DNA of 60,688 bases from Methanobrevibacter sp. (GTDB lineage: Archaea; Methanobacteriota; Methanobacteria; Methanobacteriales; Methanobacteriaceae). The DNA lies in the NCBI RefSeq assembly GCF_030539555.1, contig NZ_JAUNXX010000003.1, positions 1 through 60,688 on the forward strand. The letters run 5' to 3'. The notes beneath the pieces were generated by a model. It made no database searches and was not told where the DNA came from. It saw only the letters and a program-made list of their open reading frames with translations. The position numbers were made by a program, and so were the translations under genes. Positions 1 through 60,688 of the stretch are shown here, one piece after another. How positions within the stretch are numbered: position 1 is the first letter of the stretch; each line of letters opens with the position of its first letter.

Positions 1-2002
1 AGTTTTCAGAACCGTCTATGCATGTTTCATTACCCTCAATACAAACTTCACCACCGTTGATATATATCTCTGATGTTCCGTAAGTGCAAATAGTATTGTT
101 AATGAATCTGCAGTCTTCAACAGTATGTGCAAGTAATGTGTAAGTGAGATAATTACCGGATGAAGTCAAATTATTGCCAATTACATCAATATTACTTGAT
201 TCTACAACATATATTGCATATGCTGCATTTTTATCATATACCTCAATATTACAATTGGTGATTGTTGCTCCAAATGTTCTATAAACAAGAACTCCCCAAC
301 CGTTTGAGATCTTATCGTTTTTAATAGTTAAGTTTTCAACCCAAACACCATCAGTGTAAACTTTAAATTTAACATTATTAAATATAGGATTTTTACCAGT
401 TATTTTAACTGCAGAATTGATGAATATTGTTTTATTTGAAAATTCACCATCAAAGTATAAAATATCTCCATCACTAACATTAGCTGACAAATATCCATTA
501 TCACTTATATAATTATCATAATTAACTGGAGTGACCGTATAGATTGTTCCATTAAAGTTGTATATTGGTTTTGAAGCATCATATTCTCCTTCAGGAGTTC
601 TAACATGCCCATTACCTTTGTTAGGAGTTAGTACATTAACAGTATTAGAATTAGCATCCTTTGCATCAATCGCATAATAATTTTCAGTAGAAATATAATT
701 ATTTATAACAGTTAAATTTCCAGGCATCTTTTTGGAACTGAGTTTTTGAACTAAAACCCCCACACCAGATTGACTTACAATAGTATTACCAATTATTGTT
801 AAATTAAATGCCAATGTGTTAATAAGAACACCTGCACCAGAAATTGTGGAAATATTATTATTAATAATTGAAATGTATGAACCTTGCGGATGAATTCCGG
901 ATCCTCCCAATACTTGCACAGTATTGTTTTCAACAATTGAATTATCAAGAACTGAAATTCCAGAACTTGATGAAGTGAGTCTGGCATTTAAAACAGTATT
1001 ATTCACAACAACAGAACTATATGAACCAACAATAGCTGTTTCACCACCCGCTTCAACAGTCGGATTATTAAAATCAGCACCAGTAATGTTAATAATTTTA
1101 TTGTTAATAATAGTATTACCTGCACCTGAAGTTGAAACACCTCTATACGCCCCAATAACCGTATTAGAGTCAATAATATTATTTTTACCCATTATTTGAA
1201 TACCAAAACTCCAAGAAGTAGGTAATACATTATATTTAACCGTATTATTGTAAATTACATTATAATTAGATTCCCCTCCATTTAAAGGGCCGCCGGAATA
1301 ACTTGATAAATAAATCGCATTTGCATCATCACAGCCAATATCATTATTTGCAATATTGTTATAATGAGCCCCACTTATGATTAAAGGAGGTGTGGATCTT
1401 GTCCCATGACCATAAGTTAACCCATAACAAGTCAACTTATTATCTGTAACATTATTGTAATTAGCATTATTTGCAATACAGATTGCATATGAAGATGCTC
1501 CAGTATTTACAATAGTGCATCCTTTAATTAAACAATTACTAGCACCATTTAAGAATACACCATAATTATAGTTATTGGTATTTGCGATATTCAAATTGGA
1601 TATGTTACTTCCAGAAGCACCATCATATAATGTAAATACACAGTTTTGAAGATTATTTGAACTTGAACCTACAATATTTACCGGCACCCTAAATGTAAAA
1701 TTCACTTTAGAGAAATCTCCGTCTACATTAATTATATCTCCCTGTTTAACATCGGTTGAAACTAACTCTCCTTTTTTGTTAAAGTAATTATTATAATTAT
1801 CTGCATTAACTGTGTGTGAAGAAGAAGTTAAAACCTCGTTATTAGTTGTATCATCAGATATTATTTCATCTGAAATACTTAAATCATGAAAAGTTTCATC
1901 ACTACTCTCCAATGTAGCATTTAAATCATCAGCTGCGCTAACAGCACTTATTGATATAAATAGCAGCAATAAAACTAATATAAAATTAATTTTTTTAACC
2001 AT
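1..2002 (-). CDS. Adhesin-like surface protein, N-terminal part (runs off the left edge)
   Basis: An open frame of 667 codons starts at the ATG at 2002 behind a GAGGT Shine-Dalgarno (SD) and is still open at base 2. The first 23 residues form a signal peptide ending SISAVSA, followed by an acidic, Ser/Thr-rich stretch. The rest is a low-complexity series of short Asn/Ile/Thr-rich turns (for example NLTVINNYIS and NNNIST) typical of right-handed beta-helix (NosD/pectate-lyase-like) proteins. Large families of such adhesin-like proteins are known in gut Methanobrevibacter. The C-terminal anchoring region lies outside the window. The role, adhesion to host, bacterial or protozoal partners, is inferred from the family only. 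Confidence 0.85.
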   Translation of the reverse strand, partial: MVKKINFILVLLLLFISISAVSAADDLNATLESSDETFHDLSISDEIISDDTTNNEVLTSSSHTVNADNYNNYFNKKGELVSTDVKQGDIINVDGDFSKVNFTFRVPVNIVGSSSNNLQNCVFTLYDGASGSNISNLNIANTNNYNYGVFLNGASNCLIKGCTIVNTGASSYAICIANNANYNNVTDNKLTCYGLTYGHGTRSTPPLIISGAHYNNIANNDIGCDDANAIYLSSYSGGPLNGGESNYNVIYNNTVKYNVLPTSWSFGIQIMGKNNIIDSNTVIGAYRGVSTSGAGNTIINNKIINITGADFNNPTVEAGGETAIVGSYSSVVVNNTVLNARLTSSSSGISVLDNSIVENNTVQVLGGSGIHPQGSYISIINNNISTISGAGVLINTLAFNLTIIGNTIVSQSGVGVLVQKLSSKKMPGNLTVINNYISTENYYAIDAKDANSNTVNVLTPNKGNGHVRTPEGEYDASKPIYNFNGTIYTVTPVNYDNYISDNGYLSANVSDGDILYFDGEFSNKTIFINSAVKITGKNPIFNNVKFKVYTDGVWVENLTIKNDKISNGWGVLVYRTFGATITNCNIEVYDKNAAYAIYVVESSNIDVIGNNLTSSGNYLTYTLLAHTVEDCRFINNTICTYGTSEIYINGGEVCIEGNETCIDGSEN

Positions 2003-2140
2003 GATATACCTCACATTAAATTCAAATATAGTTTAAAGCTTTATTAAACAAAACTTTAATAATAATCTATTATATTATTAATTTTATAATTAAAGTATAT
2101 TTAAAAATTTCTAAAATTTAAAAAAAAAGTAAATGATTAA

Positions 2141-5100
2141 TTAATAATCATCATATTCATCATTCGGATTTCTAAGATAACCTGCTAAAAATATTACAAT
2201 CAATATAATTACAGCAATAATAACAAACATCGGCATACTGGATTCTGTTGCAGTTGCAGATTTGGAAGTGGATTGTTCTGACAGTTCATATGCTTTGGAA
2301 TTACCTGAATCACCTGCTGAAGCGGATGAAGCAGATGAACTTGAATCCTGAGATTCTGAAGCAGTTTTGGCTTCTCCGGTTTGACCCCCATCATTACCTG
2401 CAGAAGTTTTTCCACTGAATCCATCACTTGACTGTTGTTTTTGAGTAGTTCCATTAGCTAATTGATTGGCATTACCATTATCTGAACCAGAATTGGAATT
2501 ACCGTTTGATGAACCCTCTGCATTGCCATTTGTAGACTCTTGGGTTTCCATTTGATATAAAGGATCAGTGTTTGTTGCTTGAGCTAAAATATCTGAAAAC
2601 TGTTGTTTTTTAGAAGGAGTTAAAGAACTCATTTGAATAATTTTAGAATTCCATTCAAGATTTTTACAGGTGTGGTGACAACATGCAACCCCATATTGAA
2701 TTACCTGATTCATATACTCATCAACCAGTTTTTGAACAGTTTTGGCATCTCCAGACCAGGTTCCCTGATTTGCCAGATAAATCATCCATGCAAGTGAAGT
2801 CTGATAACCTGCTGACGTAGTTGCACCATCAATATAACCATTCATTCCTAGCAGTTCATTAGCCAATTGATTTCCCAATTCAGCATTCAATTTATTATTA
2901 CTTACAGTCAAACCTCCAAACATGTTCTGGTACCTTGCCGCATATGAGTTCATTCCGGTACCACCACCGGTTATAAGAGGCATATAATATTTAGGGTTTA
3001 AAAGAGTGGTTCTTATTTCATATTCGATTTCTTCCTCATAGGTTCTTGCAACATATTTATTCTTGACCCTTATATCCACAAATGAAGTGTCAGGCCTGGA
3101 TAACCCTGACTGATTTCTCAATACAGTAGCTGCATTATATAACCCGCCAAACCAGTCATAATAATCATCTGAATCGAATAGTCTCCAAGTACTGTCAAAG
3201 TTTTGAGTTATCAAATCAGTTTTATTAAGCAAGTATATGAAGTTATCTTTCTGATTAGAAATTACAAGATTGCCATTTTCATCAATAGTCCATGAATAGG
3301 ATACTCTTGACAAGTAAACATCCATTGCAAACTCATTTATTGTATCAATATTCCAATCCGCAGTATTTGGAATAAGGTTAGACATACCTGTTCCTTCCAA
3401 TACATTGCCCGGAAGACCGAATAATCTATCCAGAGAAGGATTTTCTGCATAATGTTTGATAACATAATTGTTAGTCTCATTTTCATATGGTGCAAAAGCA
3501 GCCAAATTTACAGCAGTCACCATCCAGTTAATCCAATCCCTATTGTTTGTTACGATACTCGCAAATACATCAATTCTAGGTCTGTGAACCACAGTACCAT
3601 TATTAAGCTTTACAGTCAGAAATTCCAACGGAAGCATTCTTACGCCAATAACCTTACCATTATCAGCCCATACCGGTTTACATCCCAGGAAGTATAAGAA
3701 TTCTGCAACACCAATACCTTCAGTTCTTGATATTTCAGTACCCCAAAGTATAATTGAAGTTAATTCTGGCCATTTCCCATGTTTTTCATAATAATTAGCG
3801 AGTAATAAATCAACAATATTCACAGCGGATTCATATGCTGCCTCAGAAGGCATTCTTGAAGGGTCAGATGCATATCCATCATATCCAGTAGGTATTGAAT
3901 CCCCATAAGAAGGATCTGCAAATAAACCTGCAGGAACATAACCTCCTTCCAATGCAGTTAGAATAGCATTCCATTCATTGTTATTTTGAATATTGACAAT
4001 TACCTGTTCAGCATATAATGTTGCATTATATAATGAGCTGTTTACTTTAATTCCAAATCTCTCGTTTAATTCGCTGACAGAACTGCCATTAACAAGATAT
4101 GCAACATAATCTCTTAAAAATTGTTTAATTTTATTAGATTCAGTTAAATAATTTAGATTACCGTCAATATCACTATAAAAATTCATTCCTTTAAATTGAG
4201 GATATAAGAATTCCATTATATAATTATATATCTTAGTTTGTGAAATAGTAATTGTAACAACTTCTTCAACCAGTTCATTGCCGGTTAAAATTTTACCTAA
4301 AGAATGAAGACCATAAGTAATGAAATCATCACCCATAGATTCCAGATAAAGATGCAAATCATCGAGCCAAGCATCAAAAGTTTCATTTTTTTCGTTGAAT
4401 TTTCTAAATCCTAATGTTGGAGCCAAATCTATGATTTTTTTCTTGTATGCCGCAGCATTAGCAGTTACATTAAGTTTAACTTGGTCTTTATAATATGTAA
4501 TATAATTATTTAACACAGTATAATTACCATATAAGCCAGAAGTTACCATTGCAGGAGTCATGTGTGTAATTAACATCGCTGCGATCCTATCACGTGCCAC
4601 CATAGCCTCTCCAGGGTTTGAAACAATATAGGGATAGATAGTTGGAGTTAAAGTCAATTCAAATGTCCAATCTCCTTCAACTGAACCCAAATTTGTGCCT
4701 GGCAACCATTCAATAGTACCGTGAGTACCCATATTAATAATTGCATTTACCTTGGCGGTTTGGTCTAACCATTCATAAAATGCCACATAATACTGTGTTG
4801 GTGGCAGTGTCAAATCATGGTAATTTTCAACAGTTTTAATCTCTTCCCAACCTCTACTTGGCTGGAAAGTGATGAATATATTGCCGAACCAGATTCCCGG
4901 AACAACCATGTACTGTTCATCAGTACCATTATACACCATTGAAGGCCCCAAACCTGATCCCCAATAGTCAGTCATATTTTTAATTAAATCCTGAGGAAGG
5001 CCTTTTATTAAATTACGATAATCTTTGGTGGATATTAATTGATTATGTTGAACTAATGCACCCCAATTGTTTAAAACATATTGGTTGAGTAAACCAGAAG

Positions 5101-7033
5101 CCCAAGACCCCTTATTACCCATTCCAAAAATAATATCTTCCAATTGACGAGGAGTCATGATATTCCTTATATCCCCACCAGTATCATATCCCTGCTCATA
5201 TAACTTGATAAGAAGTTCATAAGTACTTTGAGTAACATTCAAATATGATGCACCAATTTCTGCTTTACCCGGAGGATAATTATACAAAACAATAGCTATT
5301 GTTTTATCAGAATTATTTAAATCTTTCAAATCAGCCCATCCACAACTCAATTTAGCCATTTTGTCCACACCGGATTGAATTACATGAGTCTTACCTTCAC
5401 CATCAACATAAGATAAAATTACCGGACCGAATACGCCTTCAAAACTTGGGAAAGTTACCGCATAAGTCCATTCAATTTGTGGACCGAGTTCACTATTATA
5501 ACTATATTCAGAAATTTCATTAACTCCTTTAAGAACAGTCAAATCAATTTCAGATAAATCTCCTTCAGCAGACCCATTAGCATAACTTAAAGACCAACTA
5601 TACAATGAAGTAATAGTTGAAATACCTAGAATAGAAGCATTTGTAACTCTGTTTAAAATTGAAGACATTGATGGATTAGTACTTGTCTTAAACACATTAA
5701 ATGCAACCCTACCATTGGCAGAATAACTTCTGATTAATGAATCAACAACATCCCCACCACAGTAATATGTTGCAATAGCAATTACTTTTTTATCCGGATT
5801 AAGCTTGGATTTTAAATCATTTTCAAATCTGTTGAACAAATCAGTAGGATTTAATGCATGTTCAACCCAATATTCATATTCTTCTTTCATCCAATTTAAG
5901 CTTCCATCACTGGTTTTTGTATAACCCGGATTTTGTGTAATCCATTGATGTATCAAATCAGCACCAGGAACAAGAGTATACATTCCCAAATCAGGATGAT
6001 AGAATCCGCATTCAGGACTCATTAAAGGAATTCCTTCTTCTGTTAAAGTTGGATTTGTATATTTATTAGGATTGATTAAATAACAGACATATTTAAAGTA
6101 ATTTTCCATATTAGTTTTTAAAACATCAGAATCCTGAATGTCTTCAGCCTGGAAATAAGATCCGATGTAAGTGTTTTCTATGGTGTCATAATTATTATTA
6201 TTCGGATTAGCACCAATGATATGTAAACCAGTTGCATTCAATATCTCCTGTGAATAAACACCAAAAGTGTATGCAACCTTATAATTAATATTTGCAGGAG
6301 AATTAGCTAAAATAACCTTTAAATAGGATGCTGTGAACTTGTTATATGATGAACTTTCAGCAAACATGTCAATGTGTATATAATTAGCATATTCGGCTAA
6401 CCAAACTCTTGATTCATCAAAGTTGGTAGTGCTGATGTATGCAACACGTCTGGACATGTTCATTAGTAAATCAACTTTTTCGTTGTGGGAATTGTAGTCA
6501 ACCAACAACAAGATATCCGGAACAAACATCACATCTTTAAGGGTGTATGTAACGTCATTTTTATTTGTTAAATCAACATCTATTTTAATAGGTTCATAAG
6601 ACAAGTAACTAACTTCCAAATAATATTTGCTTGATCCGATGTTTTTAAATTCTGCAACTCCTTTAGAATTAGTTTTTTGAGTAGAAATCAGTTTATTTGA
6701 TGAATCAAAAACCTTAACTGTTGCACCCGGTAAAATGAACCCATCTTCATCCCAAGTTTTTCCGGTTTCATTGAATGAATCTTTTACATAAATCTTAATT
6801 ACATTATTATTTGATGATAATACATCACCACCAAGATTATCCGATGAGAGAATTTCATCACTGGAATTCTCAATTTTTTGGACAGATAAACTATCTTGAA
6901 CATCATCAATTTGAGGTGAACTAGATACAGCATCTTCAATTGTTTCATTATCTGCTGAAAATACACAGCCTATAGAAAATAAAAGTATTATTGCAATAAT
7001 TAATGTGAACAACAATTTTTTATCTGATTTCAA
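2141..7033 (-). CDS. Secreted, membrane-anchored CobN/magnesium-chelatase H-like protein
   Basis: A 1630-residue protein. It starts at a TTG (7033) with GAGGTGA just upstream; no nearby ATG is better placed. Residues 1-26 are a signal peptide ending CVFSA. A carboxypeptidase-regulatory-like beta-sandwich lies at about 75-165 (PGATVKVFDSS, NSKGVAEF). From about 190 to 1410 it resembles CobN, the large subunit of aerobic cobaltochelatase, with the hallmark GTHGTIEWLPG near residue 770 and SRTEGIGVAEFLYFLGCKPVW further on. A Ser/Gly/Asn-rich stalk (about 1500-1595), a transmembrane helix (about 1600-1620) and a short acidic tail follow. The catalytic domain should therefore sit outside the cell. 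Cytoplasmic CobN needs ATPase partners, which are not next door. Extracellular capture or handling of tetrapyrroles or metals is inference. Confidence 0.85.
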   Translation of the reverse strand: MKSDKKLLFTLIIAIILLFSIGCVFSADNETIEDAVSSSPQIDDVQDSLSVQKIENSSDEILSSDNLGGDVLSSNNNVIKIYVKDSFNETGKTWDEDGFILPGATVKVFDSSNKLISTQKTNSKGVAEFKNIGSSKYYLEVSYLSYEPIKIDVDLTNKNDVTYTLKDVMFVPDILLLVDYNSHNEKVDLLMNMSRRVAYISTTNFDESRVWLAEYANYIHIDMFAESSSYNKFTASYLKVILANSPANINYKVAYTFGVYSQEILNATGLHIIGANPNNNNYDTIENTYIGSYFQAEDIQDSDVLKTNMENYFKYVCYLINPNKYTNPTLTEEGIPLMSPECGFYHPDLGMYTLVPGADLIHQWITQNPGYTKTSDGSLNWMKEEYEYWVEHALNPTDLFNRFENDLKSKLNPDKKVIAIATYYCGGDVVDSLIRSYSANGRVAFNVFKTSTNPSMSSILNRVTNASILGISTITSLYSWSLSYANGSAEGDLSEIDLTVLKGVNEISEYSYNSELGPQIEWTYAVTFPSFEGVFGPVILSYVDGEGKTHVIQSGVDKMAKLSCGWADLKDLNNSDKTIAIVLYNYPPGKAEIGASYLNVTQSTYELLIKLYEQGYDTGGDIRNIMTPRQLEDIIFGMGNKGSWASGLLNQYVLNNWGALVQHNQLISTKDYRNLIKGLPQDLIKNMTDYWGSGLGPSMVYNGTDEQYMVVPGIWFGNIFITFQPSRGWEEIKTVENYHDLTLPPTQYYVAFYEWLDQTAKVNAIINMGTHGTIEWLPGTNLGSVEGDWTFELTLTPTIYPYIVSNPGEAMVARDRIAAMLITHMTPAMVTSGLYGNYTVLNNYITYYKDQVKLNVTANAAAYKKKIIDLAPTLGFRKFNEKNETFDAWLDDLHLYLESMGDDFITYGLHSLGKILTGNELVEEVVTITISQTKIYNYIMEFLYPQFKGMNFYSDIDGNLNYLTESNKIKQFLRDYVAYLVNGSSVSELNERFGIKVNSSLYNATLYAEQVIVNIQNNNEWNAILTALEGGYVPAGLFADPSYGDSIPTGYDGYASDPSRMPSEAAYESAVNIVDLLLANYYEKHGKWPELTSIILWGTEISRTEGIGVAEFLYFLGCKPVWADNGKVIGVRMLPLEFLTVKLNNGTVVHRPRIDVFASIVTNNRDWINWMVTAVNLAAFAPYENETNNYVIKHYAENPSLDRLFGLPGNVLEGTGMSNLIPNTADWNIDTINEFAMDVYLSRVSYSWTIDENGNLVISNQKDNFIYLLNKTDLITQNFDSTWRLFDSDDYYDWFGGLYNAATVLRNQSGLSRPDTSFVDIRVKNKYVARTYEEEIEYEIRTTLLNPKYYMPLITGGGTGMNSYAARYQNMFGGLTVSNNKLNAELGNQLANELLGMNGYIDGATTSAGYQTSLAWMIYLANQGTWSGDAKTVQKLVDEYMNQVIQYGVACCHHTCKNLEWNSKIIQMSSLTPSKKQQFSDILAQATNTDPLYQMETQESTNGNAEGSSNGNSNSGSDNGNANQLANGTTQKQQSSDGFSGKTSAGNDGGQTGEAKTASESQDSSSSASSASAGDSGNSKAYELSEQSTSKSATATESSMPMFVIIAVIILIVIFLAGYLRNPNDEYDDY

Positions 7034-7216
7034 AGTTTCACCTCGTATTATATTATATAATTATTATTTTAATCACTTAACATATTTAAATTTTAGTTGA
7101 GGATATTTAAAAAATACTAAAATTAATAAAAACTTATTTAATTTCAATATACAAATAAGATACATTTAAATACTAAATCAAATATATAAAGTGTGCTATT
7201 ATATAGAGGTGATAAT

Positions 7217-8065
7217 ATGCGTAAGATTACTATTGGTATGGTTATTTTATCTATAATCCTGATAGGTATGGTTATACCAGCAGGTTTTTCAGGTGAAGCC
7301 AATTCAGTTGTTATAACCTATGGTGAAACTACTCATGCGAATACAAATTATAAAGCTGACGTTGATTCCTTTTTTAAAAGTCAAACCAGCTTAGACTTAA
7401 ATAATGTCGCTGAAAAAATTATTACAGCTAGTGAAGTTAACAAAATTTCAAGTACAATAACAGGAAAAACCTATGACTCAAGTCAGATTTTTTCCTCAGC
7501 ACTTGTTGACCTTAATGATAATGACAATCTCGAAGTTAGTGTGGACAAATCAAAAATCACCACCATAACTGGAGATATGTACTTATCCGCATTGAAATCA
7601 GCCGGAATTACAAGTGGACATGTTTATGTAACTAGTCCAGTAACTGCAACAGGAGAATCCGCACTTGCAGGAATAATGAACTCATATGAAGAAGCCACTA
7701 ATGTTGAAATTCCTGAAACTGTAAAAGAAGCAGCAAATAAAGAGATTTACACACAAGCGGAAATTGTTGAAAATTCAAACGTTAGCGCTGATAAGTTATC
7801 TGACTTAGTGGATGATGTCAAAGAAACCGTGCAAGAAGAAAACATTACAGATCATCAGACTATTGTAAACATTATTAACAATTACACAATAAACAACAAC
7901 ATTAACATTACAAATAATGATATCGAAAATCTTGCAAGCTCAATTGAACAAATTCAAAATGCTCAAGGAGACATCAATAATTACGAAACTCAGGTATCTG
8001 AAATTTTAAACAGTACGGATACTGGTGATTCAACAAATGACATATTAGGAGGAATATTTAACTAA
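7217..8065 (+). CDS. DUF1002 family secreted protein
   Basis: A 282-residue protein. I chose the ATG at 7217, which follows AGAGGTGAT with correct spacing; an upstream in-frame GTG at 7193 would precede the SD. Residues 1-27 form a signal peptide. The conserved DUF1002 core follows, including SSTITGKTYDSSQIFSSALV and HVYVTSPVTATGESALAGIM. The C-terminal third is Asn/Ile-rich and probably helical. DUF1002 proteins are mostly known from Firmicutes as secreted proteins of unknown function, so presence in a methanogen fits exchange with gut bacteria. It stands alone, divergent from the CobN-like gene and sharing an AT-rich promoter region with it. Confidence 0.75.
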   Translation: MRKITIGMVILSIILIGMVIPAGFSGEANSVVITYGETTHANTNYKADVDSFFKSQTSLDLNNVAEKIITASEVNKISSTITGKTYDSSQIFSSALVDLNDNDNLEVSVDKSKITTITGDMYLSALKSAGITSGHVYVTSPVTATGESALAGIMNSYEEATNVEIPETVKEAANKEIYTQAEIVENSNVSADKLSDLVDDVKETVQEENITDHQTIVNIINNYTINNNINITNNDIENLASSIEQIQNAQGDINNYETQVSEILNSTDTGDSTNDILGGIFN

Positions 8066-8077
8066 AATATTCCCAAC

Positions 8078-8087
8078 CTCTTTTTTT
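8078..8087 (+). terminator. Oligo-T terminator after the DUF1002 gene
   Basis: CTC followed by seven T residues starts 13 bases after the stop codon. T-rich runs without a strong hairpin are the usual archaeal intrinsic terminator. Confidence 0.5.
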
Positions 8088-8098
8088 AAAATTTCTTA

Positions 8099-8185
8099 AA
8101 GATATTACTACAAATTATTAATGATATCCAAAATACATTAAGATAATACTACAAATTATATATTAATAATATCCACAAATATATT
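8099..8185 (+). repeat. Imperfect tandem duplication upstream of the acyltransferase gene
   Basis: Two adjacent copies of about 41 and 46 bases. Each begins AAGATA(T/A)TACTACAAATTAT and contains AATATCCA or GATATCCA near the middle. The second copy has about five extra bases and supplies the TATA-like ATTATATATT lying about 27 bases before the next ATG. It may be a promoter duplication or an operator pair. Confidence 0.65.
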
Positions 8186-8188
8186 AAT

Positions 8189-9277
8189 ATGAATCAAATT
8201 AAATCTGCTAAGAAAAGAATTTTTTATTATGATATTATAAGGGCATTTGCCATCATTTGTATTATTGCTTGCCATACCTTCGCATCATTTGCAAGTACAA
8301 AAGGCCTATTTGGTTCAAATTTTTGGTATTATTCCGTTTATTTAAATATGCTGCGTAATTTAGGAGTTCCTCTTTTTGTAGTCCTTAGTGGATGTTTACT
8401 AATTGGTAGAAAAGATTCGCTTATTACATTCGCAAAAAAAAGACTCAACCGGGTTTTGGTTCCATATATATTTTGGGGAATAATATTCATTTTATTTGTA
8501 ATTTTCTTACAATATATCGGCCAGAACTATTATGATTACGGCACTATCGGCAATTTGATTTTTAGTGTGTTCAACATCAATCCAGATGGAAAAACCGTCT
8601 TCTTTTGGTTTGTGCCAATGATTCTGGTAACCTATGTTATAATATTCATAATCAATAAGCTCAATGAACGTTACGAAAATACTTTAAAAATTGCTTTGAT
8701 AATAAGTTTAATATTAATAGTTTTAATCAATATTGATTTAATACCTAAATCAAAACCATATAATTACTTGTATTATTTCATTTTTGCAGTAATGGGATAT
8801 TATTTATCCGGATGTGATTTGAATAACAATAAATATGTTAATTTAAGTTATAACAAACTGTTGGCCCTATTCCTAATAATTGCAATCGCATTTTATAGTG
8901 CTGAAATTTTATTGCTAACATCACATTCATTAAGTATCAAAAGCTATGGTTCAATATCCCAATTCAACATATTAAACATTATCGCTGTACTTTCAACATT
9001 CCTTGCATTCAGATGTTTCTCAGAAAGTGATGGGATAATTAACAAATTAGAATCCAGCAAACTAGGAAAAGCAATTTTTTCAGTTAGTGTGTGCAGTTAC
9101 GGAATCTATTTATCCCATATGATAGTTAAATATGGATTTTACATTTTATTAGCACCACTAAAATCTCAGAAGTTTGTTTATACTTCACTTACATTAGTTT
9201 TAACATTAGTTTGCTCATGGGCATTAATCTTAATATTAAGCAAGATACCTGTCTTAAAGAGATTATGTGGAGTGTAA
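8189..9277 (+). CDS. Acyltransferase 3 family integral membrane protein
   Basis: A 362-residue polytopic protein of about ten hydrophobic helices, matching the acyltransferase_3 (OafA/WecH-like) family in length and hydropathy. The N-terminal motif YYDIIRAFAIICIIACHTF carries the family's conserved Arg (R18) and His (H29), and FFWFVPMILV follows the usual pattern of the third helix. Such enzymes O-acylate surface sugars or lipids. Here the target could be pseudomurein, a surface polysaccharide or a glycoprotein glycan, which cannot be decided from sequence. There is no SD before the ATG, and a TATA-like box lies about 27 bases upstream, so the mRNA is probably leaderless. Confidence 0.88.
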   Translation: MNQIKSAKKRIFYYDIIRAFAIICIIACHTFASFASTKGLFGSNFWYYSVYLNMLRNLGVPLFVVLSGCLLIGRKDSLITFAKKRLNRVLVPYIFWGIIFILFVIFLQYIGQNYYDYGTIGNLIFSVFNINPDGKTVFFWFVPMILVTYVIIFIINKLNERYENTLKIALIISLILIVLINIDLIPKSKPYNYLYYFIFAVMGYYLSGCDLNNNKYVNLSYNKLLALFLIIAIAFYSAEILLLTSHSLSIKSYGSISQFNILNIIAVLSTFLAFRCFSESDGIINKLESSKLGKAIFSVSVCSYGIYLSHMIVKYGFYILLAPLKSQKFVYTSLTLVLTLVCSWALILILSKIPVLKRLCGV

Positions 9278-9288
9278 TTCCAAAATCT

Positions 9289-9304
9289 CTCTTTTTTTAT
9301 TTTT
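9289..9304 (+). terminator. Oligo-T terminator after the acyltransferase gene
   Basis: TCTC, a run of seven T, then A and five more T, immediately after the stop region and before the dus gene. Archaeal-type T-run; a loose AGAGAT/ATCTCT pair precedes it. Confidence 0.45.
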
Positions 9305-9316
9305 ATCGTGATTTTT

Positions 9317-10297
9317 ATGAAATGGAAAATAGGCCATGTAAAAATTGACAATCAGGTTGTTTTAGCACCAATGGCCGGAATATGTGATTCTGCTTTTAGA
9401 AGAATTGCCAAATCAATGGGTTGTGGTCTTATTGAAACGGAAATGGTTTCATCAAAATCTCTAATGTATGGCAACTGGAAAACAAAAGAGATGTTATACA
9501 TGACCGAAGAGGAAAGACCGATTTCCCAGCAAATATTTGGAGCAGATCCCGAATCATTTGAAATTGCGGCGGAATATATCTCAAAGACAATGAAACCCGA
9601 CATCATTGACATCAACATGGGATGTCCTGTAACCAAAGTCGCAGTTAAAAGCAATGCAGGAAGTGCTCTTTTAAAAAACATTGATAAAATCGATGAAATA
9701 GTAAGAACAGTTGTAGATGCTGCAAATATACCAGTGACAGTTAAGATAAGAAGCGGATGGGATAAAAAAAGTATAAATGCCCTTGAAGTTGCAGGAGTTA
9801 TTGAAGATGCCGGAGCATCAGCCATTACCGTTCATCCACGCACAAGAGAAGACCGATACGACATTCCAGCAGATTGGTCATTAATACATGATGTAAAAGA
9901 CCATGTATCCATACCTGTCATTGGAAATGGAGATATTTGGTCATGTTATGATGGAAAAAAGATGATTGATGAAACGGGTTGTGATGCAATTATGCTTGGA
10001 AGAGCTGTTCGTGGAAATCCATGGTTAATCAAGCAATGTATTGATTATTTAGATAGTGGAATTGAACCGCAAAAAGTAACTCTTGATGAAAAAATAGCAA
10101 TGATAAAAAGGCATGTTGAACTACTTTCTGAAAAATTGCCCGAAAAAGTGGCAGTGCATAAAATGAGAACACATGCAGCATATTATCTTAAGAATTCATA
10201 TAGAAGTGTAGAAATTAAGCCAAAATTATTTAAAATTCACACAAAAGAGGAGTTATATGAATTGCTTGAAGATTACAAGAAATCCGTTGCTCGTTAA
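9317..10297 (+). CDS. dus: tRNA-dihydrouridine synthase (nifR3/Dus family)
   Basis: A 326-residue FMN-dependent TIM-barrel enzyme that reduces uridine to dihydrouridine in the tRNA D-loop. VVLAPMAGICDSAFRRIA is the N-terminal FMN-binding strand, DINMGCPVTKV carries the catalytic Cys (C103), and VTVKIRSGWD, ITVHPRTRE and IPVIGNGDIW follow in family order. The ATG at 9317 is preceded by GTGAT at four-base spacing; the in-frame GTG at 9308 is part of that SD. It follows the acyltransferase terminator closely and is convergent with the DUF2115 gene. Confidence 0.93.
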   Translation: MKWKIGHVKIDNQVVLAPMAGICDSAFRRIAKSMGCGLIETEMVSSKSLMYGNWKTKEMLYMTEEERPISQQIFGADPESFEIAAEYISKTMKPDIIDINMGCPVTKVAVKSNAGSALLKNIDKIDEIVRTVVDAANIPVTVKIRSGWDKKSINALEVAGVIEDAGASAITVHPRTREDRYDIPADWSLIHDVKDHVSIPVIGNGDIWSCYDGKKMIDETGCDAIMLGRAVRGNPWLIKQCIDYLDSGIEPQKVTLDEKIAMIKRHVELLSEKLPEKVAVHKMRTHAAYYLKNSYRSVEIKPKLFKIHTKEELYELLEDYKKSVAR

Positions 10298-10315
10298 CCA
10301 TCTCATTTAAGCATG

Positions 10316-10867
10316 TTAAATGTTAGGATTTTGTTTAGCAATGCAATAATGACAAGTTGCATTGACATTATCCATATGCTTTTCCTTAACTGGACAGAAA
10401 TATTCACCATTAATTTCTTCAACTTTCAAGTTTCCAGGAAATTCGCTTCCAACATGATGTATTGGCTCTTCTGTGATATACGTTACATACAATGAAATGA
10501 CAGCATAAACTAATGGGAATTTATCTCCTTCAAAACCCGGCAATGCCTCTTTTTCAAACATTCTCTCAAGAATAGGGAATGTTTCATCAAAGGAATCCTT
10601 ATCAATATTTGAATCATCATAATCCTTTAAAGCGATGAGTTCATTTATGCGCAATATGAAATTTTTAATATAAATTTCCAGGAAGTGTTCACGATACTCT
10701 TCATCGAGATATTCACCTTCTTTTCTCATGCGTTCAGAAAGCTCCATTAAGTCATATACACTAATTGTATGTGCATATTTTTTAAGTATTCCCATCAATT
10801 CGCTTTTTTTAATAGAATTTTTTGAGGATAATTCCTTTAATTCTATTAGAATATCTTTAGATTCCAT
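10316..10867 (-). CDS. DUF2115 / UPF0305 family protein
   Basis: A 183-residue soluble, mostly helical protein matching the methanogen-restricted DUF2115 (UPF0305) family in length and C-terminal signature: YFCPVKEKHMDNVNATCHYC, with Cys residues that could bind a metal. Family function is unknown. It is monocistronic and ends 18 bases from the convergent dus stop. My family assignment is from recall of that Cys/His-rich C-terminal motif, so it is probable rather than certain. Confidence 0.7.
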   Translation of the reverse strand: MESKDILIELKELSSKNSIKKSELMGILKKYAHTISVYDLMELSERMRKEGEYLDEEYREHFLEIYIKNFILRINELIALKDYDDSNIDKDSFDETFPILERMFEKEALPGFEGDKFPLVYAVISLYVTYITEEPIHHVGSEFPGNLKVEEINGEYFCPVKEKHMDNVNATCHYCIAKQNPNI

Positions 10868-10976
10868 AGTAGTATATTATTTTTATGAATTAAAAATATT
10901 TTTTTGTTTAATATGTTAGGGAAGTAAACTTAATTAATGTAAAAATTAGTAAAATAAGAAAATAATTAATATTCAT

Positions 10977-11261
10977 GGCCCGTTAAGAGTAACCCACCTT
11001 CTGTTTAACAGCATTCATCTTAGCGTGCTACCTTGCCTCATACAGATTGTCATCGGCACCTTTGCTCTTGCATCCTATGGAATGGCCGTTTCACCGTTCC
11101 TTTTAATGTCCTCAATTTAATATCATCGTCAACCATTAAAAGACGTGTCGTTTCTGCTCCAGAGTCATACTTCTCAGTATACGTTTTTCAACGCCATAGT
11201 TCTGTGTGATGGGCGGAGTTTCCTTAGTTTAAAATAAACCAGCAGCTGTCTTTAACTTGCC
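10977..11261 (-). ncRNA. rnpB: RNase P RNA (archaeal type)
   Basis: On the minus strand the conserved blocks appear in order: GGAAACUCCGCCC (CR-I) near the 5' end, GGUGAAACGGCC in the middle, a purine-rich GCAAGGUAGC segment, and ACAGAAGGUGGGUUAC (CR-V) near the 3' end. The termini pair as helix P1: GGC..GUUAAAG at 11261-11250 with CUUAAC..GCC at 10987-10977. Length is about 285 nt, as expected. It lies 19 bases downstream of the initiator tRNA on the same strand, so the two are probably one transcript. The ends are estimated from the P1 helix. Confidence 0.92.
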
Positions 11262-11280
11262 AAAAAATATTAATTAAAAG

Positions 11281-11355
<75 letters not shown>

Positions 11356-11458
11356 ATACGAACAAAAATAGTATAAAACTATAATATAATTTTAATAAAG
11401 ATAATATATAAACCTTTCTATATTTATAGAAAAAATTGAAAAAATTAAGAAAATAAAA

Positions 11459-11974
11459 TTAATTATTTTCCAAAGATTCAATTCTTTTATCTAAATCATC
11501 CAATTTCTCTTCAGTGACTTTTTGGAATTCTTCAGAAGATTTTTTAAATTCATCAAAAGATTTCTCCAAACTATCAACATGACTTGTGGTTTCGCTGAAT
11601 TTAGATTCCAATTCATCTAAATCATTGGTTGTAGCTAAAGACCAGTCTTTAATTAGTTGATCGCTTTTTTCATCTAAAAACGCATCAATTTTGTGAGAAA
11701 ATGCATCAGTATTTAAACCTGACATGTCTATATCACTTAATTTAACTTTAATCCTTTTACTCATTGAGCCAGACTCTTCTTCAGCCTGTTCTTCTTTAGT
11801 CAAATCATAATCTGAATTTTTACCCAATAGCTCATCCATATGAGCATCAGCAGTTTTTGGAACGTAACTACGTAATTTTTGAGCTGTTTCAGGGCTGTTA
11901 AGTAAATAATAATAAATTAAAATTATAATAGCAATAATCAATATTATTATTGCAAAAGCTTCAATAGCTTCCAT
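11459..11974 (-). CDS. Membrane-anchored coiled-coil protein, function unknown
   Basis: A 171-residue protein. Residues 6-26 are a very hydrophobic Ile-rich helix, and the rest is acidic and helical, ending in a heptad-rich coiled coil (about 115-170, with Leu/Phe spacing as in HVDSLEKSFDEFKKS). I do not recognise the family. It starts eight bases downstream of another single-helix coiled-coil protein on the same strand, so the two are probably co-expressed and may pair through their coiled coils. The topology, helix at the N-terminus and coiled coil in the cytoplasm, is inferred. Confidence 0.7.
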   Translation of the reverse strand: MEAIEAFAIIILIIAIIILIYYYLLNSPETAQKLRSYVPKTADAHMDELLGKNSDYDLTKEEQAEEESGSMSKRIKVKLSDIDMSGLNTDAFSHKIDAFLDEKSDQLIKDWSLATTNDLDELESKFSETTSHVDSLEKSFDEFKKSSEEFQKVTEEKLDDLDKRIESLENN

Positions 11975-11982
11975 ATTATCCC

Positions 11983-12390
11983 CTATTTATTCATTTTATT
12001 AAGTTTAGCTTCTTTAGCCTCAATTTCTTTGAGCATTTTTTCTAATTTCTTTTGCTCGGTTTGAGCTTCCAATCTTGCCAATCTTTCATTAATTTCAGTG
12101 TGCAAATAACCAACTTCACTTCTGACATCAGTAGTGGACTGTCTTATTGCAGAAAGACTATCTTGTTTGTCTTGTGGCAATGGAATCGGATTATCCATTA
12201 ATCTTTTGGATTCAATATCTTTCTCAACCATAGACATTTTTTTAAGTTCAATTTCTTTTTCAAGCATTAAAATTGAATTTTTAGATTGTGCAACTTTTCT
12301 CCATTGGAATACAATAATTAAAAGCACAATTGCTACAATAATCAAAACAATTAATAAGAACATTTGATCAGGAATTGTAGGGACATCCAT
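11983..12390 (-). CDS. Membrane-anchored coiled-coil protein, function unknown
   Basis: A 135-residue protein behind a strong GGAGGTAATAAT SD. Residues 11-28 are a transmembrane helix followed by a basic QWRKVAQ stop-transfer segment. The remainder is highly charged and helical with Leu heptads (KNSILMLEKEIELKK; ERLARLEAQTEQKKLEKM). No enzymatic motif is visible. It is the first gene of a two-gene unit with the protein at 11459-11974, and divergent from methionine aminopeptidase. Confidence 0.7.
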   Translation of the reverse strand: MDVPTIPDQMFLLIVLIIVAIVLLIIVFQWRKVAQSKNSILMLEKEIELKKMSMVEKDIESKRLMDNPIPLPQDKQDSLSAIRQSTTDVRSEVGYLHTEINERLARLEAQTEQKKLEKMLKEIEAKEAKLNKMNK

Positions 12391-12491
12391 ATTATTACCT
12401 CCGATTAAATTTATACAATATAATGAATATAAAATATTATATAAACTTTATCAATTATAAAATTAATTATTAATACAGAAGGTAAATATCT

Positions 12492-13409
12492 ATGATGGAA
12501 TCTTATATAAAAGCTGGAAAAATTGTTTCAGATATTCGCAGTGAAGCTTCAAAAATGATTAAAGATGGAACTTTAGTCATTGACCTAGTGGAATATGTAG
12601 AAAGTGAAATTTTAAAAACTGGAGCAGAAATTGCTTTTCCATGTAATGTATCAATAAATGAATTTGCGGCACATTATACTTCTCCGGCAAATGATGAAAC
12701 TTTAATCAATGCGGGAGATATGGTAAAATTGGATTTAGGTGCAATGGTTAATGGGTATATTGCTGATTCTGCAGTAACTATAATCGCTGAAGGAAACATT
12801 GATGAAAATTACTCCCAAGACGAGATTAATTTACATGAAGAAATTGTCGAAGCGTCCGCTGCAGGTCTGGAAGCTGCAATATCCACCGTTAGAGCGGGTG
12901 TTGAAGTGGCAAAAATTGGAGCTGCAGTGCATGAAGCCATATCAGAATACAATCTAAACCCTATTTTTAATTTAGCCGGGCACAGTTTAGAGCAAAATAA
13001 TTTACATGCTGGAATTTCAATACCAAATTATGATAATCATGACGGATATGTTCTAGAAGAAGGTCAAGCAATCGCAATTGAACCATTTGCAACAAATGGA
13101 GAGGGCATTGTAAATGATGCACCTGGCCATTACATCTTCTCGTATATGGCAAATAAGCCCTTCAGAATGAAAAGTACACAAAAAGTGTTAAAATACATCC
13201 AAAACAATAATCAGCATGTTCCATTTTCAGGAAGATGGATAACAGATAAATTTGGTGAAAGACGTGGAAATACTGCTTTAAAACAATTATCCGATGCCAT
13301 GGCAATTTATCCATATTCCCCACTTAGAGAAAAGAAAGGTTGTTTTGTAAGTCAAAAAGAACATACTGTAGTTGTTGAAAAAGAAGGTTGTATTGTTACA
13401 ACAATTTAG
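12492..13409 (+). CDS. map: Methionine aminopeptidase, type II
   Basis: A 305-residue metalloprotease that removes the initiator Met from nascent proteins. The pita-bread fold ligands and motifs are visible in order: AAHYTSP with the substrate-binding His, LDLGAMVNGYIADSAVT with metal-binding Asp residues, AGHSLEQ, AIEPFATNGEG with a metal-binding Glu, and HTVVVEKEG near the C-terminus. The helical insertion that defines type II enzymes (about 195-260) is present. Two tandem ATGs exist (12492 and 12495); GAAGG upstream suits either. A hairpin terminator follows directly. Confidence 0.95.
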   Translation: MMESYIKAGKIVSDIRSEASKMIKDGTLVIDLVEYVESEILKTGAEIAFPCNVSINEFAAHYTSPANDETLINAGDMVKLDLGAMVNGYIADSAVTIIAEGNIDENYSQDEINLHEEIVEASAAGLEAAISTVRAGVEVAKIGAAVHEAISEYNLNPIFNLAGHSLEQNNLHAGISIPNYDNHDGYVLEEGQAIAIEPFATNGEGIVNDAPGHYIFSYMANKPFRMKSTQKVLKYIQNNNQHVPFSGRWITDKFGERRGNTALKQLSDAMAIYPYSPLREKKGCFVSQKEHTVVVEKEGCIVTTI

Positions 13410-13440
13410 AAGAGAGCATATCCTCTTCAAACTATTTTTT
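13409..13440 (+). terminator. Hairpin plus T-run after map
   Basis: GAAGAG at 13409-13414 pairs with CTCTTC at 13423-13428 over an eight-base loop, followed by a run of T. The stem begins at the last base of the stop codon. Confidence 0.65.
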
Positions 13441-13481
13441 TATAATTTAAAATAAGAATTTTTGTTGATTTTTAAAATAAT

Positions 13482-13504
13482 AAAAGAAAAAAAAGAAAAG
13501 AAGG
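13482..13504 (-). terminator. Pyrimidine-rich terminator of the frh operon
   Basis: On the minus strand, T-rich sequence broken by single C residues begins just after the frhB stop codon, the usual archaeal terminator form. It faces the map terminator. Confidence 0.5.
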
Positions 13505-13505
13505 A

Positions 13506-14357
13506 TTAGTATTCCACAGGAAGTGGTAATCCCATTTTAGCCCTTCTTTCTCTTTCTTTACCGTTTTTGTCTTTTTTACCTTTAGCTAATTTTTCAAGTA
13601 AAGGAAGACCAGGTTTTACTTCGTCCATTGGTTTTGTTTCAATTAAACCAGCAGCGACAGCACCTTTGAATATGTTTGCACCGTCATCAGTTCTGGTCAA
13701 TACAGTAGACCAACCGTCAGGAGATCCAACTGAACCAGTTGATACATCAGACCATTCAGCAACATAATCCATACATATGTTACATCCTGCTTGTTCGTAT
13801 CCGTGTGTTTCTTTAATGGCTAAACCAGAGTCTTCTCCATCTTTGGTTAACCAGAATTTTCCTTTACCAATGTCCATTTTGCTTGCATCTTGTAAGCTGT
13901 CAAATCCTAATTTTGCAGTTGCAAATGTGTCAAGAGAAGCCATAGGGAAGTTTTCCATACAGTAGATACCGACAATTAATTTGATTTTGTCAGCGACAAA
14001 TCTAGTGAATGGGTAAGCTTGTGCTTTTCTTAAACCTTGGGTTTGACATGGAGTTGCTACTACACCAACTTTTTCTAATCCATATTGACGTGTTGCTTCT
14101 TTTACTGCGGATAAAGTTGGGGACATTGAATATTTGGTTCCTGCTGCAGCGATAACTTCATCTGCGGAAGTTACTACAGTAGGAATAGGTCTCCAATCAT
14201 CGTCAGGAGTTCCAGCTACTACTGCACCTTCAATAATTCCTTCATCGAGTGCGTAACAGAGTAATGCTGAAACAATTCCTCCGTCTTGTGATACATCTAG
14301 AATTTTTTTCTCAGTAGATCTTGCAGAGAGTGCTTCTTTATAAGTACCTAATGGCAT
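13506..14357 (-). CDS. frhB: F420-reducing hydrogenase beta subunit (FrhB)
   Basis: A 283-residue iron-sulfur flavoprotein that passes electrons from the FrhG clusters through FAD to coenzyme F420. The N-terminal [10 protein letters not shown] and [11 protein letters not shown], the [17 protein letters not shown] segment and [16 protein letters not shown] near the middle follow the FrhB/FdhB pattern, with Cys residues for a [4Fe-4S] cluster. The ATG at 14357 sits seven bases after AGGAGG; the in-frame TTG at 14363 would be too close to it. It is the last gene of frhADGB and is followed by a T-rich terminator. Confidence 0.95.
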
Positions 14358-14368
14358 ATTCAATCCTC

Positions 14369-15211
14369 CTAAAGTCCTGTTTCCTTTTTAATTCTTTCTA
14401 CAGGTAACCATGCTCTTGGACACATTGTGTAACAATTTCCACATTTAATACATCTGTCTCTGTCACAACTAGGTCTACCTTCAGAAAAGCCCATAGCTCT
14501 TGTTGGACAAGCTAGAGCGCAAGTTCCACATCCAGAACATAATCCGTTACGGATAATGTTAGTTAATACGTCACAACCACAACCTTTTTCACATGCAGCT
14601 TTATCTAAAGCAGGTTGTAAGTATGCCATGTCTCCTTCACATAATGCAACTACAGCTTTTGCAATCATTTCAGGAGCTACAGGACAACCTGGAAGTGCTA
14701 AATCTACTTTAACTAATGAACTGATAGGTAAGAAAGATTCGTGTTTAGGTTGTGCTTGTTGACCACCACGAGCGAAAGTGGTGAAACAACCAGTCATTGC
14801 ACAGGAACCGAATGCACAAATTAAACCAGATTTTTTTCTTGCTTCTAAAAGTTCGTGTACACTGTGTTCATCTTGTAAACATACAGAACCTTCAATTAAA
14901 CATAAGTCCATTTCAGGCATTTCTTCAGCATAAGTACCGTGAATCCATTTGTCTACTAAAGTTTGTCCGTATACAATGTCAATCATGTCAGTTAAAACAG
15001 TGGATAATATGTCATAGTTTTCAGTTAAAGACATTGCATCACCGGTACAACCACTTAAGTGTATGTAACCAATACGTGGTTTGGATGAAGCAGCTTTAGG
15101 TTCTTCTGGTGCTTTTGTTTCAACAGGAGCAGCAGCTTCAACTTTTTCCTCTACTTTTGGTTCTTCTGCTTTTTCAGATCCACCAAAAGCTTTTTTCAAT
15201 TTATCAAACAT
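14369..15211 (-). CDS. frhG: F420-reducing hydrogenase gamma subunit (FrhG)
   Basis: The 280-residue small subunit of the [NiFe] hydrogenase. After an Ala/Glu/Pro-rich lead of about 45 residues, the core begins at [15 protein letters not shown], with the proximal-cluster Cys residues there and in [10 protein letters not shown] and [10 protein letters not shown]. The C-terminus carries two ferredoxin-type [4Fe-4S] motifs, [12 protein letters not shown] and [12 protein letters not shown], completing the electron path to FrhB. Its ATG shares one base with the frhD stop codon (TAATG), implying translational coupling. The charged N-terminal lead looks like a flexible linker. Confidence 0.95.
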
Positions 15212-15780
15212 TATTTTACCCCGATTTCTTTTAAAATAATATCTATAGTTTCTGGAATAGCCTTTTCAACAGGTTCTGTTAAACCCATATCAATATCCGG
15301 AGTTGGTATTTCAGCAGGTTTACAACCAACAATTACAACTTCACATTTTTTGGAAATTTCACGAAGAGGATCCTCAACAGTCATACCATGAGGATTATCG
15401 TATTTTCCTTGTTGCATAACATTAGGATCAAAAATATCCACAGTTCCAGGTTCATCATTAAATTCAACTACATCCACAACGATGAGTTTTTTCCAATTAT
15501 AATCAGTATATAACGGGAAAAAGTTAGTTGGAGCTGCAGTTCCACCATCAATAAATTGAACACCTTTAGGTAATGTTATGCCTTTAACTTTTTCTTCAAT
15601 GTCTTTTAAAATATCCTTATCAAACTCATTTTCAACAAAGTCAGTAATTGCCGGATCATAATAGTCTTTTTCATCATTAAAAATTTTTTGTAAAATATTA
15701 ATGACTACTGGACCGTATCCATCATCTTTAAATAATACATTCCCGCATCCAATTACGATAATATCCGAATCATAAGGCAT
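15211..15780 (-). CDS. frhD: F420-reducing hydrogenase maturation protease (FrhD)
   Basis: A 189-residue aspartic-type endopeptidase of the HycI/HyaD family. It cleaves the C-terminal extension of FrhA after nickel insertion. The family signature [18 protein letters not shown] is at the N-terminus with the metal-sensing acidic residue, and [14 protein letters not shown] follows. The ATG at 15780 is preceded by GGAGGATTTATTA; an upstream in-frame start would lie before that SD. It sits between frhA and frhG as in other methanogens with frhADGB order. Confidence 0.93.
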
Positions 15781-15799
15781 TAATAAATCCTCCAAATAC

Positions 15800-17014
15800 T
15801 TAGATTCTCACCATTTCGTTTTTAAGAATGGATTTATCTTCATCGTCAACTACCATTACATGAGTAGCACAGGATAAACATGGATCGTAAGCTCTGATTA
15901 CATGTGGACCTAACTCATGATGGAATCCTTCAGTTGCAGGACCCATAGTTGGAATATTCCAAGTAGTTGGTACAATTGCAGAGTAGAATTGGGTTTTACC
16001 TTCTTTGACTTGAGCCATGTGTACGTCAGTTCCTCTAGGACCTTCAATAACACCAAATCCAAGTTCACCAGTTCCTCTTTTATCGTATGATACATTCGCA
16101 GGTGCTGCAGGATCAATTGCATCTAATGCTTCAATACAAGCTTCATAGTTTTTAATCATTTCGTCAGCACGTGCAACGTGTTGAGCAACTACACCTTTAT
16201 CTTTAAATCCTGCAAATTTTTCCATTCTTGCTCTTGGACCAGTTTCAACATTAGTTCCTTCCCATAAAGGAATTACAGAACATGCTTTTTTACCAATGTC
16301 TGGGTCATCATACCATGCTTCAGGTAATACTTCTGAGAATTTGTCCATATCGAAATCGTTGGTACCGTAAGTTGCATCGGTAGCCATTAATGGTTGGTTA
16401 ACTACACCTAAATCTTTAGGTAACCCAGCTTCAAGTACACAGTTTTTGATAAATTCAACGTGTGCTTCGAGTTTTGGTTTGAATGCAGTCATTCTTTCGA
16501 TTAATCTTTCTTTGGTGAATGGTGTAATGTTTCTTGCCATTCCACCTACTCTAATATCAGATGGGTGAATACCTTCACCAGCAATCATATCTACAACATA
16601 TTGAACAGTTTTTCTTACTTCACTTACACTGTTAACTGCATCTACGAATTTGTCCTCAGGGACAACGTCAGGTGCAACTAAGAAGTGGTGAATTGCTGCA
16701 CTGTTAATACCATGTGCTGCAGCGACAGCTTTTCTTAACAATTTAGCTGTTTTAGGAATTTCGATTCCTAATGCCATGTCCATTGCTTCAGCTGAAGCTA
16801 AGGTATGTGGAATTGGACATACTCCACAAATTCTTTGACATAAAACAGGAGCGGTTTCAGGAGCTTTGTTAAGAACCATCTTTTCTAAACCCCTAACAGG
16901 AGTTATACTTAAATACATCCCTTTTGTAACTATCCCTTCATCATCAACTTCCATGACGAGTTCGGCATGGCCTTCTTGACGAGTTGTAGGGGATATAACT
17001 ACTCTATCTTTCAA
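15800..17014 (-). CDS. frhA: F420-reducing hydrogenase alpha subunit (FrhA)
   Basis: The 404-residue large subunit carrying the [NiFe] site. RICGVC (C63, C66) and DPCLSC (C379, C382) are the four nickel-binding Cys. The residues after CATH (about 19, beginning VMVVDD) form the extension removed by FrhD. I chose the TTG at 17014: it lies five bases after GAGGTGA and yields [10 protein letters not shown], aligning with the usual family N-terminus. The GTG at 17023 belongs to the SD itself. It is the first gene of the operon; a TATA box lies at 17071-17083. Confidence 0.95.
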
Positions 17015-17070
17015 ATTTGTCACCTCAATTTTAAAACTTAGAAACTAACATTAATAATATTTGTTTAATT

Positions 17071-17115
17071 ATATTTATAAAGTAATACTAAAAATACAGA
17101 TAGAAATATATATAA
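17071..17115. promoter_or_regulatory. Divergent promoter region: frhA (minus) and Ser/Gly-rich exoprotein (plus)
   Basis: ACTTTATAAATAT on the minus strand (17083-17071) is a TATA box for frhA, predicting a start near 17047 and a leader of about 30 bases. AAATATATATAAG on the plus strand (17104-17115) is a TATA box for the gene at 17173. The two boxes are about 25 bases apart, so transcription complexes may compete. Confidence 0.6.
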
Positions 17116-17172
17116 GAGATAAACAACTTAATTATATTATTATCTTTAATAAAATTATTAGGAGGGATAATA

Positions 17173-17730
17173 TTGGAAAAATCAAATATAATCATTTCAA
17201 TAATTATTGTGTTATGTATTGCAGCAGCAGTAGCGGCATATGGAATAACCAATAGTAACAATCCAATTTTTTCAGATTTATCTAGTATGCCTGCTAACGA
17301 TAATCCCGGAAGTGGAACTGGAAACAATACCACATTAACTAATGGAAGTGGATCTTCTGTAGCAACCACATCTGGCAGTGACAGCAGTTCTAGCTCAGGA
17401 CCAGGATCAGATGATAGTGGAAGTTCAAGTGGCAGCTCAAGTTCAGGATCCGGATCAGGATCAGATTATAGTGGAAGTTCAAACAGTGGAAGTAGCAGCG
17501 ATTATTCCTCAGACAGTAGTAGTTCTTCATCTGATTATTCAACAGGTACTTATTTATCTCAATCTGAAGCACAAAGTATTGCAGATGGAGCAGTTCAACA
17601 AGAAGGATGTTATGCTGGTACTGTAAGTTATTCTGGTGGATACTGGTATTTCACAGTATACAATGAAAATGGAGAAGCTGTCGACAGTATTATGATTAAT
17701 GATGCAACAGGTCAGACAGGAAGAGGATAA
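17173..17730 (+). CDS. Secreted Ser/Gly-rich protein with C-terminal PepSY-like domain
   Basis: A 185-residue protein starting at TTG (17173) after a strong GGAGGGAT; no ATG is available. Residues 5-23 are a hydrophobic signal or anchor helix. Residues about 50-125 are almost entirely Ser, Gly, Asp and Tyr, a flexible linker. The last 60 residues (YLSQSEAQSIADGAVQQEG, YWYFTVYNENGEAVDSIMIN) match the PepSY fold, a small domain thought to inhibit peptidases or bind at the cell surface. Divergent from frhA. Surface location is inferred from the helix and linker. Confidence 0.7.
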   Translation: MEKSNIIISIIIVLCIAAAVAAYGITNSNNPIFSDLSSMPANDNPGSGTGNNTTLTNGSGSSVATTSGSDSSSSSGPGSDDSGSSSGSSSSGSGSGSDYSGSSNSGSSSDYSSDSSSSSSDYSTGTYLSQSEAQSIADGAVQQEGCYAGTVSYSGGYWYFTVYNENGEAVDSIMINDATGQTGRG

Positions 17731-17820
17731 GATTAAAATTTTTTAATCTTTTTTATTTTTTTAATAATAACAGATAAATATATATAATAAAAAAAATAAA
17801 TCAATTATTGTTGTACTCAA

Positions 17821-17894
17821 GGGCCCGTAGCCTAGCTGGATAGGGCGTCGGACTTCTAATCCGAAGACCCCGGGTTCAAATCCCGGCGGGTCCG
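17821..17894 (+). tRNA. tRNA-Arg (TCT)
   Basis: A 74-nt cloverleaf: acceptor GGGCCCG/CGGGTCC, anticodon arm TCGGA-CTTCTAA-TCCGA giving anticodon TCT (codon AGA), T-arm CCGGG-TTCAAAT-CCCGG, G discriminator. No intron and no encoded CCA. A TATA-like TAAATATATATAAT lies about 40 bases upstream. Confidence 0.93.
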
Positions 17895-17948
17895 TTAAAA
17901 ATTACTATTTTTTCTAAAAAAAACTAAAAACTTTAATATGATATTTTT

Positions 17949-18022
17949 GGGCTTGTAGCCTAGTCTGGAAGGGCGTAAGACTCCTAATCTTAAGATCGAG
18001 GGTTCAAATCCCTCCAAGTCCG
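17949..18022 (+). tRNA. tRNA-Arg (CCT)
   Basis: A 74-nt cloverleaf: acceptor GGGCTTG/CAAGTCC, anticodon arm TAAGA-CTCCTAA-TCTTA giving anticodon CCT (codon AGG), T-arm GAGGG-TTCAAAT-CCCTC, G discriminator. Similar to the tRNA-Arg(TCT) 55 bases upstream, so probably an old tandem duplication. The 3' end is two bases from the convergent EndoQ stop codon. Confidence 0.92.
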
Positions 18023-18024
18023 TA

Positions 18025-19212
18025 TTAAAAATTATCCAACGTCAGTGTTTTCGTTGGTTTTCTTTCTTTTACATGATTATCGAATAAAATTTGACCATAT
18101 TTGCCTCCCCCACCAGGAATCACTTCAATAGACCTATTTCTAAATGATTCTATAACCCGAGCAATATTTAAATCAATTTTACTTATTTCACCAATAGGGG
18201 AATTAATCAAAACATCTATCTCAGTACCAAAAGCATCAATTAGTTTTTGCCATTTACCCTGAACTGTCTTTGTAGTAACTCCTTTTCCATAAACTGCAGA
18301 TATTAACTCTGCAAGAGGCATAAGATGAATATAATCCGGTCTGAAATCCGGATGTTTTGGTTCAGAATAATCAGCAATCTCCGAAATTCTATAATCTACA
18401 CCTTTTTTTATAGTTCCGCCACAACTGCATTTCATTTTATTATCTTTAGCAACCTCAGGATCTATAATTTTAAAACATTTGATACATGCAGTCATGTGAT
18501 ATTTTCCAAGGTTTGGAACCAAACCGTAATTTGTTTTAATTTCTCTTTTTTTAATTGAATTTTTTATTGAAGAGTATGAAATATCTTTAATCTCCAATGT
18601 ATTAAACTCCCGACCAAGCCTATGAGGCCAAGGAGAATGAGCATCAGAATTTGTTAAAAATGGAAAATCCTTAAGTTCACTAATCGTATCAGCCATAAAA
18701 GTATCTGCAGATAAACCTAACTCAACAAAATCAGGTTTTTTATCATAACAGTCATAAATACTGTCAAAGGATTTATACATCCCCGTCCAAGGAGTGAATG
18801 CATGCGCCGGACCAATCAAACAATCATATTCCCTAACCATCTCTAAGAGTTCCGCACCAGTGTATCTTGTTCTTGGTCTGCCATCAGTATTTTTATTTTT
18901 AGAAATCAATTTTTCAGACAGTTCACGTGCAATATCAATATTTGGAATGATAATCAAATGATGAATCCTATTTCTACCTTCAACTTCTGTTGTTAGAACA
19001 AAATCCATTCCGTCCAAAGTATAAATTCCATCCCCCGAATAGATTGTGCTTTCTTCAATAATGTTTAACCAACCTGGATGAAACGCATCCCCTGTGCCTA
19101 AAAGATGTAATCCTTTTAATTTAGATTTAGGAGCCATGTTTTTAATTATCATGTCTTTTGATGATGCTGATGAAAAACAACTGTGAACATGAAAATCTGC
19201 ATTTACCAACAT
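18025..19212 (-). CDS. Endonuclease Q (PHP-domain DNA repair nuclease, TIGR00375 family)
   Basis: A 395-residue protein. EndoQ nicks DNA 5' of deaminated bases (uracil, hypoxanthine, xanthine). The N-terminal PHP fold shows NADFHVHSCFS, LGTGDAFHPGW, IGPAHAFTPW and LTNSDAHSPWPHRLG, supplying the metal ligands. A zinc finger follows at about 243-268 (CIKC and CSCGG), then a helical domain with LISAVYGKGVTTKTVQGKW. The C-terminus ends TLTLDNF, resembling a minimal PCNA-interacting peptide. The gene lies at the end of the leftward cluster that begins with PCNA, fitting the known EndoQ-PCNA interaction. Confidence 0.85.
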   Translation of the reverse strand: MLVNADFHVHSCFSSASSKDMIIKNMAPKSKLKGLHLLGTGDAFHPGWLNIIEESTIYSGDGIYTLDGMDFVLTTEVEGRNRIHHLIIIPNIDIARELSEKLISKNKNTDGRPRTRYTGAELLEMVREYDCLIGPAHAFTPWTGMYKSFDSIYDCYDKKPDFVELGLSADTFMADTISELKDFPFLTNSDAHSPWPHRLGREFNTLEIKDISYSSIKNSIKKREIKTNYGLVPNLGKYHMTACIKCFKIIDPEVAKDNKMKCSCGGTIKKGVDYRISEIADYSEPKHPDFRPDYIHLMPLAELISAVYGKGVTTKTVQGKWQKLIDAFGTEIDVLINSPIGEISKIDLNIARVIESFRNRSIEVIPGGGGKYGQILFDNHVKERKPTKTLTLDNF

Positions 19213-19235
19213 GAATATTAATTATAAAATTAAAT

Positions 19236-19796
19236 TTATATTAAATTATCCAAAATTTTACTTAAATGTGCAACCGAAAATGTATCCCTTTTGGGAGTTA
19301 AATCGACCCCAAGATTATCTTCATTAACACTTGAATCAATTTCATCAAGATTTTTTAAAAAATAATCTGTTCTTTTGATTAAATCAATAATTTGCTTTTG
19401 AGTTGTTGGATATGCAAGTTTTAATGTAGGGATTTTAAAATCTTCAATGATTTTAATTTCTAATATTTTAGCATTATTACAAGAACTTGAACCGAATAAT
19501 ATCAACTCATTTAAAGCACCATACATTCCACTGGAATTTCCTGGTCTTTTTCCCAGTATTATTGCAGCATCAGCTTTATTGATTACTTTTGAAAATAAGA
19601 ACAACCTTGATTTAACTCCGGATGGAATTTCATCAGTGGAGTATTTTGAAATTAAATTGTCAAAACTTAGATTGCCCTCGCAAATATCATTATTATCATA
19701 TTTAGAAAAACTTGAGGGAGATAAATAGGTATGTCCATTTTTTTCAATCAATGGAATTACAATCATTGCGGCATCAGGTACGACTACAACATTCAT
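19236..19796 (-). CDS. Conserved methanogen protein, possibly methanogenesis marker 5
   Basis: A 186-residue soluble alpha/beta protein. The order of segments, an N-terminal MNVVVVPDAAMIVIPLIEK strand-helix, EIPSGVKSRLFLFSKVI, ADAAIILGKRP, a Cys-containing turn and KIPTLKLAYPTTQKQI near the C-terminus, resembles what I recall of methanogenesis marker protein 5 (DUF2112-like), but conservation is loose and I hold this assignment weakly. It lies between the PAC2 and EndoQ genes on the same strand with 23 and 30 base gaps, so probably is cotranscribed with them. Confidence 0.45.
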   Translation of the reverse strand: MNVVVVPDAAMIVIPLIEKNGHTYLSPSSFSKYDNNDICEGNLSFDNLISKYSTDEIPSGVKSRLFLFSKVINKADAAIILGKRPGNSSGMYGALNELILFGSSSCNNAKILEIKIIEDFKIPTLKLAYPTTQKQIIDLIKRTDYFLKNLDEIDSSVNEDNLGVDLTPKRDTFSVAHLSKILDNLI

Positions 19797-19826
19797 ATTT
19801 AAAAAAAGTTAAAAGTGATATATTGA

Positions 19827-20597
19827 TTAACCAATATATCTTAAATCATCTGCATTTCCAGCATTAGCCTTATTAATTAAATCTTGTTCCATTTGTTGAG
19901 CTTTAGCAATCATTTCTCTGGTTTCTTCAGCTCTTTCCTCTAATTTATCAACATTAATTTCAAAATTAAGTAAAAATGAAAGTTTATTTAATATAGCTTC
20001 GGCAGATTCAGCATCAATGAAATATCCTGGAGTCTCTCCCATTAGACAAGATCCATGAATTCCCTGGCGAACAGCCAGACCTAAAAATAGTCCTGAAGCG
20101 CCAACGATTCCACCATCATTAGATCTTATTTCAATTTCGGCTTCCTTCAATAATTCAACATCTTCTTCATGTGTAGCTGCTCCAAAAACCTTAGGATTTT
20201 CAATTGGTTGACCAGTAGCCATTCCACCCAATGTAAAAATTCTGCTTATATCATATTGTTTGACAAATTCCAAGATATCATTGCATACTAGGTATTGACC
20301 TTCCGGAGATAAGGACTGTGTGTTACCTACGAGAAGTATCAAATCCAAATTATCTTCACCAACATCCTTCAGATAATATAATTCATTAATCATATTTCCA
20401 ATTACGCCCTCATCCTTAACAAGAACTTGAGGCGGGAAAGTTGGAGAATAAATTTCAGCAAATTTAGTTGCTTCAAATTCATCAATCATATGATCGGCAG
20501 CTAATTTACCAACATGACCCAGACCAGGTAATGCCTCTATAAAAATAGGATTATCTAATTCGATTTCTTCTAAAATAGTTATTTCTGTGGCATTCAT
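19827..20597 (-). CDS. PAC2 family protein (proteasome assembly chaperone-like)
   Basis: A 256-residue protein of the PAC2/PbaB family, homologous to eukaryotic proteasome assembly chaperone 2. The motifs [62 protein letters not shown] and [19 protein letters not shown] are all in family order, followed by a helical, Glu/Gln-rich tail. The SD is GGAG inside the nop10 3' end. It belongs to the conserved archaeal aIF2-alpha/nop10/PAC2 string. Confidence 0.9.
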
Positions 20598-20600
20598 ATC

Positions 20601-20771
20601 CTATTGCTCCTTCATTGATTCTTTCTTTAATATACGACGATATTTCCCATATTTATCCTCTACTGAAAACTTAGGAGGATAAATAACTTTAAGTTGCCCG
20701 CCACATTTAGGGCAAGCATCTTTTAAAGTATAAATCCCACATTCGGGACATTTATTCATTTTCATATTCAT
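20601..20771 (-). CDS. nop10: H/ACA ribonucleoprotein Nop10
   Basis: A 56-residue protein. Nop10 is a core part of archaeal H/ACA pseudouridylation particles with Cbf5 and L7Ae. A zinc ribbon is formed by C8, C11, C20 and C23 (KCPECG and ACPKCGG), and the C-terminus has the family signature PPKFSVEDKYGKYRR. Three in-frame ATGs occur (20771, 20765, 20759); none has a clear SD, and I give the longest. The start is six bases from the aIF2-alpha stop, so translation may be coupled to it. Confidence 0.93.
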   Translation of the reverse strand: MNMKMNKCPECGIYTLKDACPKCGGQLKVIYPPKFSVEDKYGKYRRILKKESMKEQ

Positions 20772-20777
20772 AAGAAT

Positions 20778-21575
20778 CTAGTTATCTAACTCTCTTAAAA
20801 AAGAACCGTTACCTTCAGATTCTTCAACAACTGCAATACATCTTTCAGCAGCAGATTTGAGAGCTTTTTCAGCTAATATGTAATCGGTAGATTTAACAGT
20901 GATTCTATATCTTGGTGCGCCAACACATTGAACTTTTATTTCCTCTTCCTCATCACCATTATCTTCAGCGGCTTTAAGAGCAGCAATAATGACATCAACA
21001 CCATTAGGAACAAAAGTTTCAATATCCACATAACCACTAATATGAACTTCAGGAGGAGTAATATTCTTTTTAGCTACTTCAGTGATAGCATCAGCCCAAT
21101 CTTGTGGGATTCCTTCTTCAGTAAGTGATTCAGCGCCCTCATCAGAAGCTGTTTCAAAAGCACCATAAACATCACCAAAGATATCCATAAGCTCATAACC
21201 TACTTCATCATAAGCCTCATCTAAACTTTTATCTAAAGATTTAGCAGATAATTCTAAAAATTTTTCAGCTTTTTGTTCAATTTTCCAATGTTGGATTTTT
21301 TTTGTTCTTTGATCTTCACGGATTCTTTTTAAGGAAGCATCAACATGTCCTTTTTTAGGGTTTACTCTGAGAACACGACAAACGATTTTTTGGTTTTCTC
21401 TTACATGATCCCTGATATTTTTTACCCAACCAGAAGATACTTCAGAAATATGAATAAAAGCTTCTTTGCCCTGATATTCTTCTAGTTTAGCAAAAGCCCC
21501 ATAATTAAGAACTTTATAAACAGTACCTACAATAAGTTCTCCTTCATCAGGCCATTCTTGACTTTTTCTTACCAT
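20778..21575 (-). CDS. Translation initiation factor aIF2, alpha subunit
   Basis: A 265-residue factor. With the beta and gamma subunits it delivers initiator Met-tRNA to the small ribosomal subunit. The N-terminal S1 domain (about 10-88) reads [38 protein letters not shown] and [17 protein letters not shown] helical middle domain and a C-terminal alpha/beta domain ([20 protein letters not shown]) that binds aIF2-gamma follow. The ATG at 21575 is preceded by GGTGAGAGT. It lies in the conserved eS27/aIF2-alpha/nop10 order. Confidence 0.96.
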
Positions 21576-21639
21576 ACTCTCACCAACATTAATAAAAAAA
21601 TTATAAAAAATAGTAAAAAATAAGTTTAAAACTAGAAAT

Positions 21640-21819
21640 CTAGTTTAAAACTTTTTCAATGTGTGCGGTAATTTTTGCTTTAGCACCACGAGATTTGACA
21701 AGGGTTTTTCCACAAATAATACATTTTACGTCAGATGCTGCACGGTCAAAGATTACTTGTTCATTGTCACAATCTAAACATTTAACTTTTAAAAAGTTTC
21801 CTCTTCCTTTACTAACCAT
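21640..21819 (-). CDS. rps27e: Small ribosomal subunit protein eS27
   Basis: A 59-residue zinc-ribbon ribosomal protein with ligands C14, C17, C33 and C36 (VKCLDCDN and VKCIICGK). The ATG at 21819 follows AGGTGATTAAC; the upstream GTG is part of that SD. The SD overlaps the stop codon of the eL42 gene, so the two are translationally linked. Confidence 0.95.
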
Positions 21820-21828
21820 GTTAATCAC

Positions 21829-22107
21829 CTATTTTGCTACAAATTCTGGTTTTCCAGTTCTGAAAGATTGTTTAATGTGAGATTTACCACATTCCTTACA
21901 TTTAAGTCTTAAGTCTAATTTTTTAACAGGTTTGTTTCCAGCAGGTAAAGGCCTTGGATAACCTCTGTAACCAGCAGTCACACGTCTGAATTGTCTTTGT
22001 CCCCAAGTTAATTCACTAGCTTTTCTTTTTTTAGCAGTGTGTACTTCGTGCATTGTGTGTCTTTTACAGTGAGGACAATATGTTCTTTTTTCTTTTGGTA
22101 TTTTCAT
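21829..22107 (-). CDS. rpl44e: Large ribosomal subunit protein eL42 (L44e)
   Basis: A 92-residue basic ribosomal protein near the tRNA exit site. A zinc site is formed by C11, C14, C70 and C73 (YCPHCKRH and LKCKECGK); the central [20 protein letters not shown] loop is strongly conserved in archaea. A GGTGAAAAA SD precedes the ATG. It is the first gene of the eL42-eS27-aIF2-alpha-nop10-PAC2 unit. The 217 bases upstream, before GINS51, are AT-rich and show no gene; they contain TATA-like sequences at about 22240-22310. Confidence 0.95.
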
Positions 22108-22324
22108 TTTTTCACCGTAATTAATAAGTCATTATAAATCTATCTATGAATTTATCTAAACATCAATTCAATTAGAAAACGTTAGAGATTAAAACTGCAT
22201 TGTAACGCATCAAGTCTACAGACAGCAAAAATCCAAATTATAAAAAAATATAATTTTTTATTATCACAAATAGATACATTCATTATATCTATATATTAAG
22301 ATATTTAAAGTTAATGGCAATTGG

Positions 22325-23197
22325 TTAAATTTTAACTCGACGACCTTTACGATTTTTGAAAAATACTTTTGCATTTACCAAAGGTAAAGTAACTAAATCC
22401 TGAGGTCTGAAAGGACCATAAATCTTTTCATCAACACCCACAATAGGTCCAATTTCATCAAAAACCAACATTGTAACAAGTTCACTGTCCTTAGCAATTC
22501 TTTTAGATTCTAAATCATAAAACTCTTCATTTTCATCAAAAGCATTAGGATTTTCCTCAATATTTTCGCTTTGAACTTTAGGTTTGGTAAAAACTTCTTT
22601 TTTCAATTCTTCATTTTGAGATTTGATAATCTGTTTTTCAACGGATTCTTTTTTTTCAACAATTGGTTTGGCTTTGGAAATTTCATCCAATCGATTTAAT
22701 ACCTCCTCATCCTCACTTTTAACAGATTTTGGAGCAATTAATGTATTTGATTGGGTTTCTTTTGGCTTGATGATTTTTTTATCTGCCTTTTCTTCACCAT
22801 CAGATAATTTTTCTAACGAAATATTTCCCCTATGGTTTTTTAGGGTATCAATTAGTGAAAAGTAAAATTTTTCCTCTTCAGGAGTTAAATTTAAAGGAGT
22901 AGTATCAATCAAATCAAATTGTGGTTTACCAGTGAACAGATGATATGACCTGTGAATATTTACAACAGCCGCATCAGTAATTTTATGTTCTCTCCTCTCA
23001 CATATCTCAGTGGCTATTCTTTGAGCTTCATGTAGCATTTGAGGGACATTAGAAAAAGGATCATTAATAGCTTCTTGTTTTAACCTGTCTAAATACTCAT
23101 GTATATCATTATAAAATGTTTCATCTACACGAGCTAAAGTACTATTGTTACGCTCTTTTTTTTGAACATTACGTAAAATTTTGTAAAATTGATCCAC
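22325..23197 (-). CDS. GINS complex subunit Gins51 (Gins15)
   Basis: A 290-residue replication factor. GINS activates the MCM helicase and links it to primase and the GAN nuclease. The N-terminal helical A domain includes DPFSNVPQMLHEAQRIATE and AAVVNIHRSYHLFTG. A Lys/Glu-rich linker (about 130-225) follows, and a small beta B domain closes the protein (IGPIVGVDEKIYGPFRPQDL). It starts at GTG (23197) with GAGATGG upstream. Adjacent to PCNA on the same strand, the usual archaeal arrangement. The linker is less conserved and longer than in many archaea. Confidence 0.85.
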   Translation of the reverse strand: MDQFYKILRNVQKKERNNSTLARVDETFYNDIHEYLDRLKQEAINDPFSNVPQMLHEAQRIATEICERREHKITDAAVVNIHRSYHLFTGKPQFDLIDTTPLNLTPEEEKFYFSLIDTLKNHRGNISLEKLSDGEEKADKKIIKPKETQSNTLIAPKSVKSEDEEVLNRLDEISKAKPIVEKKESVEKQIIKSQNEELKKEVFTKPKVQSENIEENPNAFDENEEFYDLESKRIAKDSELVTMLVFDEIGPIVGVDEKIYGPFRPQDLVTLPLVNAKVFFKNRKGRRVKI

Positions 23198-23255
23198 TTA
23201 ATACCATCTCTAAATAAATAAATTTTAAAATAAAAAAAAGATAAAACAAATGAAA

Positions 23256-23990
23256 TTATTCATCTGTTTCTAATCTAGGAGCAAGCAAGAAACTAAGCTT
23301 ACCATCACCTGTAACCATAGTAAGAGTTAAACTTAATGGCATATCAGTACCTAAACTAATTTCAGCTTCCTCTGAAAATTTATCTGCTTTAAGCATTTCT
23401 CTAATCTTATCTAATGAGAATAAAGCTTTTGCATGCTCATTAATATTTTCACCGTGAAGATATTTAATGCTTGCATCACCGAATTCACCATCTGCAGATG
23501 CAATGAAGTAATCTTCATCAACTTGAAGAGCAATTTTATCTGAGAATATATCAATATCATTGATACAGTCTTTTAATATGGAGAAACGAACTTTAAAGTT
23601 AGTAGGATGTTCAATAGTAGGTGGAACAGGATTATCATATTCCATATCAATTAATCTTATTTTAAAAGTCCTAGTCGCATCTCCTTCAAAAGTAATAATA
23701 AAATTACCTTCATCCACTGACATTAAGACTCTATCTTGAGATTTAGCACGTTTAAGTACTCTCATGAACTCATCAGTGTCAATATTAATTTTTTCAGGAA
23801 CATCACAAATATATTCGTCAAATAAACTAGATTTTAACTCTAAATGTACGAAAGTTATGTGACTACGGTCTAAGGCATCCAATCTCATGCCTTCACTATC
23901 AGTTTGAATTTGTACTTCATCAACAATTGATGAAATAGCATCAAAACTGGTTTTTAATATACTGGAATCACTTAATTCTGCTTTAAACAT
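23256..23990 (-). CDS. pcn: DNA polymerase sliding clamp PCNA
   Basis: A 244-residue clamp with two PCNA folds, acting as a homotrimer. [37 protein letters not shown], the interdomain connector [17 protein letters not shown] and the C-terminal [12 protein letters not shown] are all in place. It encircles DNA and tethers polymerase, ligase, FEN1 and probably the EndoQ encoded at the end of this cluster. A TATA-like region lies at about 24010-24045. Followed by gins51 after 58 bases. Confidence 0.97.
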
Positions 23991-24073
23991 AAATAATCCT
24001 CTAAAGTAAAATTGTATATAATATATTTATATTTGTACCAACTATTTATATAAATTTTTTCATGATAAATGAA

Positions 24074-24847
24074 TCAGTCATTAGCTGCTTTTTTCATGCT
24101 TGAAACATATTCTTTTAATGCTTCAGTTGCATTCTCACCATATTCTTCAATGATTTTTACAATTGCACTACCTACAATAACCCCATCAGCAATTTTACCA
24201 ATATTTTGAGCCTGTTCAGGAGTATTTATACCGAATCCAACAGCAAGTGGCAAATCGGTGACATCGCGAATATCCTCAATTATTGCATTTAAATCCGTTT
24301 TAATTTCAGACCTCATTCCAGTAACTCCAAGTGAAGAAACAACATAAATGAATCCAGTTGCATCACTGGCTATCATCTGAATTCGTTCTTTAGATGTTGG
24401 AGCTATCAATGAGATTACGTCAACATCATTTTTACTTGCAATGTCTGAAATTTCTCCTTTTTCTTCGTAAGGTAAATCGGGAGAGATAATCCCATCCACT
24501 CCCAATTCTCCGCATTTTTTAAAGAATTCTTCATAACCATAAAAGAAAACTGGATTGATATAAGTTAAAAATACCAATGGAACATCAGTTTTGGCACGTA
24601 CCTCCTTAACAATGTCAAATACATCATCGGTTGTGGTATTATGTTTTAATGCACGTACATTAGCCTCCTGAATCACTACTCCTTCAGCCATAGGATCTGA
24701 AAAAGGAATGCCTATCTCTATCAAGTCACATCCCGCTTCCTCCATTGCCAAAATGTATTCAACAGTTTTTTCAATTGTTGGGTCTCCTGCAGTTAAAAAT
24801 CCAATGAACGCTTTTCCATTTTTGAATGCATCAGCTATTTTACTCAT
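24074..24847 (-). CDS. trpA: Tryptophan synthase alpha subunit
   Basis: A 257-residue TIM-barrel enzyme that cleaves indole-3-glycerol phosphate to indole and glyceraldehyde 3-phosphate. E44 of [11 protein letters not shown] is the catalytic Glu. At the position of the second catalytic acid (E. coli D60) the protein has Glu: SDPMAEG, E55. GITPDLP-like [10 protein letters not shown] and [14 protein letters not shown] complete the site. The sequence reads more like clostridial TrpA than like other archaeal ones to me, which is an impression. Its ATG overlaps the trpB stop by eight bases. Last gene of the operon. Confidence 0.96.
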
Positions 24848-26024
24848 TTAAATCAACTCCCCTATATTTAGCAATTGAACGAACGTCTTTATCACCCCTT
24901 CCTGAGAGGCAAATCATTATTATATCATCTTTATCCATTTCAGGAGCTATTTTGATTGCATGAGCTACTGCATGTGCACTTTCAATAGCTGGAATGATTC
25001 CTTCCATTCTAGATAAATATTCAAATGCGTTAACAGCTTCCTCATCAGTGACTGGAACATATTCTGCCCTGCCTGTATCTCTTAAATATGCGTGTTCTGG
25101 TCCCACACCAGGATAATCAAGACCTGCTGAAACCGAATAAACAGGTGCTATCTGACCATAATCCCCCTGATTAAAAATTGATTTCATTCCATGAAATATT
25201 CCAATTTTTCCGTTTGTTAAAGCAGCAGCATTGTATGGCGTGTCAACTCCTTTCCCTCCAGCTTCACAACCAATCAGTCTAACTTCCTCATCTTCAATAA
25301 AATTATAAAATGCACCCATAGCATTACTTCCCCCACCTACACAGGCAATTACTGCAGTAGGAAGTCTACCTTCTTTTTTAAGGAATTGTTCACGAGCTTC
25401 AGCACTGATTACAGCTTGAAAGTCACGAACAATCATAGGAAATGGATGAGGCCCCATGGTTGAACCTATAACATAGTTAGTATCATGTACACGGGCAATC
25501 CAATCTCTGAATGCATCATTAACTGCATCTTTTAATGTTTTAGTTCCGGATTTCACTGAATGGACTTTAGCACCCAATAATTCCATACGATAAACATTCA
25601 ATGCCTGCCTTTCAGTATCCACTTCACCCATAAACACTTCACATTCCATATCCAATAATGCAGCTGCTGTTGCAGTAGCCACACCGTGTTGACCTGCACC
25701 AGTCTCAGCAATGACTCTTGTTTTGCCCATTTTTTTAGCCAACAATACCTGACCTAAAACATTATTAATCTTGTGAGCTCCAGTATGATTTAAATCTTCA
25801 CGTTTTAAATAAATTTTTGCCCCGCCAAGATCATCTGTCATTCTTTCAGCATAATACAATAAAGAAGGCCGTCCAGCATACTCAATCAATAAAGTATTGA
25901 GCTCTTCTATAAAATTAGGGTCATTCATATAATGATTATATTGCTCTTCCAAGTAAAGCAACTCATTCATTAATGTTTCTGATATGTACTGTCCACCATA
26001 TTCTCCATATCTTCCTTTACTCAA
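24840..26024 (-). CDS. trpB: Tryptophan synthase beta subunit (TrpB1)
   Basis: A 394-residue PLP enzyme joining indole and serine. HTGAHKINN contains the PLP Lys (K85), VGGGSNAMG binds the phosphate, and RKREDLN-type LKREDLNHT and the COMM-type [14 protein letters not shown] segment follow. It starts at TTG (26024) directly behind GGAGGTAATAAA, overlapping the trpF stop (TTGA). It pairs with TrpA in the alpha2-beta2 channelling complex. The length and [15 protein letters not shown] region indicate the TrpB1 type. Confidence 0.96.
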
Positions 26025-26620
26025 TTTATTACCTCCATAATTTCTTTAATTTTATTTTCATCTTTAAATCCATCAGTTTCAAGACTGGAACTCAAATCTA
26101 TAGCATAAGGATTAAATTCATCAATGGCTTTATTGATATTTGAAATATTGATTCCACCTGCCAAAAAGAATTCTTTTTTTAAATCTTTTCTAATCAGACT
26201 CCAGTCAAAAGTTTTTCCACTACCTTTTCCACTATCAAGGAGCAGATAATCAGCAATCGAATCTTCATATGCCAACAAGTCCTTTTCATTGGACATTTCA
26301 ATTGCATTAATGATTTTTAATTTATCATTGGTATTTTCTTTTAAATTCTTAATATATTCTTCACTTTCACTACCATGCAGTTGAGCCATTTCAATGATAC
26401 CTTGATTGAATAATTCAATAATCTCATCCATATCGGCATCAACAAAAACACCAACAGAGACAATGTCTGAATTTAAATTATTTTTCATTTCATATGCAAG
26501 TTCATGAGAAACCTTTCTTTTTGAATCAGCGAATACAAATCCAATATAATCAGGTTTATAGATATTAACAATGCCCACATCTTCCAATCTTTTAAGTCCA
26601 CAAATTTTGATTTTAACCAT
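26021..26620 (-). CDS. trpF: Phosphoribosylanthranilate isomerase
   Basis: A 199-residue TIM-barrel enzyme performing the Amadori rearrangement of phosphoribosylanthranilate. The catalytic Cys is in [11 protein letters not shown] (C7) and the catalytic Asp in [27 protein letters not shown] and [12 protein letters not shown] are phosphate-binding segments. Its ATG lies inside the trpC 3' end (eight-base overlap). Confidence 0.95.
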
Positions 26621-27389
26621 TCTTCAACTCCGAAATCAAAGACTTTTTATCATTGCTTTTCATCAAAGTTTCACCAATTAAAACTGCATCGACATTATTT
26701 TCTTTTAATTTCCTAACATCTTCCTTTGTTTTAATGCCACTTTCTGAAATAAATATTATATTATCGCTTACACATCTACGTAAGTTTATACTATTATCAA
26801 TATCTACAGTAAAATCAGCCAAATTCCTATTATTAACCCCAATAATTTCAGCTCCCACATTCATGGCAGTCCTTATTTCATTACCGTCATGAGTTTCAAC
26901 AATTGCAGAAAGACCCAAATCATGAGCCAAGTCTAAAAACTTCTTCAACTGAACAATATCCAATATTGAAACAATCAAAAGCACCGCAGAAGCTCCAAGC
27001 AATTTAGCTTCCCAAATCATGTATTCATCAATTACAAAGTCTTTTCTCAAAATTGGAATTGAAACAACCTCAGAAATTTCTTTTAAAAAATCATTTGAAC
27101 CTTGAAAGAAATAAGGCTCTGTTAGAACAGAAATGGCTGAAGCACCAGCTTCTTCATATTCTTTAGCAATAGCCACATAATCAAAGTCCTCGGCAATCAC
27201 TCCTTTTGATGGAGAGGCTTTTTTAACTTCAGATATTATTGCGATTTGAGGGTCTTTTAATGCCTTTTTAAATGGAAAATCTTCATTAATCCCTAATTCC
27301 AATACTTCTTTTTTGAGTTCATCAAGAGATTTATTTTTTTTAGCTTCGATTATCCTCTCTTCGGTTTTTTCAACAATTTTATCCAACAT
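26613..27389 (-). CDS. trpC: Indole-3-glycerol phosphate synthase
   Basis: A 258-residue TIM-barrel enzyme that closes the indole ring. ISEVKKASPSKGVI has the active-site Lys, ILRKDFVIDEYMIWEA the second Lys, and FISESGIKTKEDV and AVLIGETLM the phosphate site. The ATG at 27389 follows AGGTGATTGTA; the in-frame GTG at 27398 is within that SD. The SD itself lies over the trpD stop codon. Confidence 0.95.
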   Translation of the reverse strand: MLDKIVEKTEERIIEAKKNKSLDELKKEVLELGINEDFPFKKALKDPQIAIISEVKKASPSKGVIAEDFDYVAIAKEYEEAGASAISVLTEPYFFQGSNDFLKEISEVVSIPILRKDFVIDEYMIWEAKLLGASAVLLIVSILDIVQLKKFLDLAHDLGLSAIVETHDGNEIRTAMNVGAEIIGVNNRNLADFTVDIDNSINLRRCVSDNIIFISESGIKTKEDVRKLKENNVDAVLIGETLMKSNDKKSLISELKNG

Positions 27390-27394
27390 TACAA

Positions 27395-28402
27395 TCACCT
27401 GTTTGTGACTTCAATAAATTTTTCAAGCTGTTTTAATGCTTTACCAGAATCAATAATTTCTTCTGCCAATTTAACACCTTCCCGTAAAGATTCTACTTTA
27501 CCGGAAATATAGAAACCTGCAGCAGAATTTAGAAGAACAGCGTTTCTTTTAGGTCCTTTTTCACCATTTAAAATATTCAATGTGATTTGCGCATTTTCTT
27601 TTGCATCTCCACCGACAAGATCCTCTTTAGATGCGATTTCCATATCAAAATACTCCGGAGAGATTTCATAAGACATTGTTTTTCCATTTTTAAGTTCACA
27701 GACAAAAGTTTTTTCACTTGCGGAAATCTCATCCATCCCATCTAAGCCATAAACTATCATCGCGGATTCTACACCCAAATTATTCAATACTTCAGCAAGA
27801 GGTTCCACCAATTCTTTTTCATAAACACCCAGAACCTGCATTGTAGCGCCGGCAGGATTAGTTAATGGACCAAGTATATTGAATATTGTTCTAATTGATA
27901 ATTCTTTACGTACATTAGCCACATATTTCATTGAAAGGTGATAATTTTGAGCAAACAAAAAACATAAATCAATTTCTTTTAAACATCTTAAACTTTTTTC
28001 AGGGTCAATATAAATATTAACGCCCAATGCCTCCAACACATCAGCAGCACCGCATTTACTTGAAGCTGACCTATTTCCGTGCTTTGCCACAGGCACACCT
28101 GCTGCAGAAATGACAATTGAAGAGGTTGTTGATATGTTGAATGTATTTGAACCATCCCCACCAGTTCCCACAATCTCGAGAACTTCCTCATCATTCAATA
28201 ATCTTACACAATGATCCCTCATTGCTTTAGCTGAAGCAGTTATTTCATCTATTGTTTCTCCTTTCATAGACATTGCAGTTAAATAAGCACTCATTTGAAC
28301 TTCACTGGCTTCACCACTCATGATTTCATCCATTGTATCATAAGCTTCCATATAAGTTAAATCTTTTTTTCCTGATACTTTCAATATTGATTCTTTAATC
28401 AT
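27395..28402 (-). CDS. trpD: Anthranilate phosphoribosyltransferase
   Basis: A 335-residue homodimeric enzyme that transfers phosphoribose from PRPP to anthranilate. The glycine-rich VGTGGDGSNTFNIST binds PRPP, KHGNRSASSKCGAADVLEALG the anthranilate channel, and RTIFNILGPLTNPA the dimer region. The ATG at 28402 overlaps the trpG stop as ATGA. Confidence 0.95.
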   Translation of the reverse strand: MIKESILKVSGKKDLTYMEAYDTMDEIMSGEASEVQMSAYLTAMSMKGETIDEITASAKAMRDHCVRLLNDEEVLEIVGTGGDGSNTFNISTTSSIVISAAGVPVAKHGNRSASSKCGAADVLEALGVNIYIDPEKSLRCLKEIDLCFLFAQNYHLSMKYVANVRKELSIRTIFNILGPLTNPAGATMQVLGVYEKELVEPLAEVLNNLGVESAMIVYGLDGMDEISASEKTFVCELKNGKTMSYEISPEYFDMEIASKEDLVGGDAKENAQITLNILNGEKGPKRNAVLLNSAAGFYISGKVESLREGVKLAEEIIDSGKALKQLEKFIEVTNR

Positions 28403-28983
28403 ATAATTCCCCTTTCAACTTTTTCTATAAAATTACTTAAAATTGTTAAACCGTCCGGTGTCAATATTGATTCCGGATGAAACTGAATGCCATAGACATT
28501 AAATTCCTTATGTTTAACGGCCATTATTTCCCCGTCATCTTTTGCTTTTGAAATTATTTTTAGACATTCAGGAAGGCTATCTTCAACCAGACTTAAAGAA
28601 TGATATCTGCCCACATTAATTTCATTTGGCAATCCTTTAAAAATAAAATCATAATCCAGAGATGCCCTTGAAGATTTTCCATGCATTAATCTTTTGGCAT
28701 AAGAAATTTTACCTCCTAATGCCTCACAAATAGCTTGATGACCTAAACAAACTCCTAAAATTGGAATTTTATCATGAAAATTCCTTACAACATCAATACA
28801 TATTCCTGCATCTTCCGGTCTTCCAGGTCCGGGAGATAAAATAATTGCGTCAGGATTTAAATTTTTTATCTCTTCAACAGTGATTTTATCATTTCTATAA
28901 ACTGAAATATCAGAATTTATCTCCCCAATTAATTGGAATAAATTATATGAAAAACTGTCATAATTGTCAATTAGCAGAATCAT
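28399..28983 (-). CDS. trpG: Anthranilate synthase glutaminase component
   Basis: A 194-residue class I glutamine amidotransferase supplying ammonia to TrpE. The nucleophile Cys is in GVCLGHQAI (C79) and the His-Glu pair in FHPESILT (H169, E171). ILSPGPGRPEDAG is the oxyanion strand. PabA-like members also serve folate synthesis, but placement in this operon fixes the role. Its ATG overlaps the trpE stop as ATGA. Confidence 0.95.
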   Translation of the reverse strand: MILLIDNYDSFSYNLFQLIGEINSDISVYRNDKITVEEIKNLNPDAIILSPGPGRPEDAGICIDVVRNFHDKIPILGVCLGHQAICEALGGKISYAKRLMHGKSSRASLDYDFIFKGLPNEINVGRYHSLSLVEDSLPECLKIISKAKDDGEIMAVKHKEFNVYGIQFHPESILTPDGLTILSNFIEKVERGII

Positions 28984-30476
28984 TCTAAACCCCCATCAGC
29001 AATTTTTAAAGCATTAATTACTGCGGCCGCTTTATTTAAGCATTCATCGAATTCCTTATCCGGCACACTATCTGCAACAATTCCTGCACCTGAACGAATA
29101 AATACTTTATTATTACGTGCAAAAGCTATTCTAATTGAAATGCAGGTATCAATATTTCCACTTAAATCCACATATCCTATGGCCCCACCATAAATTCCCC
29201 TTTTATTATCTTCAAGTTCATTAATAATCTCGCAGGCCCGAATTTTTGGCGCTCCGGATAATGTCCCTGCAGGTAAAATTGAATCAATTGCAACAAGAGA
29301 GTCCAAATCACTTCTTAAAACGCCGGTTACGGTTGATCCGATATGCATGACATGGGAAAACCTTTCAATTGACAAATACTTTTCAACACTTACAGAACCA
29401 ATTTCCGATATTTTTCCTATATCGTTACGCCCTAAATCGACAAGCATGTTATGTTCCGCCAATTCTTTTTCATCGGAAAGAAGCTCCTCTTCCAGTTTTT
29501 TATCTTCCTCATCTGTTTTACCTCGAGGTCTTGTTCCTGCAAGAGGAAAAGTATATAACTTCCTATCATTAAGTTTAACCAATGTTTCGGGAGATGCACC
29601 GGCAATCTCTATATCGTTGCTTGAAAAATAAAACATATATGGAGAGGGATTGGTAGTTCTTAAAACTCTATATGTGTCAAACAGACTTCCCGAAATATCC
29701 GCCTCGATTCTATTTGATAAAACAACTTGGAAAATGTCCCCTTCTTTAATATAATATTTGGCTCTGTCGACCATGTTGCAATATTTTTCACGTGAAAAAA
29801 CTGGAGTGAAATCAGATTTTAATTTTAATGGTTCAACATCCATTCGTTCACCATTTTTGATTAAATCAGCCAGCTTTTTTAAATCATTGCATGCTTTTTG
29901 GTAATTATTTTCCAAATCATCTGTTTTCATATTAGAAATGAGAATAATTTTTTGCTTGAAATTGTCGAAAGCTATCACCTTATCGAATAACATCAAATCA
30001 ATATCCTTAAACTGGTCTTGGTTTTCAGCATCCAAATTAAGTGAAGGTTCAGCATATTTGATATAATCATATGCAAAGTATCCGACAAAGCCGCCAGTAA
30101 ATGGAGGCAGATAATCCAATTTTGGAGATTTATTTTTAGAAACCAAATCTTTTATTATTTCTCCAGGATTGTCAGTATCAATAGTGACCAAATCATCATT
30201 AAATTCTTTAAATTCGGAATCCCCCTTGATTTTAACAACACCATTTTGACATGTGAATTCTAATAGAGGATTGAAACCCAAGAAGCTGTATCTTCCCCAT
30301 TTTTCTGCATCCTCAATACTTTCCAACATGTAACAATGATTACTAATTCCTTTTAAAATTCTTAAAACTTCTATAGGTGTTGCTATATCAGAAAATAACT
30401 CATAAGAGACAGGAATTCGCTTATATTCCTCATTTTTTGCAATTTTTTTTACTTCATCTATCGTTGGGGAGAACAT
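28980..30476 (-). CDS. trpE: Anthranilate synthase component I
   Basis: A 498-residue chorismate-using enzyme. CYMLESIEDAEKWGRYSFLG carries the (L)LES tryptophan feedback motif near the N-terminus. The catalytic half shows GDIFQVVLSNR, AGTRPRGKTDEEDKKLE, LVDLGRNDIGKIS and SGAPKIRACEIINELE. The ATG at 30476 follows GTGATAAAA; the in-frame GTG at 30485 is the SD. First gene of the operon, with TGTACA-type boxes and a TATA box just upstream. Confidence 0.96.
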   Translation of the reverse strand: MFSPTIDEVKKIAKNEEYKRIPVSYELFSDIATPIEVLRILKGISNHCYMLESIEDAEKWGRYSFLGFNPLLEFTCQNGVVKIKGDSEFKEFNDDLVTIDTDNPGEIIKDLVSKNKSPKLDYLPPFTGGFVGYFAYDYIKYAEPSLNLDAENQDQFKDIDLMLFDKVIAFDNFKQKIILISNMKTDDLENNYQKACNDLKKLADLIKNGERMDVEPLKLKSDFTPVFSREKYCNMVDRAKYYIKEGDIFQVVLSNRIEADISGSLFDTYRVLRTTNPSPYMFYFSSNDIEIAGASPETLVKLNDRKLYTFPLAGTRPRGKTDEEDKKLEEELLSDEKELAEHNMLVDLGRNDIGKISEIGSVSVEKYLSIERFSHVMHIGSTVTGVLRSDLDSLVAIDSILPAGTLSGAPKIRACEIINELEDNKRGIYGGAIGYVDLSGNIDTCISIRIAFARNNKVFIRSGAGIVADSVPDKEFDECLNKAAAVINALKIADGGLE

Positions 30477-30503
30477 TTTTATCACTAAATATATTATATT
30501 GAA

Positions 30504-30539
30504 TGTACTATTTAAAACCTTGTTGTAACTTTTTGTACA
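30504..30539 (-). promoter_or_regulatory. trpE promoter with candidate TRP boxes
   Basis: A perfect TGTACA (30534-30539) lies upstream of the TATA box TTTTAAATAG (minus strand, 30517-30508), and a one-mismatch copy AGTACA (30509-30504) overlaps the TATA downstream edge. A weaker TGTAAC lies at 30524-30529. Starts are spaced 20 and 10 bases apart, about two turns and one turn of the helix. TGTACA is the TRP box bound by TrpY in Methanothermobacter. No trpY-like gene is in this window. Confidence 0.65.
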
Positions 30540-30562
30540 TTAAAGAAAGTTATAAAAAAAAT

Positions 30563-30964
30563 TTAAACAGACTTGTCTTGATCTTTGCTAAACTCGATAA
30601 CAATCTTTTTTATTTCTCTACTCTCCAAATAAGGTAATTTTTCAGTGATTTCTCTTTCCAAATCTCTGTTTAACTGAAGTCTCTTTTGAATATACTCCTC
30701 ATCGTCGAATTCACTGCGATATTGTTTATTCAAATTTGAGTATTTTGTTATTAACGGTTGGAGAATATTGCCAATATCCTCATCGAGTTTATCATTAATA
30801 ATTTTTCTTTTTCTAATTTCTGTGACAAAGCCGACCACAGTAATGAAGAATCCCAAAACAGTAATAGTCAATGCGGGGACAAAAACTTTCTCATTTCCAA
30901 TAAATGCAACAGATACTACAATCCCAACAAAAATTAGAAGAATACCAATTTTTCTTAAATCCAT
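30563..30964 (-). CDS. Small two-helix membrane protein with charged tail
   Basis: A 133-residue protein. Two hydrophobic helices (about 6-23 and 28-49) are followed by a basic KRKIINDK segment and a highly charged helical cytoplasmic tail rich in Arg, Glu and Leu. No family recognised. No SD precedes the ATG, and TTTAAATAATT lies about 27 bases upstream inside the 3' end of the CPBP gene, so a leaderless transcript is plausible. Confidence 0.65.
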   Translation of the reverse strand: MDLRKIGILLIFVGIVVSVAFIGNEKVFVPALTITVLGFFITVVGFVTEIRKRKIINDKLDEDIGNILQPLITKYSNLNKQYRSEFDDEEYIQKRLQLNRDLEREITEKLPYLESREIKKIVIEFSKDQDKSV

Positions 30965-30986
30965 ATTAGATATCTTTATTTTTGAA

Positions 30987-31757
30987 TTATTTAAACATAT
31001 TCCAATTTGAATGGATGAATTTCAAAATTAAAATAAAAGAAACGACAGCCAAAACTGACATTATTTCCATGACAGCACCGTCATTAAATAAAACTTGTGC
31101 ATAATCAAGGTGGAAAATACTCTCACCAATCAGATTATTCAAAAAATGTCCAAAAATAGGGAGCAATATATTTTCACTTTTAAGATATAATATCGCCATG
31201 CAGATTGCAAATATAAAAGCTGAGAACATACTTCCGAAACTGTGAAGTGATGCGAAAAGCAATGATGAAATTAAAACGGCAAATACAGTTGGGACAAATA
31301 ATTTTAATTTATTTAAAAAAACGCCTCTGAAAATTAACTCTTCGACAATAGGTGAAATAAGAACTATTGAAAGAAAGCTAGTTACACCAAATATTTCAAT
31401 ATTTAAACTCATTGCAGAAATGAAAGGCCATATAATACTATTTTTTAAATCAAAGAAACTTAAAATCATATTGGAAAAATAGAGCATCCCATATGAAAAG
31501 AAAATATTCAACAAAACTAGTATCAAAATATCACTAAAAGAAACTTTAGAAAAAATATTAAAAACATCAATTTTAAATTCCCCAAAGGAATCCCTGAATT
31601 TTAAGATAAAATAAAAAATTATTATTGAATAACACCATATTGGATTAATACTGACATGAAAAAATTTCAAACCGAAAATTATCACAAATAAACCGATAAA
31701 TAATAACAACAATTCCCATAATGGAATATTTTTAAGTTTCTCATTAAATAACGACAT
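30987..31757 (-). CDS. CPBP family intramembrane glutamic endopeptidase
   Basis: A 256-residue polytopic protein of the CAAX protease/Abi (CPBP) family. The conserved VEELIFRG (about 138-146) supplies the paired Glu and Arg, FASLHSF the first His, and FGHFLNNLIGES the second His motif. Members process prenylated proteins or serve in bacteriocin self-immunity; here the substrate is unknown. I start it at the ATG at 31757; earlier in-frame TTGs at 31787 and 31778 lack a suitable SD. It lies 163 bases from an XRE regulator on the same strand. Confidence 0.85.
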   Translation of the reverse strand: MSLFNEKLKNIPLWELLLLFIGLFVIIFGLKFFHVSINPIWCYSIIIFYFILKFRDSFGEFKIDVFNIFSKVSFSDILILVLLNIFFSYGMLYFSNMILSFFDLKNSIIWPFISAMSLNIEIFGVTSFLSIVLISPIVEELIFRGVFLNKLKLFVPTVFAVLISSLLFASLHSFGSMFSAFIFAICMAILYLKSENILLPIFGHFLNNLIGESIFHLDYAQVLFNDGAVMEIMSVLAVVSFILILKFIHSNWNMFK

Positions 31758-31920
31758 GATATCCAAAAATAACTTCAATAAAAACAATTAAAAATTTTCA
31801 TACGCATTGCTAATATGTTAAAAAGAGTTTATCAAATTAACTCCAATACTAACAATCCTTTATTTTACTAATAAATCACTTTCATAAATATAAGCTAATA
31901 TTTGAAAAAGCATATTGATT

Positions 31921-32124
31921 TTAATCATCACTTTCGAAGATGAAAACATCTTCAATATATTTTTTTCCCAATATTTTAGTAATTTTATAGGCCAATAATA
32001 AGGAAGGGTTATAACGAGCATTTTCTAAAGCATTTACTGTTTGACGAGTCACACCAACGGAATCAGCTAACTCTTGTTGCGTCATTCCAAGTTTTTGGCG
32101 AAACTGTCTGATTTTAGTTTCCAT
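31921..32124 (-). CDS. XRE-family helix-turn-helix regulator
   Basis: A 67-residue single-domain DNA-binding protein. [36 protein letters not shown]-type sequence forms the five-helix Cro/C1 fold (about 5-58), with recognition helix around [11 protein letters not shown]. The SD is GGTGATTAT. It is divergent from purB across 151 bases that contain an exact 13-base direct repeat, a candidate autoregulatory site. Proteins of this size often pair with a small membrane protein; the CPBP protease downstream is the nearest. Confidence 0.9.
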
Positions 32125-32143
32125 ATAATCACCTATTTATATC

Positions 32144-32191
32144 AGATATATAAATGGTGATATTATTTCTTTTAAAATAGATATATAAATG
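32144..32191. promoter_or_regulatory. Direct repeat in the XRE/purB divergent promoter
   Basis: AGATATATAAATG occurs exactly twice, at 32144-32156 and 32179-32191, 35 bases apart. Each copy contains a TATA-like core readable on both strands. The second is suitably placed to serve as the XRE TATA box, given the SD-containing leader, and either could serve purB. Overlap of promoter and repeat suggests operator sites. Confidence 0.55.
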
Positions 32192-32275
32192 TGTTGTTAG
32201 ACCAACATATAATAATACGAAATAACAAAATAATTAATATAATTTATTTAATTTACTTTAATGAGATGATATTAT

Positions 32276-33625
32276 ATGGCGATTCACCCTATTGAATTTA
32301 GATATGGTACTCCCGAAATGAAAACTATTTGGGAAGAAGAAAATAAATTACAAAGAATGTTAGACGTTGAATCCGCATTGGCTCAAGCTGAAGGCAAACT
32401 CGGAATTATTCCACAAGAAGTTGCAGATGAAATTGCAGCCAAAGCCACTACAGAATTTGTAAAATTGGAAAGAGTGAAAGCAATTGAAGCAGAAACCAAC
32501 CACGACATTGCCGCATTATCAAAAGGAATTACAGAAGTATGCGAAAATGGTGCTGGAGAATATGTTCACTTTGGTGCAACATCAAATGATATCGTAGACA
32601 GCTCCAACTCATTGCTTATTAGAGATTCAATTGAAGTGTTAAAAGAAAAATTAGAAAGATTAACTAAAATAATGCTCAATTTAGCCGAAGAAAACAAAAT
32701 GAAAGTATGTATCGGACGTACACATGGACAGCATGCTCTTCCAACAACCTACGGTATGAAATTCGGTATTTGGGCTGACGAACTCCACAGACAATATGTA
32801 AGATTGGAAAATGCCAAAGCAAATGTCTGTATTGGAATGATGGATGGGGCTGTTGGAACCACTGCAGCTTTAGGCGAACAAGGTTGGGAAATACACAAAC
32901 TCGTTGCAGAAATATTAGGCTTACCTGCAGCAACAATCACAAACCAGGTTGTTCAAAGAGACAATCATGTTGAATTCATCAGTGTTCTAGCCAACATCGC
33001 AAGTACTTTAGACAAAATAGGATTAGAAATAAGAAGTTTACAAAGAACCGAACTTATGGAAGTCGGCGAATACTTCGATCCTGAAAAACAAGTAGGAAGC
33101 AGCACAATGCCACACAAAATGAATCCAATTACTGCTGAAAGAATCTGTGGTGTTGCAAGAATCGTCAAATCATATGTAAATGCTGCCTTAGACAATAATC
33201 CTCTTTGGCATGAAAGAGACTTGACCAATTCATCCTGTGAAAGAATAATGTTTCCAGAAAGCTGCATTCTAACTGACTATATCTTAAACTTAACAATTAA
33301 ATTAATGACCAATTTAGTATTCTACAATGAAAACATCGAAAGAAACTTAAATTTGACAAATGGATTGATTATGGCTGAAAGATTGATGGCTGAACTTACC
33401 CGTGCCGGAATGGGAAAACAAACCGCATACGGAATTGTAAGAAAAAATGCAATTAAAGCAAACAAAGAAAAATTATTGCTCGGAGAATTAATCCTAGAAG
33501 ATGAAGATGTGCAAAAATACTTAACTGAAGAAGATGTCGAAAAAATCATGAATCCACACACATACATTGGATCTGTACCAATAATCATTGATGAACTTCT
33601 TGAAAAATCCAAAGACTGGTTTTAG
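32276..33625 (+). CDS. purB: Adenylosuccinate lyase
   Basis: A 449-residue enzyme used twice in AMP synthesis: it cleaves SAICAR and adenylosuccinate, releasing fumarate. FGATSNDIVDS, GRTHGQHALPTTYGMKFG with the general-acid His, and the fumarase-superfamily signature GSSTMPHKMNPI (about 273-284) with the catalytic Ser loop are all present. The ATG at 32276 follows GATGATATT. A membrane protein gene begins eight bases after its stop. Confidence 0.97.
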   Translation: MAIHPIEFRYGTPEMKTIWEEENKLQRMLDVESALAQAEGKLGIIPQEVADEIAAKATTEFVKLERVKAIEAETNHDIAALSKGITEVCENGAGEYVHFGATSNDIVDSSNSLLIRDSIEVLKEKLERLTKIMLNLAEENKMKVCIGRTHGQHALPTTYGMKFGIWADELHRQYVRLENAKANVCIGMMDGAVGTTAALGEQGWEIHKLVAEILGLPAATITNQVVQRDNHVEFISVLANIASTLDKIGLEIRSLQRTELMEVGEYFDPEKQVGSSTMPHKMNPITAERICGVARIVKSYVNAALDNNPLWHERDLTNSSCERIMFPESCILTDYILNLTIKLMTNLVFYNENIERNLNLTNGLIMAERLMAELTRAGMGKQTAYGIVRKNAIKANKEKLLLGELILEDEDVQKYLTEEDVEKIMNPHTYIGSVPIIIDELLEKSKDWF

Positions 33626-33633
33626 GTGTTGAA

Positions 33634-34482
33634 ATGGCTAGTGTAAAAGAATTAAAATCAATTGATTTAAGTTCCTATACAATTATCCTAACCGGAATTG
33701 GTGTAATATTCGCATTATTGTTATCAATAATTGTAACAATAGGAATTGGCATCGTTTCACCGGAAAATATCGGAGTTTCAATTTACATCATACCAACAAT
33801 TATCGTTGGCACATTCATGATTGGAATTTATCGCTACTTTTCAGAAGGATTGTTCTATAACTTACTTACAAAAAAATTAAAAAACATTAAATTTGCATTA
33901 AACAATGGTGAACTTATTAAAATTTCAACTACTGAAACTGCAACAATTATTGCAACAATAACTGCAATTCAATCAGTATTGATTTATTTGGTTTCCACAT
34001 TCATTTTACCTTTAATGCTTAATACTACAATCCAAACATTGATGTTTTCAGGTCAGCAATTACTAGCTTACAATCTTTATCAGATAATGCTACTCATAAG
34101 CCAGCCAATGACAATAATAATGTTTATCTTTGGAAGTTTCGTAATAACATTCGTATTTGTTTTAATTGGAACTTACATCTATAATATACTCGCTTCCAAA
34201 GGCAGAGGAATCGTTTTGGAATTATCTAAAGAAAATAATATGACCACTATTGATTCAATAGATATGATGAGCTTTGCTATAGTAATAGCAATAATTAATG
34301 GAATATTAAATTTAATCATCGGTATAATCATGTTAATCAGTGGTGGAACTGTTATGGCAATCATCACTAGCGTAATCAGTGGTGTTGTTGGAGGATTTAT
34401 ATCTGCAGCACTTGCTGCAATATTTTACAACTTCATAGCTCCAAAACTTGGAAAATTAAAAATAGAATTAATTGATTTGTAA
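33634..34482 (+). CDS. Polytopic membrane protein, function unknown
   Basis: A 282-residue protein with about six hydrophobic segments rich in Ile, Thr and Val. A short amphipathic N-terminus (MASVKELKSIDLSSYT) precedes the first helix, and a Gly-rich final segment (VISGVVGGFISAALAAIFYN) ends in a short basic tail. The pattern recalls small DUF-type archaeal membrane proteins but I cannot name one. The SD overlaps the purB stop codon, so it is probably translated from the same mRNA. Confidence 0.75.
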   Translation: MASVKELKSIDLSSYTIILTGIGVIFALLLSIIVTIGIGIVSPENIGVSIYIIPTIIVGTFMIGIYRYFSEGLFYNLLTKKLKNIKFALNNGELIKISTTETATIIATITAIQSVLIYLVSTFILPLMLNTTIQTLMFSGQQLLAYNLYQIMLLISQPMTIIMFIFGSFVITFVFVLIGTYIYNILASKGRGIVLELSKENNMTTIDSIDMMSFAIVIAIINGILNLIIGIIMLISGGTVMAIITSVISGVVGGFISAALAAIFYNFIAPKLGKLKIELIDL

Positions 34483-34493
34483 ATCAATTAATT
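34466..34493. terminator. Perfect 13-base inverted repeat spanning two convergent stop codons
   Basis: AATTAATTGATTT and its exact complement are separated by GT. The plus-strand TAA (34480-34482) and the copA TAA (plus-strand TTA, 34488-34490) both lie in the hairpin, and T-runs follow on each side. It probably terminates both genes. Confidence 0.7.
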
Positions 34494-36980
34494 TTTACTT
34501 TCTCTTTTTATTTCAGGAACATATCTCTTAAGCATCAATGAAAGGGATATGACTGTTACAGAACTTAATGCCATTGCTAAACCTGCCAGTGCAGGTTCAA
34601 ATGTAATGCCGAAAGTAGGATATAAAACTCCTGCAGCTACGGGAATCAATATTGAATTATATGCAAATGCCCAGAAGATATTCTCTTTAATTCTTCTCAT
34701 AACCTTTTTAGAAAATTGTATTGCCGCAACAACATTTTCCAAATCTCCTTCCATGACAACAATGTCACCACTTTCCATAGCAATATCAGTTCCATTACCC
34801 ATAGCAACACCGATATCGGCTTGTGTTAATGCTGGAGCATCATTAATACCGTCTCCAACGAACAATACTTTTTTAGTATGGTTTGACTGGGTTTCCTTAA
34901 CTATGCTTAACTTGTTTTCTGGAAGTACACCCGCACGTACATTATCAATCCCGACTTCATTTGCAACTGTGAGTGCTGTAGATTCATTATCTCCCGTTAA
35001 CATATAAGTTTCAACATCCATCTTATGCAATTCTTCAATTGTTCTTTTAGAATTTGCTTTAATTTTATCGGATAAACTTAAAATACCTTTTACAGATTTA
35101 TCCTGTGCTAAAAAGATGATTGTTTTGCTAAGTTTTTCAAGTTCATGGTATCTATCAATCAAATCAGAGCCTACATTAACTTTCTCACTTTCCATTAAAG
35201 CAAGGTTTCCTGCAAGAACTTCACTTCCATTAAGTATGGCTTTAAGACCTTTACCAGTTACATTTTCAAAATCACTTGTTGAATATAGATCAATGCTTAA
35301 TTCCTTGGATTTGTTTACAATAGCTTTAGCGATTGGATGATTTGAATTTTGCTCCACACTGGCGGCAAGTTTAATTAATTCCTCATCTGAAATGCCATAA
35401 CCAATTACATCATCTACTTCAGGTTTTCCTTCAGTGATTGTTCCGGTTTTATCAAATGCAGCAACATCAATCTGACCAGCATTTTCCAAAGTATCTCCGT
35501 TTTTGATTAAAATACCGAATTCAGCCGCCCTTCCAACACCTACTGTAACGGCTGTCGGAGTAGCCAGACCCAAAGCACATGGACATGCCACAACCAGTAT
35601 TGAAATTAAACATGTTAAAGAGAACAATAACGGTGCTCCTAAAACAAAATACCATATTAAGAATACAACAATAGCTATTGTTAAAATAACTGGAATAAAG
35701 TAGGATACAATAGTATTTGCAAATTTTTGAACGGGAGGTCTTGAAGATTGTGCTTTTTCAACCAAACGAATGATATTAGATAAAACCGTTTCCTTTCCAA
35801 TTTTTTGAGCTTTGATATATAAAATTCCATCCTGATTAATAGTTCCCGCAAATACCTCTTCACCGTCTTTTTTGACTTTAGGAATAGGTTCGCCATTAAT
35901 CATTGATTCATCAACATAAGATTCTCCGCCGACAACATCACCATCAACAGGGATTTTATCACCCGGCCTAACAAGCAGCAAATCACCAATCTCAATATCT
36001 GCAATTGAAACTTCCTTTTGTGATTTAATCTCACCATTTTCGTCAAGTTCGATTGCAGTTGCAACAGTAGGTTGAAGACCTATCAATTCGCGAATTGAGT
36101 CTGAAGTTCTTTTTTTAGCTCTTGCTTCCAAATATCTACCTATCATTAAAAATGAAGGAAGCATAACTGCTGAATCATAAAACATGAATGAGTGGTCAAG
36201 TACAATATGGAAAGTTCCTAAAATACTTGAAATATATGCAACCAAAATACCCATTGAATACATTACATCCATATTCAAGTTTTTATGCATTAATCCATTG
36301 AATCCGGCTTTTAAAATAGGTAAAGACACATATAAAAATGGAGCTATACTTACTATCAATGAAAGCAATCCCATTGAAGATATGTTAATGCCTGTTGATT
36401 GTTTAATAGAGTGAGTTAGACCTATTAACGGATCCCATCCACTAAACATTAAAATCATTAAAATAACTGAAAAAATTAAGCCAACAATTATCCTGTTACG
36501 TTTTTCTTTTAAGTCCTGCTGATAAATTGCCTCTTCATCAATTTCAGTTTGTCCTTCAATTCCCAAAAGTTCAAAACCTAAAGACTCAATCACCTTTTCG
36601 ATTTCATCCATATCCACTTTTGATGAGTCATATCTTATTTTTGCAGATTGGGAAGTTAAATCAGCCTTAACATCGAAAATACCATCCAATCTTATTAAAA
36701 AGTTCTCAACATTCATTGTGCAGGAAGCACAGTGCATGCCCTGAATTCTTAAAGTCATCTCATCACTGTGAAGTTCAAAACCTAAATTCCTAACTAATCT
36801 TTCCATGTCTTCATAGGAAATTTTTTTGGTATTGACAGTTAAATGTAGCTTATTGGCGGCCAAATCTGCATCCACTTCTTCCACACCTTCGATTTTTTCA
36901 AATGTTTTGTTTACACTTAAAACACAAGAAGCACAATGCATGCCTTCAATTGGCAAATCCATGTGTTTATGTTTCATCAT
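34488..36980 (-). CDS. copA: Copper-translocating P1B-type ATPase
   Basis: An 830-residue copper exporter. Two N-terminal heavy-metal domains carry GMHCASC (C16/C19 and C84/C87). Eight membrane helices follow, with CPC in VVACPCALGLATP (about 466), the phosphorylated Asp in FDKTGTITEGKP (about 511), the nucleotide domain HP in NSNHPIAKAI, and FVGDGINDAPALTQA in the hinge. ATGATG gives two possible starts after GGGGTGAGAC. It probably protects the cell from copper; no CopY/CsoR regulator or CopZ chaperone is adjacent. Confidence 0.96.
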   Translation of the reverse strand: MMKHKHMDLPIEGMHCASCVLSVNKTFEKIEGVEEVDADLAANKLHLTVNTKKISYEDMERLVRNLGFELHSDEMTLRIQGMHCASCTMNVENFLIRLDGIFDVKADLTSQSAKIRYDSSKVDMDEIEKVIESLGFELLGIEGQTEIDEEAIYQQDLKEKRNRIIVGLIFSVILMILMFSGWDPLIGLTHSIKQSTGINISSMGLLSLIVSIAPFLYVSLPILKAGFNGLMHKNLNMDVMYSMGILVAYISSILGTFHIVLDHSFMFYDSAVMLPSFLMIGRYLEARAKKRTSDSIRELIGLQPTVATAIELDENGEIKSQKEVSIADIEIGDLLLVRPGDKIPVDGDVVGGESYVDESMINGEPIPKVKKDGEEVFAGTINQDGILYIKAQKIGKETVLSNIIRLVEKAQSSRPPVQKFANTIVSYFIPVILTIAIVVFLIWYFVLGAPLLFSLTCLISILVVACPCALGLATPTAVTVGVGRAAEFGILIKNGDTLENAGQIDVAAFDKTGTITEGKPEVDDVIGYGISDEELIKLAASVEQNSNHPIAKAIVNKSKELSIDLYSTSDFENVTGKGLKAILNGSEVLAGNLALMESEKVNVGSDLIDRYHELEKLSKTIIFLAQDKSVKGILSLSDKIKANSKRTIEELHKMDVETYMLTGDNESTALTVANEVGIDNVRAGVLPENKLSIVKETQSNHTKKVLFVGDGINDAPALTQADIGVAMGNGTDIAMESGDIVVMEGDLENVVAAIQFSKKVMRRIKENIFWAFAYNSILIPVAAGVLYPTFGITFEPALAGLAMALSSVTVISLSLMLKRYVPEIKRESKN

Positions 36981-37035
36981 GTCTCACCCCTATCATTATA
37001 ACAATAATTATATTGATACTTCTATAAAAAAAGTT

Positions 37036-37827
37036 TTATTTATAAGTAACTTTAATTTTTTTGTGGGGGATTGTTCTCATGAATTTAAGTTTAGGATATC
37101 CGATAATAAAAGAAGAGTACAAATGTTTTTTTGAATCTATTTCTGGGAAAAAGTTCATTAATTTTTCATGATTGATTTCATCAGCCTTGAGAATAAACAA
37201 TGAATAGAAACCACCAAGGCCTAATGAATAAGCAAGCAATTCCAAACGAGTATTTGCTATAACAGCACTTGTTTTATCTGTTGAAAAGGTCAATATCAAT
37301 TGTCTACCTTCCCATAGCAACGGATGGTACTTTTTAGTAGTGTTATCATTTAAATATTCACCAAATTCCTTAATTCTGAAAAATTCGTCCTCTTCAACTT
37401 TAATTATTTCATAAACAAGTTCCATGAATTCATCCAATTTTTCATCTACAACCACGAATTCAACATCCTGCTCATTTTGAGCTGACGGAGAGTAATAAGC
37501 GCCTTCAAATAATTTAAAAAAAGTTTTTTCATCTATTTTTTTATTTTTAAACCAACGAACAGACCTTCTTTGCTTTAATAATTGAAGCAAATCATCATAA
37601 CTGATTGGAATTTCACGAGGATCATAATCAACAATCCTATCTTCGTGACCTTCAAAAGACTTTAAAGTGATTGCGTTCTCTTTGCAGATAGCCATACAGT
37701 GCCCGCATTCAAAACAGTTATTTCCTGTTTCAGTGGCAAAATCCTCTACAACAATATTGTCTCGAATACAAACGCGTTGGCAGAGTTTGCAAGCTTTGCA
37801 TAATTCTTCATTTATAATCAGTTTCAT
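37036..37827 (-). CDS. Ferredoxin-nitroreductase fusion protein
   Basis: A 263-residue protein. Two [4Fe-4S] motifs stand at the N-terminus (CKACKLCQRVC at C10-C20, and CFECGHCMAIC near 38-48), followed by a nitroreductase FMN domain from about 85 (LLKQRRSVRWFKNKKID; GAYYSPSAQNEQ; ELLAYSLGLGGFYS). Such fusions accept electrons through the clusters to reduce small organic substrates at FMN; the substrate is unknown. Its ATG overlaps the amidohydrolase stop as ATGA, so the two are translationally coupled. Confidence 0.88.
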   Translation of the reverse strand: MKLIINEELCKACKLCQRVCIRDNIVVEDFATETGNNCFECGHCMAICKENAITLKSFEGHEDRIVDYDPREIPISYDDLLQLLKQRRSVRWFKNKKIDEKTFFKLFEGAYYSPSAQNEQDVEFVVVDEKLDEFMELVYEIIKVEEDEFFRIKEFGEYLNDNTTKKYHPLLWEGRQLILTFSTDKTSAVIANTRLELLAYSLGLGGFYSLFILKADEINHEKLMNFFPEIDSKKHLYSSFIIGYPKLKFMRTIPHKKIKVTYK

Positions 37828-39038
37828 TTTACAATTTCACCATCTTGGAAAACATTCAGGATATTATCATTATCACTTAAAACAGAAACATCATCCAAAG
37901 GATTGGAATTAACTAAAATCAAATCAGCAATATAATTTTCTTTAATCAAACCCAAATTATCCTGATTCAAATATTGTGCAGCTTTAATAGTTCCGCTGGC
38001 TATTGCCTCATCATTTGACATCCCAATATCCACCAAATGAGTTAGTTCTTCCAAGTTGTGTCCATGAGGAATAACACCACTATCCGTTCCCATTAATATA
38101 TTGACTCCTTCATCATAGGCTAGAGAAATGTTTTCCTTATGAACTTTAACTATTTCTTTTAATTTTTCTGTTTTTTCTTTTGCATAGCTATCCCATGCAG
38201 GAAAACCATTTTTGTATAAGAATTGATGGACCAAAAGTGTTGGAACTAAACTTACATTCTTTTTAACCATTTTTTGAGCGGTTTTTTTATCGATGAATGT
38301 TCCATGTTCAATTGATGAAAATCCCGCATCGATGCAATTTTTCATTCCTTTTAAACTATGGCAGTGCGCTGAAACCTTCATATCATTTGCACATGCTTCA
38401 TTAACAATTGTCTTAAGTTCTTTTTTGTTGAATTGTGAAAATTCAGGAGAGGTGTTTGTTGTTAAAACTCCCCCACTACACATTACCTTAATAAAATCAG
38501 CACCTGCCCTTTTTATTTCGCGGGTCTTTTTTAGAACTTCCTCTATACCATCACATCTTCCTTTTGGAAACCCAGGATATATTATTTCCATGTCAAATCC
38601 GGAAGGCAACAGCAAATCAAAATGTCCTCCGGTCATAACCAATGGAGTGATTGACAAATAGATTTTTGGAGCCGTGAATAGTTTTCTTTGTTGGGCTAAT
38701 TTGAAACTTAAATCTGCTGATCCGCAATCCCTAATTGAAGTGACCCCGGCATCGATTGTTTGAAGTGCATGGGGAACTGCATTGTAGAAATGAATTCCCA
38801 GGGGATTTGCCATATTTTCCTCTTTGTGAAATCCTTTTGCGAAAATATGGCTATGACAATCAATAAAACCGCTGAGCAAATAATTATCCTGACCATCAAT
38901 TACTGTAACATTTTCTTTAGAATTAATTTTTCCTGAAGATATTTCTTTGATTTTATTATCTTCAATTAAAACATTATGCCCGGTTTTTATTTCCTCAAAT
39001 GGGTTGATGACATTTACATTTTGTATTAGAGTTTGCAT
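37824..39038 (-). CDS. Amidohydrolase family protein (imidazolonepropionase-like)
   Basis: A 404-residue metal-dependent hydrolase. GFIDCHSHIFAKGFH holds the HxH ligands (H62, H64); VMCSGG, SAHCHSLKGMKNCIDAGFSSIEHG and LMGTDSGVIPHG supply the Lys, His and Asp ligands in the order seen in prolidase-like or imidazolonepropionase-like members. The substrate cannot be told. It is between the phosphomevalonate dehydratase small subunit (nine-base gap) and the ferredoxin-nitroreductase (four-base overlap). Confidence 0.88.
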   Translation of the reverse strand: MQTLIQNVNVINPFEEIKTGHNVLIEDNKIKEISSGKINSKENVTVIDGQDNYLLSGFIDCHSHIFAKGFHKEENMANPLGIHFYNAVPHALQTIDAGVTSIRDCGSADLSFKLAQQRKLFTAPKIYLSITPLVMTGGHFDLLLPSGFDMEIIYPGFPKGRCDGIEEVLKKTREIKRAGADFIKVMCSGGVLTTNTSPEFSQFNKKELKTIVNEACANDMKVSAHCHSLKGMKNCIDAGFSSIEHGTFIDKKTAQKMVKKNVSLVPTLLVHQFLYKNGFPAWDSYAKEKTEKLKEIVKVHKENISLAYDEGVNILMGTDSGVIPHGHNLEELTHLVDIGMSNDEAIASGTIKAAQYLNQDNLGLIKENYIADLILVNSNPLDDVSVLSDNDNILNVFQDGEIVK

Positions 39039-39047
39039 TTGAATCGC

Positions 39048-39437
39048 CTATAAAATTTCTATAGTTCCATTATCCCCATCAACTTCGACTAAAGTCCCAT
39101 TTGTCAAGTCCTTAGTTTCAGTCGGTGAGTCCACCATAGGAATATCAGACATTATAGCCCCAGTAGCTATAATTGGTTCAGCATTAAGGCAAATTATCGC
39201 TTTAGGAGCAGTGTTGTTTTTCATCATTTGAAAAATAACATAAGAACCAACTGTCGAACCTTTTCCACCAGGAATGAACAAGACCTTATCTTTAATTATC
39301 TGACCTTTCAATTCATGATTAGGATCAATAATTTCACCATTTTCCGGATTTACACCACCAAGAAAACTAATTGGCTCTGATGAAACAATTAATTCCCCTT
39401 TTGCTTTACCCTTTGCAATATTTCTACAATCAATCAT
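39048..39437 (-). CDS. Phosphomevalonate dehydratase small subunit (aconitase X swivel, DUF126)
   Basis: A 129-residue swivelling domain. [37 protein letters not shown] and [19 protein letters not shown] match the small subunit of aconitase X-type enzymes. In archaea this partners a large subunit to dehydrate mevalonate 5-phosphate in the modified mevalonate pathway, used to make archaeal lipids. The large-subunit gene is not in this window. Embedded in a chain of closely spaced minus-strand genes. Confidence 0.88.
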
Positions 39438-39451
39438 TAAATCACCCCAAT

Positions 39452-40234
39452 CTAGAATAATTTATCTTCCACTGCTTCTCCTCTGTTAATAGCTTCTGTG
39501 GTTTTAATAGCATCAACTAAAGCCCAAAGCCAAACTATAATAACCAAAACAAGTCCTACGAGAATGAATATGAGAATAAATGAAACAATATATGCAATTA
39601 TAAAACTAATTCCTTTTGTGGTTAGCCCGTTATATAAGTGGCCCAAACCTGGGAACAGGAAACTTAATATTGCAGCCAATAAAACACTTTTTTCGCCACT
39701 TGAAGCAAGACCTGCAACTCTGACACCGCAATGTGGGCAAATTTCAGCATTAATGCTAATTTTTTTACCGCAGGATTGACAGAATTTTGTTTGGGGTGCT
39801 TGCTCTTCTTGATTTAATTTGAATCCACATTGTGGACAAAATGGAGCACCCGATACAATCTCTGCACCACAATTAGTACAGAACTTAGATTTTTTAACTG
39901 TATTAACTTCAATAACTTCTTTATCGGCTGTTTCAACTTCAATTTCCTCAGAATCAGCACCATCCTCTTCAACTTCAACAGTTTCAGCAGGAACAACCAC
40001 ATCAGAAACAACATCAACATCTTCAACTTCAACAGTTTCAGCAGGAACAACCTCTTCAACCGGTTCATTAACCGGCTCATCCTCAACAGGTTTTTCAGCA
40101 AATTTAGCATCTATAGTATTTTCAACTTCACCAACAGATTCCTTGACATCATCTACTTTTGGAAGAATAGAACCACAGTTAGAACAGAATTTTGCATCTT
40201 TTACTTCTTTTCCACAATCAGGACATATTACCAT
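39452..40234 (-). CDS. Three zinc ribbons plus TM2-like membrane domain
   Basis: A 260-residue protein. Zinc ribbons appear at the N-terminus ([14 protein letters not shown]) and at about 117-165 ([28 protein letters not shown]). Between them is an acidic Val/Glu-rich linker with a repeated VPAETVEVE unit. The C-terminus (about 180-245) resembles TM2: [16 protein letters not shown], then two helices and a WALVDAI segment. It probably is a membrane-tethered adaptor, but function is unknown. Located eight bases after truD. Confidence 0.8.
39967..40052. repeat. Exact 32-base direct repeat inside the zinc-ribbon gene
   Basis: Identical 32-base copies at 39967-39998 and 40021-40052, period 54 bases (18 codons). 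They encode the two VPAETVEVE units of the acidic linker. Complete identity, including synonymous positions, points to a recent duplication or gene-internal slippage. Confidence 0.8.
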
Positions 40235-40242
40235 TTTATCAC

Positions 40243-41505
40243 CTAAACAACATCTTTTTTCATTATTTCTCTTAGAACAGCCGTAGCATAAGAACCTTTA
40301 TTAATAGAAAATTCACATAAAACACCATCATCAGTAGGAATGGCCGAAGCATCCCAAACTTGAAAACGCATGGATCTCCTAAGCCCATGACTCCCCAAAC
40401 GTGGCATTTTCGGAACTTTAAAATCTTCTTTTACCAAATTATAATTTGTCAATATGTTCTCTTCCATTTCTCCCACAATTCCCCCTGCAAATGGAACTTT
40501 AGTGCCGTATAGCGGACATGTTGGACTAGCTTGGAAATTATCAATTAATTCTTGGAATTCTTCAGGGGTTTTATCACGAACAATATGTTCCTCACAGTCA
40601 ATAATAATATCTCCCTCAACATATTTGTTTATTCCCATTTCAACCCTATTGCTTACGGCTTCATTGAACAAATAAGATTGATAAGCATGTACAAACATTC
40701 TCTGCAGAGGTTTTGGAATAGCATGTAATGCATTCATATAGGATTTATCACTTAATTCTCCCTTTTTGGAATCCTTGATTAACTCCTTAATCATCATTTT
40801 TTCGTATCTCATCCCTTTACCCATTAAATTTAAGGATTCCTCAAGATTGCCCTCATCAAAGGCTTGTCTTGCCATTTTATTTTCTTCACTTTCGTCTTCA
40901 ACAGGATTTCCAATGTATCTGCCAACAGCTTTTTCCAAATCGTTTTCAACTAAAGCTTCTCCAACCAAATGTGTGATTGTTCTTGGCTTCCCAAATCTCT
41001 GCCAGCCAAAATAATTAGGAACACCAGTGATTTCCAATTGTTTTAAAACATCATTGGAAATACTTGCACTTTCTTCAATATCATCCAAATCCTTAATTAA
41101 AATTTTAAACTTGTTTCCCTTAAGCTGGCCCATTCTAAGCTTTTTGCGACCTCGAATAATTTTTAAAAAATCAGTTTTATAGATTTTCCCGTCCAATGCC
41201 TTAACCTGGTTGAGCTGCTCCTCTGAGTCCATATTGGCAATGCAAATCCATTGGCGAGTTATGGCCTTCTTATCTTTCATTCCGGCAAAGCCCATTCTCT
41301 TTCTTGAGATATGCAAATCACGGGCAATGTCCAAAACAACATCCAACGTGGTCCTTCCCAATTTTTCAATCCAGATATAAACGTTTGGACCTTCTCCTTC
41401 CGGAATAATTTCGGGAATTTCTTCTACATAAAAATCTTCATATTGGTTTCTGATAGTTCCACCAATACCCTTTTCACAAGTAACATAAGTATTAGCATTC
41501 AACAT
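40243..41505 (-). CDS. truD: tRNA pseudouridine synthase D
   Basis: A 420-residue enzyme that makes pseudouridine 13 in tRNA. FAGMKDKKAITRQWICI carries the catalytic Asp (D78). NYFGWQRFG, AYQSYLFNEAVSNR and the C-terminal RSMRFQVWD and INKGSYATAVLREI are TruD signatures, and the TRUD insertion domain is present. The ATG at 41505 follows GTGATTATT; the frame stays open back through the upstream tRNA, but that extension is tRNA sequence. It begins 20 bases after tRNA-Arg(GCG) and probably shares its transcript. Confidence 0.94.
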   Translation of the reverse strand: MLNANTYVTCEKGIGGTIRNQYEDFYVEEIPEIIPEGEGPNVYIWIEKLGRTTLDVVLDIARDLHISRKRMGFAGMKDKKAITRQWICIANMDSEEQLNQVKALDGKIYKTDFLKIIRGRKKLRMGQLKGNKFKILIKDLDDIEESASISNDVLKQLEITGVPNYFGWQRFGKPRTITHLVGEALVENDLEKAVGRYIGNPVEDESEENKMARQAFDEGNLEESLNLMGKGMRYEKMMIKELIKDSKKGELSDKSYMNALHAIPKPLQRMFVHAYQSYLFNEAVSNRVEMGINKYVEGDIIIDCEEHIVRDKTPEEFQELIDNFQASPTCPLYGTKVPFAGGIVGEMEENILTNYNLVKEDFKVPKMPRLGSHGLRRSMRFQVWDASAIPTDDGVLCEFSINKGSYATAVLREIMKKDVV

Positions 41506-41525
41506 AATAATCACGGAAAATATAA

Positions 41526-41599
41526 TGCCCTGGCCGGGATTTGAACCCGGGGAATGGGATCCGCAGTCCCATGTGTTATCCAAACTACACCACCAGGGC
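41526..41599 (-). tRNA. tRNA-Arg (GCG)
   Basis: A 74-nt cloverleaf: acceptor GCCCTGG/CCAGGGC, anticodon arm TGGGA-CTGCGGA-TCCCA giving anticodon GCG (codons CGC and CGU), T-arm CCGGG-TTCAAAT-CCCGG, A discriminator, no intron, no CCA. TATA-like sequence lies at about 41615-41635. Confidence 0.93.
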
Positions 41600-41649
41600 C
41601 AACAAAATAAGATAACATATAAGTATAAGAATTTTATAGTATTTAATTA

Positions 41650-42087
41650 TTACCATACCGACAATGTATATGAATAATCAGCATAGGTTCTGATGGCTAC
41701 CGATACATTATCTGCACTTGAATAATCACCTGATGATGAAAATACCTCATCATTTAAAATATTTGTTTCACTAAACCTGTAATTTTTAAGTTTTAAACTC
41801 GAAAACTTCTCATCACACAACTTGGAAACTTCATGGATTGATTCCTTTGAATTTTCATTATCATTAAGAATTACAGAAATGTCACCAATGAAAGTCCTGT
41901 CCGTGAAATTGATTTTTCCGCTTAAAATCTCCATAATATCTTCTGCATTTTTAGATTCCTTGATTTGAGCAGAATAATCTGAATTCGAAATAGAAATTGT
42001 ATAATTGAATACTAAAAATACAAACAAAAGCAAAGTAATAGCCAAAATTGCTTCAATGATAAAAATATTTCCCTTTTCATCTAACAT
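41650..42087 (-). CDS. Pilin-like membrane protein, function unknown
   Basis: A 145-residue protein. I start it at the ATG at 42087: TTTTTTATAAATC lies about 27 bases upstream, so the mRNA is probably leaderless and the longer open frame upstream is not coding. The N-terminus MLDEKGNIFIIEAILAITLL is a short charged leader and a long hydrophobic helix with a Glu inside it, as in type IV pilin-like proteins. The rest is soluble, Ser/Asp-rich, with one Cys. Prepilin processing after Gly6 is possible but the spacing to Glu is one residue longer than classical. Confidence 0.65.
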   Translation of the reverse strand: MLDEKGNIFIIEAILAITLLLFVFLVFNYTISISNSDYSAQIKESKNAEDIMEILSGKINFTDRTFIGDISVILNDNENSKESIHEVSKLCDEKFSSLKLKNYRFSETNILNDEVFSSSGDYSSADNVSVAIRTYADYSYTLSVW

Positions 42088-42184
42088 GAATAAGAATTGG
42101 AAGTAAAGATTTATAAAAAATTGTGAAGTGCAGAAGTGTGATTTTGCATACAGTCGCACTTTAAAAAAAATGAGCGTGAAAAAA

Positions 42185-43549
42185 TTAATTTTCACGAATG
42201 TGTTTAATAACTTTTTCTTTTTTGGCAATTGCAGCATCTGAAGCCTTTTGAACTTTTTCTTTCATCAATTCAAAGTCTTCGGGAGTTGTTTCGCCTACCA
42301 ATTTTTTAATCTTAGTATATGCCGCTTCTCTAAATAACGGCACTAATTTTTCCTGAGAGCCATCCTCTTTCATCAATATCGGTTCACCGGAATTGTTGAC
42401 TTCCCCAATTTCAGAAATTGCAACATCATATTTAGCAACAGCTTTTTTAATGTCACCTACAATTTCTGGAGGTGCAATCAACATCAATGAATCTGTTGAA
42501 ACACCCAATGGATCAATGTTTAATGTTTCAAGCATATTCAATACGTTTGGAGCAACCATGCCTCTGATTTCTTTTTCATAGAATTCCAAACCAACACCGG
42601 TTGTATTGGATATTTCATGTGCATCCCCTCTAAGACCTCCGTTTGTAACATCGGTCATTGCATGAATGTCTTTTACCAAATCGGCTTCAAAGAGTGCATG
42701 AGATGCTTGGACAAAATTGACATTCATTGTATCCCATACCACATCAAAGAATCCATTATAAAGTGCTGTTGTTGTTATTGTTCCTCCACCGGAACCTTCT
42801 GTTAAAAGGATGATGTCTCCTTCGGTTGCACCTTTTCTTGCAGTTGGAGGATATGCTGATACACCAACACTTCCTACAGCTGAAACGAATCTGTCACCTA
42901 AAACCATGTCTCCTCCGACACGTAAGGTACTTCCTGCAACAATCGGAACATCCACCAGTTCTGAAACTGCAGCAACACCCGCTGTAAAGTCAAATATTTT
43001 GGCAACATCTCCATCGTCTGCCAAATGAACATCACTTAAAATAGCTACAGGATCTGCTCCCATTACACATACATCCCTCAGTGTTGCACGAGTTACATGA
43101 AAACCTCCCAAAAACGGATATTCACTTAAACGTGAATGGATTCCGTCAACGGCAGTGGTAATGTAAACCTCATCGTTTTTAACCGGAGCTTTCACTACTC
43201 CTCCATCGTCCTGTTCGGAAGGATTAACCAAAGAAGCAGTATTGGTTGATGAAACAATTTCAGCTATTTTTCTGTGAACAAAGAAGTCTCCCGCACCGCG
43301 AGAACCTACTCCCATCTCACCCATCAACACATCAGCCTTATTGACACGGGCTATTTCCTTTAAGAATTCATCATTACTTTCCTGCAATTTTAAGGTGGTT
43401 GAAACTTCATCGATTACAGCCTTTGCCATTTCAATGGAGTTTCCTTCTGAAATTGTCTTGTATTCCCTGATTCTTACCGCTAAAATATCTGCCAAATCAT
43501 TATAATCATAATCATCTATTCTTGCTCTTACAAACCCTTCTATATCCAT
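42185..43549 (-). CDS. AIR synthase-related protein (PurM/HypE/SelD superfamily)
   Basis: A 454-residue protein. After a helical N-terminal region of about 75 residues the ATP-grasping PurM fold begins: MGEMGVGSRGAGDFFVH, VYITTAVDGIHSRL, RATLRDVCVMGADPVAILSD and DILLLTEGSG-type IILLTEGSGGG, then TDVTNGGLRGDAHEIS and DSLMLIAPPE. These enzymes activate a carbonyl or thiocarboxylate with ATP. The longer N-terminus separates it from plain PurM or HypE; I cannot name the substrate. It starts two bases after hisH in the cfbD-hisH unit. Confidence 0.8.
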   Translation of the reverse strand: MDIEGFVRARIDDYDYNDLADILAVRIREYKTISEGNSIEMAKAVIDEVSTTLKLQESNDEFLKEIARVNKADVLMGEMGVGSRGAGDFFVHRKIAEIVSSTNTASLVNPSEQDDGGVVKAPVKNDEVYITTAVDGIHSRLSEYPFLGGFHVTRATLRDVCVMGADPVAILSDVHLADDGDVAKIFDFTAGVAAVSELVDVPIVAGSTLRVGGDMVLGDRFVSAVGSVGVSAYPPTARKGATEGDIILLTEGSGGGTITTTALYNGFFDVVWDTMNVNFVQASHALFEADLVKDIHAMTDVTNGGLRGDAHEISNTTGVGLEFYEKEIRGMVAPNVLNMLETLNIDPLGVSTDSLMLIAPPEIVGDIKKAVAKYDVAISEIGEVNNSGEPILMKEDGSQEKLVPLFREAAYTKIKKLVGETTPEDFELMKEKVQKASDAAIAKKEKVIKHIREN

Positions 43550-43551
43550 AT

Positions 43552-44148
43552 TTATATCTCCAAATTAGTGAAATTCTTTAAAATCTTAAGTCCGGCAACA
43601 CCACTTTTTTCCGGGTGAAACTGAGTTGAAAACAAATTATTTTGACTTAAAGATGCTACAACATCCCCTCCATAATCACAGGTTCCTGCAATAATGATTT
43701 CATCATCCGGAACCACATGATAAGAATGAACGAAATAAAAGTACTCTCCATCAATACCTTCCAGAATAGGTGAGTCATTGCATACATTTAATTTATTCCA
43801 ACCCATATGTGGAATTTTGACATCACCACGCAATAATTCTGCATGCCCTTTGAATAAATCCAAACCTTTAACTCCAGGAGCTTCTTCACTTGAACTCATT
43901 AAAACCTGCTGGCCAAGACAGATTCCCAGAAATGGCTTGTCATCTGCGACATGCTCATGAATCACATCTTCAAATGGTTTTAAATTCTCCATTGCGCTTC
44001 CAAATGCTCCGACACCAGGTAAAACCAAATAATCACTATCTGCCATGAGTTCTTTATCATCAGTTATCTGATAATCAGCACCAATTTTTTTAAATCCATT
44101 TGAAATGCTTTTCAAGTTTCCGCTTTTATAATCAATTATTGTTATCAT
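43552..44148 (-). CDS. hisH: Imidazole glycerol phosphate synthase glutaminase subunit HisH
   Basis: A 198-residue glutamine amidotransferase that feeds ammonia to HisF in histidine synthesis. [13 protein letters not shown] at the N-terminus, [22 protein letters not shown] with nucleophile C77, and FHPEKSG with H178/E180 are diagnostic. The ATG at 44148 overlaps the cfbD stop as ATGA. HisF is not nearby, so this is a dispersed his gene carried in a cofactor operon. Confidence 0.95.
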
Positions 44149-45230
44149 TCGTTTAACCACCCGATTGATGATCGAATCATTCCTCCAAAATCAGAAAATA
44201 CTATTTCATCAGTGCCCAATGTCTTTGAATGAGCATCAAGCTCCGCAACAACATGAGTGTAACCTAACCCCTTAAGAGGTTCTACCAAACGAGGCCCATC
44301 TGTTACTGCAACGGATTCTGCATCAAAATCTTCAATTGGAAATGCATGAGGCACACCAAACACGATAATCAAGTCCACATCTTTATCTTTTAAATATTCT
44401 GCTGCCTTATTTGCCGTTATAGGATATTCATCAAGACCTCCTGTGATAAAATCAGGTTTTAAATCCAGCTGATTTTTAATATTAACTGCATGCTGTCTGA
44501 TTCTTGGAAGACCAATGTTTTCATCGAGATTAGCCACAAAAATAGGTTTGTTATCCGGATTAATCTCTTTGTAGTCAAAATTTATGATATCTGAAAATAA
44601 GTATGATGTTTCCTTTTTAACATTCAATACAAAAGCAACTTTTTTATCATCTTTCAGAGCTTTAACAACAGTTTTTGCAACATTTTCTTTAGAATCACCA
44701 AAATTAGGTTTAATGTACTTACCTTGAGCCATTCCACGAGTTTTTTCGACTTCTGTTGCCTTTTCTAACATTTCAATTTGCCTGTCAGCCTCTTCACGAG
44801 GAATTACCCCACATTCAACTGCAGCATCTAAAACCATTATCGCACCAACTGTATTGTCCCCTTCACCGGACCCCCCATGAGATTCAACCGGTATAACTGT
44901 GCACGGTAAATCAGCAGTTGCTATAGCTTCTTTCATGTCTTCACCAATAATCATGCTCGCACAGGTACCTGCAATACCCATCAGTTTTGGATGAAACATG
45001 TCATATGCTTCAATCAGGGTATCGACTAATTTTTCACCTGCACCCAATATAAAATCATTTTCAGACATTCCGGTAGTTACCACACGTACACCATCACCTT
45101 CTAAAAGCCTGGCTGTTCTAAAACAGCAGCCTGTAGGCCCGTGCATAACAATAACATCAACATTCATATCCCTTAATGTGTAAAGGGTAGCGGCAATAGG
45201 ACTTGGTCTTGGATGTATAATTTTTATCAC
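44145..45230 (-). CDS. cfbD: Ni-sirohydrochlorin a,c-diamide reductive cyclase, catalytic subunit CfbD
   Basis: A nitrogenase NifD-like protein (361 residues from the GTG). With its reductase CfbC it performs the six-electron reduction and ring closure in coenzyme F430 synthesis. [35 protein letters not shown] with cluster-binding Cys, [15 protein letters not shown] and [16 protein letters not shown] are family hallmarks. The start is unclear: GTG at 45230 has no upstream SD, while AGGTGATAAAA directly precedes ATT (45221), the same spacing seen at trpE's ATG. CfbC is not in the window. Confidence 0.93.
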
Positions 45231-45306
45231 CTAAAAAATTTTTAACAAATAAGTATTTTTAATTTGTAATTAATATAATTAATTAACAAATTCCGGAGAT
45301 TGCATT

Positions 45307-45705
45307 ATGAAACTTGACAAAGAAATTTTAGAAGAAAAAATCAGAGAATACAGAAAATTCAAAAGCTGCTCAGAATCAACATTGATGGGGCTTTGTGAAA
45401 CTGCAGAATATCCAATTTCTCAAGCAGAAATGGTGAAATTGGGATGCGGATTTGCAGGTGGAATAGGAGGAACATTTGATGAGGGAACCTGCGGTGCCGT
45501 AACTGGCGCATTAATAGCAAACGGATTGGTAATTGATGACCCATCAAAAATTAAAGCAAACGCTAAAGAAATATTCAACACATTTAAAGAGGAATATGGA
45601 AGTGTATGTTGCGGTACAATAACCAATAACGGAGAAGATAAATCTCCATGTGTTGACTGCTGCGTATTTATTGCAAATAAAGTAGCTGATTTATGGGACG
45701 AATAA
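45307..45705 (+). CDS. C_GCAxxG_C_C family redox-like protein
   Basis: A 132-residue protein. The name-giving Cys pattern is visible: SCSESTL, then GCGFAGGIGG (GC..G), EGTCGAVTGALIA, SVCCGTI and a final CVDCCVFI. The family (TIGR01909-type) occurs widely in anaerobes and is thought to be a redox or metal-binding protein, with no proven function. GGAGATTG precedes the ATG. Divergent from cfbD. Confidence 0.88.
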   Translation: MKLDKEILEEKIREYRKFKSCSESTLMGLCETAEYPISQAEMVKLGCGFAGGIGGTFDEGTCGAVTGALIANGLVIDDPSKIKANAKEIFNTFKEEYGSVCCGTITNNGEDKSPCVDCCVFIANKVADLWDE

Positions 45706-45789
45706 TTAGCAACTATTAAATTAAATAGTTGAAAATATAAAATTAATAGCAAATTTTATAAAAAAATGTACATCTAGTAGTGTGATATT

Positions 45790-46065
45790 GTGTCTGAAAA
45801 TGAATTATATAAAAAAGCAGAAAGAAGGGCTGATGAAAAGATTGGCTTTTATCGCCACTTATACAGTTTTATCATTGTCAATGTCATTTTCATTATTATG
45901 AATGTTATCTTTTTTAAAGGCGACTGGTGGTTTTATTGGATAACCGGATTTTGGGGAATCGGACTGATATTCCACTTCCTGAAAACATTTGTCTTAAATG
46001 AAAAACTTGATGGTGACTACAGAGACAAGATGATTGAAAAAGAAATGGAAAAAATGAAAAAATAA
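45790..46065 (+). CDS. 2TM domain protein
   Basis: A 91-residue protein starting at GTG (45790) behind GTGATATT. Two membrane helices (about 26-43 and 51-69) are bracketed by charged helices: AERRADEKIGFYRHLYSFII leads in, and NEKLDGDYRDKMIEKEMEKM closes. This matches the small 2TM domain family, often fused to or near two-component sensors and regulators; here it stands alone just before the SLATT-like gene (23 bases), so the two may be cotranscribed. Confidence 0.8.
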   Translation: MSENELYKKAERRADEKIGFYRHLYSFIIVNVIFIIMNVIFFKGDWWFYWITGFWGIGLIFHFLKTFVLNEKLDGDYRDKMIEKEMEKMKK

Positions 46066-46088
46066 TCCTGCAAAAATATCGTGTTTAA

Positions 46089-47102
46089 ATGACTCTAAAG
46101 GAAAACTTTTACAAGGATATGGAAAATTGTGAAATTCCATTTACCCACATTGAAGATAACATTACAGACCCGGCACTAAAGGAAATTGACAGAATTTATG
46201 GTGCGGCCGACGTTCTAAGTATAGAAAATGCCATAACACATGAACGTAATCTCTGGTTATTGTCTGCATTTGGAACAATAATCACAATGCTATTCCTGCT
46301 TTATGATGAAGCAGAATTGCATTGGCTTATTTTTGGATGTATAGTAGTGATTATTCTCGTTTATCAACTTTATAAATTGGCTGAAAGACATGAGTGCCAT
46401 AGAAAATACTTGCAATATAGGGTGCTTGCCGAAACACTTCGTATTCAATATTTCTTATCAATAGCAGGCGTTAAAAAGCAGGTCCCCGATATTTTACCAT
46501 GGTTTATTAAAAACGGCATCCCCTGGATTGATGAAGTCTTATTGGCATTGCCTAAAAGAGATACAAATAAAAAGGAATCCATTATAAACTGCTGGATTAG
46601 AGACCAATTGAAGTATCATCAAAGCAAACTTGTAAAACTAACAGCAAAAAAAGAAAGGGACGAACGAATTTCACGTATAGTGCTATATATTACAATCAGC
46701 ACTTATCTTATTGCATTAGGGTTTGAAATTTATATGCTGACCATTCCATCAGGTGAAATAAATTCTGAGCTGCTAAGCGGGATTTTAAAAAGCTTACAAG
46801 GATGGGGAATAATGGTTGGATTAACACCAACAGACATGATTCGTTCAATTTTAAAAATTGTAATTGGAACTATGTCCGCAATAACTTTATTCAGTGGAAG
46901 TTATTATGGAAAGATGTCATTATCCAACACAATTGAAGACCACAGAAGAATGGCGATATTGTATCAAAGAGCTGAAAATGAAATCTTGCTGAATGGAGAA
47001 ACAGAAGAGCTGATTATCTTTCTTGCTCGGGAATCACTGATTGAAAATAGTACCTGGTATTCATATCAGAATAAAAACAATCCCGACCTTACCATTGAGT
47101 AA
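46089..47102 (+). CDS. SLATT-like (SMODS/SLOG-associated) membrane protein
   Basis: A 337-residue protein with two pairs of membrane helices (about 53-95 and 193-275). Helical motifs follow each pair: HRKYLQYRVLAETLRIQYFL after the first, DHRRMAILYQRAENEILL and ARESLIENSTWYSYQ after the second. These resemble SLATT/DUF4231-type proteins that accompany SLOG nucleotide-sensing or SMODS nucleotide-making proteins in bacterial conflict systems. I recall the pattern rather than a database match. No SLOG or SMODS partner is adjacent. The 3' end overlaps the convergent permease gene by 14 bases. Confidence 0.5.
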   Translation: MTLKENFYKDMENCEIPFTHIEDNITDPALKEIDRIYGAADVLSIENAITHERNLWLLSAFGTIITMLFLLYDEAELHWLIFGCIVVIILVYQLYKLAERHECHRKYLQYRVLAETLRIQYFLSIAGVKKQVPDILPWFIKNGIPWIDEVLLALPKRDTNKKESIINCWIRDQLKYHQSKLVKLTAKKERDERISRIVLYITISTYLIALGFEIYMLTIPSGEINSELLSGILKSLQGWGIMVGLTPTDMIRSILKIVIGTMSAITLFSGSYYGKMSLSNTIEDHRRMAILYQRAENEILLNGETEELIIFLARESLIENSTWYSYQNKNNPDLTIE

Positions 47103-48099
47103 TACCTAACAAAATTATCAGTAAGACCAGATTTAAAGCTGTGAATACCAACAAATATTTGATTTTAAATTCATTATATTCACGAACAAGAATTTTATAG
47201 GAAATAAGATTTGCCATGGATGCTATTAGAGTTCCAAAACCACCAATATTAATTCCAACAATGATTGCTTCATAATTAGTACTGAAACCGCTGAGCAATA
47301 TTGCAGCAGGGACATTGGAAATGACCTGTGATGCAATAACGCCACAGAAAACCTCATTGCCAATAATCCACTTTTTAAATAAGAAACTGAAAAATGAAAT
47401 GTTTTCCAAATTACCCACCAATATGAAAAGAGCTATGAATGTCAAGAGCAAATAATAATCAACACCAAGAAAAACACGTTTAAAGAAATTTTTACTCGTA
47501 AATTCTATTTTATACATTTTTGGCAAAGCAATGTCATCTGAAGGGATTAAAAATAATAATATTAACAAAAATAAAATAGATACTACAATATAAGGTAAAA
47601 GCAGTAGGAAAAATGACTCAAAAGAAATATTGGACACCGTATACATTACAATATTATGTGGAGCTCCGATTGGAAGAACCATGCATCCGATATTAGCGGC
47701 AATGGTTTGCAACGAAATCGCCAATATTATTAAATCACTCCTATCGACCTTTTTTAATGCAAATATGGAAAATGGGACAAATATTATTAAAGAAATATCA
47801 TTCGTGATGAATATTGAACTGAAAAAACAGGTAAAGACCAAAACAAAAACTAGCCCTCGAGTATTTTTTATTTTAGTTAATAACTTACGAACCAGTCTTT
47901 CAAAAATGGCCAAATTTTTTAAGACTTCAACAATGACCATAATCACAAATAACAATGAAATTGTTTGCCAATTAATATAATAAAAATAATTAACACTTGG
48001 CTTGACAAAAAAACAAGAAATAATAGCTAATATTAGAGATATGGAAAATATAATTTCTTTTTTAAAAAAATTAAAACTTTTATCGATTATATTATTCAT
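47089..48099 (-). CDS. ArsB/SLC13-type permease
   Basis: A 336-residue protein with about ten membrane helices. The two re-entrant-loop motifs of the ion-transporter superfamily are visible: SIFITNDISLIIFVP with NIGCMVLPIGAPHNIVM in the first half, and VISNVPAAILLSGFS in the second. Members move arsenite, sodium/proton or dicarboxylates. At 336 residues it is shorter than the usual 400-450, with reduced helices rather than a visible frameshift. No ArsR or ArsC is adjacent. It begins 19 bases after the TIGR04076 gene. Confidence 0.82.
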   Translation of the reverse strand: MNNIIDKSFNFFKKEIIFSISLILAIISCFFVKPSVNYFYYINWQTISLLFVIMVIVEVLKNLAIFERLVRKLLTKIKNTRGLVFVLVFTCFFSSIFITNDISLIIFVPFSIFALKKVDRSDLIILAISLQTIAANIGCMVLPIGAPHNIVMYTVSNISFESFFLLLLPYIVVSILFLLILLFLIPSDDIALPKMYKIEFTSKNFFKRVFLGVDYYLLLTFIALFILVGNLENISFFSFLFKKWIIGNEVFCGVIASQVISNVPAAILLSGFSTNYEAIIVGINIGGFGTLIASMANLISYKILVREYNEFKIKYLLVFTALNLVLLIILLGITQW

Positions 48100-48118
48100 A
48101 ATATCAGTTAATAACGGT

Positions 48119-48433
48119 TCAATCAGCGTTTTCCTCTAATGTTTCCAAAAGAAAACTAACAGGTCTAAAACCATCATTGCATGATATCATTGCAGATTTT
48201 TTATTTTTCATCCATCCTCCATAGAAATCTTCAGCACCATTAGCCAAAGCCAATATAAAAGGTGAAAGGCTTTCCCATGCACTATCACAGAAATTTTCTG
48301 GTTTTTCCCATCCATTAGCTATGAAAATATCTCCTTCTTCAACATCACACTCATGTTCCAGAGGATTTTCATATTTTTCAATCAAATCATCATGCCTAAC
48401 TTTTTTAACAACAGTGATTTTAACTTTTTTCAA
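48119..48433 (-). CDS. TIGR04076 family protein
   Basis: A 104-residue protein starting at TTG behind GGGTGATAAC. VKITVVKKVRHDDLIEKY, a VEEGDIFIANGWEKPENFC core, and AWESLSPFILALANGAEDF with a final SCNDGFRPVSFLLE match the TIGR04076 family of small proteins from anaerobes. Function is unknown; the two conserved Cys could be functional. First of two genes with the permease. Confidence 0.8.
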   Translation of the reverse strand: MKKVKITVVKKVRHDDLIEKYENPLEHECDVEEGDIFIANGWEKPENFCDSAWESLSPFILALANGAEDFYGGWMKNKKSAMISCNDGFRPVSFLLETLEENAD

Positions 48434-48544
48434 GTTATCACCCAGCTACATATTAGATTCAAATATTATATAATATAAATCAATTCCATCTTGAATCTTT
48501 AGACCGCAGACATTAACAACAAAATAATAAAAAAAGTAGAGGAA

Positions 48545-49735
48545 TCAACCTCTTGTAACTATACTGATAATGTCTCCGTCTTTCAGTTCATAATCACTGG
48601 CCACGCGCATTTTTGATCTTGCATCAACTGCATGCATGAACTTGTCCCCTATATCTGTGTGGACAATATAGGCCAATTCTTTTGGAGTGGACCCCTTTTT
48701 CACTAAAAATCCATCAGGAAGGACATTTCCTTTCTGGTCAGTGTATTTGTTTTCATCCTGAACAGGATATACAACAATGTTATCCAACAGCTCAAAAATA
48801 CCATAGTTTAGGGCATCCTGAACACCTGTGCTTCCATAAACATCCAAAATATTAGTTTGAATATATTGTAATGCTTTCTTTTGAGGTTCAGACAATTCAT
48901 CAGGTTTTAAAATTTCAAAATGGTCGTCACCTGAAACATAACTGATTAAACCTGATTCGTTAGCCTTAACAAGTGCTATTTCAGAATTTGCAGAAGTTGG
49001 AATCACATTTGGATATTTTTCTTTAATTCTTTCAATATTTTCCTTAGAAGTCGGAAGGTCCGCCTTATTTGCAATAATCATCATAGGCTTTGCAATGTGC
49101 AGGATATTACGGGTAAGTTCAATTAAATCCTCTTCTTCCCATTTGTTATAATCTGGTTCTATTGTTCTTTTAGCTTCAATAATGTCTTCAATAGCTATTC
49201 CGGTACCTGATAATTGATCAAATAATACTTTTGAAATATCTAAATGCTCGGCACCGACTTTTCTAATAAGTCTTACCCAATTTTTTGACAGTATTCCGTA
49301 CATCCACATTACAATTTCATTTTCTAGAAATTCAAGGTCTTCCAAGGGATCATGACTGCCTGAATCAACTGGATTTCCTTCCAAATCTGTAGAACCTGAA
49401 GCATCAATAACGTTAATAAAAACTTTGGCTTGCATTAAATCATCTAAAAACTTGTTACCTAATCCTTTTCCATCATGAGCACCAGGAACCAAACCTGCAA
49501 CATCTATTAATTCAATCGGAAGCAATCTTTTTCCATCAACACAGATTGAATTGTGAGGGTTGCAAGTAACACCTAATTCTTTACATGGACAATCCTTAAT
49601 TACATGAGCAACTGCTTTATTTGCATCAATTGTTGTGAACGGGTAATTTGCCATTTCCACACTAGAAGCGGTTGCTGAATTGAAAAATGAGGATTTTCCG
49701 ACATTTGGTTTTCCACAAACTGCAATTTGAAGCAT
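48545..49735 (-). CDS. ychF: Redox-regulated ATPase YchF/OLA1-like
   Basis: A 396-residue Obg-family P-loop protein that prefers ATP. G1 is [11 protein letters not shown]3 [17 protein letters not shown], and the G4 region is [13 protein letters not shown] domain lies at the C-terminus (about 310-396: [19 protein letters not shown]). The ATG at 49735 follows GTGATTATT; an in-frame upstream ATA/ATT run is excluded. Associated with ribosomes and stress responses in other organisms. Divergent from the phosphoesterase gene. Confidence 0.92.
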
Positions 49736-49814
49736 AATAATCACATTAAAATTAATAACAACTTAATATTTGCATTTTAAAATATAAATAGTTTCATAAA
49801 TCATATAATAATCT

Positions 49815-50684
49815 ATGAAAGATGAAGATGTTGAACGACCCCCTGCAATGAAAATTCGGGAAGGAATCCAAGATGCAATGACATATTCCCTGCCCGATAA
49901 AAAGTTCAGTGAAAAAAGCGTTGATTTAGTTGAAATAGATATTGAACTGGACAATTTAGGTTGGAATTTTCACAATTATAGGATTTTAAATTTAACTGAC
50001 ATCCATTTAGGCCAATGGATTAATCCTCAATATTTGGACGACTTGATAGGTTATGTAAACACGTTGAATATTGATTTAATCACATTAACCGGAGATTATT
50101 TTTCATATATTATTGATGGTTATGAAGATGCTTTAAAAAATTTTTTTAAAAAATTAAAAGCCCGTGACGGTAAATTTGGAGTTTTGGGAAATCATGACCA
50201 TTGGATGAATGCTAAAATGATAAGAGACATATTTAAAGAATCGGATGTTATTGATTTAAGCAATGATGTGAGAACAATCATAAAGGATGAAGATTGCTTA
50301 AATATCGCTGGTGTTGACAGTTGTACCGTTTGTGCAGATAATTTAGATGAAGTACTTCGCAAATTAAAAGATAATGCTCCAACAATATTGCTTGCACACG
50401 AACCTGATTTTGCAAAAGAATCATCAAAAACCAATAGAATTGACTTGCAGATATCAGGACATTCCCATGGAGGGCAATTTATCATTCCTAAATTTGAAAC
50501 TACTCCATTTAGAGGGCCGAATTCAACTAGATATCCTGTTGGACTTTATAAAGTTGGAAATATGATTCAATACACAAGCAAAGGTCTTGGAACAAATTCA
50601 TTTAGAATAAGAATTAACTGCAAACCGGAAATTACAATAATTACTCTAAAAACTAAGAACAGACAAAAAATAATGATAGAATGA
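49815..50684 (+). CDS. Calcineurin-like metallophosphoesterase
   Basis: A 289-residue enzyme with metal-binding motifs in order: LTDIHLGQ (D62, H64), LTGDYF, GVLGNHDHW, and HEPDF followed by SGHSHGGQF. The spacing matches the YkuE/LpxH-like branch, known to act on phosphodiesters or UDP-lipids in other organisms. No SD precedes the ATG; TTAAAATATAAATA is about 29 bases upstream, so leaderless. Its stop overlaps the next gene as ATGA, so the pair is coupled. Confidence 0.9.
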   Translation: MKDEDVERPPAMKIREGIQDAMTYSLPDKKFSEKSVDLVEIDIELDNLGWNFHNYRILNLTDIHLGQWINPQYLDDLIGYVNTLNIDLITLTGDYFSYIIDGYEDALKNFFKKLKARDGKFGVLGNHDHWMNAKMIRDIFKESDVIDLSNDVRTIIKDEDCLNIAGVDSCTVCADNLDEVLRKLKDNAPTILLAHEPDFAKESSKTNRIDLQISGHSHGGQFIIPKFETTPFRGPNSTRYPVGLYKVGNMIQYTSKGLGTNSFRIRINCKPEITIITLKTKNRQKIMIE

Positions 50685-52807
50685 TTAAAAATAAATTCAT
50701 TTCATATTCAAAAACATTAATAACCTCCATATTACTACTAGTATCCAATCTAATAGTTATATATGGCGTGGATTATATCAGCACTGACTTTAATGTTGGT
50801 GCGTGGTATAATGCCATAATTATTGTAATTGCAGTGGCTATTGCAAATTCATTATTGTGGCCCATTTTTCAAAGATTTCTAATGAAATTTATCATATTTA
50901 CATTTGGAATTGGGGCAATTCTTATAAACTCTTTAATATTTTATATCGCTTCTTATTTTATTCCAGGAGTTTATGTTGGAGCATATGGAGCATTTCAGGT
51001 TCCCATTGTAATGGCAATAGCTACAACATTCATAACCAACATCACAAACACAAATTACTTCGACAGATACATCAAAAATATCTTAAAACATTCCCAAAAA
51101 AGAAAATTAGAATATAAAAAGAGATATCCTGGAGTAATCATGCTTGAAATCGATGGTTTATCAATTGATACATTAAAAAAAGCTATTGATAATGATTTAA
51201 TGCCGAATTTAAAAGAATGGTTAGATAAAAAAACACATACGCTAAAAGAATGGGAAACAGATTTATCTTCTCAAACTGGAGCAAGCCAAGCAGGAATTTT
51301 ACATGGAAATAATGAAAATATTGTTGCATACAGATGGGTGGAAAAAGAAAATGACAACCAGATAATAGTTTCTGGAAAATTAAGTGATTCACCGAAAATT
51401 GAGAAAAGAATAAGTAACGGAAACGGATTACTTGTTGATGGGATAAGCATAGGAAATATGTTTTCTGGAGACAGCGAAATTTCCACATTAACATCTTCAA
51501 AACTAGAAGGTCTAACCAGATTATACAATAAAACACTCCATACCGTATTTTTAGATGCCTATAACTTCCAAAGGATATTTATTCTGTTTTTGTGGGACAT
51601 CCTTTTGGAATTAAAATCCCAATTAATTCATTGCTTAAAAAATATCCAACCCCGTCTTAGAAGAACCATAGTCTATGCTGCTGTAAGGGCAGGGGCGAAT
51701 GTAGTTTTAAGAGAGGCTACAACCGAGATTTTAACCGGAGAAATATTGACCGGAGACATCGACACTGCATATGCAACATTTATGGGGTATGATGAAATAG
51801 CTCACCATTCAGGAGTAGAGGATAACGACGTCTGGAATGCTTTAAAACAAATTGATGTTCAATTTCAGAGATTATCAACGGCCATAGAAATGAGTGAAAG
51901 AGATTATGAAATCGTTATTCTATCTGACCACGGACAAAGTAAAGGTGCAACATTCAAACAGAGATATGGTATTACCTTAGATGATTATGTTAGAAGACTG
52001 CTTCCAGATGATTTGAAAGTATTTAAAGAAGAATATAATATAGACCACTTTAGAGATGCAGTTATTCCAGAAAATAAGCAAATAAAAAACATTAAAGAAA
52101 AAGTTGGAAATATACGTGACATTTTATTTGATGAAAAGGAGTCCGTTCAAAATGATAAAGAAGAAATAGAAAATAGAAAACCTCCAATAATATTTGAAAA
52201 TGAACAGTATCTCAATTTGCGAAAAAAATATTCTAACAGTCTTGAGTATATCAGAAGACATGAAAGTGTGGAGCACAATACCAAAAAATCAAAAGATTCC
52301 GAATTGATTGTTTTGGGATCTGGAAATTTAGGACTAATTTATTTAACCCAATGGAAACAGCGATTAAATTATGAAGAAATTGTAATGTTGTTTCCTGATT
52401 TGATTCCAGGTCTTGTCAAACATTCAGGAATTGGCTTTACACTTGTCAATTCCATCAATAATGGTGCAATGGTTATTGGGCAAAATGGAATAAACTACAT
52501 CGACAAGGGGCAAATTGTTGGCGAAGATCCTCTTGAAGGATTTGGAAAAAATGCTTCAAAACACCTCATTAGACAAAATACATTTGAGAATATGCCTGAC
52601 ATACTGGTCAATAGCTTTTATGACTCTAAAAACGATGAAGTTTGCGCATTTGAAGAATTAATAGGAAGTCATGGAGGACTTGGAGGAAGTCAAACAAAAC
52701 CATTCATCATATATCCTTCAGATTGGAAAAATCCGGGTGATTTGGTAGGTGCTGAATCCATCTATAAATTCTTAAAAAAAGAAATAGAGAATTTAAAAAA
52801 CATTTAA
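50681..52807 (+). CDS. Membrane-anchored alkaline phosphatase-superfamily protein with holin-like N-terminus
   Basis: A 708-residue protein. Four N-terminal helices (about 5-125; phage holin family 4/DUF360-like, with ATTFITNITNTNYFDRYI) lead into an alkaline phosphatase-like phosphodiesterase domain. Metal and nucleophile positions are visible: IMLEIDGLS, DLSSQTGASQAGI with a Thr/Ser nucleophile, YDEIAHHSG, ILSDHGQSKG and IGSHGGLGG near the end. Probably hydrolyses a phosphodiester or phosphonate at the membrane surface. It is coupled to the metallophosphoesterase and converges with the sirtuin gene (stop codons share TTAA). Confidence 0.85.
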   Translation: MIKNKFISYSKTLITSILLLVSNLIVIYGVDYISTDFNVGAWYNAIIIVIAVAIANSLLWPIFQRFLMKFIIFTFGIGAILINSLIFYIASYFIPGVYVGAYGAFQVPIVMAIATTFITNITNTNYFDRYIKNILKHSQKRKLEYKKRYPGVIMLEIDGLSIDTLKKAIDNDLMPNLKEWLDKKTHTLKEWETDLSSQTGASQAGILHGNNENIVAYRWVEKENDNQIIVSGKLSDSPKIEKRISNGNGLLVDGISIGNMFSGDSEISTLTSSKLEGLTRLYNKTLHTVFLDAYNFQRIFILFLWDILLELKSQLIHCLKNIQPRLRRTIVYAAVRAGANVVLREATTEILTGEILTGDIDTAYATFMGYDEIAHHSGVEDNDVWNALKQIDVQFQRLSTAIEMSERDYEIVILSDHGQSKGATFKQRYGITLDDYVRRLLPDDLKVFKEEYNIDHFRDAVIPENKQIKNIKEKVGNIRDILFDEKESVQNDKEEIENRKPPIIFENEQYLNLRKKYSNSLEYIRRHESVEHNTKKSKDSELIVLGSGNLGLIYLTQWKQRLNYEEIVMLFPDLIPGLVKHSGIGFTLVNSINNGAMVIGQNGINYIDKGQIVGEDPLEGFGKNASKHLIRQNTFENMPDILVNSFYDSKNDEVCAFEELIGSHGGLGGSQTKPFIIYPSDWKNPGDLVGAESIYKFLKKEIENLKNI

Positions 52808-53655
52808 ATTCTACTATTCCAATAAGCTAATATTTCAGAAATATCCTCATCAAAACTTATTGTTTTATCTTTATTTTGAGGTATTGCCTGTGGATAATCC
52901 CTATTTAATCTAATTAATGTTGTATTCGGATTATCATAAGTCATTTGCTCAAAGGGATACCTTATAATTACTGGTGTGTTAAAACCAACTCCCAACTCTA
53001 AAAATACCACGTTTTTATCTTCATCAATACCTTCTAAAAATTCCTGATATCTTTTGCTCATTTCATGCCATTTTTCATCCTCAACAAAGAAATTATCCTT
53101 TCTTACATTTATTTCCATATGTCCTCCGCAAACTGGGCATACCGGAACCAATTCCGTTGGAATCTTACAATCATCAGTTTTTTCAATTGCCTCATATACC
53201 AAATCCCTATTCGAATATAACCTATCATGACATGCTTTTTCACACTGCATCAAACCGTAATCTCCTTGGGTAGCAAAAATTCTTTCATCCTCAAAATCAT
53301 TTATCCAAAATTGATGCTCCACATTTGTTGTCAATACAAAATACTCCTTATCCTTCACCAATTCAAGTAATTGAGCATATAATTCGGTTTTACCAACAGA
53401 ATATCTGTTGACATAAACATGACGTGCCCAATGCGCCCATTTTTCCTCAGAGGTTTCATACGGATAAAATGTTGCAGAATACATGTCTTTAACACCATAT
53501 TTTTCAATGAAGTCCTGAAAATTATCATCGAAGCGTTTGCCCGAATATTCCAATCCTGCAGCAGCAGAAAATCCTGCTCCAGCACCTATAAGAATATAAT
53601 CCGCATCGTTAATAGCTTTCATGGCAGCATCCAATCTTTGAACAAACCTATCCAT
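52804..53655 (-). CDS. Macrodomain-associated sirtuin (SirTM class)
   Basis: A 283-residue Sir2-fold protein. LIGAGAGFSAAAGLEYSG (24-39) binds NAD. The active-site segment reads TTNVEHQFWIND then FATQGDYGLMQC: Gln occupies the place of the usual catalytic His (classically LHG). A zinc ribbon follows (QCEKAC, CPVCGG). The His-to-Gln change is typical of class M sirtuins, some of which ADP-ribosylate proteins instead of deacetylating them. The ATG at 53655 overlaps the macrodomain stop (TGATG); the GGTGAT SD is just upstream. Confidence 0.87.
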   Translation of the reverse strand: MDRFVQRLDAAMKAINDADYILIGAGAGFSAAAGLEYSGKRFDDNFQDFIEKYGVKDMYSATFYPYETSEEKWAHWARHVYVNRYSVGKTELYAQLLELVKDKEYFVLTTNVEHQFWINDFEDERIFATQGDYGLMQCEKACHDRLYSNRDLVYEAIEKTDDCKIPTELVPVCPVCGGHMEINVRKDNFFVEDEKWHEMSKRYQEFLEGIDEDKNVVFLELGVGFNTPVIIRYPFEQMTYDNPNTTLIRLNRDYPQAIPQNKDKTISFDEDISEILAYWNSRI

Positions 53656-54440
53656 CAATCATCACCCCATAATAATTTTTTATAAATCAAGTAATCCTCA
53701 TCAGTAAAAACATTGAAAATCACATGTTTCAAGCTACATTCATTTGAACTTAAATATTCTTCAACAGTTTTTATAGCTATTTTTGCGGCTAACTCCTGTG
53801 GAAAATTAAAAACACCAGTTGAAATGCAACAAAATGCCAAAGACTCAAGTTTATTAGTCTCAGCAATTTCCAGACAAGAGGTATAGCAACTGGCCAATTC
53901 TTCGCATTCCTTTTTGGAAGGTTTCAAACCCTGAGGAATAGCCGGACCTACTGTATGGATAACATGTTTAGAAGGCAAATTATAGGCGCCCGTGATTTTT
54001 GCTTTCCCGACTTCTTCATCTTCATCCTGGCTTTGCATAATGGAATTACATTCTTCCCTTAGCTGAATGCCCGCAGCTGAGTGAATCACATTGTCTATGC
54101 AATTATGCATAGGAACAAAACAGCCAAGCAGTTTAGAATTTGCGGCATTGACAATCCCATCTACTTTTAATGTGGTTATATCACCTTTCCAAAGTGCAAT
54201 TTTACCTTTAACTTCTTTAATATCAATTGGAGAAGTTAAAGTTTTATTTAAGATTTCACTAGTCAGATAATCATCCTGAACTTTTAAAAACTCACCAGAT
54301 ACGGAAGAAGGCAATCTAATATTCATCAATGATCTAAGTAAATTCTTTTTTGATTGAACATCATTTGGAATTTCAATTATCTCGTCTCGTTCATCTATCA
54401 AGTACCCAATTAAAAAATCCAATTGTTCATCAGCATTCAT
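53655..54440 (-). CDS. Zinc-dependent macrodomain ADP-ribosyl hydrolase
   Basis: A 261-residue protein. A helical N-terminal lead ([19 protein letters not shown]) precedes a macrodomain from about 80: [20 protein letters not shown], then [29 protein letters not shown] and [12 protein letters not shown]. The C, H and C in GCFVPMHNC match the zinc ligands of sirtuin-linked macrodomains, which remove ADP-ribose added by SirTM. GGAGGGATAAA precedes the ATG. First gene of the macro-sirtuin unit, divergent from hxlR. Confidence 0.87.
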
Positions 54441-54498
54441 TTTATCCCTCCATGATTTTTGTTAATAATAATATAACTTGAGTATTTAAATGATTTTT

Positions 54499-54533
54499 GT
54501 AACTAAAAAGCAACCATGTTACCCTGAAGTAAC
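54499..54533. promoter_or_regulatory. Cluster of GTAAC-type half-sites between macrodomain and hxlR genes
   Basis: GTAAC (54499-54503), GCAAC (54510-54514), GTTAC (54518-54522) and GTAAC (54529-54533) lie within 35 bases. GTTAC and the last GTAAC form an inverted repeat over six bases. They are placed just upstream of the hxlR TATA box (about 54541-54549), a suitable operator for the HxlR regulator or for shared control. Confidence 0.5.
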
Positions 54534-54571
54534 CATAAAAAGATAAATAACATTTTAACAAATTAACTATT

Positions 54572-54955
54572 ATGAACACAGAAAAGATTGTTTGTCCTGT
54601 TGATAAAACCCTGAATCTAATTAATAAAAAATGGAGCATTCAGATTATCCGAGACATGTTTTTTGGTAAAAAACATTTTAAAGAATTTAAAGAAGATAAA
54701 CCAAAATTAAGCAATAAAGTATTATCAAATTGTCTAAAAGAGTTAGAAGAAAACAGATTAATTCAAAAAAAGGTTTTAAATACTACTCCCATAACAACTG
54801 AATATTACCTAACCGAATACGGCAAATCAATGAACAGAATTGTTTTTGAACTTGCCATGTTTACATTGCATGATGAAAATGACAATAGCTATTCGGATGA
54901 AACCCGTGAAGAGTTGAAAAATACATTCAGAAAAACTTTAAAAATTGATGATTGA
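54572..54955 (+). CDS. HxlR-family transcriptional regulator
   Basis: A 127-residue winged-helix protein. CPVDKTLNLINKKWSIQIIR and FKEFKEDKPKLSNKVLSNCL are the HxlR signature, with Cys8 close to the start of the wing-helix (a possible redox sensor, as in some members). TTEYYLTEYGKSM is the wing end. Leaderless: TATA AGATAAATAAC about 27 bases upstream, no SD. Followed by cbiE in the same transcript (one-base gap). It may control the divergent macro-sirtuin pair or itself. Confidence 0.9.
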   Translation: MNTEKIVCPVDKTLNLINKKWSIQIIRDMFFGKKHFKEFKEDKPKLSNKVLSNCLKELEENRLIQKKVLNTTPITTEYYLTEYGKSMNRIVFELAMFTLHDENDNSYSDETREELKNTFRKTLKIDD

Positions 54956-54956
54956 A

Positions 54957-55595
54957 ATGGCTGGAAAAATATTTATTATTGGAATTGGACCTGGTGCAAG
55001 TGAATATTTAACTAAAAAAGCAATTGACACTGTCAAATCAAGTGATTACACTGTTGGAAGCACAAGAGCGATTGAATTGTTTGATGATGTCAACAATAAA
55101 ATTGCATTTAATGTTAAAGAGCTATTGGATAAGCTCAAGGAAGGTGTTCAATTAGCTTGTGAAGGAAATACAGTTTCAATATTGTCAACAGGAGATCCTG
55201 GTTTTTCAGGCGTTTTGAATACTGTTTTGAGAATATCTGATGAAAAAGGATTTGATAAAGAAAATATTGAAGTAATCCCCGGAATCAGTTCCCTCCAGCT
55301 TGCTGCTGCAAAATGCCACATACAGTGGGACAATGCCAATGTGATGACTTTCCATGGGCGAGAAAACATAGAAGACATCTTACCAGTAATCAACAACGGA
55401 AAAACAACAATTGCACTCCCATCAAGAAAAGTGAAAGATATGGCCCAATTTTTACTTGACAATGGTGTTGAAGAAGACAGGAAAGTCATAGTCTGTGAAC
55501 GATTAAGTTATCCGGATGAAAAAATTGTCGAGTCAACATTGAAAAATATTGCAAATAGCGAATTTACGTATATGTGCATTATGGTCATATACTAA
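54957..55595 (+). CDS. cbiE: Cobalt-precorrin-7 C5-methyltransferase
   Basis: A 212-residue SAM-dependent tetrapyrrole methylase. FIIGIGPGASEYLT at the N-terminus, VSILSTGDPGFSGV, VIPGISSLQLAAAK and VICERLSYPDE are CbiE motifs. It methylates C5 in anaerobic cobamide synthesis, needed by methyltransferases of the methanogen. The ATG at 54957 follows GATGAT at four-base spacing; earlier in-frame ATG at 54948 is less well placed. No other cob/cbi gene is adjacent. Confidence 0.9.
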   Translation: MAGKIFIIGIGPGASEYLTKKAIDTVKSSDYTVGSTRAIELFDDVNNKIAFNVKELLDKLKEGVQLACEGNTVSILSTGDPGFSGVLNTVLRISDEKGFDKENIEVIPGISSLQLAAAKCHIQWDNANVMTFHGRENIEDILPVINNGKTTIALPSRKVKDMAQFLLDNGVEEDRKVIVCERLSYPDEKIVESTLKNIANSEFTYMCIMVIY

Positions 55596-55721
55596 TATAA
55601 TTTAGCTTAAAAATTCATTTTAATAAATATTTTCTATTTAAATCTAAAATTAAAGATTATATAGTCCGATAATCATAGTTTAATTGTTAATTTGGATAAA
55701 AAAATTAACGGGTTGATAACT

Positions 55722-58613
55722 ATGAATCGGAAAATAAACACCATATGTTTCATTTTCTTATTTGTTTTTTTAATTTCGGCAGTTTCAGCGGCCAATATTG
55801 AAAATGAAACATCAACTAATATTCAACAACCAGATCCTGACCAGGATTTATGTAAAGTGAGTGTTGAAAGTAAAGAAGACAGTTTTTATGCAGATAAAAA
55901 ATTATGTGCAAACCAAAATACAAACTCCAAACAAACCAAAGAGACAGTATATCTGACTGCACCTAATGTGAAAATGCATTATAAAGATGGAACAATATTT
56001 AAAGTTACTCTAAAAGATAAGAACAAAAAAGCAATACCTAACGCTAAAGTTAAAATTTCTATCAATGGAGCAACTTACAATAAAGTAACTGACAAAAAAG
56101 GAACCGCATCAATTAATCTGAATTTAAAAAGTGGAACCTATAACGTTTTAACAACATTCGATGAAACCAGCAAATATCTAAAACAAACTACAAAGAGCAC
56201 TGTAACAATCAAAAGTACAATAAAATGCAGCGATTTTACAAAATATTATAAGAATAATGCGGCATATTATGCCACATTTTACGACCAAAAAGGAAGACTA
56301 TTGAAAAACATAGATGTGAAATTTAAATTGAACTCCAAGACTTATTCAATAAAAACAAATAGTAAAGGTGTCGGGAAATTATATGTTAATCTAAAACCTG
56401 GAAAATACAATATTTCTTCAATAAACCCTAAAACTACAGAAACAATCAGAAATACAGTATTCATTAAATCACTAATCGAAACAAAGAATTTGATATGCAA
56501 TGAAAGCGATACTGCTAAATTTAATGTAAAAATACTTAATAGTTTTGGAAAAGCTTCACCTAATAAAAAAATAACAATAAATGTTGATGGAAAGACCTAC
56601 ACCAAAAAAACAAATTCCAATGGAATTGCAACTTTATATTTGAATTTGAAAGTTGGAACATATACAATAACCACTGAATACCTTGACCTCAAATCAACAA
56701 ATAAAATAACGGTCAATAAAGTAATAAAAAAATCAAGTTTAATGCATTCAAGCCTGATTCCTGATTATGTTAATGTAACCATCCCCTATGTATTTAAAAA
56801 CTCTAAATATTCAATAAAAACCGGTTTTAATGGAATAATAAAAATGCCAAAAAATGAAGTTTTTACAGTACAGGTTGGAAATAAAAACTACACATTTACA
56901 ACCTCAAAAATCAGCGGTATTGAATCACAAATAATAGATTATAAAAGCTATTTTATTCCATTTGACGGAAGTGGAATCAGAAGTGATGTGAATAAGAATA
57001 ACTTAAAAGGAAACGGAATAATCATCACAAAAATTAACGGATATACTCAAATCGATTATCAATCTAAAACTAGTGGAAATATAGAATTATTCGGGGTATA
57101 TGCTGATAAAGGACCTTCCAACAGTGAAACAATAACTTACTTACAGAATGATGAAATAATGGCAAAAATAAACATCCAAACACAAAGTTTTGATGAATAC
57201 GGACTACGTTACAGTTTATCCAAATATTATTCCAAATCAATCAATGAGTTCAATTCCAAAAGTTATGATGAAGTTACTAATCACAATACAGCATTAATAA
57301 AATTTGCAAATACCAAAAAACCAGTTACTTTTTCATACTTCGGAAAGAATATTGTCGGATACATCTCTAAAGAGGATATACAAACAAGATTTCTTATTGA
57401 CGGAAAAGAGGAAACAGAAAAAATAGAAACAATCAGTTATGGTTTAGGAGAAAAATACCGCAAAACAATGGGATTTGAAGTATTGCAAACATATACCATA
57501 ATTAATGAAAAGATAACTTCAGATACTTTAAAAAAATGGATCAGTTTAAGTAACAGTTACCTGACCAAATTCGGAAAAATGAATGTTTATGGAATGCACT
57601 TAGCATCACTTGAAGTTGCATGGCTTGCAGACGAATTTGCCGACAAATATTCAAATGAATTTAATGTAGTCTGGAAACGAGACCATACCTTAACAATCTT
57701 AGGCGGAATAAATCTTGAAGACACTTACCTAAACATTTTAAATGCTGACATGGGCATGGACATTAGTGGAAATGAACGAAATGTCATTGCATTTAGATTT
57801 GTTAACTCTTTAAATTTACCCAACATAGAGGATTATTGTCTATCTGAAGTTTCCAAAAGATTCATGGACAACATATCCAATTCTTTGGAAAACGTGTTTG
57901 ATGCAATTTCAAAAAACAAATTTAGCATAACTCAGCTTGGAGAGATGATATATGTTTTCTCGGAGGATGAAACAAAATCCGCAATAATAATCAATTCAAC
58001 CAGCGGAATTGCAAATGTAATTGTTCATCATGACAATAGCGTTTACAAAGGATCAAGCATATCAACAACAAAAGACTGTTGCGGCGTTGGCATAATGCCC
58101 CAAGACATTATCGCCGGAATTAAAAATACAATGAATCCAAACTCCAATGCAATATCCCAATTATTGAATTATTCACAACCTCTGAGTTATATGGCATACT
58201 TAGCAGGTAAAGAAATACTGAAAAGGGCATTGAGCGGAGCATCAGCAACATGTTTAGGATTGTTCTCAACAATGGCATTGGTTCAAAGTGCCGGAACAAC
58301 ATATAGGGATAAGATGGTTGATGAAAAAGATTGGCATAGCGTTATGGATAAATACACATTTACAAGACCAGGATATCTTCAAAGCAAAAAGATATACAAT
58401 ATACCCAATAAAAAAGGAGGTTACGACTACATTGAAGTAAAAATCAATAGTGATTTAACTTTAGACAGGAATAGTGCAAAATATATTAGTAATGGCAACA
58501 CTAAACAGTTAACTAAAGATGAAACTTACCAATATTTTAGTGAGGAATATTGCACTCCATTTAGTTTACCTACAAAATATTGGGATGATAGCTGGAAAGG
58601 GATTGTAAAATGA
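55722..58613 (+). CDS. Large secreted Ig-repeat protein with uncharacterised C-terminal region
   Basis: A 963-residue protein. The ATG at 55722 follows GGTTGATAAC; the longer frame from 55692 lacks an SD. Residues 1-24 are a signal peptide ending ISAVSAA. Three Ig-like repeats (about 80-165, 170-255, 260-330) share NAKVKISINGATYNKVT- and GTYNV-type strands. The C-terminal half is unlike any family I know: it has DCCGVGIMPQDI with paired Cys, a hydrophobic ALSGASATCLGLFSTMALV stretch (about 855-875) and a Tyr-rich, charged end. No obvious C-terminal anchor. It is coupled to a small membrane protein (ATGA overlap). Confidence 0.75.
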   Translation: MNRKINTICFIFLFVFLISAVSAANIENETSTNIQQPDPDQDLCKVSVESKEDSFYADKKLCANQNTNSKQTKETVYLTAPNVKMHYKDGTIFKVTLKDKNKKAIPNAKVKISINGATYNKVTDKKGTASINLNLKSGTYNVLTTFDETSKYLKQTTKSTVTIKSTIKCSDFTKYYKNNAAYYATFYDQKGRLLKNIDVKFKLNSKTYSIKTNSKGVGKLYVNLKPGKYNISSINPKTTETIRNTVFIKSLIETKNLICNESDTAKFNVKILNSFGKASPNKKITINVDGKTYTKKTNSNGIATLYLNLKVGTYTITTEYLDLKSTNKITVNKVIKKSSLMHSSLIPDYVNVTIPYVFKNSKYSIKTGFNGIIKMPKNEVFTVQVGNKNYTFTTSKISGIESQIIDYKSYFIPFDGSGIRSDVNKNNLKGNGIIITKINGYTQIDYQSKTSGNIELFGVYADKGPSNSETITYLQNDEIMAKINIQTQSFDEYGLRYSLSKYYSKSINEFNSKSYDEVTNHNTALIKFANTKKPVTFSYFGKNIVGYISKEDIQTRFLIDGKEETEKIETISYGLGEKYRKTMGFEVLQTYTIINEKITSDTLKKWISLSNSYLTKFGKMNVYGMHLASLEVAWLADEFADKYSNEFNVVWKRDHTLTILGGINLEDTYLNILNADMGMDISGNERNVIAFRFVNSLNLPNIEDYCLSEVSKRFMDNISNSLENVFDAISKNKFSITQLGEMIYVFSEDETKSAIIINSTSGIANVIVHHDNSVYKGSSISTTKDCCGVGIMPQDIIAGIKNTMNPNSNAISQLLNYSQPLSYMAYLAGKEILKRALSGASATCLGLFSTMALVQSAGTTYRDKMVDEKDWHSVMDKYTFTRPGYLQSKKIYNIPNKKGGYDYIEVKINSDLTLDRNSAKYISNGNTKQLTKDETYQYFSEEYCTPFSLPTKYWDDSWKGIVK

Positions 58614-58792
58614 AAATTATCGAATATTACAAAAATCAACCATTAATAAGTCAAATATTAGATGTTATATTCATCGTATGTTTAATTTACGAGATTATCT
58701 TGTTAATAACAAAAGGATATTTGAATTATTCGATTACATCGTTGATGTTGATTATTCTCGGAATTACCAGCATAATCAAACTAAAAGACTAA
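58610..58792 (+). CDS. Small two-helix membrane protein
   Basis: A 60-residue protein: a short N-terminal KIIEYYKNQPLISQIL then two hydrophobic helices (about 17-34 and 40-56) and a KLKD tail. Its ATG overlaps the stop of the large exoprotein as ATGA, so it is translated with it. No family recognised. The tight coupling suggests a function with the exoprotein, such as an immunity or export partner, but that is inference. Confidence 0.65.
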   Translation: MKIIEYYKNQPLISQILDVIFIVCLIYEIILLITKGYLNYSITSLMLIILGITSIIKLKD

Positions 58793-58815
58793 GTTAAAAT
58801 AATTTTATTTTAACT
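58792..58815. terminator. Hairpin terminator after the exoprotein operon
   Basis: AGTTAAAATAA (58792-58802) pairs perfectly with TTATTTTAACT (58805-58815), loop TT, followed by TATTTTATTTTTTTT. The stem begins on the last base of the stop codon. An identical-stem copy lies at 59184-59208. Confidence 0.7.
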
Positions 58816-58843
58816 TATTTTATTTTTTTTATTTGGTGATAAT

Positions 58844-59182
58844 ATGAAAAAAAGCGAAACGATATTCTTTACAATATTAATTATAATCCTGCTAATTTAC
58901 TTAAGTTTCCAACCGGAACATTATCCTATTTTCCTATTTTTACTAGGATTAGCATTAATAGTCATGTTAATAGCCTTCTTGACCAGATATAAAAAAAGAT
59001 TTGAAAACCAAAGATTATCCCTGACATTATATGTTATTGGAATAATCCTGTTTACAGCATGCCTTGCAAATTCAGTTCTTGTTGATTTTGCGAACTGTTC
59101 CCCATTAGCTGATAACTACTTAATAATCACAGTATTTATTATAATAATGATTATGGGATGGTTTTTTGAAAAAAAACAATAA
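58844..59182 (+). CDS. Four-helix membrane protein, function unknown
   Basis: A 112-residue protein with four hydrophobic helices (about 6-22, 28-46, 60-75, 90-108) and a basic loop RYKKRFENQR. GGTGATAAT precedes the ATG. Not recognised. It lies between two hairpins with identical stems, separate from the preceding operon, so it may have been added as a unit or have its own transcript. Confidence 0.65.
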   Translation: MKKSETIFFTILIIILLIYLSFQPEHYPIFLFLLGLALIVMLIAFLTRYKKRFENQRLSLTLYVIGIILFTACLANSVLVDFANCSPLADNYLIITVFIIIMIMGWFFEKKQ

Positions 59183-59183
59183 A

Positions 59184-59208
59184 AGTTAAAATAATTTTTA
59201 TTTTAACT
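59184..59208. terminator. Second copy of the hairpin, between convergent genes
   Basis: AGTTAAAATAA (59184-59194) and TTATTTTAACT (59198-59208), loop TTT, followed by TATTTTTTATAA. It sits two bases after the stop of the four-helix protein and six bases before the get3 stop codon region, so can end both transcripts. Confidence 0.7.
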
Positions 59209-59214
59209 TATTTT

Positions 59215-60372
<1,158 letters not shown>

Positions 60373-60502
60373 TTATAGTATATAAATTTAGTTATTAAAT
60401 ATTAGATATTTTTATAGAATTTTTGCATCATATTCCTTGAAACAACAATTATTTAAATAATAAGAAACATAGAAAATGTATAAGTTTAAAGAGGTGATAA
60501 AC

Positions 60503-60643
60503 ATGGCAAAACCAATTGGAGATACTCCTACATTATACGGTAAAGAAGCATCTGATTTTTTAAATAGAATGGTTGAACCTCTTACAAAAAAGGATAAAGA
60601 ATTTAAAAAGAGGTATGATGCAGCTAGAAAAGTGTCATTCTAA
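60503..60643 (+). CDS. Small acidic-basic protein, possible antitoxin-like
   Basis: A 46-residue protein behind an ideal GAGGTGATAAAC with TATA-like TTATTTAAATAATAAG about 40 bases upstream. The N-terminal MAKPIGDTPTLYGKEASDF and the Lys/Arg-rich end EFKKRYDAARK resemble small archaeal and bacterial proteins that I recall next to acetyltransferase or other toxin-like genes. Any partner gene lies beyond the right edge of the window. Confidence 0.6.
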   Translation: MAKPIGDTPTLYGKEASDFLNRMVEPLTKKDKEFKKRYDAARKVSF

Positions 60644-60688
60644 AACTCGTAAATCCAAATATAAATAGAACGTTTGCTCCGGATCTCG

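Follow-up and report, generated by a model that had tools for sequence, protein, structure and literature searches.

A class M sirtuin and zinc-macrodomain gene pair of Methanobrevibacter shares a candidate HxlR operator with PNPOx-family and ACGX loci

The class M sirtuins (SirTM) were defined by Rack et al. 2015, together with an extended operon containing GcvH-L, LplA2, OYE, and LLM (PMC4518038). According to Ariza et al. 2024 (PMC11490716), no SirTM target other than GcvH-L is known, and what the remaining SirTM/Zn-Macro systems modify has been elusive. The DNA analyzed here, referred to as the window, is a stretch of 60,688 nucleotides from the rumen methanogen Methanobrevibacter sp. (contig NZ_JAUNXX010000003.1). 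It contains overlapping genes for a Zn-macrodomain and a SirTM, with a divergent gene for an HxlR regulator. The question raised by this locus is which protein such a pair acts on, and under what control.

The sirtuin of 283 amino acids is encoded on the reverse strand at positions 52804–53655, with the ATG at 53655, and matches SpySirTM (PDB 5A3A) with an E-value of 2e-56 using phmmer. Gln130 (codon at 53266–53268, reverse strand) replaces the catalytic histidine, as noticed in the preliminary description of the locus. Asn111, Gln130, and Arg185 are the equivalents of Asn118, Gln137, and Arg192 of SpySirTM, each of which was shown to matter (PMC4518038). The zinc site is formed by C138, C142, C173, and C176. 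Among 77 aligned SirTM sequences, the glutamine and the arginine are each retained in 73, and all four zinc cysteines are found in 77/77. Database names for this protein are those of a deacetylase, and there is a weak NCBIfam match to deacylase models, as would be expected for a sirtuin deacylase partnered with a macrodomain that hydrolyzes O-acetyl-ADP-ribose. That function is very improbable, given that the glutamine-for-histidine replacement is the hallmark of the SirTM class, whose members have no deacylase activity (PMC4518038), and that a zinc macrodomain is co-conserved.

The macrodomain of 261 amino acids (53655–54440, reverse strand) is predicted to be a protein-ADP-ribose hydrolase. 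The closest solved structure is the Zn-macrodomain of M. oralis, MorMacro (PDB 8RSI; E-value of 1.2e-114), and the similarity of both enzymes to their solved counterparts is far above chance. The sequence scores 353.4 bits against the curated NCBIfam model NF003163 (cut-off of 272) and also matches PF01661. The C..H..C motif reported earlier was located in the zinc-binding loop as C107-x4-H112-x-C114 (54099–54122, reverse strand), followed by D116-x3-H120. The C-H-C residues and the aspartate of the Dx3H motif are invariant in 72/72 aligned macrodomains. The preliminary description had the two proteins fused in one unit through a TGATG overlap. The overlap is present at 53653–53657 on the reverse strand, where the macrodomain stop codon TGA (53657–53655) and the sirtuin ATG (53655–53653) have one base in common; the proteins are encoded by two overlapping open reading frames and are not fused. 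The sirtuin is thus linked to a macrodomain gene, as expected for class M. The conserved catalytic residues and the characterized relatives suggest an ADP-ribosylation system in which the sirtuin is the writer and the macrodomain the eraser.

The pair is an orthologue of the published M. oralis pair and belongs to a known kind of system. The archaeal lone pair and the structure of its macrodomain are already published and are not new here. MorMacro, solved by Ariza et al. 2024 from the minimal SirTM/Zn-Macro operon of M. oralis (PMC11490716; PDB 8RSI, 8RSJ, and 8RSK), is orthologous to the window macrodomain; the two-gene arrangement with SirTM, the zinc loop, and the host genus are also the same. 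In contrast, no HxlR regulator, operator, or link to ACGX or PNPOx genes was found described for the M. oralis operon in Ariza et al. 2024. MorMacro removes Glu/Asp-linked ADP-ribose from PARP1 E988Q in vitro but does not act on SpyGcvH-L (PMC11490716). The same authors state that cleavage of Cys-ADP-ribose is known for no hydrolases other than Zn-Macros (PMC11490716).

In the extended operon of S. aureus and S. pyogenes (GcvH-L, LplA2, Zn-Macro, SirTM, OYE, and LLM) the target is lipoylated GcvH-L. The enzyme families in the window are identical, its SirTM and macrodomain having homologues in the extended operon, and a linkage to flavin oxidoreductases is also common to the two. Unlike that operon, the window locus has an HxlR gene in place of GcvH-L and LplA, and neither gcvH nor lplA adjoins the pair. 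No free-standing or short GcvH was found with PF01597 in 139 Methanobacteriaceae genomes. Weak PF01597 matches occur in the family, and those examined are the biotinyl domain of PycB (pyruvate carboxylase subunit B; ~575 amino acids) and were rejected as GcvH. The only strong PF03099 gene in the genome of the window is the biotin ligase birA. Arg175 and Arg176 of SauMacro, which are implicated in docking of GcvH-L, are replaced by Pro169 and Gly171 in the window macrodomain, and the positive docking patch is absent. Together with the inactivity of MorMacro on SpyGcvH-L, these results strongly disfavor a GcvH-L-like target, which can hardly be credited for this locus. The earlier expectation of a different target is therefore strengthened: the search for GcvH-L that it had called for was negative across the family, and the GcvH-L/LplA pair elsewhere in the genome that would have spoken against it is represented only by PycB domains and BirA. 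The target of the pair is probably other than lipoylated GcvH-L. PycB was also considered as a surrogate carrier, since an OYE gene follows it at one locus (L001). The same pairing was found in four relatives that lack SirTM (G057, G068, G078, and G099) and is therefore not specific.

SirTM is found in 75 of the 139 Methanobacteriaceae genomes, spread over 4 of 17 genera. Across most of the genus of the window, the HxlR, macrodomain, and SirTM genes lie between a phosphodiesterase/holin-like gene (50681–52807 in the window) and cbiE. In genomes where the trio is missing or is located elsewhere, these flanking genes abut directly wherever both are in view, and the trio is therefore a discrete cassette. 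The cassette behavior with an empty site in relatives, and a divergent SirTM (L049) next to phage-like genes, are what an anti-phage or toxin-antitoxin module acting through NAD+ depletion or a poisoned host target could display. The locus is stable in most of the genus, has redox genes as neighbors, and retains a conserved HxlR operator, all of which argue against such a module. Searches of PADLOC-DB returned matches to 0 anti-phage defense families, and only scattered bacterial relatives of SirTM were obtained from phage, plasmid, and viral-contig searches. A role in defense is thus given very little weight.

The HxlR regulator is encoded on the forward strand at 54572–54955, divergently from the macrodomain gene across a gap of 131 bp, and scores 77.6 bits against PF01638 (cut-off of 20.8). 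Cys8 (54593–54595) is the cysteine near the start of the protein that was pointed out in the preliminary description, and an N-terminal cysteine in a CP[VI] motif is conserved in every pair-adjacent HxlR among those listed. An N-terminal cysteine is also common to most HxlR proteins seen in the analysis. The regulator resembles the thiol-redox regulators of the HxlR/YodB/HypR type in its fold, N-terminal cysteine, divergent gene arrangement, and dyad operator. It differs from them in scoring below the RrpB and RrpA cut-offs (74.4 bits against the nearest NCBIfam model, RrpB NF047364, with a cut-off of 175), which places it outside RrpB, and a redox response is putative here. An HxlR gene adjoins the pair in most relatives, and three relatives carry the pair with no local HxlR. 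The end of the HxlR gene is overlapped by cbiE (cobalt-precorrin methyltransferase; 54948–55595, forward strand; NCBIfam NF004459, 352.5 bits), which was rejected as a partner of HxlR. In genomes without the module cbiE abuts the phosphodiesterase/holin-like gene, and in other genera the HxlR gene lies elsewhere; cbiE is therefore a genus-specific neighbor by insertion and is outside the module.

A conserved dyad, GTWACY-N4-RGTWAC, was identified between the HxlR and macrodomain genes. It was first seen as GTTAC-N6-GTAAC and was subsequently refined to GTWACYNNNNRGTWAC. The candidate HxlR operator, GTTACCCTGAAGTAAC, is located at 54518–54533; it is the only exact GTWACYNNNNRGTWAC in the window and is conserved across relatives. 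A second and imperfect copy with one mismatch, GTAACTAAAAAGCAAC, is located at 54499–54514. The tandem dyads lie between the divergent promoters and probably overlap them, and HxlR is predicted to bind them. Among 38 HxlR/macrodomain promoters GTWACYNNNNRGTWAC is exact in 22 and has one mismatch in 15, and it is exact in 9/10 HxlR/PNPOx promoters. In shuffled controls, exact matches make up 0% and one-mismatch matches 0.4%.

Exact copies of the dyad elsewhere in the genomes are found mainly at three kinds of locus: the pair, the gene for a PNPOx-family flavoprotein, and the ACGX system, which consists of a cysteine-repeat peptide (TIGR04341) and the radical SAM enzyme AcgM (TIGR04340). There are four exact copies of GTWACYNNNNRGTWAC in the genome of the window. 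Three exact copies of GTTACN6GTAAC were found: one at the pair, one upstream of the ACGX radical SAM gene on contig C41, and one within a gene. The exact dyad inside a gene, on contig C7, was set aside as a chance occurrence, and sites on contigs C63 and C140 have no recognized partner. AcgM of this genome scores 554 bits against TIGR04340 (cut-off of 400). The ACGX system of this genome occupies its own locus on C41, physically separate from the pair on C82; the locus is rearranged and the peptide is degenerate. In relatives, the ACGX cassette comprises a divergent HxlR gene, an ACGSD-repeat peptide, AcgM, and alcohol-dehydrogenase-like and PNPOx-like genes. The pattern GTWACN6GTWAC is exact upstream of ACGX in 17/25 scored loci; when only loci with 520 bp of upstream sequence are counted, the figure is 17/18. 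Loci L171–L175 carry it as well. Genome G036 has only two exact sites for the refined pattern, which belong to the pair and to ACGX, respectively, and all five of those in G009 are at pair, PNPOx, or ACGX loci. Double sites precede the PNPOx genes of G042 and G048. Some exact sites in other genomes lie elsewhere or within genes, and a reversed control pattern is about equally frequent in several genomes; the argument therefore rests on position and not on counts. A PNPOx-family flavoprotein gene (PF01243; ~134 amino acids) was also seen to travel with the trio in other contexts, and lone pairs adjoin PNPOx-family genes in Enterococcus casseliflavus and Treponema saccharophilum.

Among bacterial plasmids AcgM was found in only two, those of Roseburia sp. 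831b and Subdoligranulum variabile. In both, a single locus contains HxlR, the ACGX peptide, AcgM, a nitroreductase, an Fe–S protein (ferredoxin), SirTM, and the Zn-macrodomain, with the order of the last two reversed between the plasmids. The ACGX peptide and AcgM take the place of the carrier and the carrier-modifying enzyme of the extended operon. Two further ACGX loci, on contigs labelled as viral (L191 and L192), lack the pair. In a maximum-likelihood tree of 54 SirTM sequences, the window sequence falls inside a Methanobrevibacter clade. The ACGX-linked sequences of Roseburia and Subdoligranulum lie outside this clade and cluster with Treponema. With the operon link in bacteria and the shared operator in archaea, a connection to ACGX is thus found on both sides of the tree. 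The new elements here are the conserved dyad, its sharing with PNPOx and ACGX loci, and the linkage of ACGX with the pair in bacterial operons. Nothing relevant on ACGX, no description of its modification, and nothing linking it to sirtuins was found in the literature searched.

Of the 33 family genomes with AcgM, 30 also contain SirTM. Within the genus the co-occurrence is 18/18 (Fisher 4e-4, a test that ignores kinship). AcgM was not detected at E ≤ 1e-60 in 45 of the 75 SirTM-bearing genomes, and ACGX therefore cannot be an obligatory target. This absence would suit a lone SirTM/Zn-macrodomain module of the ordinary kind that acts on an unrelated target and has a generic HxlR operator in common with the ACGX and PNPOx loci because the HxlR genes are paralogous. 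The shared dyad may indeed reflect only paralogous HxlR proteins, since ACGX cassettes have an HxlR of their own and several genomes contain 3–10 HxlR genes each. The genome of the window has two strong HxlR genes, located next to the pair and in the ACGX locus, and a third match that is weak. Other genomes are harder to reconcile with such a module. The only full-length HxlR of G109 is at ACGX, yet the dyad is kept at the promoter of the pair, and in G036 the HxlR of the pair is lost and the dyad is kept, with the ACGX HxlR and one other in the genome. Control in trans by one HxlR would be the simplest reading of these cases. The confinement of the exact sites in G036 and G009, the two plasmid operons, and the co-occurrence within the genus also oppose an unrelated lone module, which we regard as a minority possibility.

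The explanation that we favor, with reasonable though not high confidence, is that the pair constitutes an ADP-ribosylation switch within an HxlR-controlled redox regulon that includes the PNPOx-family flavoprotein and ACGX, and that its target is not GcvH-L and is likelier a member of this regulon. SirTM would transfer ADP-ribose from NAD+ to the target, and the Zn-macrodomain would remove it. The divergent HxlR would control the pair through the tandem dyads and probably senses thiol oxidation or electrophiles via Cys8. The pair would then belong to a small set of redox cassettes carrying the same dyad, those of the PNPOx-family flavoprotein and of ACGX with AcgM, and the target may be the ACGX peptide, a linked oxidoreductase, or another protein that is modified during the same stress.

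What makes the ACGX peptide a candidate target is an analogy of layout: like the GcvH-L operon, the bacterial ACGX operon has a small thiol carrier, a carrier-modifying enzyme, oxidoreductases, SirTM, and Zn-Macro. An Asp or Glu is found two residues after ACG in 90% of the ACG repeats counted. If the peptide, raw or modified by AcgM, were the substrate of the lone pair, it would be a cysteine-repeat carrier in the role of lipoylated GcvH-L. SirTM would mono-ADP-ribosylate it at Asp/Glu or Cys, the Zn-macrodomain would reverse the modification, and a thiol redox carrier would in this way be switched off and on under HxlR control. This specific proposal is kept as an unlikely one, in view of the SirTM genomes that lack AcgM and the degenerate peptide in the genome of the window.

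A specific and small candidate target, testable in E. coli, nevertheless emerges from the shared operator and the operons of the two bacteria, and with it the first hypothesis on the substrate of the switch that can be put to the test. If the proposal is true, the first physiological setting of the ACGX radical SAM system would be HxlR-controlled redox stress combined with NAD+-dependent ADP-ribosylation.

In the genome that carries the window, the ACGX locus (L213:3391-8411) is interrupted by a seryl-tRNA synthetase gene. The ACGX peptide encoded there is degenerate, the HxlR protein of the locus is without an N-terminal Cys, and after AcgM come two genes that resemble NAD(P)H-dependent oxidoreductases. 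An Old Yellow Enzyme gene comes after the PycB gene at locus L001, and this arrangement is found genus-wide, with or without SirTM.

At several loci of genus g12 (L058-L067), a gene of the glutathione peroxidase family (PF00255) and one for a flavodoxin-like protein come after the sirtuin-macrodomain pair. A divergent SirTM without a macrodomain is encoded in genome G047 (L049:2678-7494), where it overlaps a TMEM175-family channel gene. Its surroundings include a phage-portal-like gene and several genes for HxlR, PNPOx and flavodoxin proteins.

SirTM paralogues occur in tandem in genus g9 and form a separate clade of four (L053, L054, L055 and L065). Across the whole SirTM alignment, the catalytic Gln (window Gln130) is replaced by Asn in four proteins and the Arg (window Arg185) by Thr in four. 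The proteins with these substitutions are apparently those of the g9 tandem clade, and these enzymes may have lost their activity or been re-purposed.

At g9 loci L053, L055, L070 and L071, a gene for nicotinamide phosphoribosyltransferase (PF18127/PF04095) is located downstream of SirTM. At the Mesobacillus locus L189, tandem sirtuins are followed by a nicotinate phosphoribosyltransferase. These neighboring phosphoribosyltransferase genes likely reflect a link to NAD+ salvage.
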